A DNA stretch of 64,000 nucleotides from positions 41,702,194-41,766,193 of the forward strand of contig CP136069.1 of assembly GCA_032622095.1 (NCBI GenBank). The letters run 5' to 3'. Positions 1-64,000 of the stretch are shown in pieces. Source of the DNA: Siphonodentalium dalli (taxonomy: Eukaryota > Mollusca > Scaphopoda > Gadilida > Siphonodentaliidae). Position 1 is the first letter of the stretch. Each line of letters opens with the position of its first letter. The position numbers and the translations under genes are program-made. Under the pieces are notes generated by a model, which searched no databases, had not been told where the DNA came from, and worked only from the letters and a program-made list of their open reading frames with translations.

Positions 1-236
1 GTATATATCTTAATTTCGCGGAAGTCCACCAAATGTGGGTGGAATGTCCTGGTAGCAGCTGTATTACCGAGTCATCAAGGGAGGTAAACCCTGCATGGAG
101 TTTGATAAAAGTGATGGATTTTGTACAAATGGGTTGTGCTATTTCCTGTACCTTGAATAGCTCAGATATTGAGAACACCACACTGTGCATGGGCTGTCCA
201 GTTGACTGTTGTGATTTGTTTGCTTCCCAAGGTGTA

Positions 237-449
237 CAGTAATGCTCTAATTAATCGACCTCTTAACCACAGCAGAATTATGGGTAACTTTTCAGGATTT
301 AGTCGGAAATATGGCTTGTTGCCATTCCTCGGAAACCTCTCGCCGAGAGCTTTCCCATGAATGGCCACAAGCCATATTTCCGACTAAATCCTGAAAAGTT
401 ACCCATAATTCTGCTGTGGTTAAGAGGTCGATTAATTAGAGCATTACTG
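237..449. mobile_element. Pal-TA MITE, full length
   Basis: A 213-bp near-perfect palindrome starting CAGTAATGCTC and ending GAGCATTACTG, flanked by TA at 235-236 and 450-451. The arms contain CAGAATTATGGGTAACTTTT and its inverse. TA target and short CAGT ends suggest Tc1/mariner mobilisation. Confidence 0.8.
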
Positions 450-1455
450 TACTTAGATAATGGTTACATACTTTGTTGAAGTATACTGGATCTCATAATT
501 GATTGCAGTTACTTGTTGATTCCTAACGATTCATTTGTAGGGATGTTTCTCTAATAAGTTCAACAAACATCTGTAGACTGTGTGTTGACTTAGTAACTGA
601 ACATTCCAGTCAATAGACCATTCCATTTTATACCTTTAGAACCTAGTTGAAGAATGCATTCAAGTTTGAAGCAGTTTTACGATTGTTTCATGTAGACGGC
701 CACCCCTATAAGACTTAGATTATCGCATCCCCCCAGACACCCCCACTTCCCCTGTTGCCACTTTGAGTCAGAATTTTCCAACTGGTAATCAATTTTAACA
801 TAACATAATAATGGTCATTTCAGTCTGTAATTTTGACTGAACGTACCCGTAGGAAAATATTAAATTCTTGGTCCAAAAACGACATAATGTACACTACAGA
901 TTTCCAACTGTTTTTCCAGGGATGCTGGAAACACCAAAGGGCAAGGGGACAAACCAGTCAGGAGGGCACTTTTCGGGTACCCACTGGACTCCACTGGGCT
1001 AGGGCAAGGGGGACAAGTGACCCTGCATGCCCCCCCCCCTTCTCCGACTACCCTTGTTTTTACCCCAGAAACCTCCTCTGTCACCAAGTCCCTGGTGGGC
1101 CCTGCCATAAATCATGTGATGACATAATAACTACAATATGGATATGACTAAGTTTATTGCACTGCACACCAACTATGCACAGAGCTCCCATGCCCTAGCA
1201 TATGTTTGCAGTACATGGGAGACCGAACTGTTTTCCCACTGATATAAACTTCAATTATATTGAGCGAACAATAGCACACCACTGTGCTTCTCATATAATC
1301 AGCAGAATATTTTCATTATCATTCCATCTTTGCTTCAGGTTCAGATTTGTAATTAAGATCTTTGATCAAAGTTCTCAACTAAAGCCAAACACACATCAAC
1401 ATAGCACAGGATCAAACGAAATCCAAGGCCAAGCAAAGTTTCTATTCTGTTAGGC

Positions 1456-1721
1456 TATTTTATGATCGGAGCTGCATGCTGGTGCAGCATTAAAAATCAT
1501 GTGCCAGTGCATTCTCTTATATATGTGAGTCTATGTGAGTCTCCCATAGGGAGCCTCGCATATATAAGAAATGCACTGGCTTACAAGATCAAGGTAAATA
1601 TTGTTAGGCCAATGTATTCTCTTATATATGCGAGGCTTCCTATGGGTGACTCTCATATATAAGAGAATGCATTGGCACATGGTTTTTCACAAAATTTCAG
1701 GAAGCTCCAGTCATGGAAGGG
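1456..1721 (+). mobile_element. TTAA-3 element, left end degraded
   Basis: GATCGGAGCTGCATGCTGGTGCAGCA..., two hairpin cores with TCTCCCATAGGGAGCC loops, then CAGGAAGCTCCAGTCATGGA and AGGG-TTAA at 1722-1725. Confidence 0.75.
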
Positions 1722-2409
1722 TTAAAAAGCTCATTCAAACAGATGATGCAGGCAAAAACCTTGGTGTCAGCAAAAACCTATGTTATGCAACAAAGTCAAA
1801 TTTAATGACTATTGAACTGAAATTTAGTGCAAAATAATATTCATTCATTAATGCATTTCTATGCACCTGCTTTTTGCTATTCAATTATTGAATTTAATTT
1901 AGGCATTTCCTTTCAATAACTATTTAACTGAAATCCAGTGCAAAAAATATTCAATCATTAATGAATTTCTATGAACCTGCTTTTTGCTATTTAATTATTT
2001 AAGTTGATTTAGCCATTTACATATACAACATGTACTTCATATGTGACAAATATTTGATATCTTCTTCTGACCATACCTTATATAAGTCATATACTACTTA
2101 TTATTGATGCACACAATACTCTATTAGTAGGCTGCTAATACTTATCCTTTCCAATCTTTTATAAACAATCTTTCACCCATCTATACTCATTCTTCACTGT
2201 CACTTGTGTTTGTTTCTCATTCTCATCTAATCAACTATATATAGCTAAATATAATGATTATTATTATGAGCTAATAAACAAATTCAAAATTCAAAGTCAA
2301 AGAGGCAGCTTTTATATATGTGAGGCTCCATATGGGAGTTTTTTAAATTCATTTTTGAAAAAAAATAAAAAATTCATTAAGTTATTTCGAAATCGCCACC
2401 AACTTGTTA

Positions 2410-2640
2410 CATTAGATCAAGCCATGAATCACTACTCTGGCTAACAATGCCTGTTGAAATCATATTCCACCAGTACAAAACCTGGGAACTTTTTGATGTT
2501 GTGATCAATTCTGACAGAGAACTTTATAACATTGAACAAACAAGACAGGGAATATATTTCTTTGTTAATACTTGTTCCTCAAAAAACTACTTCACAATAA
2601 AAAGATAATAGAAATTGGAAGAAGTTTTCCTGTTAATTGG
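2410..2640 (+). repeat. Family H fragment
   Basis: Starts TTAGATCAAGCCATGAATC and continues with CATATTCCACCAGTAC, as in 55204-55570. The opposite end is not clear. Confidence 0.55.
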
Positions 2641-2708
2641 TGGGAAATGTTTAAATAATAATAATTGAAGTTCAACAAATGACCTGTGGTTGCTGTTGAA
2701 CATTTCCT
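2600..2708 (-). repeat. Family D fragment
   Basis: TTGGTGGGAAATGTTTAAAT and GTTCAACAAATGACCTGTGG...GTTGAACATTTCC; joins the Pal-TA half at 2711. Confidence 0.45.
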
Positions 2709-2710
2709 CT

Positions 2711-2820
2711 CGGGGAGAGCTTTCCGATGAATGGCAACAAGCCATATATCCGACTAAATCCTGAAAAGTTACCCATAATTCTGCTGTGGTTAAGGAGTCG
2801 ATTAATTAGGGCATTACTGT
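2711..2820 (+). mobile_element. Pal-TA MITE, right half
   Basis: From the central hairpin sequence GGGGAGAGCTTTCCGATGAA to GGGCATTACTG-TA; the left arm is missing. Confidence 0.7.
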
Positions 2821-3272
2821 ATATAATAGCCCTCCTGGGGTTAATATGAGGAGGCTACGGAATAGCCCTCATAAGATTTCCTGACTGGAATTCCCACCAT
2901 ATTATCCTAAGTGCCCACCTACACTAAATGTCCAGGAATGAGTTCTTTAATTGTGGAAGGAATCCCAACATCTTGCATTGATTTCATTATTCTCAAGGCA
3001 CAATTGACTTTTAGGGGACATTTATCGTAGTCTGATTACCAAAGGAATATTTCCATTCATGTAATCAAAATTCTTTGTTGTCTAGTGGAAACAGTGGCTT
3101 GGCTTATAGTCAGTACAGAATAGAATAGAACATTCATAGACCATTCTAATGGCATGGGCCCAGGCAATTATCTCATATTTATGGTTTGATGAATATAAGT
3201 GGTAGACAATTGAAGAGATTTTTCACCCAGGGGACTGCTAGCAGTTAATAGTATTACAAATTGAACTATGGT

Positions 3273-3421
3273 CAAGCCTTGAAATAGTGTCTGTCATTTG
3301 CAGAATGAAGTTCCCAGAGGGTGAATTTAGTGATGCTACCCCGCATAGTGGGCTAGCATCACCAAATTCACCCTCTGGGAACCTCATTCTGCAAATGACA
3401 GACACACTATTTCAAGGCTTG
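3273..3421. mobile_element. Pal-hAT MITE with perfect 8-bp TSD
   Basis: 149 bp, starting CAAGCCTTGAAATAGTG and ending with its inverse, enclosing one GAGGGTGAATTTAGTGATGC hairpin. Flanked by ACTATGGT at 3265-3272 and 3422-3429. CA...TG ends and an 8-bp TSD are typical of hAT elements. Confidence 0.85.
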
Positions 3422-3904
3422 ACTATGGTATCTCAAGTCTTGAGAAAGATTGATGAATTGTCATGGGTGGGAATAAAAAAAAATTCGGACTATTTATCAG
3501 TAGATTTATACGAGATAAGGACTTTTTTGCAATAATAGTAAGGCTTAAAAACAATTGTGCTTTACAATAATTTCACTGGCAAGCAAGAATTTTGTTTTTA
3601 TTGACATATCTTTTTCTGGCATTATAACTGCACAGGTGTAATTTGTTGAATTTAGGAACTGAAAAGAATGAAGCTTTTCATGTGGCAAATGTTTGATCAA
3701 TATTGGCAAAAATGACTCAAAGACAAACACTGTCTTCGGTTTGTTCTGCTTCTGCTTCATTTTGACATTGCTAGCTCATCTTTAGACCTACCGGTACTGA
3801 ACTTGAAACTTGATGGACCATGATTTTTAGTTCATGATTTAGTGTATTACATTCTGATTGTGCCATCACATACTGGTATGCAAAACTATCCCCAGCAAGT
3901 GATG

Positions 3905-4045
3905 TACCCTGTGCCAATGCATTCTCTTATATATGCGAGTCGACCATAGGTCGCCTCGCATATATAAGAGAATGCATTGGCCTAACAAATTTTTACAATT
4001 TTAATAATTTTTTCTTGTATTCTTTAACAATTTTATAATTTCACC
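3905..4045 (+). mobile_element. TTAA-2/TTAA-1 type fragment with one hairpin core
   Basis: ACCCTGTGCCAATGCATTCT, one GTCGACC-type hairpin, then the A/T spacer to TTTAACAATTTTATAATTTC. Terminal TTAA-CCCTT is not recognisable on either side. Confidence 0.6.
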
Positions 4046-4374
4046 CATACAGAGCCCCAGACAAACATGAGCAGACGACACTCTTCTATATGCTTCTATA
4101 TATGTGTGGGGCTCCCTGCAGGGTAATGGATGTTTTTTATTTGATGTCCTAAAAATTGTAAGAAACATTTATTTAAAAAAAATGTACTACAGTATACTTT
4201 AATGTCATAACTCCGAATTCTTAATGGGACTCTATTCACTTTTATAGTTGACATGTACATGTAGTTGCTATTACAAATAATCAAATTAAATATGTGATTT
4301 ACTTTATCTTCACTGAAATGCTAATGAGAATAAATCGTATTAATAATCACTATAACATGGTTCATGTAATTTAA

Positions 4375-4630
4375 CCCTTTACCCAACAAACTGGCCAAAA
4401 CCGGCCAAATAAAGCTTCAACAGCCTAAAATATCTTCGGTCTGTCTCAATAGAACCATACAAATATGGATATCATTGGAACTGGCTCCTTGACCACATTG
4501 TGATAGTTACAGTTATGCCCTGTGCCAATGCATTCTCTTATATATGCGAGTTGACCATAGGTCGCCTCGCATATATAAGAGAATGCATTGGCCTAAACAA
4601 AATCTTTTTTTAACACTTTTTACCATTTTT
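4375..4630 (+). mobile_element. TTAA-1 element, left part (interrupted)
   Basis: TTAA (4371-4374), then CCCTTTACCCAACAAACTGG, a unique stretch and one hairpin core, up to CACTTTTTACCATTTTT. The missing right part resumes at 6451, so the element is split by the 1.82-kb block between. Confidence 0.82.
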
Positions 4631-4705
4631 ATGTTTACCCATACCATAGTATGGTAAACATAATGTCGACGTCTGGATTGACCACTCGTCGTGTGTCCGT
4701 CCGTC

Positions 4706-4736
<31 letters not shown>

Positions 4737-6450
4737 GGACACTTTACGCATGGTGCGATAACTCAAAAATTTTCTATCTGATCGGAACCAAATGTATATG
4801 AGTTTCTCAGACCAAAATACAGATCGAGTTCAAATATGGGTTTGATCCGATTTATTTTAAAGGAGTTATGACCCTTTTTTCAAAAATAAAATTAAAAAAA
4901 CAAAATCCGATGCTAAAACCGAAGTATATTTTGTCCGATTGTGTTCATATTTGATATGTAGGTTTATGATGACATGCCCCTCATCTGTATAGTTTTTGGT
5001 ATTGATTGGTTGATCGGTTTAGAAAATAATTAACCCTTTACACACATGCTATCCAATGCAATAAGTTGAACATATTTCTTCTGATCTGCCTCATATTTCT
5101 TACCTAGGTTTTTCTTAGCATGTTCTTCGTTTGTATGGTTTTTGGTATTGTTTAATTAAACCTTTTCACTCTTATGTTTACTTAGAATTCACCCAAGCTG
5201 CTATGACTCAAAACATTTTTCATCTGATCAGCACCAAATTTGGTATATGAATTTATCACCCCTAAATACAGATCGAGTTCGAATATGGGTTTGATCCGAT
5301 ATATTTTAACAGAGTTATGACCCTTTATTTATAATTCAAGTAATTACTGCTGGGAATTTTAAGAGAACATTCTGGCAGACCATGTGTGTAATTGAAATGA
5401 GTTAATTATCACTAGGGACATGCTATAAAGCCTGATAGTGGTACTCTTGGCTGGCAGGATTTGTTATCATATTAATGTCAAATTGATTGATGGCTATCTG
5501 GTGGAGTTCTGTTTTCTGTGCAATATTAAGTTAACCCCTTTACTGAAACCGGTTCATTACTAAAGTTTATGTAAACACTATAGGACACCTATTCTAAAAT
5601 ATTAAATTGAAATAGTCCATTGTTACTTTGTAGGGATGTTTTACAGACATTGTTGTCTACATACACTGTTGTCTTATCTTAGACAAAAATTAATCCACAC
5701 ATTCCCAGTTCCATGATATGATGTCATTGCAAATGATTAACCCTCTCCACACATATGGTTTTGATGCTTTTCATTTGATCATTCTCCTATATTATGTCCA
5801 GGTTGATGGTGATCCACTTTTGATTTGCATGGATTTGGGATTAAAATTAAACCATTCCATAGACACATATTATGTGATAGACAGATATAATATTATCCAT
5901 TTCACTTTGATCCAGGTTCAGTAAGGGTTTCAATAAATCGCCAATTATATATTCATCATTAGAGGAAATGTCTTATTTTGAAATTCCCTCAATTGCATTT
6001 GGGCTCCAGGGTAATATTAATGGTGCTGGTATTCTTGAGACTGACTTATTGTATGGGTTTCTAAATCCAATGACATGCTTTGTATAGACTATTTTGTGTT
6101 TATCAGTTCATTAGTTTGGGTAAGATTAACCCTATTCTATCCGATTTGATAACTCAAATATTTCCATTGATTATGTTTATACATGTAGTTCTTGGCATAG
6201 TTGACAAGAACACACCCCTAACCTGCATAGTGAGGGTCATTTGGTTTATTTGATTAAAAATATTAACATCCTCCGCCAATCCTGTTGACACAATGTGATA
6301 ACTAAATATTTTTCACATGATCACTATATTAAGTGTGAATTGTTGAAACTTTAGCACTCGTGAAAAGGTTGATGTAAGGATTTATAAAAATAGCTAATTG
6401 CTATCGCCAAGGTATGGGTTAAACATCTGCCGATCGTGATCGGCCTCTCG
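4631..6450 (+). mobile_element. HINE/Helentron-like element, 1.82 kb
   Basis: Begins ATGTTTACCCATACCATAG and ends with the dyad GCCGATCGTGATCGGC plus CTCTCG. It is inserted in a T-run of a TTAA-1 element. It carries a GTCC/GTCT microsatellite at 4698-4735 and repeated internal blocks (GATCGAGTTCRAATATGGGT; CACACATGCTATCCAATGCA). No terminal inverted repeats or ORF. T-T insertion, a 3' hairpin and internal microsatellites fit HINE/pearl elements of invertebrates; this class is an inference. Confidence 0.6.
4698..4735 (+). repeat. GTCC/GTCT microsatellite
   Basis: GTCCGTCCGTCC followed by several GTCT units, inside the HINE-like element. Confidence 0.9.
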
Positions 6451-6588
6451 TTTCTTACATTCTTTAACAATTTTATAATTTTTAATGTGTTAAGCCAATG
6501 CATTCTCTTATATATGCGAGGCGACCTATGGTCGACTCGCATATATAAGAGAATGCATTGGCACAGGGCCCTTCTGTTGGGTGAAGGG
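6451..6588 (+). mobile_element. TTAA-1 element, right part
   Basis: TTTCTTACATTCTTTAACAA through the second hairpin core to GTTGGGTGAAGGG-TTAA (6589-6592). It continues exactly where the 4375-4630 part stops when compared with 30282-30661. Confidence 0.82.
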
Positions 6589-6985
6589 TTAACTTCAGCT
6601 GCTAAAAATTTGCATTGTGATGCTCACTGCATTGGTGGGATGCACACTGCATCAGCAGATTTTAATCACGATGTGCATCAAATAATTAACGCATGCATCG
6701 TTGTTGCCCAAGTAAATACTGGCTTTTAATGAGAACCGAGCTCAAGCTCAAAGGTAAACCACAGTCTACAGAGCATAGGAAGATCCATTTCATATAAATA
6801 TCTTGTTTTCGTCTGCTGGTCCAGATTGCATTACATGGAAAATCCACAGTTATCTGATAAAACCCAACCGAATGACTAGTTTTATCAACCAGACATGATC
6901 AGTGTCTGTTGGAAATCTCAGGGATATAGAAAAAAAACTTGTTTCTTAGCGTCTGTCAAGAAGAAAGAATGCGCGGATAAAAAAA

Positions 6986-7382
6986 GACTGCAAATAGTGT
7001 GTCTGTCATTTGCAGAATGAGGTCCCCAGGGGGTGAATTTAGTGATGCTATCCCGCACTGCGTGCTAGCATCATAAAATGTACTCTCTGGGAACTTCCTT
7101 CTGCTTAAACCTCAACTGCTATTTTAGGCTGTTGAAGCTTTATTTGGCCGGTTTGTTGGGTAAAGGGTTAAGGGATATAGAAACTTCTCAGAAGGGAAAA
7201 AGTTACTAAATACGTTGTTAACTTGAGCATATAGATATTTCCCAGAAGATGAGGCATAAGCAGAATGAGGTCCCCATAGGGTGAATTTGGCGATACTAGC
7301 CTGCTATGCGGGGTAGCATCACTAAATTCACCCTCTGGGGACCTCATTCTGTAAATGACAGACACACTACTTGCAGGTTTGA
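6986..7382. mobile_element. Pal-hAT MITE, long form, with TTAA-1 fragment inside
   Basis: GCAAATAGTGTGTCTGTCAT to ACAGACACACTACTTGCAGG with two hairpin blocks (7000-7105, 7258-7350). A TTAA-1 end (7121-7167 plus TTAA) sits in the middle where other copies read GGGAGACC. Confidence 0.7.
7121..7167 (-). mobile_element. TTAA-1 terminal fragment
   Basis: GGCTGTTGAAGCTTTATTTG...GGGTAAAGGG followed by TTAA; only one end of the element remains. Confidence 0.7.
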
Positions 7383-7834
7383 GGATGTCGATAGATAAAT
7401 CATAGGGATCTACTGACATTATTGGATGAAAATGTTTTAACTCTGATGTTCAGAAAAAAATCATGTTTGTTTTTTTCCTCATTATGCTGAAAAAAATTAG
7501 TGAATATCGAGGAATATCAGATAAAAGCTATGTAATAAGTCTAAAGGAGTTACTGAAAAGGGGAATGAGGATGTTAATGTCCATGTAATACAGCTGACTC
7601 CAGAACTGATTACTAGTAATCGTCTATAATTAGCCACTAATCTATGCCTTCTGTCAGTAATAATCCACTCCCAGATCATCTAAGAACACCTGGTTTTATC
7701 AATGGCACAGTATGCAAATCTCCCTGCTAAAGCTGCTTAACTTAAAGGTAAAAACTAACATAGAGCTTTGTATCTCAGGTATTCAAGTGAGATTTACCCA
7801 ACTTATTATAGTATAGTGATCTGTATCAGTTAGA

Positions 7835-8275
7835 AAGCCTGCAAATATTGTGTCTGTCATTTGCAGATTGAGGTCCCCAGAGGGTGAATTTAGTGATGCT
7901 ATCCCGCACAGCGGCCTAGAATAATCAAATTGACCCTCTGGGGACCTCATTCTGCTTGGGCCTAATCTTCTGTGAAATATATCTATGGTCTCAAATTAAC
8001 ATTGTTTTTATCTACTTTTCCCCTTTGTGAAGTTTCTATATCCCCTAATTTGTAGAAGATAAAATGCATAATCAAGGTGACTAATGGGTGAACATCACCA
8101 ACTTCAACTGGGGAACTTCAATCTGATCCTAGGTCTCCCATAGCAGTTGAGGCCTAAGCAGAATGAGATTCCCAGCTGATGAATATTTTGATGCTACCCC
8201 ACTGTGCAGGATAGCATCACTAAATTCACCCTCTGTGGGACCTCATTCTGCAAATGACAGACACACTATTTCAGT
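7835..8275. mobile_element. Pal-hAT MITE, long form
   Basis: AAGCCTGCAAATATTGTGTC at the left and GACAGACACACTATTTCAG at the right. Hairpin blocks lie near each end, with a non-palindromic middle (8000-8160) containing CCCCTAATTTGTAGAAGATA. Confidence 0.7.
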
Positions 8276-8612
8276 GTGAATAGTATGAACTACTTTCAGT
8301 TTCTGTTAATTATTCTAATTTTCATTTGCATAAACCACCACCCATAAGAGTAGACCTACAAGTGTTATTCAATTCCATTTGCAAACCCTTTCACCTCAAT
8401 TGTGTCAGAATTTTTCAACTGTACTTCCAAGTTTTCTATTAAATTTTTGAACATTTTTTTTTAAAACAAAACAGACTACATTGCCAGAAATGTCTCAACC
8501 AGTTGTCACAATTTTCTTATGAATCAAAAAGATAAAAACAAATATTATTTTCTGTTTTAAAACGTATTACTTCCATTTTTTCAGGCATGGAATTTACAAC
8601 TTTTGAAACTTT

Positions 8613-8978
8613 CAAGTCTGCAAATAGTGTGTCTGTCATTTGAAGAATGAGGTTCACAGAAGGTGAATTTAGTGACGCTATCCTGCACAGTGGGCTAGCA
8701 TCACCAAATTCACCCTCTGAGAACCTCATTCTGTTTAGACCTCATCTCAGTGTCTAGACTCAAATTAAAAAATTTGTTATTACTTTTCCCCTTCTGTTCA
8801 GTTTCTATATCCCCTAATTTGTAGAAGATAAAATACATAATCGAGGTTACTTAACGGTGAACATCACCAACTTCAACTGGGATACTTCAATCTGATCCTA
8901 CATGTAGATCTCCCATAGCAATTGAGGTCTAAGCAGAATGAGGTCCCCAGAGGGTGAATTTGGTGATGTTAGCCCATG
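8613..8978. mobile_element. Pal-hAT MITE, right end lost
   Basis: CAAGTCTGCAAATAGTGTG at the left. The same middle as 7835-8275 follows, then the second hairpin stops after GGTGATGTTAGCCC where the nested palindrome begins. Confidence 0.68.
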
Positions 8979-9284
8979 AAATTATGCCAAGTTGAAGTAT
9001 TCATTCATTGTATTTTGGCCTTGGAAAATCTATATACAATAATGCCCTAAATAATCGACTCCTTAACCACAGCAGAATTATGGGTAATTTTTCAGGATTT
9101 TGTCGGAAATATGGCTTGTTGCCATTCATCGGAAAGCTTGGCAACAAGCCATATTTCCAACTAAATCCTGAAAAATTACCCATAATTCTGCTGTGGTTAA
9201 GGAGTCGATTATTTAGGGCATTATTGTATATAGATTTTCTAAGGCCAAAATACAATGAATGAATACTTCAACTTGGCATAATTT
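8979..9284. repeat. 306-bp nested palindrome
   Basis: Arms of 58 bp (AAATTATGCCAAGTTGAAGT outward end) with about one mismatch, enclosing the Pal-TA element at 9037-9226. The left arm abuts a truncated Pal-hAT copy ending GTTAGCCC near 8975. Confidence 0.75.
9037..9226. mobile_element. Pal-TA MITE at the centre of a larger palindrome
   Basis: CAATAATGCCC...GGGCATTATTG with TA on both sides (9035-9036, 9227-9228). The flanks 8979-9036 and 9227-9284 are themselves complementary, so the element lies exactly on their dyad axis. Confidence 0.8.
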
Positions 9285-9662
9285 AGTAATCAAAGGGTTA
9301 ATACTCTGATTGTGAAGTTGGTTGCAAACAACCAATCGATGGCCCCTTCCTTAGCACCACCTGAGATGGCCTAATCACCACATTTGCCTGATATAATGAG
9401 CAACCTTTTCAAGTGTTCCTTTATTGATTGGACAATTTGTGTCTAAAAGCTCTTGTCAACACACCGGGCATCTTGTAGCCCAGCGATATCGGCAGCAAGA
9501 TGATGTATTTCTTTCTCGGACACTCAGCATCCAATCTTGCTAATGGTCTGCAAATATATTTTTTATTCATGTGTGGAACATGTAGCTATAAATAGTGCGA
9601 TTATTGGCAGTAAATCATGTTGTCTCTAATAGTGTGATCATAGCCATCCAACTTGTTAACCA

Positions 9663-9900
9663 ATTTTTATATGCCCTTTCTGACCTTTTTGAATAATTTT
9701 TTTTTATTTTCAGCCTGTCTGTCTGTTCAGTACATGTATATCAGTTTCGGAGTTCTGACCTATTTTTAGTTTAGACCTAAGTTTAGATTATTTGACTGGA
9801 ACCAAAGTATGTGTGTGCATGTGTTTCTCAGTCAATTTTCAAAAATAATGTCAAGTTGTAATATGGGTTTTGCCAAATGAATTTTGCAAGAGAATATATT
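9663..9900 (+). repeat. HINE-like internal fragment
   Basis: TTTTTATATGCCCTTTCTGA, CTGTCTGTCTG, then GACTGGAACCAAAGTATGTG and TAATATGGGTTTTGCC, resembling internal blocks at 4780-4870 and 18545-18745. Confidence 0.45.
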
Positions 9901-10022
9901 GCCACAGGGGTTTTCACAAAGCCAATTCATTATCTTATATATGCGAGACTCACACATAAAGAGAATGCACTGGCACAGGATCTTAATGATGCACCAGCAC
10001 AACTCTCATCATGAAAGGGTTG
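9901..10022. mobile_element. TTAA-3 element, degraded single core
   Basis: CACAGGGGTTTTCACAAAGC, a damaged hairpin (CTTATATATGCGAGACTC), then GATGCACCAGCACAACTCTC and ATCATGAAAGGGTTGA. It ends about 190 bp before the first EXT1 exon. Confidence 0.6.
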
Positions 10023-10211
10023 ATAGGGAATGATTTATCAAGACTAAATAATAAAACATAATGTTCCTACAGGTGAATGAATGAAAATACATAAAGTATA
10101 CCTCTACCTGTTGTCAGTTTATATATCTGGGCTGTGGAGAGACTACTAGTAAGTATCTGGTTACCAAGAATACCTGACAATTTTTAAGATTTGGCTAAAT
10201 TTCTATTTTAG

Positions 10212-10338
10212 GTTCCTAGAGAGCTTACAAGCTGCTTGTATTCCGGTATTATTGAGCAATGGCTGGGAGGTTCCATTCTCAGAAGTTATCACTTGGAATA
10301 AAGCCTCTGTTTGGGCAGATGAGCGTTTACTTCTCCAG
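10212..10338 (+). CDS. EXT1: EXT1 (exostosin-1) internal exon
   Basis: Encodes part of exostosin-1, a Golgi type II membrane glycosyltransferase that works with EXT2 to polymerise heparan sulfate (GlcA/GlcNAc). The 127-bp exon supplies the last base of an Arg codon and then 42 codons starting [20 protein letters not shown] and ending ADERLLLQ. From memory this aligns without gaps to the C-terminal part of the exostosin (GT47) domain of animal EXT1, near human residues 347-388; WADERLLLQ resembles the fly ttv form. Boundaries: acceptor ctattttag|G after a pyrimidine-rich tract with a plausible branch site (ggctaaat), and donor CAG|gtatgt. The intron enters in phase 2 and leaves in phase 0. No stop or frameshift is present, so this looks like a functional exon. 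The exon for the upstream residues (CLVPRGRRLGS region) is not in the preceding 10.2 kb as far as I can see. Confidence 0.96.
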
Positions 10339-10514
10339 GTATGTATAGACGCTTTTCATTGTGTGACTTCACTTATGACAGTCATGCTAATAGCAAGGAG
10401 ATGGTCTGTATTTTCGCTGAGTGTACAAGTAATGCATCCTTAAATCATTTTAAGAGTGTAATTCTTACTGAGCAGTGCTCTGTTTTGGCCCTTGCTCAGT
10501 TATAGGCCCACCCT

Positions 10515-11250
10515 TATTGTCCCCCGAAATTTTTGGAGGACTATTGTAATCAGCCGCGTATGTCCGTCCGTGCGTCCGTCTGGAGTTATAACTCCAGTAA
10601 TGATCATCCGATTTGATTGAAACTTTGGTATTTAGGTGTCTCAACCAAGAACACAGGTGCTCTGCAATTCTGGGTTTGATCCGATGATCTTTTATGGAGT
10701 TATTTCCCCTTTTTCCCCTTTTTTTTTACTTAGAAAATTTCTCACTTTTTCGGTTTCCGGATGATATCTCAAGTTGGGAACCTTTAATTGCAAATACGGT
10801 TTTTATGTGGATCAGTCATATCAAGATACAGGTTGAGTTCGAATTTGAGTTTGATCCGATGATTTTTCCTAGAGTTATGGACTTTTTTCAACTTAGAAAA
10901 TTCAATATTTCTTCTTTTTTCTTTGATTTTCGGATGATAAATTAAGTTTGGACTGTTCAATTGAAAATTCCGTTTTTTTGTGAGTCATTGATATCAAAAT
11001 ACAGGTCAAGTTCGAATTTGAGTTTGATCTGATGATTTTTCTCAAAGTTATGTGCTTTTCGATTTTCTTGTTTTTTCTTTGGTTTCCTAATGATAACTCA
11101 AGTTTGGATTGTTTAATTGGAAATTCTGTTTCTTTGTGGGTCATTCATATCAAAATACAGGTCAAGTTCAAATTTGAGTTTGATCCAATGATTTTTCCCA
11201 GAGTTTCGACTTTGAAAAACATTTTTTATAATTTTCTGTATGAGGGTACC
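10515..11250 (+). repeat. Internally repeated dispersed element
   Basis: Starts ATTGTCCCCCGAAATTTTTG...GGACTATTG, then GTCCGTCCGTGCGTCCGTC. Three diverged units of about 165 bp follow, each with ATACAGGT and GAATTTGAGTTTGATC (near 10830, 11000 and 11160). It lies just downstream of the first EXT1 exon. Similar repeats are common in mollusc genomes, from memory. Confidence 0.5.
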
Positions 11251-12180
11251 TTCATGGTGTAATCAACTCCTACAGTGTTGATTGTAGATATTTGAAACTT
11301 CAGAGTATTGTTACCCACATATTGGAGATGTGCAACATGTATATAGATGACAGAAACAAAAATTCTTTACAGAATTATTAACCCTTTCGACGGGAGACAC
11401 TGGTCGGCCGACCTTTTATTTTATAATAGAAAAAGCCTTTGAGAAAGGTTCTTACCATTGATCAAGCCCAATTTTCGCCTATGGTAGTACATCTTCCTAA
11501 TTTTATAAAACCAATTCTAACCTTGTAGACGTTGTCAAGTTTCCATTATTTTGAATCACAAATTTAAATAGATTATTTTCTAACCATTCATTTTTCAACT
11601 GAATATATAAGATCCCACAGATATCTCAGATATGTCCACATCAACCATTCTATATTTCTAAGGTTATTTTAAATTTGGAATTAGTTTTTTCTCTGCCCTA
11701 GAAAATTTCAGGTCTATCGCAAAATAGAAATATTTATTGCAAAAAACCTGAGACAGTCTATATGTTGTACAGAGTAAATTATATATACATAAGCATTCTT
11801 TCCACATGGGGTTCGTGAATGGGTCCTCTCCAGCCCCATATCGGAAAATCTCAGTCCATGAAACTAACTGAATATCTAGTGATTAGTAAAGGACCCCCAA
11901 ATTTAAGCCAAATAGTATCTTCATCATCAGTACATTAATTGTAAATTGTGATTTGCAAAGTAAATAGCTATTGGCAAAGTAATCACATGACCAGACATGA
12001 CCAGACATAATCAAAGGCATGTATGGCTTTCCGTGATATCGACCTCAATATGTTCCAGAATAAGATTGTTTTGTAGGATTTAATCATCGATTTTATATCC
12101 TTGAAGAACAAGGCATTTCAAATAATATTATCTTTGTTTATCACCCCACACAAAACTACACAAACCTGTAAAAAAAATAT

Positions 12181-12612
12181 TAAAAGTTAAACAAACGAGA
12201 ATGATTTCGCCAACGAGAATTACTACGTTTAAAGACATATTATGTACTTGTTCGGTGCGTGAAACTGATAAGTTATTATTGGGGTGCGATGACAACTGGA
12301 GGAATGTAACATTCTACTAACATCGCCAAAAATTTGAAGCAAATCGACCCTTCCACTCCCCTTCCACTCCATAGAAAACATCGTCAGAATTACGCTAAAT
12401 TGTAAATATTTACTACTTGATTCGGGACGCATCTATTGGCGATAAACTAATGAAAATGATTTCGCCATAGAGAATCACTGCATATAATTCATATATAAGA
12501 ATGACGGTATGTGTTGTCAATTTTATATATTCTATTTGTAAAAATTACTACTTTGAACAAGATTATTCTCCATTTCTATTTGATTACCATACCGGAGTGT
12601 TTCACATCACTT
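12181..12612 (+). repeat. Family G repeat
   Basis: Contains ATTGGCGATAAACTAATGAA, AATGATTTCGCCA (twice), GATTATTCTCCATTTCTATT and ends GAGTGTTTCACATCACTTTAA. Shared with 20470-20826 and in part with 22430-22600. The end reads TTAAAGTGATGTGAAACACTC in reverse, possibly a terminus. Confidence 0.55.
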
Positions 12613-12722
12613 TAATTTCTATGCAATAATGACAATATATGCTGCAATTATAGATTCTAATTTGTTTTTAAATACCTGTGTTGTGCAAATATTTCAGCTG
12701 TGCTCACCATCTGAGTGATTAA

Positions 12723-12841
12723 CCCCTTCATGACGGGAGCTGCCCTGGGAGCCTCGTTCCCTACGGGAGACTCGCATATATAAGAGAATGCATTGGCACA
12801 GGGTTTTCGCCAAATTTCAGGAAGCTCCACTCATGGAAGGG
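12723..12841. mobile_element. TTAA-3 element, 119-bp deletion form
   Basis: CCCCTTCATGACGGGAGCTG...CCACTCATGGAAGGG between TTAA (12719-12722, 12842-12845), with a single half-deleted core. Confidence 0.78.
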
Positions 12842-13233
12842 TTAACTTCAATTTAAAGCTTACCAATAATGTAAAATTCTAACGCTTAAACCATTTCGTA
12901 TGCTCAATCAGACCTGCATTTTTGGTGTTGAGGTGGCCTGTGACACTTGTCGCTAAGTCATTACTAAAACATTCTTCTCGCTATTATCAGGATATCTGTT
13001 TTAAATTCACGATGGATGAGATTGATGTGTTTAAAATACTGTCATCAAAACTGAGAAGATTCAAATTTAAAAGATTATGGACACGTTATCACATCGATCG
13101 TGTCACTAACAGGATTTGAGGAAGGAAATTCCATTACTGAGGCCTGATCCGTGAGAAAATAAGCTGCTTGCCTTAATTGAATCCACAATCGGTAGTACAA
13201 TGTCTGATTCATTGTGACAGAATTTGATAGAAT

Positions 13234-13690
13234 CAAGCCTGAGTTTAGTGTGCCTGTCATTTGCAGAATGAGGTCCCCAGAGGGTGAATATAGTGACACT
13301 CCCGCATGGCAGGCTAGCATCACTAAATTCACCCTCTTGGGACCTCATTTTGCTTAGGCCTCATCTTCTCTGGAAAGTTTCTTGATTATAAAATTTCTAT
13401 AGAAACTTCTCAACATAGGTTCTATTTCTTTTTTAGTTTAGTTTCTCTATATCCCCAAATTGGCAGATGACACATTGCATAATCAAGGTTTCAAATGGGT
13501 GTACATCAAAATATTCACCATTTGGAAACTTCAATCTGAGTATGTTTCCCATAGCAGATGAGGCCTAAGCAGAATGAGTTCCCCAGAGGGTGAATTTGGT
13601 GATACTTGCCTGCTATGCGGGATAGCATCACTAAATTCACCCTCTGGGGACCTCATTCTGCAAATGACAGGCACACTAAACTCAGGCTTG
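13234..13690. mobile_element. Pal-hAT MITE, long form
   Basis: CAAGCCTGAGTTTAGTGTG to its inverse, 457 bp, with hairpin blocks at 13265-13355 and 13565-13660. Instead of an 8-bp TSD the flanks share GACAGAATYTGATAGAAT (13216-13233, 13695-13712). Confidence 0.75.
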
Positions 13691-13956
13691 ATTAGACAGA
13701 ATCTGATAGAATGTTGCTTCACATTATGGAAAATATTGATCAACAATCAGAGAGTTCTGACAACAGTCAGTTCGTGTTCTGGTCATATTAACCATTTACC
13801 ATGAATTACCAGTGACGTGATTCGGTATTATTGACTTGATCAGGAATATGTCATGAATATAATCCACATTGACAAGTAGATCTCTCATTTAATTGATCCC
13901 ATCCTCCACTTTCATCGAAAGTTCACAAAAATATGAAAGTTTTAAACTGATATTAA

Positions 13957-14216
13957 CCCTTTCATGACATGAGCTGCGCTGGTGCAGCATTAAAGACCCT
14001 GTGCCAGTGCATTCTCGTATATATGCGAGTCTCCCATAAGGAGCCTCGCATATATAAGAGAATACACTGGTTTACAAGGTCAAGGTAGATATTGTTAGGC
14101 CAATGCTTTCTCTTATATATGTGAGGCGCCTTATGGGCGACTCGCATATACGGTGTATAAGATTATGCATAGCACAGGATTTTTGCAAATTTCAGAAAGC
14201 TCCAGTCATTAAAGGG
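13957..14216 (+). mobile_element. TTAA-3 element, two cores
   Basis: CCCTTTCATGACATGAGCTG...CCAGTCATTAAAGGG between TTAA (13953-13956, 14217-14220). Cores at about 14007-14070 and 14098-14170, separated by AAGGTCAAGGTAGATATTGT. Confidence 0.82.
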
Positions 14217-14220
14217 TTAA

Positions 14221-15112
14221 ATGAAGTTGGGATTGTTGTAAAATTTTACTATTTTAAAGCCTATAGTGAGCCTAAATAACTTAATTTACCTACTACTGTT
14301 TATAGAAATGTTTTAAGGTACCGTACTAAATCTGACTAAATTGGAAACTAAGGTACTAAATTGGAAATTAAGTACATGTAGATAATTAGAGATGTACGTG
14401 TTTATGAATATATTTGGCAGTCCACAAACTGCTGATACCTACATGTATATGAATGTCGTCACCCAGGAAGTGGAGTTTACATGGAATTTGATCATACAAT
14501 GTAGTTGTGTTGGGCATATATATTGCTTCAACAATAGAGGGCAAGCAGATGGAAATTTGGAGTGAGATACATGTACCTTCCCTCATCTGGAAAGTCATGT
14601 AACCTTGCATCTCTAGGGTTCAACACCTACAGGAAAAACATAAGCAATTCTGGCAAGTTGCAGAGAACATATAAATCTGATGTATTTACATGTAGGTCTT
14701 TCCTTCAAAAATGAACTACATGTATAACTGGGATATATACTTAAGATATACATCTACATTTGTATCACCAATAGTTTGTCTCACAAGTTTGTCATTCAGG
14801 AAAATGTCAGACATAGAAGCAACGTTCCCTGCATGGGGCACCTCAGGGGATTAGTGGGTTAAAACATTCAATGACAACTATATTGGAGCAATCTTTGCTT
14901 AGGAGTCCCGCGAGCCCTGATTAAGTGTATTGATTCATCCTATGAGTTGACATTTTTCTCATAAAATTGAGAGCTTTTATCTGAATGTGTTGCTCATATG
15001 GAGAAATTAGAAATTGAATTTTCATACTGCTGCATCAGTAATGTCATGACATTTATCTAATATTCTCCGATGTTGTCTTTGGAGTGACACCTGTTGATGG
15101 TAGTGATATATT
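14221..15112. other. Intron stretch with no recognised feature
   Basis: Unique-looking AT-rich sequence with several ACATGTA words; no exon or repeat family recognised. Confidence 0.6.
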
Positions 15113-15118
15113 GAGGCA

Positions 15119-15895
15119 GGGATCTGCCTATGACAGCAGTGAGATTGAGGCAGGATCCAGCCTATGATGGCAGTGAGATTGAGGCCGGGTCCAGCTTATG
15201 GTCGCAGTGATAGATTGAGGCAGGGTCCAGCTTATGGTCGCAGTGATAGATTGAGGCAGGGTCCAGCTTATGGTCGCAGTGATAGATTGAGGCAGGGTCC
15301 AGCTTATGACGGCAGTGATAGATTGAGGCAGGGTCCAGCTTATGACGGCAGTGATAGATTGAGGCAGGGTCCAGCTTATGACGGCAGTGATAGATTGAGG
15401 CAGGGTCCAGCTTATGACGGCAGTGATAGATTGAGGCAGGGAGGATGATGGCAGTGATAGATTGAGGCAGGGTCCAGCTTATGACGGCAGTGATAGATTG
15501 AGGCAGGGTCCAGCTTATGACGGCAGTGATAGATTGAGGCAGGGTCCAGCTTATGACGGCAGTGATAGATTGAGGCAGGGTCCAGCTTATGACGGCAGTG
15601 ATAGATTGAGGCAGGGTCCAGCTTATGACGGCAGTGATAGATTGAGGCAGGGAGGATGATGGCAATGATAGATTGAGGCAGGGTCCAGCTTATGGTCGCA
15701 GTGATAGATTGAGGCCGGGTCCAGCTTATGGTTGCAGTGATAGATTGAGGCCGGGTCCAGCTTATGGTCGCAGTGATAGATTGAGGCCGGGTCCAGCTTA
15801 TGGTCGCAGTGATAGATTGAGGCCGGGTCCAGCTTATGACGGCAGTGAGATTGAGCCAGGGAGGATGATGGCAGTGATAGATTGAGGCAGGGACC
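15119..15895 (+). repeat. 36-bp minisatellite, about 20 copies
   Basis: Unit GATTGAGGCAGGGTCCAGCT + TATGACGGCAGTGATA. Two sub-types, TATGGTCGCAG (15180-15310 and 15690-15830) and TATGACGGCAG (15300-15660), occur in blocks. Short interruptions GGGAGGATGATGGCA are at about 15440, 15650 and 15865. The unit is a multiple of 3 and lacks stops in several frames, so both strands appear open for up to about 167 codons without evidence of being coding. Confidence 0.95.
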
Positions 15896-16133
15896 AACCT
15901 ATAAAGGCATATATTAAGATTGAACCAGGCACCAACCTAGAGCTTTCAAATTGGGAGAAGTCATTTCCACCTATTTGGTTATTAGGGAGAAGTAGAGTGT
16001 TATTAGGGAGAAGAAACAATGACTTACATTCAATTTACACCCAAGCTTCACCTTTCTATGATAAATAAGACAGTATTATGCAACACAAAAACCATTTTAT
16101 AAAACCATCATAGTGAGTTAAAGAAAACTATTA

Positions 16134-16657
16134 CAGTCATGCCCTAAATAATCGACTCCTTAACCCTTTACCCAACAGAACGGCCCTGTGCCAATGCATT
16201 CTCTTATATATGCGAGTCGACCATAGGTCGCCTCGCAGATATAAGAGAATGCATTGGCTTAACACATTAAAAATTATAAAAAAAATTTAGGCCAATGCAT
16301 TCTCTTATATATGCGAGGCGACCTATGGTCGACTCTAATATATAAGAGAATGCATTGGCACAGGGCATAACTGTAACCATCACAATGTGGTCAGTGAGCC
16401 GGTTCCAATGATATCCATATTTGTATGGTTTTATTGAGACAGACCCAAGATAATTTAGGCTGTTGCAGCTTTATTTGGCCGTTTTTGGCCGGTTTGTTGG
16501 GTAAAGGGTTAACCACAGCATAATTATGGGTAATTTTTCAGAATTTAGTCGGAAATATGGCAATGAATGGTAACAAGCCATATTTCCAACTAAATCCTGA
16601 AAAATTACCCATAATTCTGCTGTGGTTAAAGAGTCAATTATTTAGGGCATTAGTATA
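16134..16657. mobile_element. Pal-TA MITE split by a TTAA-1 insertion
   Basis: Left end CAGTCATGCCC...GACTCC at 16134-16159. The host sequence resumes CCACAGCATAATTATGG at 16513 and runs to a degraded right end near 16657. The interruption is exactly at the family's internal TTAA. Confidence 0.8.
16164..16508 (-). mobile_element. TTAA-1 element nested in Pal-TA
   Basis: 345 bp, CCCTTTACCCAACAGAACGG...GTTGGGTAAAGGG, with TTAA at 16160-16163 and 16509-16512. Two hairpin cores. The spacer is shorter than in 30282-30661 (AAAATTATAAAAAAAATTTA). Confidence 0.88.
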
Positions 16658-17182
16658 TCCAGTAACTATACTTTACATAATGCTGTTAGGACATACATGT
16701 ATGCATACTGGTATATGAGATAGAAGTCACTTCTTCCTGGGACAAAATAGGGAGAAGTGCAATATTTTAGGTAGAATATGTCGCCCTCTAGGCTTGTCCC
16801 TGGATTGAGGTTGATTTTGCTGCCAGTGCTTTGTGAGCACATTGAACTTGGGCACCCAGAATGACAAAATAATCAAATGATTACTGCTCAGGCCTTAAGA
16901 TTCAACGAGAATCACCGAAACGATTCTCGCGAAACTTTTCAATTTTCAGTGCTTTATGACTAACTTGATTCAGAATTTTATTCTCGCAAAATTAAATGTA
17001 TTTTGAGCCCTGCTGCTATAAATACAAGAAATGATTATATATTTCTATAATCAAAATATAGATGTGGATGTGTAGTAAACCAGAATGATCTCTTTGTCAT
17101 GCAGTCATTTTATACCTACCAAGACAGAGGCTTAGTCATACAGAATATTTTTTTTAAAAGCTTTCCAATAACGTATTAATAT

Positions 17183-17470
17183 AAAGGAGCCTCCAGTGGC
17201 TCAGTTGGTTCATCGGGCCAATATAAGCTGTCCAGCATTAACAAACCTGGTACATATTTGTGATCTACACACATAGGGAAGGTAACCGGAATTGTGTATC
17301 AGGGCAAGTTAAAATTAGTTTGTCAGTTGCTTTCTGGGGATTAGTCATTTCTAGGGGCAATTGATTGAGTTCCCAGTGAAGTAAACCTGCTGCACAGTCC
17401 CTCTTTCATCCACCCATAAAATTGATGTCGTGATATGGCCAAGGGGTTGAAACAAATCTAGACCCTCATA
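17183..17470 (+). mobile_element. Possible degraded tRNA-derived SINE
   Basis: GGAGCCTCCAGTGGCTCAGT plus TGGTTCATCGGGCC resembles a SINE tRNA head (box A TGGCTCAGTTGG). No clear box B or tail, so this is tentative. Confidence 0.4.
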
Positions 17471-17491
17471 AACCTAATCTAAAATGGTTAA

Positions 17492-17745
17492 CCCATTCTA
17501 TATGAAAGCATCATTGATGAGTAGTTATCCCTTAGGAATTGTTCAGATAATAAGTTCAACAAATGACCATTTGTTGAACATATTATCTGGACATTTCCCT
17601 CAATAAATAGGAATCCTTCTGTATTTATCTGTCACACATAGGGACTTATATTACCTGTACAATGTACATCCCTGCAAATCAATAACAGACCATTCCGATG
17701 TACAAGTTTTAACTGAATGGGAGAATCCATTTAGTATAAAAAGGG
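17492..17745. mobile_element. Family D element with TTAA borders
   Basis: 254 bp between TTAA (17488-17491, 17746-17749). CCCATTCTATATGAAAGCAT to TAGTATAAAAAGGG, with a central dyad GTTCAACAAATG...CATTTGTTGAAC. Another TTAA-CCC family without the GCCAATGCATTCTC core. Confidence 0.7.
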
Positions 17746-18544
17746 TTAAACCAATAACATAAAATCCTAACTCTTGATTTCTAATTCACATACTCAAACC
17801 ATTCTTACTTTTGGCCATTATCGTTGTCTTGTGTATTCCCGTGGATCACTGAAGTTGATGAATACTCAGATTTGCTCAATGGTAATCCGACTTCAAAGGA
17901 AAATGCTATTCACTGCAATATCAAGAAAAATGTCATCTGTCAATGTTAAAAGTAATTTATGATTCTTCGGGGCATAACGCGCTCCATATATACAATATAA
18001 CGAAAGTGAAAACCCTAATTATTAGCGAAAAACAGTTTTGTTTAGTAGCTTGCAAACTGAACAGCAGTCTTAACACAAATACCAATAACGGTGGTCTGGA
18101 TCTTTTCATAATCACTGATCTTTATCAACTTCAGTTTAGACAAATTATTATAAAAATTCTGGACATACAGGTATTCAACATGTCTCAATCTCTTCTGAAA
18201 TGTTATAGGATCCCACTAGATCTGTGACATAACAATAAATATGGGAATAAAGTTTATCTATTGACCGATATATTTTTGGACATATCACTGACTCAGAATT
18301 CTTTTGTGTTTTTTTAAAACATATTTTATTGTAAATTCATTTACAAAAGGAATTAGGGAACAAGTTTTTATAAATTACTGCTGTCCCTGCTCCTGTGGAG
18401 ATAATATAAAAAGAGAGTGTGTGATAGTTATTGTAATGGTGAATGCATGTTCTTAAAATAGATTGCAGCTTTATATTTTGATACTTTATTTTCTGCAAAA
18501 ATTTGCTTTGAATGTCAGAGTTGAAATATTGCTCCTTCATAAAG

Positions 18545-18745
18545 TTTTTATATGCCCTTTTTCAAATTAGAATTTGACCGTCTGTTAACATTTTTGGTTT
18601 CCGACTGATAACTCTAGTTTTGATTATTTGATCTGAACTAAAGTTGGTATGTGTGTTTCCCAGCTAATGATACAGGCCATGTTCGAATATAGGTTTTGTC
18701 CAATTATTTTGACATGAGTTATGGCAATTTTGTTTACATAGAATT
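18545..18745 (+). repeat. HINE-like internal fragment
   Basis: TTTTTATATGCCCTTTTTCA, then TCCGACTGATAACTC and GTTCGAATATAGGTTTTGTC; matches 9663-9900 in order. Confidence 0.45.
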
Positions 18746-19746
18746 TTACAGCATTTTAGCATTAAATTAGAGGTATATCAGATATTATTTTTAAGCTCGT
18801 ATTATTATTATTTTATTGTGCGGTAGTACAATTCTAAATGGCTAAAGGTCGTATTTTGCCATGGCCTAGCAATGCACTTGTTAATGTTGTTTTGTTTTCC
18901 AAGCTGTCCTGAAAAGCTGTTCATTAATCTAGGCTGAAATTGCCCCTCCAGTACAGATAGTGCTTTGATCTTATGTCCTGTTACAAATTATGTCAGTAAT
19001 TTGCTATGCTATTCTAAAACGGTCATTATAGATCTCTGCTGAAATCACTATAACAATACTTATTTTGTTTTTATGAGAAAAGACTTTTGCATGGGTCATT
19101 TGCTATGCTTATCTGTCTGCAATATAAACTTCTAGATTACCGGAAATCAATGCAGATCATAGAAACTTCATTCCTTGAGAAAGTATCGATTGCATACTCC
19201 GAGATTGGTGCTTCTTCCGGCCTGCTATATTCACATGCAATTAGAAATCAGCCAAGTGTCTGAATCTATTGTTGATAAGGCCAATTTTCATATTAGGTTG
19301 TATTTATTGGAAATGGCTTGGTGCTATTATTAATGAAGTTGGTGATATCAAGTTCACCTGAGACAAAGAAAGTAGATTACATCGGACTACTTATCATCTT
19401 TGTATGATGCGTCAGATCATGTTTTTGTTTTATCATCAACAAGGACAAATTCCTGATGCTTTTTGTCTGACAATATCTGCAACGATTTTACATACAGCCA
19501 ATGTACTGGGCTGGAAAAGTTGAATGAGACATGGTTTTATGGGCAGCACTACAGGTATTTTTTTGGGTAACAATAGAGGCCGAACATTGGCCCCATTCCT
19601 AATGGGAAATAGTCTGATATTTCCCAATTTCTGATACTATTAAATTTCCCAATTCACAAAAAAATTGCTTGGTTTGTGAACAAGAGATAAGACTTTCCAT
19701 AGATTTTCAAAACTTAGTGCGCCATTGGTATATGGAATAAACAAGT
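18746..19746. other. Intron stretch with no recognised feature
   Basis: No repeat family, coding similarity or long dyad seen. Confidence 0.6.
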
Positions 19747-19750
19747 TTAA

Positions 19751-20010
19751 CCCTTTCATGACGGGAGCTGCGCTGGTGCAGCATTAAAGATAATGTGTCA
19801 TGCATTCCCTTATATATGCGAGTCAGCCATAGGGAGACTCACATATCTAAGAGAATGCACTGGCTGACAAGGTCATGGTAAATATTGTTAGGCCAATGCA
19901 TTCTCTTATATATGCGATGCTCCCTATGGGAGACTCGCATATATAATTTTAAGAGATTGCATTGTCACAGGGTTTTTGCAAAATTTCAGGAAGCTCCAGT
20001 CATGGAAGGG
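19751..20010 (+). mobile_element. TTAA-3 element, two cores
   Basis: 260 bp between TTAA (19747-19750, 20011-20014). CCCTTTCATGACGGGAGCTG, CTGGTGCAGCATTAAAGA, two cores, then CAGGAAGCTCCAGTCATGGA and AGGG. Confidence 0.84.
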
Positions 20011-20231
20011 TTAAACTGTTTGATTACACTTAATTTTCACAATGATAATGATTGTTCCTATATTCTGTTACTTGTAGAAATTCCCAATTTTAAGCCAATA
20101 TATGGCGCAATAGAAAAGGCCCAGTACCCTTTCCCAAAAAGGTAAAAAAAATTCCCTACACTAAGCTCTGCTTGCTATCCAGATGTTGCAATAAAACATT
20201 GGAATGAGCTCAAATTCAGACTTGGCTTTAA

Positions 20232-20353
20232 CCCTTTGAGTGCCAGGTCCGATTTTTGTATCAACACATATACCCTGTGCCAATGCATTCTCTTATATAT
20301 GCGAGTCGACCATAGGTTGCCTCGCATATATAAGAGAATGCATTGGCCTAACA

Positions 20354-20384
<31 letters not shown>

Positions 20385-20460
20385 ATTTATTCTTATATTC
20401 TTTAATAGACTTATTTTGTAATTTTAGGGCCGATGAGATCGGCCCCTGGCACTCAAAGGG
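20232..20460 (+). mobile_element. TTAA-2 element, single core
   Basis: 229 bp between TTAA (20228-20231, 20461-20464). CCCTTTGAGTGCCAGGTCCG, TTGTATCAACACATATACCC, one hairpin core, a 27-T run, then the dyad GGGCCGATGAGATCGGCCCC and CTGGCACTCAAAGGG. Confidence 0.85.
20354..20380 (+). repeat. Poly-T tract
   Basis: 27 T within the TTAA-2 spacer; other copies have an interrupted T/A-rich spacer here. Confidence 0.9.
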
Positions 20461-20469
20461 TTAACCTAA

Positions 20470-20826
20470 TATAGTGTCGTGCCATACAGGGATATGGCAT
20501 GATATGGCTCTCATTTATGATTGAGGAAATATAGCATTCTACTAGCATCGCTGAAAATCTCAAAAGAAATCAACCTTGCCACTCCATAGAAAACATTGTT
20601 TGAACTACACTCAATTGTAAATATTTACATCTCGATTCAGGACGCAACTATTGGCGATAAACTAACGCGAATGATTTGGCCATCGAGACTCATTGCATTT
20701 AACTAATATACAAAAATGATGGTGTGTGTAAATTTGGATTAATATTCGTAAAATTAACTACTTTGAGCACGATTATTCTCCATTTCTATTTGGTCACCTG
20801 ACCGGAGTGTTTCACATCACTTTAAG
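20470..20826 (+). repeat. Family G repeat
   Basis: GAAATATAGCATTCTACTAG, CTATTGGCGATAAACTAACG, GATTATTCTCCATTTCTATT and GAGTGTTTCACATCACTTTAA in the same order as 12290-12612. Confidence 0.55.
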
Positions 20827-21109
20827 AAATAAAATAGATTTAATAAAATATTGGCCTGGAACGCTGAAGACATCCTTAAGATGAAGAATGACACTGTGTT
20901 GACAATACATGCTCTGAATGAACAGGTTTCGGTTGACAGTTTCAATCCATATCATTCTCCTTGATTAGAATCCTCATTAGTTTCTGCCCTTTGTGTGACA
21001 CATGCAATCATGTCGTTTATTTTATTGAGAATCTGCCTGCAGACATTATAGTGAAGAATTTTGGGCTTGCATCAACTGAATAGGTTATATTGATAATGGT
21101 CTGCCTATT

Positions 21110-21375
21110 CAAGCCTTGAAATAGTGTGTCTGTCATTTGCAAAATGAGGTCCCCAGAGGGTGAATTTAGTGATGCTATGCTTCAGAGTGGGCTAGCATCA
21201 CCAAATTCACCCTCTGGGGACCTCTTCCTTCTTAGGCCTTGGCCCAATGAGGTTTCCAGAGGGTTATTTGTTTATGCTAGCCCAATTAGCAGGATAGCGT
21301 CAATTAACTCACCCTCTGGGGACCTCATTCTGCAAATGACAGAAACACTATATATAGTGACTATTTCAAGGCTTG
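21110..21375. mobile_element. Pal-hAT MITE, 266 bp
   Basis: CAAGCCTTGAAATAGTGTG to its inverse, with two hairpin blocks. Flanks TGCCTATT (21102-21109) and AGCCTATT (21376-21383) are a 7/8 TSD. CTATATATAGTG has been added near the right end. Confidence 0.8.
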
Positions 21376-21755
21376 AGCCTATTCTTGTTGCTTCCGTTCA
21401 TGGCGCTTATAAAGAGGATTTCATAAAGCTCTGTGAAAATATTAAGGGTGGATCTGAGATCTGATTAGAAAAGAGGTCTATTGTCACGGAGATATTTTGA
21501 GAAATATCGATTCTGGTCGGTGGGTATCTCTCAGACATTTATCAGGGCAGACACAATAGATTGCTTGGTCAGCTGGTTAATCAACGACTTAATGCATTGA
21601 TTTGTCTCACAACATAGAACACGGGGAAGACGGGCTTTATTAGGTATTCTTCCAGTCAACAAAAATTAAGACTTTCGTGATGACTCATGGATGAATATAA
21701 ACCATGCAATTGGGGATTTGGTGGAAATCGAAAGGGCAAGAATATTCATGGTTAA

Positions 21756-22010
21756 ACCTTTCATGATGGTAGATGTGCTGGTGCAGCATTAAAGATCCTG
21801 TGCCAGTGTGTTCTCTTATATATGTGAGTCTCCCATAGGGAGCTTCGCATATATAAGAGAATGCACTGGCTTACAAGGTAAAGATAAATATTTTTAGACC
21901 TCTTATATATGCATGGGCAGCATGGCTCCCTATGGGAGACTCGCATATATAAGAAAATGCATTGGCACAGGATTTTCGCAAAATTTCAGGATGCTCCAGT
22001 CATGGAAGGT
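21756..22010 (+). mobile_element. TTAA-3 element, two cores, one damaged
   Basis: Between TTAA (21752-21755, 22011-22014). ACCTTTCATGATGGTAGATG left and ATGCTCCAGTCATGGAAGGT right; the second core lost part of its left arm. Confidence 0.78.
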
Positions 22011-22429
22011 TTAAAGTGAAGACACTTAACTAACTCTCTCTACTTAATTGTAACATCTGTCTTTGAGAAGCCAACAATATTCATCCAGATTGTTGTACAT
22101 CTATTTAGCAGTCTGACTCAAATTTTAAGTTATTACCACAGACATGTTAAAGACATGTTGTGAGCTTATTTCAGTTCATCAAACTGATGAGTGATTACCT
22201 AGGCACTTTCCCACTGAGAGATGGTAGCATTCAATTAACCCTTGCTATACTGTGACGTAATTCGAGGGAATGCCGCAAGCCTTCCGAGAAATCAAATATT
22301 GCAGGAATATGATAGAGTCAGTATACATATGAATCTGAGTGTATGTTTACAAATACTGCTTTCAGCCTATTTGGAAGGAGATATGATGGAAACGATCAAA
22401 TGATCAAATGATAGACTTAGGTGTTAAAG

Positions 22430-22600
22430 TGATGTGAAACACTCTGTATACAGCCAATAAATTTGATCAAAGCAAGTATTCTAATTAATTTTGTACCAAC
22501 ATTGACAGCACAAAGCGTCGTTTTATCATATAATCAAAAATCATTTGATCAAATATAGCGAAATCATTCTCGTTTGTTTATTGGCGATTTGATCGGGGAC
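22430..22600 (-). repeat. Family G fragment, inverted
   Basis: GTTAAAGTGATGTGAAACAC at the left and AGCGAAATCATTCTCGTTTG near 22560, both reverse complements of family G words. Confidence 0.45.
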
Positions 22601-22804
22601 AAATGTCGGACTGTTTGTTCACATTTTTGCATAATTCAGATGTAATGTTTTACGAAAGGGTACAGTCCTTGTTGTGAATTTTCTGACAATCATAAATTAA
22701 TGATACATTCTTCAAATGGGTGTAGTGTCTGAGTTTTAAAATATTAGTTTGAATTGGTGAAGTAAGCACATAATATGTCGTTAATTCTAAAGATGTACAT
22801 TGTG

Positions 22805-23243
22805 ATGAACCTGTTATGGGGCTTTACGAAAACCCTGTGCCAATGCATTCTCTTATATATGCGAGTCGACCATATATATATAGTAGGTCGCCTCGCATAT
22901 ATAAGAGATTGCATTGGCCTACCCAATTGTTAAAGAATTTAAAAACAAATTTAAAAAATAAAAACAAATTGTTAAAGAAAGTAAGAAATAATGATGAAAA
23001 AATGATAAAAATTGTTGAAGAATGTTAGAAAAAATGATAAAAATTGATAAAGAATGTAAGAAAAAAGGATAAAAATTGTTAAAGAATGTTAAGAAAAATT
23101 GATAAAAAAAATGATAAGAATTTGTTAGGCTTATGCATTCTCTTATATATGCGAGGCGACCTATAGTCGAATCGCATATATAAGAGAATGCATTGGCACA
23201 GGGTCTTTAATGCTGCACTAGTGCAGCTCCCGCCATGAAAGGG
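22805..23243. mobile_element. Hybrid: TTAA-3 ends with TTAA-1-type cores
   Basis: The right end is TTAA-3 (TTTAATGCTGCACTAGTGCA, CCATGAAAGGG, TTAA 23244-23247) and the left is a degraded GGGGCTTTACGAAAACCCTG. The two hairpins have the GTCGACC/GGTCGCC loops of TTAA-1. The spacer is expanded to about 210 bp of repeated AAAAATTGTTAAAGAATG. The first loop also has an inserted TATATATA tract. Confidence 0.75.
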
Positions 23244-23580
23244 TTAAACATTGTGACATATGACATACCCTACTCCCTTCCTTCCTGCATAATATTCCAA
23301 TGATTGATCAATTATAATGTGTGCTTCAATTAGCACGAATGGTAAAAACCTTAGGATCCTCCCATTCATAGGAAAGCTCTGATATTTGATGAGATGGTTG
23401 TGGTCCATTGAATAGACTCGATCTTATTGATTCACAGTCCCATGTGAACTCAAGACATACGTGACCGAGACAATAAATGTTCAGTTAGCCGAGTTGATTG
23501 GGGACTTGTTGATTGATCTGATGCTCCGTGAAATTAGTCTTATCAGAAACATCAGGGGGGATCTGGTCTCTTACTCGGGC

Positions 23581-23930
23581 CGAAATGAGGTCCCCAGCGG
23601 GTGAATTTAGTGACGCTACCCCGCACATTCTACTTAGGGCTCATCTTCTCTTGAAAGTATCTTTATTTTCAAATTAACAAGTTTTTTGGTTTCTTTTTCT
23701 TTTTTAGTTTAGTTTCTCTATATCCCCAAATTGGCACCACTGCACAATGCATAATCAATATGCCCAATTGGTGCACATCATCATCTTCACCATCTGGGAA
23801 CTTAATCTGTGTTTATAGGTCTCCCATTGCACCTGAGGTCATGCAGAATGAGGTCCCCAGAGGATGAATTTGGTGATGATAGCCCGCTGTGCAGGGTAGC
23901 ATCTCTAAATTCACTCTCTGGGGACTTCAG
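23581..23930. mobile_element. Pal-hAT MITE lacking both termini
   Basis: Starts inside the hairpin at GAAATGAGGTCCCCAGCGGG, carries the usual middle, and ends ACTCTCTGGGGACTTCAG where a Pal-TA half begins. Confidence 0.65.
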
Positions 23931-24037
23931 TGAGAGCTTTCCGGTGAATGGCAACAAGCCATATTTCCAACTAATTCATGAAAAGTTACTGATAATTCTG
24001 CTGTGGTTAAGGAGTCAATTATTTAGGACATTGCTGT
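23931..24037 (+). mobile_element. Pal-TA MITE, right half
   Basis: GAGAGCTTTCCGGTGAATGG through GGACATTGCTG-TA. It is joined directly to the truncated Pal-hAT copy on its left. Confidence 0.6.
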
Positions 24038-24198
24038 AAATCTTATTTTTGAGCTATGTTTATGCACAGATAATAGTCATGAGTGTAGACATTTTGTTTG
24101 AATATACTTTGTTCTTATGATCTATTATACAAACAAAACAAATTTGATATGTCAAACTATTAATATTTGATGAACGGGAGTGTTAATAATCACTTTAA

Positions 24199-24433
24199 TC
24201 CTTTCAGTGCCAAGTCAGATTTTTGTATCAACCCATATTTCCGTGATCATTTTTCAAATTTATTGATTATAATAATGTGATACATTGATGGAAAGAGCTC
24301 TAATGTGATACATTGATGGAAAGAGCTCTAAGAGCTCTTTCCATCAATGTATCACATTATTATAATCAATAAATTTGAAAAATGATCAAGGAAATAAGGG
24401 TTGATACAAAAATCGGACTTGGCACTGAAAGGA
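24199..24433. mobile_element. TTAA-2 termini with a different palindromic core
   Basis: 235 bp between TTAA (24195-24198, 24434-24437). Both ends match TTAA-2 (CCTTTCAGTGCCAAGTC; TTGTATCAACCCATAT and inverses). The interior is an unrelated perfect palindrome of arms such as GATACATTGATGGAAAGAGC, with one arm partly duplicated. It contains no GCCAATGCATTCTC core. Confidence 0.85.
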
Positions 24434-24502
24434 TTAAGTGCATAGAGCGAAACTATTTTAACAATGCCATTTATTAGAAGTTTTCTTTAAGTGCAAAATT
24501 AA

Positions 24503-24714
24503 CCCTTCTATGACTGGAGCTTCCTGAAATTTTGCAAAAAAAAGTACCAATACATTCCTATAGGGAGCCTCAAATATATAAGAAAATGCATTGGCCTAAC
24601 AATATTTACCTTGACCTTGTAAGCCAGTGCATTTTCTTATATATGAGAGACTTGCATATATAAGAGAATGCACTGGCACAGGATCTTTAATATGCAGCTC
24701 CCGTCATGAAAGGG
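24503..24714 (-). mobile_element. TTAA-3 element
   Basis: Between TTAA (24499-24502, 24715-24718). CCCTTCTATGACTGGAGCTT to TCCCGTCATGAAAGGG. Both cores lost part of an arm. Confidence 0.8.
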
Positions 24715-24767
24715 TTAACTTAATTGCATCACAGATACTTTCCCCGTTATTGTCAACTAGGGGATTG

Positions 24768-24942
24768 CCCGTGAAATTTTGCGAAAACCCTGTGCCAATG
24801 TATTATTTTATGCCTCGCATATATAAGAGAATGCATTGGCCTAACAATATTTACCTTGACCTTGTAAGCCAGTGCATTCTCTTATATATGAGAGGCTCCC
24901 TATGGGAGACTTGCATATACATGTATAAGAGAATGCACTGAC
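24768..24942 (-). mobile_element. TTAA-3 element without termini
   Basis: GTGAAATTTTGCGAAAACCC, a damaged core, ACAATATTTACCTTGACCTT, a second core with an inserted ACATGT. The terminal TTAA-CCCTT is lost on both sides. Confidence 0.7.
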
Positions 24943-25920
24943 TATATAGAGTTTCGTCGGTTTACTGGTGCAAGCGGCATAACTATTATATCTATCATAT
25001 GTACGTTAGGTGACGAAAATTTTGCCATCGCGACCCATGGAAAATGTGCAATTATCAGGCCGTCTTTAATTGATCAGCCTGAAAATTTGCATGTCATATT
25101 ATATGTGTCAGATCGTATGTTCCAAATTTGGGCAACATTAGACACATGGTTGAAAAGTTTATAAACACACCAAAAGTGTGACCAAGTTACTTACACACAC
25201 AGATGAGGGGTTTCATATATAGATTACATTAATTACCATCTGGATATCTTATGTTTTACAAATCAGTGATTTAACCCAAATAAATTTGTATGGTTTAGTC
25301 ATCTAGAGATTAATATTCTCACAACGGGGTAAAAATCAAAGTTGGTTTCTTTATTCTCTCGGCTTGTACTTCACATTTTATTTACCCAGGCGTGTTTGAA
25401 AAGCACTTGAAAACGAACTACTCATCAAAAATACTGAACACAATTGTCCCTGTGTACAGTCATACTCTGTGAACCTTAGAAATATCTGACTCGGACATTG
25501 TTGTGTCGAGGCGACATTGTGCTGAAAATAAGGTGCAGAAATGTGTCACCAGATGGCCTGATTGAAAATTCCCCACTTCTGAATATAACTAGCTTTGTGG
25601 ACCCTCTTCAAAACTGATTCAATGTAAGATATGGTCTCGTTTGAATATTCTTGTACCACAGATCTTTCGCTCTGATAAATTATTGTATATATAATTGGCT
25701 TTTTGAGTTCTGCTTCACAGCTTTGATAATGCCAAAGTATTTTTTGTGCATGAAATGCTTTCCTGATTACTAAATTTGAGTGTACAATCCATAATAGTTT
25801 GATTAGTATTCAATGTATTCATTGCATATAGCACAGCCCATTGGTGGCGTTGTATAAAACACCATCAGATATGCATACCACGATTCTATCTCAGATGTAT
25901 AATGACAATTTCATAAGGTT
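24943..25920. other. Intron stretch with no recognised feature
   Basis: No coding similarity or named repeat seen. Confidence 0.6.
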
Positions 25921-26296
25921 TGGGGCCTATCCTTAGGCAGTTATACTATGTCAGCTGAGAAATCTGAATTTAATGATGTAGGTGGCATTAATATTAATGT
26001 CTGTTATCACTTTCCTTCCTAGACATAAGAGTTGGGTGGTGCAGTGGGAAGGGGGTGGTGTTTGGGAGTTCATGGTGTTTTTGTCATAATTTAATGGGGA
26101 TTTACCTTAGGTAGTTATACTATATCAACTGAATGTAATTTGATGAAGGTGACATTATATACTAAGTTTAATGTGTTAGCTCTCTCCTTTATAGGCTTAA
26201 GTGTTGGGAGGTGCAGTGGAGAGGGGTGGTGTTTGGGAGTTCATGGTGTTTTACTGTTTTTGTCATAATTTTATGGGGCTTTTCCTTCGGCAGTTA
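25921..26296 (+). repeat. Tandem duplication, about 175-180 bp
   Basis: TGGGGCCTATCCTTAGGCAG...GTGTTTGGGAGTTCATGGTG, repeated from 26095 and starting a third time at 26274, where a TTAA-3 copy takes over. Confidence 0.8.
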
Positions 26297-26298
26297 TG

Positions 26299-26541
26299 TA
26301 AGCTTCCAGAAATTTTACAAAAACCATTTGCCAATGCATTCTCTTATATATGCGAGTATCCTCTAGGGAGCCTCACATATATAAGAGAATGAATTGGCCT
26401 AACAAAATTTACCTTGACCTTGTAAGCCAGTGCATACTCTTATATATCTGAGGCTCCCTATGGGAGATTCGCATATATAAGAGAATGCACTGGCACAGAA
26501 TCTGTATTGCTGCACCAGCGCAGCTCCTGTCATGAAAGGGA
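26299..26541 (-). mobile_element. TTAA-3 element, degraded ends
   Basis: GCTTCCAGAAATTTTACAAA, two cores, CTGCACCAGCGCAGCTCC and GTCATGAAAGGG; flanking TTAA lost. Confidence 0.75.
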
Positions 26542-26544
26542 TCT

Positions 26545-26773
26545 ATAAACCCTTTCTTTACTAAATACTCATTGATGAGTAGTTCTCTATAATGTCCTTT
26601 TATGAACTTATTATCTGTACTTTTTCCACCAAAGAATATGAATTCTTCTGTACTTGTATTATCTATTGCCTGCTCCCCCACCCTTGGACACCCCTCGATA
26701 TGAATAGACTATTCTTATATGTACCCATTTATATATCTTTATACCTAGATGGGAGAATCCGTTAGCAGTGTTA
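26545..26773 (+). repeat. Family D fragment
   Basis: AACCCTTTCTTTACTAAATA, GATGAGTAGTTCTC, TATGAACTTATTATCTG, GAATTCTTCTGTACTT, GATGGGAGAATCCG; the same order as 17492-17745 without the central dyad. Confidence 0.55.
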
Positions 26774-26790
26774 ATTATTTTCCAGTGTCA

Positions 26791-26950
26791 AGACGCAATG
26801 TACCTGTACGATATTCGCAATGTACCTGTATGATATTCGCAATGTACCTGTATGATATTCGCAATGTACCTGTATGATATTCGCAATGTACCTGTATGAT
26901 ATTCGCAATGTACCTGTACGATATTCGCAATGTACCTGTACGATATTCGC
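26791..26950 (+). repeat. 22-bp minisatellite, about 7 copies
   Basis: Unit GCAATGTACCTGTAYGATAT + TC; the outer copies have TACG and the inner copies TATG. Confidence 0.92.
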
Positions 26951-27462
26951 TCATTTGACCGACATCTACCAAACACTGTTATGTGCTCTTTTAGACTGTC
27001 AATTCAGCAGTATCAATTTGTCTGGACTCAATCCAGCAAATCTGTTCTCCACACCAATCTCTCTTCAATAAGACAGTGATAATTACAGAGCTGTAGAGCA
27101 GATCTTAGATAAAGTGAGAAAGTTGGCACATGTCATACCACAATCAGAAGAATAACCAGCTCCTTCCAGGAGGAAGACACACAAACCTGAGTAAAAACAA
27201 ACAATCCGATATAAATATCTCTAACTGTGTTCTATAAAAAATGTTTTTGTCTCAATTTCCCCCATAAATACCTCAGAAGATTAAAATTCCTCGGGTGATT
27301 GGCAAACACCCAGTAACTAAGTTTTTGAGCAGTTCCAATTAAATTACTTATTTACTTATATGCATTGACAGTGTCCTGAATACAGGTTGTGGAATGTGGA
27401 ACTGATTGACTTTTAGCAGTAAGATTGGGTGATCATACCTTTATTTTTTGTCATTTGTCATT

Positions 27463-27720
27463 TTTAGCTCAACTTCAAGCTTGAGTTATTGCCATGGGTT
27501 GGCGTCTGTTGTCTGTCAACAATTTCCTTTGGCTCACCCTACAGGATGCATCCCTCATCCAATCATCACCAATTTTCATATGGATCTTTGGGGTTACCTC
27601 TAGATGGGAGCCATCAATTATTTCCTGCCAGCAGCCATCTTGGTTTCAAATTTGAATCCATTGGCACACCCTGCAGCCCGCATTTATTGGAGCGATGTTT
27701 GAATTGAAAATAATTTCATC
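27463..27720 (+). repeat. Possible dispersed repeat with hairpin head
   Basis: TTTTTAGCTCAACTTCAAGC...TTGAGTTATTGCCATGGGTTGG has the short hairpin head plus TGCCATGGG layout of a repeat common in mollusc genomes, from memory. No second copy in the window. Confidence 0.3.
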
Positions 27721-27825
27721 TACACAATACAATCCCTGTACTCTGACTTTTTTACTTTCTATTCATTGCTCAGCAAAAAATTAATTCCTTCTCAAATTGA
27801 GCTACAGTTTCAATTACACTTTTAT

Positions 27826-28075
27826 TATGTGTACCCATACCATGCATGTTACACTAAAATACTGACATCTGGATCAACAATCCATCGTTCATCCATATGT
27901 CTGTCTGTCTGGGCATCTGTCCATACATAGGCACATCCGATAACTCAAGCATTTTTCTTGTGATCTTTGTCAAATGTTTCAGGTAAATGTTTATGATGAC
28001 ACACCACTCACCTGCATAGTTTTGGGTAATGGACCAGTTGATTGGTGTAGAAAATAGTAACCCTTGCTATATTTT
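27826..28075 (+). mobile_element. HINE-like element, 5' part
   Basis: ATGTGTACCCATACCATGCA following TTTTATT, then GACATCTGGATCAACAATCC and a GTCT tract. It ends without the 3' hairpin, shortly before a SINE. Confidence 0.5.
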
Positions 28076-28106
28076 TCTAGCAGTATATTTTTCAATGAGT
28101 CTTGAG

Positions 28107-28494
28107 TGGTGGAGCTCCGTGGTCCAGTGGTTAGAACGTCAGACTTGTCGTTGCTGTCAACACAGCTAGATGAGTTCACAGCCCGCCACTGGTCTAATGT
28201 AGCTGTGGCTTGGCCAAATTGATCGATGTGCAATTTCCGGCCCTTGAGCAAGGTCACTCGTACTGTGTCTGCTTCGCACCACCCATGCCTTGCAAGGGTA
28301 CCTGATTATGAGCAGTGACATATCTTGTTAGTATGCTAGCCATATTGTGGCTGTACCTCCCCCTTCCCCGGGGAGCAGTAGATGGTTACTGAGTGTTCAA
28401 CCTCATCAGGGTAATAATTGTCATTAGCGTCTTGGAACAATTAAGTATAATTGGTAATAAGCACTGTATAAAAACTGTCATTATTATTATTAAT
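28107..28494 (+). mobile_element. tRNA-derived SINE
   Basis: The 5' part carries a box-A-like TGGTCCAGTGGTTAGAAC (28120-28137) and a degraded box B (GAGTTCACAGCCCGCC). The 3' part reads AAGCACTGTATAAAAACTGT followed by an ATT repeat tail, like tails of invertebrate Meta-type SINEs (from memory). Imperfect 13-bp flanking repeats (AATGAGTCTTGAG at 28094-28106; ATTGAGTCCTGAG at 28495-28507) support target-primed insertion. It lies about 850 bp before the second EXT1 exon. Confidence 0.75.
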
Positions 28495-28507
28495 ATTGAG
28501 TCCTGAG

Positions 28508-29340
28508 AAGATGCTTAATTTTTAAAAATATTTAGTTCTTGAAACGTTTCTTTGAGTTTCAAAGCAAAAATGATATAAGCTATCTTTATGCCACCTTACA
28601 GGTTACAGTGAAGTAATTCGATTGGTAGCGCCCTCCAACGGATTTTGGACCAAGATGCAGGAGAGAATTAAAAAAATTCTGGGCTCTGGTTGGTTAATAG
28701 TAGTTTCGATATTTAAACATATAAAATACATGCAATCACTCCTCTTGAAATTTCAGACTCCAAACAAAACATTGGCACATTGTAAAGCACGTGGTTCCTA
28801 GATTAAATTTTTTCGGTGTGGTGAAAAATGTCAATATTTTTTTCATGCAATTCTGACTCTCGATTATAAATCCCAAATTTAAAGGTACATTCCATGCTCA
28901 ACGATATGATTTTTTTCATGCTGAAACTTTGCGCAGATGCCAATTCCGGTGACCATGTACTCATTTATCACAATTCGTGGATAGTCAGGGCACAGGCCAT
29001 TATATGTTAACACTGAGGCCTATGGGAAATAATTACTTCACTGTAACCTACAGCAAGTGGCAGAAATGAGAAAATTGTTGGAGACATTCGTGTTACTCAT
29101 AGATGCCATTTAGTATGGTTAGGTGTGATAGATTAGCAGAAACCCAGTCCAGACAGATCTCGTATTTCTTCCCTTAGTTCAGGTGATTTGTCTAACAAGA
29201 AGTGACTTAATCTAAATGGATTGGAAACAGTGTCATAAATTGTGTCTCTCTTTAGTTCGCCAGAGATATACGATTAGTTATGGTCCTCAGACTTCTCGCT
29301 GTTTTATGAAGGGTATACATAACTCTCATGTCTTGTGTCT
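28508..29340. other. EXT1: Intron sequence upstream of the second EXT1 exon
   Basis: No repeat family recognised. Two CTTACAGGTTACAGTGAAGTA-like words (28596-28619 and, inverted, about 29035-29055: ACTTCACTGTAACC) hint at an old inverted repeat of unknown type. Confidence 0.45.
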
Positions 29341-29346
29341 TTCCAG

Positions 29347-29466
29347 GTCCCATCAATTGTGCGATCCATTCCCGAATCAGTGATCCTGTCGCTACGTCAG
29401 CAGACGCAGTTGCTATGGGAATCATATTTTTCTTCTGTGGATAAAATCATCTCCACTACTCTTGAA
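29347..29466 (+). CDS. EXT1: EXT1 (exostosin-1) next internal exon
   Basis: The 120-bp, 40-codon exon begins [12 protein letters not shown], contains [19 protein letters not shown] and ends STTLE. It follows the exon at 10212-10338 directly in the protein ([12 protein letters not shown]), so the two are consecutive and joined by a phase-0 intron. Acceptor ctttccag|GTC and donor GAA|gtaagt both match consensus. From memory the length and both borders equal human EXT1 exon 4 (residues 389-428). The segment lies at the end of the exostosin/GT47 domain, leading into the linker before the GT64 domain. The next expected residues (IIQDR...HPGG...) were sought and not found up to 64000, so the following intron is at least 34.5 kb. 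Confidence 0.96.
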
Positions 29467-29749
29467 GTAAGTATTTATTGCCCAGTGAACGAAACCATGC
29501 CTACATTGAAAGAATGAAGACAAATCATTTGTAATATTATTGACTGGGGATTTCCCATCAAAATGACAGGGTGACACGCAGGAAAATATCGTCACCGCTA
29601 ATAACGATATAAAGAAAGCTGGCAAGCGATGCTCAAGAGTTTTTCTAATGACGGACATCCGATTGTCTTCACATTCTAAGATGTGCCGCATATGACATGG
29701 TCAAAATTTGGGCGCAATTGGACACAAACATTTTGCTTTTATATAGATA

Positions 29750-29970
29750 CAGTAATGCCCTAAGAGGCTAAGTAATCGACTCCATAACCACAGCAGAATT
29801 ATGGTTAACTTTTCAGGATTTAGTCGGAAATATGGCTTGTTGCCATTCATCGGAAAGCTCTCGGGGAGAGCTTTCCGATGAATGGCAACAAGCCATATTT
29901 CCGACTAAATCCTGAAAAGTTACCCATAATTCTGCTGTGGTTATGGAGTCGATTACGTAGAGCATTACTG
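29750..29970. mobile_element. Pal-TA MITE, full length
   Basis: A 221-bp palindrome CAGTAATGCCC...AGCATTACTG between TA dinucleotides (29748-29749, 29971-29972), located 284 bp downstream of the second EXT1 exon. Its transcript would form a long hairpin close to the donor site. Confidence 0.82.
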
Positions 29971-30281
29971 TAGATTATCCTGGATAATCAGGAAAATATG
30001 TCTGGAATTGTGTTGGAAATTCAAGTTATTGCACACTCTTTGCTTCTTTTTTTTGCGAAATAAAAAATAAAAAATCTGTCTTGTCCTTAGATAATACAAA
30101 CCTATTATGTTGACGACTTCCGTGATGATGACATTAACTATTACAGAAAATTTTGTCACTATTATGAGGTATATTCCATGTAAATAACCTGTTCAATTAA
30201 ATAGTACCAATTTTAGTATTCCACAATCTACATCTGGGAGTGCAATAAACATAGAACGATAGAGTAGTGTGAACTGGTTAA

Positions 30282-30661
30282 CCCTTTACCCAACAAACCG
30301 GCCAAAACCGGCCAAATAAAGCTTCAACAGCCTAAAATATCTTCGGTCTGTCTCAATAGAACCATACAAATATGGATATCGTTGGAACCGGCTCCTTGAC
30401 CACATTGTGATGGTTACAGTTATGCCCTGTGCCAATGCATTCTCTTATATATGCGAGTCGACCATAGATCGCCTCGCATATATAAGAGAATGCATTGGCC
30501 TAAAAAAACACTTTTTACCATTTTTTCTTACATTCTTTAACAATTTTATAATTTTTAATGTGTTAAGCCAATGCATTCTCTTATATATGCGAGGCGACCT
30601 ATGGTCGACTCGCATATATAAGAGAATGCATTGGCACAGGGCCCTTCTGTTGGGTAAAGGG
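30282..30661 (+). mobile_element. TTAA-1 element, full length
   Basis: 380 bp between TTAA (30278-30281, 30662-30665). One end is CCCTTTACCCAACAAACCGG with a roughly 140-bp unique arm, then two inverted hairpin cores separated by an A/T-rich spacer (CATTCTTTAACAATTTTATA). Confidence 0.88.
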
Positions 30662-30899
30662 TTAACTAGTCATTGCACTCGTTTTTCGTACTGTTAGGTG
30701 CAACTCGAACCTCCAGTACCTGGCATTACTGTACCTGGTCATGTGATCAGATATATGGAGTCAATGTAACTTAATGAAATACAGGGGTTCAGTTTGGTTA
30801 ATAATCTAGACGTCTGTCTCTAAACTGCACTTTAGGTGCCTGTGAATCATAATCCAAAGTTATTCAAACAGGTGCACTGATATAAAACACACTGCAAGC

Positions 30900-31900
30900 A
30901 ATAAAAACTAGTATAGAAGCACTCAGATCGTATTCTCTATTCAGCTTACATAAGAGATATGCAAATGTTTGCACAAACATGCACAGGTTTCTTCATATCT
31001 GGTACAAAATGATTATCAAACACTTCTTCGCTTGAGAATACAGTCATTGGCAATTTCAAACCCAAGCTCCTGTACATGTACATGTCACTATAATACTGAC
31101 ATGTACATGAGCTTGGGTTCAAAAATGCCAAATTCTGATTTTGATTCTTTTTTTTTAAATATAAAAAAATGAATGGGTTTATAAATGGTTCAAAACAGCA
31201 GAAGAAGTTGTCATACACTTTCAGGGAACCATATTCTAAGTTGACTCTATTTCACCATCACCGCTGGTTCAGTATGTGACACTGCAAGTATCAATACCTG
31301 TATAGAAGCACTCAGATCATATTCTCAATTCAGCTTACATTGTACATTATAGATATAAATATGCGCAGGTTTCTTCATATCTTATACAAATGGATTATGA
31401 AACACTTCTTAATTTTCACTTGAGAAACCGACTTGAACATCAGTTTTGTGTTTGAAATTGCCAAATGCTGATTTGCTTCTTTTGTTTTGTTTTTTGGAGA
31501 TACATGTAGAGGGAAACAATTATTATTTTATGGGTTTAAATGTCCCAGTACAGGGGAAGAAAATTGTAACAAACTTTCAGGGAATCTTATTCTAATTTGA
31601 TCATTCACCATCACTGCTGGTTCAGTATGTGACATAGTCTGCGCTCAGACGAAAAAATATGAAATATTTCGTCTGATTCCTTCTCCATAAAAAATAGTAA
31701 TATTTGCGTATGTGGAAGTAATCAGATGATTGATTGTATGTTCTAATCAGCTTAAGGGACACAGACTGTATGTGACATGGCAAATATCAAAACCAGTACT
31801 TAAGTACTCATATCATATTTATGTAAGATAAATGCAAATGTTTGCATAAACATGCACAGATATCTTCATATCGGGTACAAATAGATTACGAAACACTTCT
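30900..31900 (+). repeat. Three diverged tandem units, about 390-490 bp
   Basis: Landmarks GTATAGAAGCACTCAGATC (30911, 31300) with a weaker match at 31795, and CAGGTTTCTTCATATC then AACACTTCTT in all three. The second unit contains an extra segment at about 31640-31765 whose ends share ATAGTCTG/ACAGACT. Confidence 0.75.
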
Positions 31901-31951
31901 TAATTTTGACTTGAGAATACAGATATGTTCATGAAGATAAGTTTGGAAATA

Positions 31952-32049
31952 CAGTAATGCCCTAAATAATATGGATTTCCGACTAAATCCTGAAAAGTTA
32001 CCCATAATTCTGCTGTGGTTAAGGAGTTGATTATTTAGGGCATTACTTG
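31952..32049. mobile_element. Pal-TA MITE, internal deletion
   Basis: A 98-bp derivative with both ends (CAGTAATGCCC and GGGCATTACTTG) between TA, but most of the left arm lost. Confidence 0.7.
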
Positions 32050-32185
32050 TAACTTCTTGATACATATTTTTCTCCAAAGAGAAGAATTAGCTGAAGGTCT
32101 AACTTGTTCAAAACCATTTTTCATGCGGATGGAGTTGTTTGGAGTGGAGAATAACCACTAGGCTGACAAGTAACTTGTGGCTATA

Positions 32186-32312
32186 CAGTAATGCCCTAAA
32201 TAATCGACTCCTTAACCATATGAGAATTATGGGTAATTTTTCAGGACTAAATCCTGAAAAATTACCCATAATTCTCATGTGGTTAAGGAGTCGATTATTT
32301 AGGGCATTACTG
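32186..32312. mobile_element. Pal-TA MITE, short perfect palindrome
   Basis: 127 bp, TA-flanked. The arms are complementary almost to the base down to a CAGGACTAAATCCTG centre. The inner hairpin of full-length copies is absent, and both arms carry the same variant (ATATGAGAATTATGGG; ATTCTCATGTGG). Confidence 0.8.
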
Positions 32313-32619
32313 TACTCGAGCTATTGAGCAAAGATTTCAATTTAATATGTATGCAAGATTATTCATTCCCAAGTACTAGTATGCCATGTGCTATGGTGGC
32401 AATTAGTTCTTACCATACACAGTTTAATAATTATTATTAATTATAGGTAATGGTTGTCCACTAATTAATCTGAATTGCTTCATAAATACATGATCAACAA
32501 GCAAAAAATAAAGAAAATATGCCACAGGATAAAGGCTGGGGTGAGGGCTGGTAACGGCTAATTTCCAATCAATGGCAGGGTCTCTGATGTGTTCAAATGA
32601 AAACTTGTGCAAAAATGAT

Positions 32620-32720
32620 TCCATTCTGCAATACACATTTCTGCAATACACATTTCTGCAATAGGACCATTCTGCAATACACATTTTTGCAATAGGACCA
32701 TTCTGCAATACACATTTCAG
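32620..32720 (+). repeat. Short tandem repeat (CTGCAATACACATTT)
   Basis: CTGCAATACACATTT occurs four times, with ATAGGACCATT inserted between some copies. Confidence 0.85.
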
Positions 32721-32921
32721 CTTGTGAGGCCTCCCGGCTCAGTACATGATTATCATTATAAGCGAAACAACTTCATGAGAGTTCTAAATGCCATAACAAT
32801 ATGCATGGCATTCTGGGTCAGGACGCTCCCACGGCTAAAGCTGCATTGTCTTCATATAAAAAGAAATAGATGTCATTCTTGGCAAATCTGATAAAGTTTA
32901 TCCTGGCATGGTACCCTGGAG

Positions 32922-33027
32922 TCTTGGCATATCGCAGGGAGTGGAACATCGAAGACGGTGGTGATCTCACATACTCTTGGCATATCGCAGGGAGTGGAAC
33001 ATCGAAGGCGGTGGTGATCTCACATAC
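32922..33027 (+). repeat. 53-bp tandem duplication
   Basis: TCTTGGCATATCGCAGGGAG...GATCTCACATAC occurs twice in a row with one mismatch (GAAGACGG/GAAGGCGG), which implies a recent event. Confidence 0.9.
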
Positions 33028-33235
33028 TCCATGAACATTCGTACTTCCAACAGTAGCAATTCATCTGCATTACAGTGATGTTCAGGGCCTCCACAGTTGA
33101 TATTTGTTTTCTCATGCTGTGCATTCTCAAATTTCTACTGCTGTATTTTGTGCAGGACTATGATATTTCAGAATTGTCCACAACTACATGTACCAGGTGC
33201 TGGACATGAAAATTCAGCTTCGTGTGTTGAAAATT

Positions 33236-33446
33236 ATTATTATATATACCCCCACTCTGGAAGAGAATGGGGGGTATACTGGATTGACATCGTCAATCCA
33301 TCCATCATTCCGTCCATCTGGACATCTATCCTTCCATTTTCCAATCCTTCTGTCAAGCCATCTGTCCGTCCAAACAGATACATGTATCTCCACCACTGTT
33401 TGACGATTCTCAAAGAAATTTGGTATAGTAGTTCCTTGTTCTTGGG
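33236..33446 (+). repeat. Family J repeat (hairpin head and TCC-rich tract)
   Basis: TATATACCCCCACTCTGGAA...GGGGGGTATACTGGATTG, CCATCC/GTCCGTCC tract, ATCTCCACCACTG. The Pal-hAT element at 33447 follows. Confidence 0.45.
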
Positions 33447-33696
33447 CAAGCCTTGAAATAGTGTGCCTGTCATTTGCAGAATGAGGTTCCCAGATGGTGA
33501 ATTTAGTGATGCTACCCCCGCATAGTGGGCTAGCATCACCAAATTCACCCTCTGGGAACCTTGAGCATTCTGCTGAGGTGTAAGCAGAATGAGATCCCCA
33601 GAGGGTGAATATGGTGATGCTAGCGGGGTAGCATCACTAAATTCACCCTCTGGGGACCTCATTCTGCAAATGACAGGCACACTATTTCAAGGCTTG
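33447..33696. mobile_element. Pal-hAT MITE with perfect 8-bp TSD
   Basis: 250 bp, CAAGCCTTGAAATAGTGTG to its inverse, with two hairpin blocks. Flanked by TTCTTGGG at 33439-33446 and 33697-33704. Confidence 0.87.
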
Positions 33697-33699
33697 TTC

Positions 33700-33900
33700 T
33701 TGGGCTGATGTCTTAAACACGGTGCTATGGTGCCCCTGATAATAATTCAGTGTATAACAGAAACAACACTTTATACTGTGTGGCCTGAACTGCACTAAAT
33801 TCCTATTGTTATCAACCCATTGTGCCTATATATATAGATAATCCTCCTCTATACATATATATATATTTATATATACCCTAGCTATGCCTACCCTTCTTTG

Positions 33901-33949
<49 letters not shown>

Positions 33950-34870
33950 ACCTCCCCAGAATATCCTGTCCATATAAGAATGTCCACCCTACTGTGACCC
34001 CCTGAATATTTTGTCCATATAAGAACAGACTTTACATTGTGTGGACTGAACTACACTTCTCATGTTAGCGACTAACTTAGTATATATTACTCCTACATGT
34101 ACATACCCTGTGCCCACCATACTTTGACACCCCCTCCCCTCCCAGCACTCCAGAATATTCTGTCTATATAAGAATAGACTCTTTACACTGTGTGGCCTGA
34201 ACTATACTTCCCATTGCCAGCGACATGTAGTACTAACTTTATACATATATATTATTCTTATATACCCTATTACTACCCTTCTATGACACCCCCCCCCCCA
34301 GCACCCCAGAATATTCTGTCTATAAAAGAACAGACACTTTATACTGTCTGTTGTACTACATGTAACTTGCATATATATTTCTCCTATGTCCACCCTACTT
34401 TGACACCCCATATCATCTCCCCTCCCAGCACCCCAGAATATTTTGTCTATATAATAGCAGAGACTTTACATTATGTAGCCTGAACTATTGTTCCCATTGT
34501 TAGCGACATGTTGTACTAACTTACGTATATATTCCTTCTACATGTATGTCCACCCTAATTTGACACTCCATCTGCTGCCCTCCCAGTATATTCTGTCTAT
34601 CTATGAACAGACACTTTATACTGTCTGTTGTACTAACTAACATATATATTCCTCCTATGTCCACCCTACTTTGACACCCCATCCTCTTCCCTCCCAGCAC
34701 CCTAGTATATTATGTCTATCTATAAACAGAGACTTTACACTGTGTGTTGTACTAACTAACATATATTCCTCCTATGTCCACCCTACTTTGATGGTGACCC
34801 CATCCGCTCCCTCCCAGCATCCCAGTATGAACAGAGACTTTACACTGTGCAGCCTGAACTGTACTTCCCA
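33700..34870 (+). repeat. Decayed C-rich tandem array
   Basis: Six or more diverged units of about 120-190 bp share CACCCTACTTTGACACCCC, CCTCCCAGCACCCCAGAATA, TTCTGTCTATATAAGAACAG, ACTTTACACTGTGTGGCCTG and ATATATTCCTCCTATGTCC. No coding potential seen. Confidence 0.85.
33902..33947 (+). repeat. Poly-C tract, about 46 C
   Basis: Uninterrupted C run inside the C-rich array; G-quadruplex (minus strand) or i-motif potential. Exact length is prone to sequencing error. Confidence 0.9.
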
Positions 34871-35224
34871 TTGTTACCAACCTGTTGTGCTTACATAGCA
34901 TGTCTCAAGTCTGGGCTGATTAACATTTCAGGCTGTCTGTAAAAAAATAACACCTGTGTGTGATTGTGCTGATAAAAATACCACACTCCATTAACTATTC
35001 TTATACACAGACAGAGAATCTGGAAACCTGATTGCTGGTATGTGAAATCGTGCTGGATGACACAGTTTTAAGAAAGTCTGGGCTGGTCTGAAGGCATTTT
35101 TTGATGGTCCATTTCTAAAGTTGTATTTGACATGTACCTAGAACCTACATTGTACTTCACACTTTAGATTTTTGAATTAATCTTTTGTTGGAATTAGGTC
35201 ACAAGACAGGTATGTGATGACAGG

Positions 35225-35420
35225 GTAGATCATGCTATCAAACTCTACACTGGCTAACGCCCATAGAGATCATATTCCACCAGTGCAAATCCTTGGAACT
35301 TTTTGAAGTTTTGACAGGGAACCTCATAAAATAGAAAAAATAAAGCGGGGAATATATATCTTAGTTATTACCTGTTCCTTAATTATGTACTTCACTGTAG
35401 ATGAACGTCCCAACTTGAAA
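35225..35420 (+). repeat. Family H fragment
   Basis: GTAGATCATGCTATC, then GATCATATTCCACCAGTGC and the GGGAATATAT...TACTTCACTGTAG block shared with 2410-2640 and 55204-55570. Confidence 0.55.
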
Positions 35421-35762
35421 TTGCATGTTTTACTGTGACTTTGAAATAATTATCCAGGAGAAATTCCACAATTGTAACCGACTCCAAGCAAAATCACTCA
35501 CAAAGTCCCTTAAATCGTGAAATTTCGAGTTTCAGTAAACTTTGAAATGATCATCAGTTGTAAAATTTCCAATGTGGGTGCCAATTGAATTCCCAGAACT
35601 TGGGAATTTGGGTCTTGTTCAAGGGAGAAGGAAGGGGAAATTCAAAGTTGCCCATGCCCCTATGATGACCGTCTATAGCCTCATCCCAGGTCACAGACTT
35701 GAATTAACTTCTATGAAGACATAATTATATTGCGATAATTTCATGTCTCAGAGAAAGATTTA

Positions 35763-36270
35763 TTATACCCTCATGACCATGGAAATGGTGGTATACTGGA
35801 TTATTTGCATCAATCATCCGTCTGTCTGTTCAAGCATATATCTCAACCACAGGTTACAGTAATGCAATAAATAATCGACTCCTTAAGTTACCCATAATTC
35901 TTCTGTGGTTAAGGAGTCGGATTAATTAAGGCATTACTGTAATTGTCGGATCTCAATGAAATTTGTTAATATGGTTGTTCACCACAAAGAGGACATTCAG
36001 AGGTTAAATTATTTTATACGGGAATTCGGTTCGACAGTTGGTCATATTTGTTTATCTAAAAATGTTGATTTCTGTTATCCGTCCAAGCAGATATCTCAAC
36101 TCAACCGCAGGTTGTCGGATCTCAATGAAATTTGGTACGGATGTTCACCACTATGATGACATTCAGAGGTGTGTTCAGTCAGTTTGTTCTGGTTTTCTGT
36201 TCTAGAGTTATTCATCTGGAAATGTTAATAGTTTGTCCATCTGCATGAGTATCTCAGCCATGAGTTATAG
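35763..36270 (+). repeat. Family J repeat, internal units
   Basis: TTATACCCTCATGACCATGG...GGTGGTATACTGG, then two diverged units with CAGGTTGTCGGATCTCAATG and GACATTCAGAGGT. A Pal-TA element is inserted at 35857. Confidence 0.5.
35857..35939. mobile_element. Pal-TA MITE, 83-bp minimal copy
   Basis: CAGTAATGCAATAAATAATC...AAGGCATTACTG between TA (35855-35856, 35940-35941). It is inserted in a family J repeat between CAACCACAGGT and ATTGTCGGATCTC, which are adjacent in the related unit near 36110. Confidence 0.75.
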
Positions 36271-36282
36271 GATCTTGATGTA

Positions 36283-36390
36283 CAGTAATGCCCTAAATAA
36301 TCGACTCCTTAACCACAGCAGAATTATGGGTAATTTTTCAGGATTTAGTCGGAAATATGGCTTGTTGCCATTCATCGGAAAGCTCTCACA
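36283..36390 (+). mobile_element. Pal-TA MITE, left half
   Basis: CAGTAATGCCC through CATCGGAAAGCTCTC; the right arm is absent. Confidence 0.7.
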
Positions 36391-36534
36391 ACAACCGTCA
36401 TCAACAAGTACATGAAAAAAAGATCGACTTTCTTATTTTCATTATTAATAACTCTCCAATAATGAGATTTTGCATGTCAAATGAATGTTATGTAAACATT
36501 ACTTTTACAGTATAATTATCTAAGTATTTAAGTA

Positions 36535-36771
36535 CACTAATGCCCTAAATAATCAGCTCCTTAACCACTGTAGAATTATGGGTAATTTTTCAGGATTTAG
36601 TCAGAGATATGGCTTGTTGCCATTCATCGGAAAGCTCTCACTGATGAATTGCAACAAGCTCTCACTGAGAGCTTTCCGATGAATTGCAACAAGCCATATT
36701 TCCGACTAAATCCTGAAAAGTTACCCATAATTCTGCTGTGTTTAAGGAGTCGATTATTTAGGGCATTACTG
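36535..36771. mobile_element. Pal-TA MITE, full length
   Basis: A 237-bp copy CACTAATGCCC...GGGCATTACTG between TA (36533-36534, 36772-36773). The central CTCTCACTGATGAATTGCAA word is partly duplicated. A detached terminal remnant GGGCATTACTG lies at about 36849-36859. Confidence 0.78.
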
Positions 36772-36949
36772 TAGGTGAAATCACGACATTGTCAGTTTTT
36801 ACATTTGGGGGAAATTCCAGTCAGAGTGTTAGTTTCACAATGGAGATAGGGCATTACTGTATCTATATTTCTCATTGTTCATCTTAGTGGTGATGTTTTA
36901 CATATATATATTTTTTTTGCACATATGTCCACTGCGAGTGCCTTGTGAC

Positions 36950-37057
36950 CCTTTATAGGGAGCCTCACATATATAAGAAAATACATTGTCCTAACAATAT
37001 ATACATTACCCTTGTAAGCCACTCGCATATATAAGAGAATGCACTGGCACAGGATCT
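36950..37057 (-). mobile_element. TTAA-3 fragment, possible host of the next copy
   Basis: Half cores and CACTGGCACAGGATC, ending exactly where the internal family motif CTTTAATGC is replaced by TTAA-CCCTTCC of the copy at 37062. Confidence 0.6.
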
Positions 37058-37061
37058 TTAA

Positions 37062-37302
37062 CCCTTCCATGACTGGAGCATCCTGAAATTTTGTGAAAAA
37101 CCCTTGCCAATGCATACTCTTATATATAATATAATATATATAAGAGAATACATTGGCCTAACAATAGTGACCTTGACCTTGTAAGCCAGTGCATTCTCTT
37201 ATGTACGCGAGGCTCCCTATGGGAGATTCACATATATAAGAGAATGCACTGGCACATGATCTTTAATGCTGCACCACCGCTAAAGATCCCATCATGAAAA
37301 GG
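37062..37302 (-). mobile_element. TTAA-3 element, two cores
   Basis: Between TTAA (37058-37061, 37303-37306). CCCTTCCATGACTGGAGCAT to ATCCCATCATGAAAAGG. The left TTAA coincides with the internal TTAA of another TTAA-3 copy. Confidence 0.78.
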
Positions 37303-37351
37303 TTAATGTTTTACATCTGAGTAAAAATCATGGCCTTATCTGAATGTTGTA

Positions 37352-37454
37352 CAGTAATGCCCTAAGTAATTGACCCCTTAAACACAGCAGAATTATGGAA
37401 AAGCTACCCATAATTCTGCTGTGGTTAAGGAGTGGATTACTTAGGACATTAATG
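37352..37454. mobile_element. Pal-TA MITE, internal deletion
   Basis: A 103-bp TA-flanked copy CAGTAATGCCC...GGACATTAATG in which the inner part of both arms is gone. Confidence 0.72.
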
Positions 37455-37459
37455 TACCC

Positions 37460-38950
37460 TTTGCCCTTTGTTGCTTCAGTGCCTGCCTCAGTACCTGCAG
37501 GTGACAGGTGTTGGGGATATTTTTTATGTCTCACTTTGGTTTAGGTGTCACATTTAGAGCACATTATTGTGCCTCACCACAACAGTTTGTTTGCTGAGTA
37601 CAGAATGGTAATTGTGTACAGTCTGTTGCACCCTTGTACATAGTATGATTTGGCAGTTGCATTCCATCCCAACAACGAATTCTAAATTTGTCACTTTATG
37701 ACTTGTCATTCTGGCTTTGTGTATGATCCATACCATGCATGATCTATACCAGTACGCACACTGTACAGGTGTGTTATGTTTTTTCAAACTTGGGCAAAAT
37801 GTTATTTACGATAAATAACAATGAGACACGCAGTTCTTTTTGGGCTTAAAGTTTTGGAAATTTAGACACACCATTTTAATCCCATTCTTTACATAATAAC
37901 ATCTGAGCAATGTTCATTTTGGAATTTTGTGAGAAGAGATCACATAGACTAGCTTATATTCAAACTGTGTGTACTGTAGTATTTCTGCTAAGCCTGAAGT
38001 TTAACAACAATTAGGCTGGTGTTATAACAAATTATCAGACACATAAATTATAATACTTTTTTTTATTTTTGGCCCCACCTTTTTCATCTTTTGCACCGGG
38101 ATGAAGAGTTAGGCTGTTTGCTGGACCGTTGAACTGTCCATGGTTGTTAGTTCATGCTCTTCCTCCTGAATTTTTTTCCACTGAGGTTTTGTTCGTGGAA
38201 AGAACAAATTTCAGTACTCTGCTATATTGCACCGTATTAGTTTGTATGAGACAGGGTTAATATTTTCCTCTCGTTCCACAAAGTAGCCAGTAGATCTACC
38301 CTGGTAACACCCCTACTATCTGGAGGGGCTTTACAGTAGCCAGGGTAGAGATTAAACTTTTGATTTAAGTTGCCAGTTAAAAATATCATAATTCCATTAG
38401 CTAGTCTTATTACACAGGCTGGTAACTTGAATGCTATACCACTGGTATATGTGTATTGATGAATTTGAATCTATGGAGGTTGCCCACCACATTCAGTTTT
38501 AGCTCAGGGAATCTCTGAAATTACTTAAATCAAATCAATTGGACAGAAACCCGATACCATTTCACCTTAATGGCAGTGTGTATTAAGTTTGATTTGGTTT
38601 CCGGGGATCACCATGTATATATGATAATCTGATTTGATCTTATTAAATGAGTTTTCCTTGGATTCCATAGGGATTCAGCTTCAGAACATTGACTGCTAAG
38701 TTATGGGATGTTTAAAGCTCTATATCTAAACCTGAATTTGATTAACCTTGAAGATAAAGTCAACCAGAATATAGCCTCATTCTCTCAATTGCAGAATCTA
38801 TTAATGCTTATGGTTTCAAACTAAACATAGCAACTGTAATTTCATGATTGGAGGGGGAGGGATCATGATATCATGATAAGTTAATAAATACATGAACTAC
38901 TCGATGTACACAAACTTTGTGTGCCTGGGAAATTAAGACTTTGCACTTTT
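37460..38950. other. Intron stretch with no recognised feature
   Basis: No coding similarity or named repeat family seen over about 1.5 kb. Confidence 0.6.
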
Positions 38951-38951
38951 T

Positions 38952-39500
38952 CATGTGTACCCATGCCATGTACAATGTATGCCGACGTCTGGATCAACCA
39001 TCCATCGTTTGTCTGTCTGTCCATCTGTCTGTCTGTCTGTAGACACTTGCTATCTGACGAGATAACGCAAGTATTTTTTATCAGTTCATGTTCAAATTTT
39101 ATGTGCATGTTATAATCACATCCAGGTTAATCATGACACATTCTTCACCTGTATAGATTTGGGTATCGATTGATTGGTTTTGAGAATATTAACCCTACCT
39201 TTAACCATGACATGAACACATGCTATCCAAAGCAATACTTTATCTGATATCATATTTATAGCTATCCAAGTTAATGATGGACCAATCACCCCCCTCCCCC
39301 ACCCCCCCCCCATTTATCTTAATCTGATCAGTCTCATATTTATACCTATCCAAGTAAATGATTGAATCCCTCCCACCCATTTTATTTTTCCAATCATCTC
39401 CACATGTGTACAGGTTTATATTAAGTTCTAAATCGCTGATTTGAGTCAGTATGGTTGAAGGTACGGGTTAAGCATCTGCCGATCATGATCGGCCTTTCGT
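38952..39500 (+). mobile_element. HINE-like element, short copy
   Basis: ATGTGTACCCATGCCATGTA at the left, a CTGT-rich tract at 39009-39040, and the terminal dyad GCCGATCATGATCGGC with CTTTCG before a T-run. Same ends as 4631-6450 but about 550 bp. Confidence 0.6.
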
Positions 39501-39504
39501 TTTT

Positions 39505-40038
39505 TACTGAATTGATTCTCCCATTAATTTATAAAACTACATAGGAATGGTCCATTATTCATCTGGAGGGATGTTTAGGAAATATAAGTAGACAACAGAC
39601 ATATGTACAGATACAAGTGGAGAATATTTCCTACATATGTTGGTAGGAAATGAATGTTTAAAAAAAAAAAAGTATAAGTGAAGGGATAATAATTGCATCA
39701 ATTGTCATATTTGATTTTCAACACAACAAAGCTGAAAACAATGTTAAATTATAATTTTTTTGGTGTTGTAACTGGAAGTTTGCGTCCATGAATAAATCAT
39801 TAAATGTTAAACCTTTCTATAATAAACAGTTTTGAGAGTATTAATTGGAATAGTTCATCAGGTAATGTAAAATGAGCAGATGAAAGTATATCGAAAATAA
39901 ATTACAAGTGCAGAAGGATTCATATTCTTTGGTGGGAAATGTTCAGATTTTAGTTCAACAACAGACCTATGGTTGATTGTTGAACTTATCATCTGAAGAT
40001 TACCTAAGGGAACTCCCTGTCAATGAGTATTTTATGGA
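39505..40038 (-). repeat. Family D copy, expanded
   Basis: TTGATTCTCCCATTAATTTA, GGAATGGTCCATTATTC, GGTGGGAAATGTTCAG, the central GTTCAACAACAGACC...GTTGATTGTTGAAC dyad and TCAATGAGTATTTTATGG. Reverse orientation to 17492-17745, with about 250 extra bp. Confidence 0.5.
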
Positions 40039-40041
40039 TTA

Positions 40042-40254
40042 CTATTAGGGCCACTTCCTAGTGGTGCTTCTGGTGCACCAAAAGTGAAAAAATGTGTGAC
40101 TAATTTTGTGGCTTCTGACATGCCAAAACATGCAACATTAGCGCATGTTGTGGCAAGCACCTAAAGCAACACAAGCTTTTGGCACGTGACTAATGGGGCA
40201 CATTTTGTCGCTTTTGGCACACGGCAGAAGCGCCATTAGCAAGTGGCTCTAATA
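40042..40254. mobile_element. Unclassified MITE with about 30-bp inverted repeats
   Basis: TATTAGGGCCACTTCCTAGT...GCTTCTG at the left matches the inverse of CAGAAGCGCCATTAGCAAGT...GGCTCTAATA at the right. The interior is rich in GCAC/TTTGGCAC words. Single copy here; no clear TSD. Confidence 0.55.
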
Positions 40255-40349
40255 TTATTCCATAGTATTTAGTATAGAAAGTGTTAATAAAATTGAAGGT
40301 GTGATAGAATAGACAGAATCTGTCAGATGATGTGTTGAAGCTCTGTTAA

Positions 40350-40741
40350 CCCTTTACCCAACAGAAGGGCCCTGTGCCAATGCATTCTCTTATATATGCG
40401 AGTCGACCATAGGTCGCCTCGCATATATAAGAGAATGCATTGGCTTAACACATTAAAAATTATAAAATTGTTAAAGAATGTAAGAAAAAATGGTAAAAAG
40501 TGTTAAAAAAAGTATTTTTTTAGGCCAATGCATTCTCTTATATATGCGAGGCGACCTATGGTCGACTCGCATATATAAGAGAATGCATTGGCACAGGGCA
40601 TAACTGTAACTATCACAATGTGGTCAAGGAGCCGGTTCCAATGATATCCATATTTGTATGGTTCTATTGAGACAGACCGAAGATATTTTAGGCTGTTGAA
40701 GCTTTATTTGGCCGGTTTTGGCCGGTTTGTTGGGTAAAGGG
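40350..40741 (-). mobile_element. TTAA-1 element, full length
   Basis: 392 bp between TTAA (40346-40349, 40742-40745), reversed relative to 30282-30661. Right end GGCCGGTTTGTTGGGTAAAG; two intact hairpin cores. Confidence 0.88.
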
Positions 40742-40801
40742 TTAACCTCTTCCCTGGTTATCACTCAGACTGGGTAGAGCTAGGTTACATATACAGCTCT
40801 A

Positions 40802-41224
40802 CAAAACTTGAAATAGTGTGTCTGACATTTGCAGAATGTGGCCCCCAGAGGGCGTATTTTGTGACACTATCCCGTACAGCATGCTAGCATCACCAAATTC
40901 ACCCTCTGGGAACCTCATTCTGCTTAGGCCTAAACTGCTTTGGGAGACCCAGGATCAGATTGAATTCATTCCCCAGTTGAAATTGGTGATGTTTACCCAT
41001 TAGTCACCTCGATTATGCAAATGAGGGGATATAGAAACTGAACAGAAGGAAAAAACAATGTTAATTTGAGACTATAGATACTTCCCAGAAGATGAGGCCT
41101 AAGCAGTATGAGGTTCCCAGAGGGTGAATTTAGTTATGCTAGCCCACTATGTGGGGTAGCATAACTAAATTCACCTTCTGGGGACCTCATTTTGCACATG
41201 ACATACACACTATTTCAAGGCCTG
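40802..41224. mobile_element. Pal-hAT MITE, long form
   Basis: 423 bp. Flanks CAGCTCTA (40794-40801) and CAGCTCTG (41225-41232) are a 7/8 TSD. Two hairpin blocks surround the non-palindromic middle. Confidence 0.8.
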
Positions 41225-41785
41225 CAGCTCTGGCAATAAAGTAGAAATGAGAGTCATTGTGGACAGAGATAAGTGAGTGGCAATCATCATAAAGATACAG
41301 ATGGGGAAACTACAGACACCATTCCCAATATTCAACCATAAAATACCATGGGTGGTTTACCTGTCTCCTAAAAAAAACTTTAGATCACTGGCTGGCTTAT
41401 GATAGTTCACGAAGACCGTGGTAATTATTCCCCGGAATTTATACCCTGAATTATTATATAAAATATATACTAATCTTAGCTATCCTTTACCCAGAATTTA
41501 GCACTATCTCTTGATCCACATTTACCAACATTTTATATATAAGAGATTGAAACTATAGGCCATAATAAATATAGAATAGTCTTTCATCCAACTTTTTTTT
41601 TATCCCCGATTAAATTGGGACAGGTGAGCGAATTTTATTTGTATTTTTTGGCAGCATAAATAGCCATAATCAATGATGGCAATTGAGGCATATAGTAAGC
41701 TAATTTATATTATATCTGGTGATTTGATACTGCCCAAATTGATCAAATTTGAGGGTCTAATGAGTCATTGCAATGTGCTTATTAA

Positions 41786-42034
41786 CCCTTTGAGTGCCAG
41801 GTCTGATTTTTGTATCAACCCATATACCCTGTGCCAATGCATTATCTTATATATGCGAGTCGACCATAGGTCGCCTCGCATATATAAGAGAATGCATTGG
41901 CCTAACAATTTTTTTTTATTTTTTTATTTTTTTTATACAATTTTTTACAATTTTAATATATTTTATTATATTCTTTAACAGACTTATTGTGTAGGTTTAG
42001 GGCCGATAATATCGGCCCCTGGCACTCAAAAGGG
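41786..42034 (+). mobile_element. TTAA-2 element, single core
   Basis: 249 bp between TTAA (41782-41785, 42035-42038). CCCTTTGAGTGCCAGGTCTG, one hairpin core, a T-rich spacer, GGGCCGATAATATCGGCCCC, CTGGCACTC. Confidence 0.85.
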
Positions 42035-42643
42035 TTAAGTTAACTCTTTCAACACCGCAGCCCGTAATTATGTTCATTTTCACCACTGCAGCTGGCGCTA
42101 GCTGGCAGAACTTAAATTTTGGGAATAATACAATTTTTACAGGGATATAAATGTACAAATGAATTTATTGGTTAGCGACTTAGATATCCTTTGGTTGATA
42201 TTCTATATCATTACTAATTTATTGGTGGGTACGCAGATCTAACATGAGCGGCCATAAAGAGGTGTTCCTGGCCTAAATGTAGATAGCACCTGTATGACAT
42301 CACAATTACTATTTTGGGGTTTACTAAAAGACATTGACGAAACACTGCTGACTGACGATTATGTTGACCTTTCTAACAATGTTTTATTTGTGGCATCCGT
42401 CTATTGTCTCCTATATTCCATGCAATGTTACGAAAATCACCTTACCACAACGGTGCCCATTCAATAACAATAGCTGCAGGTGCATGTTATAAGCATGAAA
42501 TTGACATGCGTACACATTGTGGGAACCGGATGAGGACATTGGCAGTTGTTGTAGTTGGAAAGTTACTCATAATTCATCAGCATAATCCTAAATGCGGGAA
42601 AAATGTCTATTTTGGTCAAATAATGTCTTTTTGTGCATATTAA

Positions 42644-42883
42644 CCCTTTGAGTGCCAGGGGCCGATCTCATCGGCCCTAAACCTACAAAATAAGTCTGTT
42701 AAAGAATATAAGAATAAATTATTAAAATTGTAAAAAAAAAAATAAAAAAAAAATAAATAAATTGTTAGGCCAATGCATTCTCTTATATATGCGAGGCAAC
42801 CTATGGTCGACTCGCATATATAAGAGAATGCATTGGCACAGGGTATATGGGTTGATACAAAAATCGACCTGGCAGTCAAAGGG
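42644..42883 (-). mobile_element. TTAA-2 element, opposite orientation
   Basis: 240 bp between TTAA (42640-42643, 42884-42887). CCCTTTGAGTGCCAGGGGCC at the left, ATCGACCTGGCAGTCAAAGG at the right. It lies 600 bp from the copy at 41786 in inverted orientation, so the pair could form a larger foldback. Confidence 0.85.
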
Positions 42884-43739
42884 TTAAGGTTCTCATCATC
42901 ATGCTCATAGCACACCTGCTAATTACATTCCTAATCATCACTTATACTGAAACTATTTGACAGTAAGTTTGTTCCATACTTTTGTGGTGAAATATTGTAA
43001 ATCAAATAAACAGTTATTTATTGAGTTCAACCCTATTTTATGTTACCTACCATATCTCTAAATAGTAGTATGAAAACCCTACATCTGAGATGCAGAATAT
43101 ATACTGCTGTAAACCCAGTATGATGACCAATGTACCTCCGTAAATTTGGTGGTGACAGAGTTAAAGGCATTCAATTTTTTTTTTACATCAAACCTATCCC
43201 CTATCCATGGTATGAGGGGTGGGGGCAACATTAGGGTCCCCGGAGGGGATCAGAATCGAGCAATTGTTTTATATTGGCCTAAACCACATTTTTGGTGTCA
43301 TTAATAAATCACTCCTGGAGTCATTGTTGGGTGAGATAAGTCAGGACCAATCACCATTAAGTTGGGATGAAGCATCTACAGAGACAGTATACATCTGTTT
43401 AGTGCCCAATCAAACCAACAATATTTATATGTTCACAGACCTACAGGCACCTGGGAAGTTCCCCTCCACCCCCCCCCCACCCATATATACAGGGACCTTC
43501 CTATGTTATACCCCCCTCCTCCCCTCAGAGCAGGGATGAAGTAATTACATGGCCATAGTGATTAATTACAATTACAATGCATATTGTCAATTAAATTACA
43601 TCGAAAACTCAAAAGTAATTCATTACAATCACTTTTCAATTCCATTAGGGGTAAAAACAAGAGTTGGAATCACTACATACATGTAATGGTGATTGATAAT
43701 AATCTTGGTGTTAATGCTGAAATTGAAAATGAAAAAAAA

Positions 43740-43776
43740 CATGGCTTGTTGCCATTCATCGGAAAGCTCTCATAAT
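43740..43776 (+). repeat. Pal-TA inner fragment
   Basis: Only ATGGCTTGTTGCCATTCATC plus GGAAAGCTCTC is present. Confidence 0.55.
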
Positions 43777-43883
43777 AAGTGAAAAATAATTCACAATGCT
43801 TCCGCAGTATTATGAATATAAGACATTGACTGGGTCAGCTAATTGATTAGGTGATACATACTCTGAGACTCAGAGTGTAAAAT

Positions 43884-44083
43884 GCATGCCCTAAATAATC
43901 GACTCCTTAACCACAGCAGAATTATGGGTAATTTTTCAGGATTTAGTCAGAAATGTGGCTTATTGCCATTCATCGGAAAGCTCTCACTGAGAGATTGGCA
44001 ACAATCAATATTTCCGACTAAATCCTGAAAAGTTACCCATAATTCTGCTGTGGTCAAGGAGTCGATTATTTAGGGCATTACTG
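43884..44083. mobile_element. Pal-TA MITE between 23-bp direct repeats
   Basis: About 200 bp, ATGCCCTAAATAATCG...GGGCATTACTG. It is bounded by CTCTGAGACTCAGAGTGT... at 43861-43883 and the same 23 bp with one change at 44086-44108, much longer than a TA duplication. Confidence 0.72.
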
Positions 44084-44254
44084 TTCTCTGAGGCTCAGAG
44101 TGTAAAATAGATCTCAGTCATCTTAGATGGGATGTGCATGATCTTTGGTACGTTCATCAACCACAATGTGACATGAAGGATATCCACATGCAATTGTTTT
44201 TGTCCAGTCTTTGCAGGCCAGATTAAGATGTCTTTCTAATTAACATTTTCAATA

Positions 44255-44748
44255 TTAAATGGATTTTCCCATCAGTTATACAAGTATACATTGGAATGGT
44301 CTACTATTTAAATAATCTGGAGAGGTTTTCCTGAAAAAAAATAAGCAGACGACAGATAATATAAGTGCAGAAGGAGTCCTGTTTATTGGAGGGAAATGAT
44401 AAGATAATAAGTTTAACGACATACATGTACATGTACATGTAATGCCCTAAATAATCGACTCCTTAACCACAGAATTATAGGTAATTTTTCAGGATTTAGT
44501 CGGAAATATGGCTTGTTGCCATTCATCGGAAAGCTCTCAATGGCTTGTTGCCATTCATCGGAAAGCTCTCAATGAGAGCTTTCTGATGAATGGCAACAAG
44601 CCATATTTCTGACTAAATCTTAAAAAATTACCCATAATTCTGCTGTGGCTAAGGAGTCAATTATTTAGGGCATTACTGTACATGTACATGTATGTTCATT
44701 TGTTGAACTTATTATCTTTCCGAAGTAATAACTACTCGTCAACTAGTA
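44255..44748 (-). repeat. Family D copy split by Pal-TA
   Basis: TGGATTTTCCCATCAGTTAT, GGAATGGTCTACTATTT, GATAATAAGTTTAACGAC, then the Pal-TA element, then GTTGAACTTATTATCTT and AACTACTCGTCAACTAG. Confidence 0.55.
44437..44678. mobile_element. Pal-TA MITE at the centre of a family D palindrome
   Basis: TAATGCCC...GGGCATTACTG. The left flank AAGATAATAAGTTTAACGAC plus ACATGT repeats is the inverse of the right flank (ACATGT repeats, then GTTGAACTTATTATCTT). The insertion therefore lies on the dyad axis. Confidence 0.72.
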
Positions 44749-44752
44749 TTAA

Positions 44753-44978
44753 CACTTCCATGATTGGAGTTTCCTGAATTTTTTTAAGAAAACCCTGTGC
44801 CAATGCATTCTCTTATATATGTGAGTCTCCCATAGGGAGCCTCGCATATATAAGAGAATACATTGGCCTAACATTTTTTACCTTGATTTTGTAAGCCTGT
44901 GCAATCTCTTATAAATGCGAGGCTCCCTATGGCACAGGGTCTTTATGCTGCACCAGCGCAGCTCCCGTCATGAAAATG
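44753..44978 (-). mobile_element. TTAA-3 element
   Basis: Between TTAA (44749-44752, 44979-44982). CACTTCCATGATTGGAGTTT to CTCCCGTCATGAAAATG. The second core lost its right arm. It abuts the end of a family D copy. Confidence 0.75.
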
Positions 44979-45862
44979 TTAATAGAGAAAGGGTAAAGCC
45001 ACCTAAAAAAAAATTTAATAAACCTCAGCGAAAAGCCACCTTTGATGGATGATACTCTGTGTGATATGTTCTTATATCTTTGGAAATATGAATACAGGGT
45101 GAATGTAAAACATGATTACTAATGTCACTCTCTCAAAAAAGTTAATTATTTTCCTGTTAATGACACTTCCCTGGATTGGCAGTATCTTTTGTCACATGAC
45201 GCCAGAGAAAAAATTGGACCCATTTGATTGGTGAGAAAAACTAATCGCTTTGTAGACACTTTTGTACACTAAGGAGCTCTGTATCTCAGTCAGGTTTTTT
45301 TGTCTGGTTATAAGTGGCATGTCAAGGTGACTCAGTCTTATTGCACACATTTTGTATTAAAAATAGTTTTATGATGATTGACAGATATCTCCTTTTGGTT
45401 TCATAATTGTGAATAACAAATTTGGTACTAACTGCTGAAATTCTTGGAAATACTTAATTCTATTCTTCTTTCTAGGTATTATATATGGTCAATTCTTGAC
45501 TCTTCATAGACTATTTTAGTGTTTAATTAGTTGTGGTAATCTCTAAATTTGTAAACACTGTGTGAAATTAGCAATGTGATAACAAATTTATTAGGCTATT
45601 TTTAGATATGTGGTGAGGTCTATTGGATTTGTGGTCCCTTTATATGAATTCTGACTATGGTTTGATTGGCTTAAACACTTTACCATGAACTGTTGTGATT
45701 GACCAACCCTGACATAATGCTTCTTGGAAGAAATGGGATTCCCTGCTGTTTGGTTCAGACTCTGGAACAGGTGGCTACAATACATCAATAGTCTGTATTT
45801 CAACCAGACTGAAGGTGACTGACAGGTAGCAAAGCAACAATGATTGACTAAATTTTCTCTTA

Positions 45863-46075
45863 CAGTAATGCTTTAAATAATCAACTCCTTAACCACAGTA
45901 GAATTATGGGTAACTTTTCAGGATTTGGTCGGAAATATGACTTGTTGCCATTCATCGGAAAGCTCTCAATGAGAGCTTTCCGATGAATGGCAACAAGCCA
46001 TATTTCCGACTAAATCCTGAAAAGTTACCCATAATTCTGCTGTGTTTAAGGAGTCGATTATTTGGAGCATTACTG
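45863..46075. mobile_element. Pal-TA MITE, full length
   Basis: A 213-bp palindrome CAGTAATGCTT...GAGCATTACTG between TA (45861-45862, 46076-46077). Confidence 0.8.
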
Positions 46076-46079
46076 TAGG

Positions 46080-48180
46080 CCATTCAAACTGAGAGGTACA
46101 AGGAACATGGTGCTTTTATATGCCTGGTTCAATACTAATAAATAAATATTTTTCTATGACAATATGCAAGTTTCTGGAACAATGCAACCAGAAGTACATG
46201 AACACTTAAAGAGGATGTTTAAAGTCATGTGCTATCACAGTTTGAGCATAATCAGATTACATTGTCTGCCTATTTAATAGGTCATAATTAAGCATTTACA
46301 CCTAATGATGTTCACACAGTCATCACTGAAATTGAGCTAACTCCCTGTCTGCCATGAGACAGGTCAAGGACACTGAAACCGTTCCCTCTGACAATATACG
46401 AGAGTCTAGACCAATGTAATTTGTAGATCGGTAAAGTAGATAAAAACTTTATTGTACTTTTTCATAACAAGTCATAAATGCTTGCGTGCATATACCTCCA
46501 GTGTGTGCACTGTTTATGTCCGGAGGGTAATAGCTAGTACGTATTGAATCTGTGTTTACATCACAATAGCAGACTACTCGGATCTCGTGGGATCACGATA
46601 GATGGTAAACCTGTGGTAATGTTTCATATATATTATATTGATTCTAACTAAATGTTTTAAGACCACTGGGAGCTCTACCTGATTTAAATAAGTGGTTCTA
46701 CGGTTATTCAGATTTGTCGTTCAGATTTGTTGGTGATAATGAAATAGATGAAGACTGGTAGTTCCAATACTTGAGTAAAGAACTGAATGTTGAATAAAAG
46801 TAAAACACTAATAATGGGCTTAAACGGTTTGGAAAAAACTATTGATTGTTTGATGAACACATATTAAATATAGATGAGTTGGTGGATGTCACATAAAGTT
46901 TGAATTTATTAGTCTACGGCGCTTCTAACTCATATACCAAGAAATTAACTCCGTCTAGAAATCATATTTTATAGATGTGCACGGTGTGTATTCACTGAAA
47001 TCTTTTTATAGATTCAGATGTGATTGAGTTGATATAAGCCCCAAGGCCCGGGTAAGCACAGTAAAGGCTCATACTAGTGCAGTATTTCCATGGTGATCCC
47101 GTGAGTCTGATGACTCAAATTTTACCACGAAATTGTGCCATTTATACAAAATATGTTAGGCTTTTAACAATTTTTCAGTGGAATAATAATATCAATGCCA
47201 ATACATAGTGACGTTCAATAATATTTTATATGTTGTTGTTGTAACTGGAGGTCTCGGACTCTGATAACATGTTTAACCATACCAGAAGACTGTGCTTTCT
47301 GCACTTGCTCCATGGACACACGAGGGACTATTTAATTAATCTGTGTGTATTTCCGCACAATAATTGCAGAGTTTACACAAGGGAGATCCACTTGATGGAA
47401 TATACTGGTAATATTTAATGCTTGCATCGATTTTAACTAAATGTTTTAAAACCAGGGAGAGCTGTTGATGTTCACGGATAGGGCAAATGTTTTGTACGAT
47501 GTCACTCTTTATTGCTGGCTTGCAGTAGTCTTAAATAATCAAGTTGTCAGGGGGATTTGTCCATCAGTCTATTGAGTTTGAACCTCATCAGGTCATGAGT
47601 GTTGTTACTAAGAGATGTAGTGATGTTGCTGCAGCATTGAAATAATACTCGGGGGTGTTTTTAAATCTGTGTTCTTGTGACCTCACAACTCTGATATAGC
47701 AGTCCTGCTAATTTGCTATGATGCTTGTGTTGCAAAATGACAACTTTAGAAAGAAATAATGTTACATTTTCTTAACAGCATCATTTTTCCCACAAATACC
47801 ATAGAAATTCAGCAGGAAACACCAGCCTGAGAATCTAATAAATTAGCAGGACCAGGGATGATTCACTAATGTTGGGCCACCAATCCGTGTTCTGTGTCTA
47901 ATAATTCAAACACCGAGCACAGAGTAAGAGCATGCGCACCCCAAAAAACATTGTGATGTCATGTTTGCGGGTTATTGAGAGTTTTCAAGCCTGTGCACAT
48001 GGTGAGTAAGAAGTGCGATCATAAGCGTAAAATTAGAACACTCTTATCAATCTTATGTACATAATATCTATAAACAGGTAGATGGTTTCTCTTGGAAGCA
48101 ACAAATGGAAAGGGGCACATCTTCCTGAAAATGGCATGTTTTTATTTACATGTGAGGCAATTATATGCCAAAAGAGAATA
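46080..48180. other. Intron stretch largely free of MITEs
   Basis: About 2.1 kb without the palindromic families. A weak, diverged direct repeat about 790 bp apart (CTAAATGTTTTAAGACCA near 46650; CTAAATGTTTTAAAACCA near 47436) is possible. No coding similarity found. Confidence 0.5.
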
Positions 48181-48239
48181 CAGTAATGCCCTATATAATC
48201 GACTCCTTAACCACAGGAGAATTGTGGGTAATTTTTCAA
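48181..48239 (+). mobile_element. Pal-TA MITE, left end fragment
   Basis: CAGTAATGCCCTATATAATC through GTGGGTAATTTTTCA, then unrelated sequence. Confidence 0.65.
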
Positions 48240-48297
48240 CCCCGACAGGGATATAAATGTCAACCTACTAGTACATGTACTGTTAAATGTTTAACAT

Positions 48298-48538
48298 TTT
48301 CATAAATGCAGCTTCTTGTAAAAAATTTGCGAAAATCCTGTGCCAATGCATTCTCTTATATATGTGAGTCTCCCATAGGGAGCTTTGCATATATAAGAAA
48401 ATACATTGGCCTAACAATATTTACCTTGACCTTGTGAATCAATGCATTCTCTTACACATAGGAGATTCTCATACATAACATAATGCAATGGCACAGGTTC
48501 TTTAATTCTCCACCAGTGCAGCTCCTGTCATGAAAGTG
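48298..48538 (-). mobile_element. TTAA-3 element
   Basis: Between TTAA (48294-48297, 48539-48542). CATTTTCATAAATGCAGCTT to TCCTGTCATGAAAGTG, two degraded cores. Confidence 0.72.
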
Positions 48539-48775
48539 TTAAATGTTACCGAACATAGGGTGCATGTCCTCGCTTATTTCAGAGTAGAGATTTATGGAGA
48601 TTTTGATTGAAAGCGATCACATTTGTACGGCTGATTTCTCAACAAAAGATTCCAATTTCGCAATTTTTCATTTTATTGCCGATTCCTAAAGCAATGTTTC
48701 ACCATATGATTGTGATTTACAGTCACTATTGTCTGAAGATTCAATCTCCCTCCAGGCTTATACTCTATAAAGAAT

Positions 48776-49420
48776 GGAACCAATACGGCTTCATCTGTGC
48801 AGGGCGTGATTAATATACATGATTAAAGTTGAATTTAAACCCTTTAACCAATACGGCTTTAATTATTTGTGCAGGCGTGATTAATATACATGATTAAAGT
48901 TGAATTTCAACCCTTTAACCAATACGGCTTCATTTGTGCAGGGCGTGATAATTTCAACCCTTTAACCAATACGGCTTCATTTGTGCAGGGCGTGATTAAT
49001 ATACATGATTTAAAGTTGAATTTCAACCCTTTAACCAATACGGCTTTATTTGTGCAGGGCGTGATTAATATACATGATTAAAGTTAAATTTCAACCCTTT
49101 AACCAATACGGCTTTAATTATTTGTGCAGGCGTGATTAATATACATGATTAAAGTTGAATTTCAACCCTTTAACCAATACGGCTTCATTTGTGCAGGGCG
49201 TGATAATTTCAACCCTTTAACCAATACGGTTTCATTTGTGCAGGGCGTGATTAATATACATGATTAAAGTTGAATTTCAACCCTTTAACCAATACAGCTT
49301 TATTTGTGCAGGGCGTGATTAATATACATGATTAAAGTTAAATTTCAACCCTTTAACCAATACGGCTTCATTTGTGCAGGGCGTGATTAATATACATGAT
49401 TAAAGTTGAATTTCAACCCT
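48776..49420 (+). repeat. 68-bp satellite with higher-order repeat
   Basis: Unit CAATACGGCTTCATTTGTGC + AGGGCGTGATTAATATACAT + GATTAAAGTTGAATTTCAAC + CCTTTAAC. Variants (TTTAATTATTT long form, a 44-bp deletion form, TTTATTT form) repeat in the same order with a 255-bp period (start 48849, again 49104). Each unit holds a CCCTTTAACC word with a TTAA. Confidence 0.92.
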
Positions 49421-49424
49421 TTAA

Positions 49425-49636
49425 CCCTTCCATGACTGGAGCTTCCTGAAATTTTTTGAAAACCCTGTGCCATAGGGAGCCTGGCATATATAAGAGAATG
49501 CAATTACCTAACAATATATTTACCTTGACCTTGTAAGCCAGTGCATTCTTTTATATAGGGAGCCTCGCATACATAAGAGAATGCACTGGCACAGGGTCTT
49601 TAATGCTGCACCACCGCAGCTCCCATCATGAAAGGA
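49425..49636 (-). mobile_element. TTAA-3 element capping the 68-bp satellite
   Basis: Between TTAA (49421-49424, 49637-49640). CCCTTCCATGACTGGAGCTT to CCCATCATGAAAGGA. The left TTAA is the one inside the satellite word CAACCCTTTAACC; no satellite resumes on the right. Confidence 0.8.
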
Positions 49637-49908
49637 TTAATTCAGTGACCAGCCAAGACTGTAACCTTTGAGATCTCTTCTCCCTAAATTGTGTCGATTC
49701 TTATTTTAGTCCTATGGAGAAGTGAATTCTCTTTCATATAGCAGAACGCATATGTCCAAATAGCAATCCCTGATTATAATTGTGTGTTTACTCATTACAA
49801 TAGTCTTATAATGGGCTCTTGTATTGAATAATAGTTATTGGATCATAGAAGGCTGGTGTTGGGGGTGTAAAATGAATTTCAGCCTTCACGACTTCCACCT
49901 GATAACAG

Positions 49909-50162
49909 CAAGCCTTGAAATAGCGTGTCTGTCATTTGCAGAATGAGGTCCCCAGAGGGTGAATTTAGTGATGCTACCCCCGCATAGTGGGCTAGCATCA
50001 CCAAATTCACCCTCTGGGGACCTCATTCTGCTTACACCTCAGCAGAATGAGGTTCCAGAGGGTGAATTTGGTGATGCTAGCCCACTATGCGGGGTAGCAT
50101 CACTAAATTCACCCTCTGGGGACCTCATTCTGCAAATGACAGACACACTATTTCAAGGCTTG
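49909..50162. mobile_element. Pal-hAT MITE between 54-bp direct repeats
   Basis: 254 bp, CAAGCCTTGAAATAGCGTG to its inverse. Flanked by about 54 bp of near-identical direct repeat (49853-49908 and 50163-50216, both ending CCACCTGATAACAG) rather than 8 bp. Confidence 0.8.
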
Positions 50163-50324
50163 GCGTCGGGGGGTGTAAAATGAACTTCAGCCTTCATGAC
50201 TTCCACCTGATAACAGCCCACTTCTCCCTTGTAAACAAATAGTGACTTCTCCCAATTTGAAATGTGTACTAAGGCTATAGTCCCTGCTTTAACCCTTGTT
50301 ATATTTAAGCATCATCGACTAGTA

Positions 50325-50430
50325 CAGTAATGCCCTAAATAATCTACTCTTTAACCACAGCAGAATTATGAGTAATTTTTCAGGATTTAGTCGGAAATAT
50401 GGCTTTTTGCCATTCATCGGAAAGCTCTCT
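50325..50430 (+). mobile_element. Pal-TA MITE, left half
   Basis: CAGTAATGCCCTAAATAATC through CATCGGAAAGCTCTC; the right arm is missing. Confidence 0.7.
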
Positions 50431-51316
50431 GTGAGGATTAGCTGTGAAGCTGAATTCAAGTAGATTTCCCTTCTTGTGCCCCATCAGCTTGTCTATATCG
50501 GTAAGGCATTTTCAGCTCACTTTAGAGACAAAGTCCCGTGGAACTATAATCTGATGAACCAGCTCTGATGCCCTGCTAAGCATATATAGTGGACTCTATT
50601 TCCTTACAAAAAGAGGTTAACCAGATTTGGGTTTCTATGCCAGTTGTAAGCTGGTTGGTACCAAGGTTACATAAATGTTAGTTTTTATGTGCAATGGCAT
50701 AAGGCCAAAAAAAAAAACTTTTCTTTTTATGATAACAGTGGGAAAATTTTCCAGACATGCAGACTGGTAGGCAGGATTTAATTTTTTTGCAATTTCAAAA
50801 AAAAAACTTTCAGCTGTAAGCGATATAATAGTGTAGTCACCGTCCCATGGAATATGGTAGATCCATGTGTGTTGAAAATGAGCCAAGCATTGGATAAAAC
50901 ATGGTGTCCCCACATACAGTTGTAACTGGTAATCTGATTGGCTACAACGCCATGTTTAAATCACCATGCCCCCCATCACTATTGTGACAGCGGGTTATAA
51001 GAGAGCATGCGCGAAACATTTGGGGTATATATGAACATGTGAAACATCGGGGGTATATGAATGACTCTTGAACTGGCTGTTTCCACCAATCGCGACGTTG
51101 CTCTAACACACGGAGTTAGACATCACCTGATGCAGGATCCATAAGTTGGCTACTAATTTGTGTGAATTAATCTGAAACACACTTTAATTAAGACAGCATG
51201 GCTATTGTTATTGTTATATGACAAAATCATTATCTTCTGCAACATCGTGGGGTACATGGAGATTTAATACCTGGATATCGGTTTTTTAACCCCGAGGTTG
51301 TCCTTGAATTCATTCA

Positions 51317-51325
51317 CTCTGCAGT
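51317..51325 (+). repeat. 9-bp TSD, left copy
   Basis: CTCTGCAGT directly abuts the left inverted repeat; the identical 9 bp is at 52493-52501. Confidence 0.85.
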
Positions 51326-52492
51326 TAGTCCAAGTCTTCTTGTACTAAAACCAGCTAAGATATTGGGATGGCGATGCTGGCGTTTAGTCCAAGCCCGCTT
51401 GCATACCAATCCTACCACATGAGTTACGCCCACGATCTGTGGTGGGAATTTGTGGTGTATTTTACTCGATTTACCTAGCAAATCAATACATGATGCTATA
51501 TACATCGGAAAGGCTTACATCTAATGGTCATAATGGTGTATAATAATCTAACTTTAATGTTAAATTACACATAGAATATTCCGGTTGATTGCCACAAACA
51601 TCGATTTGTTTCTCTGTTTGTTTACGTTTTAACCGAAAGCCGAAGTGGTCCGAATAAGTTCGGCATAATCCGCTGTTTGTTCTGGGAATTCTACTTTCCG
51701 TTTCTATATATAGCGCGGGTTTTCCGAACAAAAATGGCGAAAACCGATCGCCCGAAAGTCCAGTTTTCTATGTGCTTTCAGAACAATTCCCCGCACTAAA
51801 AACTTAATGACATAATGGAGGATCAGAACGGTAGTTTTGTTGACAATTATCGCAAGCAATTTGTCAAAATTGGAGCAAATTAGATCTCTTGTGTCTGACT
51901 TGCCATGCGTGTGGTGTGCATTTTGACATCTGAGTTGATAAAATAATCGGAGAACCGAATCACACAGTTTCGAAATATAGTTCTTCCGTTTTAGTGGGAC
52001 TTTTCAAACTTAAGGTTCATTTATTTAGTGTATTACATTTATATCTCCAATGTTTAATTAATCTATTTATTATTTTATTTATTGACACACATAATTACGA
52101 TTACAATGGAGAATTCATCGTAATTTGCGTTGTTGCCCAAAATCTACGGAATATTTTCAACGGAAAATGCCGAACACAGTTCGCGAGGTCAACCGAGTTC
52201 GCATACTTTAAAAAAATTGTAAACATTGAGGTAAATGTCTCTTTTCGCATTAAATTACCGTTTTAAATTCACAACTGATGTGGGTTTCAGATAAAATAGC
52301 ATGTCTTCTGCGGAAAATATCCGTTTATTGTCGCAATTGTGATATTTTATTTCATATAATTGTGGTTTTATTTGAGCGGGTCACTAACGCTTAAGCCGTG
52401 TCATAAGCGAGCATATAGGGCGGTCTTGGACTAAACGCCAGCATCGCCATCCCAATATCTTAGCTGGTTTTAGTACAAGAAGACTTGGACTA
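51326..52492. mobile_element. Mutator-like non-autonomous element, 1167 bp
   Basis: Near-perfect terminal inverted repeats of about 73 bp (51326-51398 and 52419-52492) begin TAGTCCAAGTCTTCTTGTAC. The element is flanked by a perfect 9-bp direct repeat CTCTGCAGT at 51317-51325 and 52493-52501. Long inverted repeats plus a 9-bp TSD fit the Mutator superfamily (Merlin is an alternative). The interior has no recognisable transposase. It has a TATA-like tatatata near 51702 followed by an ATGGCG start context at 51733 and a short peptide frame, which hints at a promoter or a captured gene fragment. Confidence 0.8.
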
Positions 52493-52501
52493 CTCTGCAG
52501 T
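52493..52501 (+). repeat. 9-bp TSD, right copy
   Basis: CTCTGCAGT directly abuts the right inverted repeat; matches 51317-51325 exactly. Confidence 0.85.
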
Positions 52502-53294
52502 AAGATCTCTACCAACGTTGAGCTTAATAACCGACTTATTTTTGCTTTTGGGATTGGGAAAAATGATAAATATTCACATTGACACTCCTAACAGGTAACT
52601 ATAGACTATAGCCTTCTGGGGAAAATTGAAGAAAAAAAATTGAAGCAGGCAGAAAAACTCAACCAGGCAGCGTTATCGGAAACAAAGAATTTTTTTTATA
52701 TTTTTTTGGCCCAATTGATATATTTAATATTCCATTGTGAAAGAGTACACTACATCAAACCCAGCGTGTTACTCAGAGGATATTCCTGAGCGGGTACTAC
52801 TATCTGGCTCATGATATTAATGATGTAAATTTGTACTGTTGTGTCCTATAGTGACTCAGAGTGACAGCACTAAAACCAAACTAAAGTTCTTATGTCCTCC
52901 AAATTAAGACCATGGTATTGGTTTCAAATTACACTCAGCTTGTAAAGTGGTATTAATTATCACTTAATTCGAGCACTTCCAATAGCGGGTGAACATTTTT
53001 TATCCACTTATAGGCATGGGCAATCACACGGAAGTTCATCTGAACATTTCACAATTGGACTTTTTCAAGGATGTGTAGTCCCTAACATAGAGGCTGATGA
53101 TACCAGATCGGATCAAACTGTAACTTTCATCAAATCAAACTAACTTTTCCGAAAAGCAGAGAAGATTGCTAAACTATCGTGGTATTTGTAAGAGAAAAAT
53201 GAGTTTATCAAATGGGATGGTGTTTTTAATTCGGAGGACATATGAACCTGGCAAACCTTTTATAAGTGATACCCATTGGACAGACATATTGTAG
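52502..53294. other. Intron stretch with no recognised feature
   Basis: Between the Mutator-like element and a TTAA-1 copy; nothing recognised. Confidence 0.6.
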
Positions 53295-53298
53295 TTAA

Positions 53299-53691
53299 CC
53301 CTTTACCCAACAAACCGGCCAAAACCGGCCAAATAAAGCTTCAACAGCCTAAAATATCTTCGGTCTGTCTCAATAGAACCATACAAATATGGATATCATT
53401 GGAACCGGCTCCTTGGCCACATTGTGATAGTTACAGTTAGCCCTGTGCCAATGCATTCTCTTATATATGCGAGTCGACCATAGGTCGCCTCGCATATATA
53501 AGAGAATGCATTGGCCTAAAAAAAACCCCTTTTTTTAACACTTTTTACCATTTTTTCTTACATTCTTTAACAATTTTATAATTTTTAATGTGTTAAGCCA
53601 ATGCATTCTCTTATATATGCGAGGCGACCTATGGTCGACTCGCATATATAAGAGAATGCATTGGCACAGGGCATAACTGTTGGGTAAAGGG
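53299..53691 (+). mobile_element. TTAA-1 element, full length
   Basis: 393 bp between TTAA (53295-53298, 53692-53695), CCCTTTACCCAACAAACCGG to ACTGTTGGGTAAAGGG; two hairpin cores. Confidence 0.88.
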
Positions 53692-53875
53692 TTAAGTGGA
53701 TTTGTCTGGTATGACCATGCCTTGCTTATATTAAGTCTGCCCCAAAGTGGATTACCCTTCCTAATAGCATGACCACATGCATCATAGAGTGCCCCTATCT
53801 CAAGTCTCTTTAGAATGTTACAGTTAAGCACTTGACCTAAAGTACTATACTGGGCAGAGGCTTCTGTTTTAGTGT

Positions 53876-54620
53876 TTCTTATCTTATCCTGGCTAATATA
53901 TGGTCCATAAATAACAGGTTTACTGCCTCAATTCACAACCTGATATCCTGGTGCTTTAGTACAGGGTTATTCCCTAAAACACCTGGCAGGGAACTTGAGG
54001 GAAGTTCAACAGCCTATGGAGGGGGCATTTAATACACATGTACTGTTTCAACTTATTCTACCTGCATATCTCCCTTCTCAAAAACGTTTATTAGCGTCAC
54101 TGGGCCTCCAGCGTCATAGAATTATAATTGTGTTCTTTTATTTCATTCAAGATGATACCCACACAAATGGAATCTTCGAAATTAAATTAAATTTTAAATT
54201 AAATATTATCAGTGTCTATAGAAGTGTGGGGGGAGGGTGGAGTGGAAGAGTGATGTATTGATTATTTTAACTTATCTTATCCTGACTAATGTATGATCCA
54301 TAAATAATGGGTTTACTGCCTGAATTCACAACCTGATACCCTGGAGCTTTAAGTGCAGTGTTTTCCCCTCAAACATGTGGCAGGGCAGTTCAACATCCTA
54401 TAGCAGCCATTTCATTTAATACACATGTACTGTTTCACCTTGGGTAACCTACCTCCCTACACTCAAAAACTTTCATTGGCCTCACAGAATTAGAATTATT
54501 ATTTTTTTATTTCATTCAGGTTGAGACACACTTAAATGGAATTTCAAAAATTTAAATTAAATCTAATTTAGGCTTCTGGTTTAAATGATTTTATCTCATA
54601 CTGTCTAATATATGGTCCAT
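53876..54620 (+). repeat. Tandem repeat, about 393- and 319-bp units
   Basis: CTTATCTTATCCTGGCTAAT...GGTCCATAAATAA recurs at 54273 and again at about 54592. Shared landmarks include TTTACTGCCTSAATTCACAA and ACACATGTACTGTTTCA. Confidence 0.8.
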
Positions 54621-55058
54621 AAATAAATTGATCATTTTAACCTCTTCATTGGTGAATGGTGTCATGCCATTGTGTGTTGGGGCCATTGACATTAAGGCCC
54701 TTTTGCGGTGGAAAAATTAACAGGAATGTCATGAAATCCATAAAATTGACTCTACTCCATGAACAAGCTATTGTCATATAGAATTATGGAACATCATGTA
54801 TTGTTTAAAATGTTGAGATACACTGGTTCCATTGCACTTATCTCTGTGTTGACATTGTGAATGGTGGGCCACTGTTTGTGTGTTCAACTAGTTCATACTC
54901 AGTATGAAAAGGTTAATAGAACTTACGTATATAAAGGAGGTGACTAATTTAAAGTACATGTCATGTTGTTAATGCCTACTGGTTGTAGGGTGAGGAGAGT
55001 GAAGATCCACTCTCTCTCTTTCCCTCTCTGGCAATAAAGAAACTTTCCAGAGAAAATG

Positions 55059-55190
55059 ATGGCCTAAGCAGAATGAGGTCCCCAGATGGTGAATTTAGTG
55101 ATGCTAGCCCGCTATGCAGGATAGCGTCTCTAAATTCACCCTCTGGGAACCTCATTCTGCAAATGACAGGCACCTTATTCTCAGGTTTGA
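55059..55190 (+). mobile_element. Pal-hAT MITE, right half
   Basis: GCCTAAGCAGAATGAGGTCC through ATGACAGGCACCTTATTCTC; one hairpin block and the right terminus. It abuts the family H element at 55204. Confidence 0.65.
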
Positions 55191-55203
55191 TCTTAGGTCT
55201 TGG

Positions 55204-55570
55204 TAGATTATGCCATGAATCTCTACTATGGCTAACACCCATACTCTGAGATCATATTCCACCAGTACAACTTTTGAGAGCCGATATCGCAATAACCATT
55301 CAATTAATTACCCAGGAAAAAATCCATAATTGTCAGGAATGCAAAGCAAAATCGCTCACAAAGTCACTTAAATCCTGAAATTTCGAGTTGGGACCTTCAC
55401 CTACAGTGAAGTACATTATTAAGAAATAGATAATAACAAAGAAATATATTCCCTGTGTTAGTTATTTGATTTATAAGGTTTTATAAGGTTCCAAAAGTTT
55501 CCAGGTTTTGTACTGGTGGAATATGATCTCTACAGGTGTTAGCATTAGTAGAGATTCATGGCATGCTCTA
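55204..55570. mobile_element. Foldback element with 9-bp TSD (family H)
   Basis: Ends TAGATTATGCCATGAAT and its inverse (...ATTCATGGCATGCTCTA), flanked by perfect AGGTCTTGG at 55195-55203 and 55571-55579. The arms remain complementary inward over about 70-150 bp (CATATTCCACCAGTAC and its inverse). TAG ends and a 9-bp TSD make it Mutator-like. Related fragments are at 2410-2640, 35225-35420 and 56512-56570. Confidence 0.75.
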
Positions 55571-55621
55571 AGGTCTTGGAAGCAACTGGGCAACAAAATT
55601 TATCATACCCCCAGACATGGG

Positions 55622-55623
<2 letters not shown>

Positions 55624-55662
<39 letters not shown>
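55624..55662 (+). repeat. TA microsatellite
   Basis: About 19 TA units after CCAGACATGGGTTC. Confidence 0.92.
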
Positions 55663-55663
<1 letters not shown>

Positions 55664-57295
55664 TGGCCATGGAGAGCTAAGTGATGATTGAGCACATTCA
55701 GTTAGTTTCCCATGGGACTCAGTAGAGACAGTGTCACACCTTCTTTCCATCTGTCTCAGCTTCAGACAGTCAACTAGTGTCCCACAGCACTTTAAACTTC
55801 ACATGACTCAGGTTGTGACAGACAAACATTGTCCCATGACACTTTAAATGCTGACATCATTTTTAGTCTAGCTTATTTCCGTTGTAGCAACTAAGGCACA
55901 TTTTATGATTAGGCCAAATAAAAATAAACGTCTGGTTCGCGTTGGAGAAAATTAGGGTCCCTAGGCAGTCTTGAAAATATTTTTTTTTAGTTATTTTGTT
56001 TATTTTGTAGCTAGCTTCCCTGTCTTCTGCATGATTTCGAAAAGATTAGTTTTCTTTTCTTAGTATAAACTGTAATAAACACAATTGCTTTGACAAAAAA
56101 CAATCCATTCTGAGACATTGAATGTTTTTTTTTTTAAATACAAAAATTTCATGAAAACCCAGCTGGAAAACCATGAACAAAACTTTCAGGTAGGCAGCTG
56201 GTGTATGTGGTTTATATGGGTGTAGGCAGGGAACACGAACCACACATATTTTTTCTTTGGCCTTGTCATATTACCCAACTAGAGTCATATGTACTTAAAA
56301 GAGTACATGTCTGTTTTTTGCAAATTGTACTGCATATATCTGGGTGTGTACATTGTGGTTTGGGTAATTGTTGACATGCCTCTCTATAACATTTGAACAA
56401 TGCATGTCTGTTGAAACTTATCAAAGGCGCTTACTTGGCTCCAGGAGTCACAACTGTGCAGTTGATTTGGAACAGTTTTATCACTTTGTCTGAATAACAT
56501 TATGGCCACTTTAGATCATGCCATGAATCTATACTCTGGCTGCATCCATAATGATCATATTTCATTGGCCACTAATGGCACTTGTACTCAGCCTTTACTG
56601 TTTTAGGAAATGTTCTGATAATAAGATAAACAATCGGCCATAGGCATATTCGTGAAATGAAACTGAAAGGAGATATATATGTCAATCGTAAAACTATCTG
56701 TGCGCTTTGATGTCATACTGCAGTGATTTACCTACATGCATAATCTGAATTAACGCTCTTAAATTAGTATTTATTTGACTTCGGTGGTACAAAATATTTG
56801 ATTCGAGTCGAGGAACCCACCCCTAGTGAAGTGAAAAAGTACCTTTATTTTTTCTAAATTTGTAATTTTCATGAATGTTTGGCTAATCCGAGCGATTTCA
56901 GAAAAAATCCAGTGTGTGTATGAAACATTGAAGAACATATTTATTTTTAAAACAACGTGGATAACCATCTTGATTATAGTCGATTTTCAACAAATAATAC
57001 AACCATTGCACTGGTTATATGAATGATAGTGAAATGGTTTAGACTCTGTTAAGCCTAACTTGTTGGGAGAGTCTGATCTGAATTAGACTTGGGGGAATTG
57101 TTAAGTTCCCAACATTTACAGTTACATTTGTTGAACACATCATTCTAAAATAGCCTATTAACTGGTTTTATTTGTGGTGACTTCTGTTGACACTCCCACA
57201 TTCATTTATTTATTACCTAATGGGGTGACAGCAGTACAAGGTCCACCTGTCTTTATGAAATAATTACTGCTGCCGTTACCCAGTGTCTACTGAGT
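55663..57295. other. Intron stretch with little recognised content
   Basis: Only a short family H fragment (56512-56570) and a family D-like word (GGAAATGTTCTGATAATAAG at about 56606) were recognised. Confidence 0.5.
56512..56570 (+). repeat. Family H short fragment
   Basis: TAGATCATGCCATGAATC followed by CTCTGGCTGCATCC; only the end is present. Confidence 0.5.
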
Positions 57296-57303
57296 GTGTT
57301 TGT

Positions 57304-57741
57304 CAAGCCTTCAATTAGTGTGTCTGTCATTTGCAGAATGAGGTCCCCAGAGGGTGAATTTAATGACTCTATCCCAACGATGGGCAAGCATCACCAAATT
57401 CACCCTCTGGGAACCTCATTTCTGCTCGGCTCTCGATCAGCTGCTATGGGAGACATATATAGGATCAGATTGAAGTATCCCAGTTGAAGTTGGTAATGTT
57501 CACCCATTAGTGACCTCAATTATGCATTTTATCTTCTGCAAATTAGGGGATATAGAAACTTTCAGAAGGGAAAAAGAAACTAAAAACAATTACAATTTGA
57601 GACTATAGATACTTCCCAAAAGCAGAATGAGGTCTCTAGAGGGTGAATTTAGTTATGCTAGCCCACTTTGCAGGTAGCGTCACCTAATTCACCCTCTGGA
57701 GACCACATTCTGTAAATGACAGACACACTACTTCAAGGCTG
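57304..57741. mobile_element. Pal-hAT MITE, long form, perfect 8-bp TSD
   Basis: 438 bp, CAAGCCTTCAATTAGTGTG to CTACTTCAAGGCTG. Flanked by GTGTTTGT at 57296-57303 and 57742-57749. Confidence 0.85.
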
Positions 57742-58040
57742 GTGTTTGTTTGAAGGTTTTATTTATTAGTGCACAACATTTATGTCTCCTGTCTCATACA
57801 AGGCTAACCCTTCTCATCCCTATGAATTTATTACTTAAGTTCATCTCCCTTGTTTTATTTCGCAAAATTTTCCGAAATCGATCTTTATTAGTATCATATC
57901 ATGTATATCTTATCCGAGAACCTTACTCAAAATAGATCAGAAATGGCTTGCTATCTGGGCAGCGACGTGCTTTGGGGAGGGGGGGGCATTCTTCCATTTT
58001 AGACTTAAAGGTGCCTCCAATTGGAAAATTTGTAATCACG

Positions 58041-58740
58041 CAGGGTAGGGTCCTGCGAATATTCGATTCGAGATTCGATTCGAAAGTCAAATTCGATTCG
58101 AAATTGCCAACTCGAAATTTTGAATATACACTGATGGAAAAGTAGGCTGTTTACGGGCATGTACACACGTCGATATTAGCTGTTTTGTGCCATTTAATTA
58201 CAGAAAATGATGTATATATGTACCTTATAATTCTCATTGTAAATCGCGATTTTATATATTAAATATAAGTATAGACATCAATTAGCCACTATAGGACAAC
58301 TAAATACGTCTGATTTCTATCTTTGAACATGGTCCCCAAAAGATCGGAGATCGCCGATGGACCAACGACGCTCGTAAATTATAATAGCTATGAGACTGAT
58401 CAACCGCTAGCGTTATCCGCGGTCTATCCGTCTCAGATTCCGCGTTATGTAATATAGTTCAGAATTTAAACAACACGTGTTCCCGGCATCGAAAACTGCA
58501 TGTTGGCGGTGTTTTCTTTTGAAGTTTACTTTCAATTTCGGAGCGTTCTTTGACACTAATGTCTTGACAAAACGTCATCCGTTATTCATGTTTATTTTAA
58601 ACATGATAAAGCTGCAGGCTTACCCATGTGATGAATGCAATATGGTGTATAAATCGCAATCATCTGGGACAACGACCCATCTATGGAATCATCTGTCCAA
58701 GAAGCATCCAGCACTACATAAACAGGCTAAACTGTGATTG
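58041..58740 (+). mobile_element. hAT-like transposon 5' fragment with BED finger
   Basis: Starts CAGGGTAGGG, a hAT-type CAGGG terminus, followed by repeated ATTCGATTCGA words at 58060-58100 as in many invertebrate hAT ends. About 550 bp further on is a BED-type zinc finger: CDECNMVYKSQSSG, then THLWNHLSKKHP, giving the Cx2C...H...H pattern around residues 50-77 of an 86-codon frame (58477-58737). A gctgcag before the finger could be a splice acceptor. The frame stops at 58738 and no hATC dimerisation region follows, so only the 5' end survives. No 3' terminus was found. Confidence 0.65.
58609..58740 (+). pseudogene. BED zinc finger remnant of a hAT transposase
   Basis: DNA-binding N-terminal domain of a hAT-family transposase (or ZBED-type derivative). 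Two Cys (CDEC) and the His of HLWNHLSKKHP are intact, and the frame ends HKQAKL-stop. Normal hAT proteins continue for 500 or more residues, so this is truncated. The start is uncertain: an upstream Met at 58477 exists but the stretch before the finger resembles no protein I know. Confidence 0.6.
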
Positions 58741-58987
58741 TTGTTGCATCTTCAAGTTTATAACAACGGGTGATTCCGAATGTTGATTTGCAATGTTGCA
58801 TGCACATGCAATCTGTACAAATTTTGCGTGATTTTAGTTCCAATTATCCATTTAGTGGTTATATATTAATCGTTGTGACTGCCGCATGGACGTTTTAATC
58901 AATTATCAATTGAATTTAATAGTATTGCAAATGATGGTTCATCGCCACATAAGTTATGATAGAACTTCGTGCATGTAATTCATGGAA

Positions 58988-59078
58988 TGTCGGAAATATG
59001 GCTTGCTACCATTCATTGGAAAGCTCTTACACATAATTATGCTGTGGTTAAGAAGTCGATTATTTAGGGCATTACTGT
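58988..59078 (+). mobile_element. Pal-TA MITE, rearranged fragment
   Basis: TCGGAAATATGGCTTGCTAC, then a jump to ATAATTATGCTGTGGTTAAG and GGGCATTACTG-TA; an internal deletion fused the two arms. Confidence 0.65.
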
Positions 59079-59708
59079 ACATCCCTGCCTTCAAGACATA
59101 TATGATGAAAGCCACATTCTGTCAGGTAGACAAAAACAGTAGTGCCTTGCTCAGCATGATTTCTGTGAGTTACTATGCTTCCTCCTGGCCACATTGACAG
59201 GGAAAAAAGCTAATTGTCTGGTGTGAGGTAGCAAATAGTGGTGATCAGAAGAAAACACCTGGTTTTTCCTCCCACACTATGTTGGTACGTTTATGTTTTG
59301 CTCATTACTCTGCTAGTGTGAGGACTCTGGCGAATGCCTGTTAAAATAGTCACCTGTGATGAGAACATTAATCACTTTACCCTGTGTTACCTGTGGATTT
59401 AACATATCATAGTAGTAAGGCCTTAGATAACAATATTCGTGGTTGGCCTTTCCCTACTGACCCTATTTTAACCTCCCCCCCACCCCGCTTTGTTAATGGT
59501 TCAAGAAAATCTTTTTTGAGAAAGTTTTTGTAAAACTTTTTTAGAATAAAAACAAATTCAGAAATCTCAGAATGGGTTTATTTTAAGTCAAAGAGTAGTG
59601 TTTGTTGCTGATAAAATGTCAAACATAAAAGCCATTAAAATATGTCCAAAAAAAAAATCATTAAAAAAAACAAACTATATTATAAGCTTATTATACTACC
59701 CCGACCCA

Positions 59709-59800
59709 GAGGTCCCCAGTGCGACAACCCCACTATATAATAAGTATATACATTAAGGTATATATTATACTTATGGTGGGGTTGTCGCACCAGGGGACCT
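59709..59800. repeat. 92-bp foldback
   Basis: AGGTCCCCAGTGCGACAACC...and its inverse GGTTGTCGCACCAGGGGACC, with an AT-rich loop (TAATAAGTATATACATTAAG). Single copy, no clear TSD. Confidence 0.55.
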
Positions 59801-60122
59801 GTGACCCGCCCCTATTTTTTTTCTGATTTGTTACCCCAACCATACATTTAATTATCTTTGGCCTAATACTTAACTAATAAAATTCAACATCAATATAATT
59901 ACTTGCTTAAAGTTATGCATAATCCTAATAATTTGTTCAAGCTTCAGCTGACTGATATATCTGGACAGCCTCGGCTCTGCTATGAATATCTAATTTTCCT
60001 GTCTGACTAGAGCCAGACACTGAGTTTATCCTGTAGGATATATAATATGACTGTGCTCCAGTCAGAACCCATGTTTCAATACTATCTCCAGATAGATAAT
60101 TTAACCCTCTTAGTGAGGCTGG

Positions 60123-62336
60123 TCATAAAATAACAACTTCTAGCAACGTAGTTCTTACACAGATAAACAGATATCTGACTGATAATCCCAGCTTTGTAGG
60201 TTTCAAATAGTGTATGATAGGCAAACCCCTGTCTTGGGTTAATTCTTCAACCATAACACGTTTTTGACGAGTGATGACTTTTGATATAGGTGTAAGCAGG
60301 GTGTCGTCCTTTTGAGTTGAAACTGCGATTATCCCCATACCATGAAATGAACCTCTACCATCAATAGTAGTGATGTTGTGGTCGACGTTAAATTATCTGC
60401 TGCCTACTGAGTAAAGGTACCTGAAAAATACTCCACTAGTGTACTCTCAATACTTTCCACCTGGATCACTGATTGCTTGTACCTGCTTACTTCGTCATAA
60501 GTAATTGAAAACCCCAATTTAGAGTTCATAACTTACACTTCTTCTTCTCTACGCCCGTGTACGAGCAACCTCAATATGAGTATTATAATAATCATCACCT
60601 TCCAATTTAGTGAGTTTATATACAGTAGTTGATCTAAAAATACTAATTGACATTTTGTTGCTGTGTATATGACTGGGAACTGTGTTGTAGTTTCATAGAA
60701 TTCTTTTGATCTTTCATAAGTAACAGTTATTGTACCTCTCGATATGTAAGCCACCTTGACCAGAACACGAGATCCATTTCAACCCCAATACCAAAAAGGG
60801 TAGTGGTAATAACAGATTGTTTTATTTCAGATGGAACTAGTATCTGCAGAAACATTTGTAAATGGCGAGGAATCCATTTATTTCTGTTGTCTATATTCCC
60901 TATCTCCTCGCTGGTGGGGTAGGTTTTCTTATCATATGTCATTTCCCACAACTTTGCCCTGATCATCTTCGCGGCGGTCACAATAACTCTGTCTGCCTCC
61001 TCCTCTGTGTCATCTTTCTTATCCGCATACCACTTGTCATTTATCGAGTACTTGGCCATATCTTTGAAACAAATGTCGTTGCTATGCCCTTCGATTTCAG
61101 CAAAAAAGATACACTCCCCATACCGTTCTTCCAATTTCTGTTTAAGGCGTTTTATTAAATTAAGATTCTGACCCAATTGCTAGCTCTACCATTTGAGTAT
61201 GTAACTCGGACAGAGTATACAGTTCTGTATTGATCACCCCAGACTCCAGCCATACACATAACGAATCAAATGAGCGTTGCATTTCGACACTTGGTGTTCT
61301 GTCCTTTGGTTTTCTCTCAGATGGATCCTCATTTATATCTCCCAATATCATGGCGAAACAAGATGCATCATATAGGGCTTCTGCAGTAACGAGATCAATG
61401 CAACTTAATTAGAGTGAGTCTCTGAACCTTCAATGCTCACGAATCTTCTCTTATTCGGCAATGTTCTAAAACTTTGTATCTAATAGGGAGAGTTGCTATA
61501 CTGTTCGCACTTGCCTTCTACCGGGATGACGGTGATCTGATATGGCACCCTTTCCACATATGAAACAGTCTTCTTTGACATCAAATGGGTCTTGTCTATA
61601 TCTCCGAGGGAGTCATTTTCTTAGAGATTGGAACCATATCCATACACTCCGGATTGACATTGAAGGTTCTTTTCCTATCAGTGAAATCACGCCTACAGTC
61701 TTTATGGACCAATACCTTACCAATGGGTGTGGTTATTTGTTGCCCCTTTAACCCTTTACCCAACAGAAGGGCCCTGTGCCAATGCATTCTCTTATATATG
61801 CGAGTCGACCATAGGTCGCCTCGCATATATAAGAGAATGCATTGGCTTAACACATTAAAAATTATAAAATTGTTAAAGAATGTAAGCAAAAATGGTAAAA
61901 AGTGTTAAAAAAAGATTTTTTTTAGGCCAATGCATTCTCTTATATATGCGAGGCGACATATGGTCGACTCGCATATATAAGAGAATGCATTGGCACAGGG
62001 TATAACTGTAACTATCACAATGTGGTCAAGGAGCCGGTTCCAATGATATCCATATTTGTATGGTTTTATTGAGACAGACCGAAGATATTTTAGGCTGTTG
62101 AAGCTTTATTTGGCCGGTTTTGGCCGGTTTGTTGGGTAAAGGGTTAAATATTCAGATAAGTGGTTATATCCTCGCTTATCAGAGAAGTCAATCAAAGTCT
62201 CCAATCCTTTTTCCATAACTTTTACCAATGTATTTCCCTTAGTGTCCACATTACATTGACACATGCTACGAAAGGAAAAGACGGACACGTCCTCTTGAAA
62301 GTTGCTGGCCCCAACATACGACGTTGGTTCTGCCAT
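60123..62336 (-). pseudogene. Decayed multicopy invertebrate protein gene (unnamed family)
   Basis: Minus-strand remains of one long protein, read in order. N-terminal block at 62336-62148 (MAEPTSYVGAS... to HLSEYL). A TTAA-1 element at 61752-62143. The continuation with VLVHKDCRRDFTDRKR at 61747-61596. After a frameshift, a zinc-ligand-like DCFICGKG block near 61600-61540. TAEALYDASCFA leading into 61351-61160 (FDSLCVWLESGV, LYTLSELH). After another frameshift, 149 codons at 61176-60727 (RLKQKLEERYGE, NDKWYADKKDD, GIGVEMDLVFWSRWL). Finally FTQ-stop-AADN, a 1-nt shift, then NVDHNITTIDGRGSFHGMGII in 60392-60123. At least four frameshifts and several stops make it non-functional. I recall intact relatives with this motif order as high-copy uncharacterised proteins in cnidarian and mollusc genomes. 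They are probably repeat-encoded; I cannot name a domain or function. Confidence 0.75.
61752..62143 (-). mobile_element. TTAA-1 element inside the pseudogene
   Basis: 392 bp between TTAA (61748-61751, 62144-62147), CCCTTTACCCAACAGAAGGG to GTTTGTTGGGTAAAGGG. It interrupts the minus-strand protein between codons SEYL and KGQQ. Dropping it with one TTAA leaves the frame open, so the insertion was precise and post-dates the coding copy. Confidence 0.92.
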
Positions 62337-62689
62337 CACCGAACACGTACCAGACCAAATGAGAGACTAGTATGATAATAAAAAAAACTCAACCAAGAAC
62401 AATGCAGTTTGAATATACAATAAGCCTTCTGCGTATGTTGGCACAGTTTGGTTTCAGCAGAAGGCGAAAAATAAATACAATGTCACACAAAACACCCATC
62501 AAAACAACTATATCCAGAAATTATTTGCAACCACACACATGAAGAAACAATCCCTACGTTATATTTGATAGTTATATTACATGAATCATTGAATTGATCG
62601 TCTTGAACCAGTAAAGAGCGCTCATTTCCTGATATGGTTAAAACAAACAGCGTTAATTTACATGTAGGCCCATCACTTTGTCTTTTCAC

Positions 62690-63633
62690 AGAATATGGCC
62701 ACGTTCATATGTAGTTTAATGAAAGCTATTAAAGAGCGTTTAATTAAACTGACTTTCACCATGATATAAGAAATACGCTTTCCATTGTCCATATTTATGT
62801 AAATATATTATCTGACGACCTTGCAATTATATAATTGTTCATTATATATAAATATATGTACTGAAAACAACTTTTATCTAGATCACTTAGCGCACATACG
62901 GAGTCCCGTAGTCACAATTACATTCATAAATTGCCCCAGACCCCTCCCCTATTCATGGCGCTGTAGAAAATTTTCCCCAAAGCGATTTTAGCCGATTTTG
63001 GATATGTTATACACGAAGGTCTTCCCCTTCCAACGATACCAAATTTAGCCTGTTAAGATTTTTTCCAGGTAGGTCCTATAATTTAGCTCCGACAGCCAGA
63101 CTAATAACATTGTTTGTGACCAGATACAATCCCATGCTATAGACATGCCAGTCCATGTATTATCATTTACATTTCTCATTCACTGGTGTCACTAATAGAC
63201 AGAAGTTGTTTATTACAATTTAGTTTCACTGCCTGCCCACCTTCCATCAATAGCTCCAAGCCCACACTAATTGTTCAAAATTAGGCCACAACAATAAAAT
63301 GGCCTGGTTTACCAACATTTATGTTGAAAAAAAAATATGTAAATGCAGCAGGGAAATAGAATAGAAATAAAATTATGCATCACCAAGCGCAACAATTGAC
63401 ACAAATAGCACAATTGTCCATGAAAATATCTCAAGATTTTAAAAATACGATAGCTTTACTCCAATTAAAAAAATTAATTGAGGTATGTCTTCCCATAAAA
63501 CTGTATAAATAATGGAAAAGAAGGTGAAAGCAAAATAAAGTCTCTGGCATCAAATATTTTCTTCATAACTATATATATATATATATGACCCCATGCTTCA
63601 TATTTTAATCAGCCTCAACATAAACCAATCATA
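62690..63633. other. Stretch with no recognised feature
   Basis: Upstream (minus-strand sense) of the pseudogene start; no continuation of its reading frame or other repeat was recognised. Confidence 0.5.
63569..63587 (+). repeat. Short TA microsatellite
   Basis: About nine AT units. Confidence 0.85.
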
Positions 63634-63635
63634 TA

Positions 63636-63812
63636 CAGTAATGCCCTAAATAATCGACTCCTTAATCACAGCAGAATTATGTGTAACTTTTCAGATTTAG
63701 TCAGAAATATGGCTTTCCGATGAATGGCAACAAGCCATATTTCCGACTAAATCCTGAAAAGTTACCCATAATTCTGCTGTGGTTAAGGAGTCGATTATTT
63801 AGGGCATTACTG
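63636..63812. mobile_element. Pal-TA MITE, central deletion
   Basis: A 177-bp TA-flanked copy CAGTAATGCCC...GGGCATTACTG lacking part of the central hairpin. Confidence 0.78.
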
Positions 63813-64000
63813 TAGACAATTTTTTTTAACAATATTGAGGGAAATGTTGTAGGAGGGGTTCATATTACCAGGCTATTAAATTGCTGTTACCAAATCCCTC
63901 AAGTACAGTGCAAACTTAAAAAGTACAATTGCATCAGTAGAGCATCTGTAAACAAACTTTAACCGAGATATTACCTGAGTGGATGGATACCTATAACCCA

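Follow-up and report, generated by a model that had tools for sequence, protein, structure and literature searches.

Palindromic MITEs with two L ends and a hairpin module common to TTAA- and TA-bounded termini

Introduction

Do the ends and the interiors of miniature transposons assort independently, or do they travel together? This question is raised by the element at 24195-24437 of the window (the whole 64-kb stretch of DNA analysed here, situated on contig C9 of a genome of 2.23 Gb in 9 contigs), both ends of which resemble the L end of hairpin-bearing TTAA-2 elements in the same window. In the initial annotation, foldback modules were thought to be exchanged between or inserted into piggyBac-like ends. 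The names A, T1 (TTAA-1), T2 (TTAA-2), T3 (TTAA-3), T4, and T6 are labels coined in the present analysis, and the features of the window are compiled in Table 1.

Table 1. Coordinates of the MITE features in the window.
Feature	Position	Strand	Remarks
Mosaic: TTAAACATCTGCCGATCGTGATCGGCC end (T4-type) with TTAA-1 spacer, hairpin, and TTAA-1 end	6419..6592	.	
Double-hairpin module (CCCTGT ... ACAGGG) within TTAA-1	16184..16365	.	
TTAA-2 element	20228..20464	+	L end followed by hairpin, AT-rich stretch, and an R end containing a palindrome of 19 bp
Hairpin of 69 bp within TTAA-2	20279..20347	+	
Double-hairpin module	22833..23203	.	right end TTAA-3
Family A element, L/L palindromic MITE, TTAA-bounded	24195..24437	.	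243 bp (215 bp in the canonical copy)
Left arm, complete L end	24195..24301	+	107 nt
Central 28-nt direct repeat, inner end of the arm copied again	24273..24328 (24273-24300, 24301-24328)	.	
Right arm, second L end inverted	24331..24437	-	107 nt, 97% complementary
Double-hairpin module within TTAA-1	30425..30641	.	
Double-hairpin module within TTAA-1	40370..40598	.	
TTAA-2 element, L/R	41782..42038	+	hairpin inside
Hairpin of 69 bp within TTAA-2	41833..41901	+	
TTAA-2 element, L/R	42640..42887	-	hairpin inside, R end on left
Hairpin of 69 bp within TTAA-2	42769..42837	-	
Double-hairpin module within TTAA-1	53441..53671	.	
Double-hairpin module within TTAA-1	61772..62000	.	

A palindromic element composed of two L ends

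In case of the element at 24195-24437, the palindrome comprises the whole element including its ends and no distinct core is left, hence it is an L/L element. The unrelated palindrome formerly described as taking the place of a core does not exist as a separate unit. TTAA is present at the start and at the end, and the element is short and occurs in many copies, as expected of a piggyBac-derived MITE. Both of its ends are of the L type; two different ends (L and R) are a requirement in piggyBat that is not known to define every member of this group. Folding of the element as single-stranded DNA yields -114.2 kcal/mol with a z-score of -28.5.

The inner junction 35-mer of this element is found at 7,170 exact genome places (control 0), and the element is one of thousands of small copies in which a single transposon end is set against its own copy. 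A unique chimera or an assembly error at this site, the objection anticipated in the initial annotation, is ruled out by these genome-wide counts. For the shared sequences as a whole, assembly error or chance resemblance has a negligible probability in view of thousands of exact copies, reversed-pattern controls of zero, and best matches of family A on all nine contigs.

For this palindromic family, 40 places were scored among 1,516 candidates in the genome search, both strands being reported as the element is palindromic. The canonical copy (L017) is self-complementary at 212 of its 215 bases. In family A copies with both arms traceable without gaps, including the window copy, extra length is located in the centre and often represents a re-copied arm; in the other copies, an indel in an arm halts the ungapped comparison. 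Of 21 copies compared (20 fetched copies and the window copy), 15 have TTAA at either end; these 21 are the best-scoring ones, so that complete copies are over-represented.

L and R ends of TTAA-2 and its relatives

Both ends of the element at 24195-24437 agree at 39-40 of 44 bases with the TTAA-2 L ends at 20228 and 41782. The L end at 42887 differs from the family A ends by a one-base gap and matches them at 25-26 of 44 bases if aligned ungapped. The R ends at 20464 and 42640, to which the R-end comparison refers (the end 42033_right was left out), agree with the family A ends at the tip (16 of 18 bases) and then at only 22-24 of 44 bases. As the A ends match the L end but the R end only at its tip, TTAA-2 is an L/R element and the element at 24195-24437 an L/L element. 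The similarity of about 40 bp on each side that had been annotated for the two elements thus holds true for the L ends, whereas it is restricted to a tip of about 18 bp for the R ends.

A palindrome starting 18-21 bases from the tip occurs in the R-type ends of TTAA-2, TTAA-3, L021, L022, and L135 (one end each) and in both ends of L023. In the autonomous relatives L021, L022, L135, and L023, it has a size of 16-23 bp and lies just inside the end; in the T4 end, it is situated closer to the tip. Bases 5-50 of the TTAA-2 L end, the TTAA-3 L end, and the A arm contain no palindrome. Since no such palindrome was observed in the TTAA-1 ends examined, and those in both ends of L025 are weak, with arms of 6 bp, the rule of an R-type palindrome is not valid for every family. 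In T. ni piggyBac, a 19-bp palindrome in both ends is bound by the cysteine-rich domains of the transposase, according to the available part of PMC11707139. By analogy, we presume that the R-type palindrome would fill this role here.

Linkage of interiors and second ends

The 21-letter pattern of the TTAA-2 L end occurs at 22,760 exact genome places (control 0). For the linkage sample, 40 places from the top of the list were retrieved, and 39 of them were usable (L077 was left out); they originate from the start of contig C1 among the matches listed and include duplicated copies (L041/L042, L051/L053/L054, and L074/L075). With an A interior, a second inverted L end follows within 330 bases in 10 of 13 cases and was not seen in three. 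With the hairpin, a T2-type R end follows within 590 bases in 19 of 25 cases and was not seen in six, two of which carry a third core. A single row has neither the A interior nor the hairpin. Crossed cases, i.e., an A interior with a T2-type R end or a hairpin with a second L end, were not observed among the 39 ends, the R ends sought being exclusively of T2 type; in L020, which is not part of the sample, the A arm is combined with a different R-type end.

The same terminus type is indeed able to carry more than one interior, as annotated initially. Linkage of the interior to the second end without crossed combinations (10 A interiors in L/L, 19 hairpins in L/R, and 0 crossed) counts against an independent assortment of cores and ends, and this part of the initial proposal is not supported. 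Among 100 L-end junctions from the matches listed, 68 lead into the hairpin, 30 into the A arm, and 2 into other sequences (counted by hand and overlapping with the first sample), and the hairpin and A-arm classes each have one joining position on the L end. L-end haplotypes are distributed as follows: CA with 10 A interiors and 4 hairpins, CG with 8 hairpins, and GG with 11 hairpins and 1 other interior, while 5 rows are outside this pattern. To account for these haplotypes, it would suffice that the hairpin was acquired once, on the CA background.

Two further arrangements were noticed on contig C1. At G000:C1:820-921 kb, a tandem array with a spacing of ~11.2 kb contains one TTAA-2 L end per unit. 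The regions at ~1.73-1.83 Mb and 3.55-3.67 Mb of G000:C1 have the same MITE contexts in reversed order, a pattern like that of an inverted duplication or of a duplicated haplotype.

The hairpin module and its boundary

Matches to the hairpin 14-mer with at most 2 mismatches amount to 71 in the window, compared to 0.43 expected and a maximum of 2 in 100 shuffles, and the arm of the GCCAATGCATTCTC hairpin occurs as 270,242 exact 27-mers genome-wide. The hairpin is found within the three terminus types TTAA-1, TTAA-2, and TTAA-3, in agreement with the initial annotation, and elsewhere in the genome also within a fourth, mostly TA-bounded type (T6). With 33 exact arms per 64 kb, hairpin density of the window is high compared to the genome mean of ~7.8 per 64 kb.

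In TTAA-1 and in some TTAA-3 copies, the module is arranged as CCCTGT, hairpin, AT-rich spacer, hairpin, and ACAGGG, with the two hairpins facing each other; TTAA-2 retains one hairpin only. The sequence CCCTGTGCCAATGC, with any base except A at the position 21 upstream, was found at 58,358 exact places, a count that leaves out most TTAA-2 copies, and the junction of TTAA-2 to the hairpin alone at 11,906 exact places. Terminus patterns gave 46,923 (T1), 18,935 (T6), 13,676 (T3 L), and 27,188 (T2 L) places. Patterns starting or ending with B omit places with an A at this position, so that the respective counts are lower bounds. Controls were 0 except for T2 (76), the fixed part of which is short. 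About the first 100 places per pattern were listed, all of them on contig C1 and with tandem and duplicated copies among them. T6 is flanked by TA in 15 of 22 cases, as expected of a TA-target MITE, and by AA, TT, and TG in 4, 2, and 1 cases, respectively. Thus the module is not confined to TTAA elements but extends to TA elements.

Distinct modules collected in the window and at the loci number 106, 87 of them with and 19 without an assigned terminus. Upstream of CCCTGT, the consensuses of six termini have an identity of 0.30 across 20 bases (mean of the shuffles 0.26; this value is reached in 41 of 1,000). Downstream of this boundary, identity amounts to 0.99 across the first 27 bases. These rows were selected by CCCTGTGCC, which favours the CCCTGT boundary and misses junctions elsewhere. 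Outer arms in the window, chosen by the hairpin 14-mer alone, have an exact CCCTGT in 22 of 33 cases, and most others are near variants as judged by eye. An exception is given by L124 with a direct join at GCCAATGC. The annotated occurrence of one hairpin module across unrelated termini is therefore sustained, mostly with a common boundary at CCCTGT.

A single ancestral core with ends that diverged or decayed later is very improbable. An AT-rich spacer next to the hairpin is common to TTAA-1 and TTAA-2 by eye, as this scenario would predict, but upstream identity falls near background at a single base, the target types differ (TTAA versus TA), and family A has the L end in common but not the hairpin.

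It is a possible, if doubtful, alternative that the double-hairpin module was itself a mobile MITE with CCCTGT/ACAGGG ends and a TA target, which jumped into several families and then spread inside them. The sharp boundary is consistent with such a history, as is the TA preceding CCCTGT in 26 of 26 TTAA-2 rows, 23 of 24 T6 rows, and 10 of the 19 rows without an assigned terminus; moreover, L105 has TA on either side of the module and no known terminus around it. In the TTAA-1 and TTAA-3 contexts, however, TA was found in only 1 of 37 rows, the consensus being GG, TG, AA, or GA. Six of the 10 TA rows without a terminus have a T-rich run like that of T6, and may represent breakpoints in T6 copies. 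In addition, a T6 arm pair without module (exact pattern, at most 14 bases between the arms) was found at one place only and was dismissed as a pre-insertion state, and the choice of rows by CCCTGTGCC leaves out junctions situated elsewhere.

L118 was rejected as a fresh module insertion, since its right side is lost and the target duplication is unreadable. The rare junction TATCAACCCATATTTCCCCG was rejected as a parental left end: L117 lacks a TTAA tip at the expected position, and no ORF of more than 123 aa is present in 3 kb.

Two T6 elements on contig C1 contain additional sequences. L122 (G000:C1:4495850-4497850) has an insert of ~1.3 kb with GGC-rich inverted repeats in its hairpin loop; an ORF of this insert (702-1130, + strand, 142 aa) matches Bcl-2 of Pfam (E 9.1e-11, 42.6 bits, cut-off 31.4), which points to a possible host-gene capture within a hairpin MITE. 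In L130 (G000:C1:7685350-7686150), the T6 end is interrupted by another repeat with a copy of TAAGT on each side.

Mosaics and module tree

Apart from the mosaic in the window (Table 1), composite elements were observed at several loci. L119 has a TTAA-1 tip, an exact T6 end, and then the interior and right side of TTAA-1. L020 combines the A arm with a TTAAACATCTGCCGATC-type (T4-type) end, and in L057 and L058 the TTAA-2 L end is joined to a CAGACGACACTC core. TTAA-3 L ends are joined either to the hairpin or to another core, GGGAGCCCCATACAG. These mosaics show that switching happens, most of them being single cases in the samples taken. At L126 (G000:C1:9264600-9265350), a TTAA-3 left end with the second core GGGAGCCCCATACAG forms a head-to-tail array of ~107-bp units.

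The tree of the 106 modules, based on 110 columns, has 97 inner branches, 5 of which are strongly supported. Changes of the terminus label number 40 if the unassigned rows are treated as a group (minimum 6, shuffled mean 66.7) and 22 without these rows, and two sets of identical modules occur in more than one terminus group. Due to the poor resolution of this tree, the number of captures or exchanges cannot be counted.

A free and repeated exchange of foldback cores among piggyBac-like ends, as conceived initially, could explain the mosaics, the two cores at TTAA-3 L ends, the label changes, the identical modules across groups, and the presence of the hairpin in at least four terminus types. 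We regard it as improbable nevertheless, because interior and second end are linked around the TTAA-2 L end, the haplotypes are compatible with one hairpin acquisition, both main junction classes have a single joining position among the 100 junctions from the matches listed, and the resolution of the tree is too low for exchanges to be counted.

Autonomous piggyBac relatives

PiggyBac transposases are abundant, with 128 PF13843 matches, 116 of 649 candidates scored, and many open frames of ~600 residues. Autonomous-looking copies with TTAA-2-like TIRs are L021 (TTAACACGTTGAGTGCC, 4,264 bp) and L022 (TTAACTCATTCAGTGCC, 5,177 bp), the TIRs of which have the same form as those of TTAA-2 and A; L135 has TTAACACGTTGACTGCC at 2,537 bp. 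TIR pairs at such loci refer to TTAA pairs visible within the fetched stretch. One end of the piggyBac locus L036 differs from the TTAA-1 tip by 1 mismatch in 18, and L033 possesses a CCGGCC-rich end resembling the other end of TTAA-1, but second ends were found for neither L036 nor L033. Transposase identity is 35% between L021 and L022 and 50% between L033 and L036.

The exact TTAA-2/A ends (TTAACCCTTTCAGTGCCARGTCC) were found on no autonomous element among the 25 transposase loci fetched (20 and 5). The search for a transposase with each terminus, suggested along with the initial annotation, yielded related TIRs and, in case of L036, an end close to the TTAA-1 tip, but not these exact ends among the 25 loci. 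L027 was rejected as a hairpin-flanked autonomous parent: after extension of the locus (L081), the hairpins turned out to belong to separate small neighbouring elements, and the end matches of L081 are adjacent MITEs.

Proposed origin

With a probability of roughly 70%, family A is a fold-back L/L palindrome spread by a transposase supplied from elsewhere, TTAA-2 is its sister family, and the hairpin was captured in few founder events. Family A would then be an abundant non-autonomous piggyBac-like family in which an L end of ~105 bp is paired with its own copy in inverse orientation. During copying of the L end, the polymerase probably folded back or switched strand, whereby the interior and the R end were deleted; it is the shape of the element that suggests this origin. 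The TTAA-bounded palindrome would subsequently have spread by cut-and-paste, using a piggyBac-type transposase of other elements. In piggyBat, LE/LE and RE/RE constructs are inactive according to the available part of PMC11707139, so that unaided mobility of an L/L element would not be expected.

TTAA-2 would be the sister family that kept the L and R ends and carries the hairpin module. This module was presumably captured by several terminus types in few founder events, either through template switching in gap or fork repair or through nesting, in this case of a TA-target module. Each new combination of module and terminus may then have been amplified by transposases, a step for which the TTAA and TA ends and the copy number argue.

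It is tempting to speculate, as a tentative and rather unlikely extension, that mobilisation has brought L/L elements without R-type palindrome to thousands of copies and that the hairpin is a MITE parasite which passes between TTAA and TA families and rides on each of them. Both features are absent from the piggyBac-type systems in the cited papers and may be natural here. The genome represents a very large natural record of miniature-transposon building, with exact junctions in thousands to tens of thousands of copies and open piggyBac reading frames beside them in the same genome. Two questions can therefore be put to the test, namely whether transposases of piggyBac type are able to mobilise elements whose ends are the same, and whether hairpins are switch points that pass interior modules between transposon families.

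Comparison with known systems

Like MITEs of the piggyBac superfamily, family A has TTAA at both ends and a TIR similar in form to those of the autonomous piggyBac loci of this genome; in contrast to them, both of its ends are L ends, and the R-type palindrome is missing. TTAA-2 and TTAA-3 resemble the autonomous piggyBac relatives in that an R-type palindrome lies inside one end. The L/L family deserves the greatest interest because, in the available part of PMC11707139, LE/LE donors of piggyBat are inactive and both ends are needed. Symmetrised piggyBat ends are reported there to be active with an extra C-terminal domain. Among open-access papers, judged by title and the start of the abstract, none was recognised on abundant L/L piggyBac MITEs or on a hairpin core common to TTAA and TA MITEs.

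The initial statement that no described family behaves in this way was too strong, since composite P MITEs and Gambol MITEs have been published (PMC1562414, PMC3212995). Identical ends with different interiors as well as composite ends are on record in the accessible parts of PMC1562414, PMC3212995, PMC8277862, and PMC6887750. As far as the available text of PMC1562414 goes, AgaP2-P12MITE of Anopheles gambiae is a composite P MITE whose two ends derive from different P subfamilies, the interiors of P MITEs are without significant identity to the master, and ectopic gap repair and macrotransposition were proposed for them. Copy numbers range there from 5 to 310, whereas the module described here occurs in at least four termini and in tens of thousands of exact junctions. 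Gambol MITE-like clusters of A. gambiae have nearly identical TIRs and different internal regions, and a core common to different TIRs is not seen in the available part of PMC3212995, while the hairpin is shared here. No closer parallel is given by the Blepharisma MITEs in the accessible part of PMC9942856.

MER6 with a SINE V domain represents a core of foreign origin amplified within a MITE; the combination is a Mariner-derived MITE with a SINE domain in the part of PMC6887750 available to us, and with a hairpin in the present case. In a known template-switch system, multicopy chimeras arose by later transposition as here, with captured gene sequence instead of MITE modules. Composite MITEs are thus already described, and the elements of this genome are a vivid instance of known processes and not a new kind of element. 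Unusual are their scale, the crossover between TTAA and TA elements, and the abundance of L/L piggyBac-like elements.
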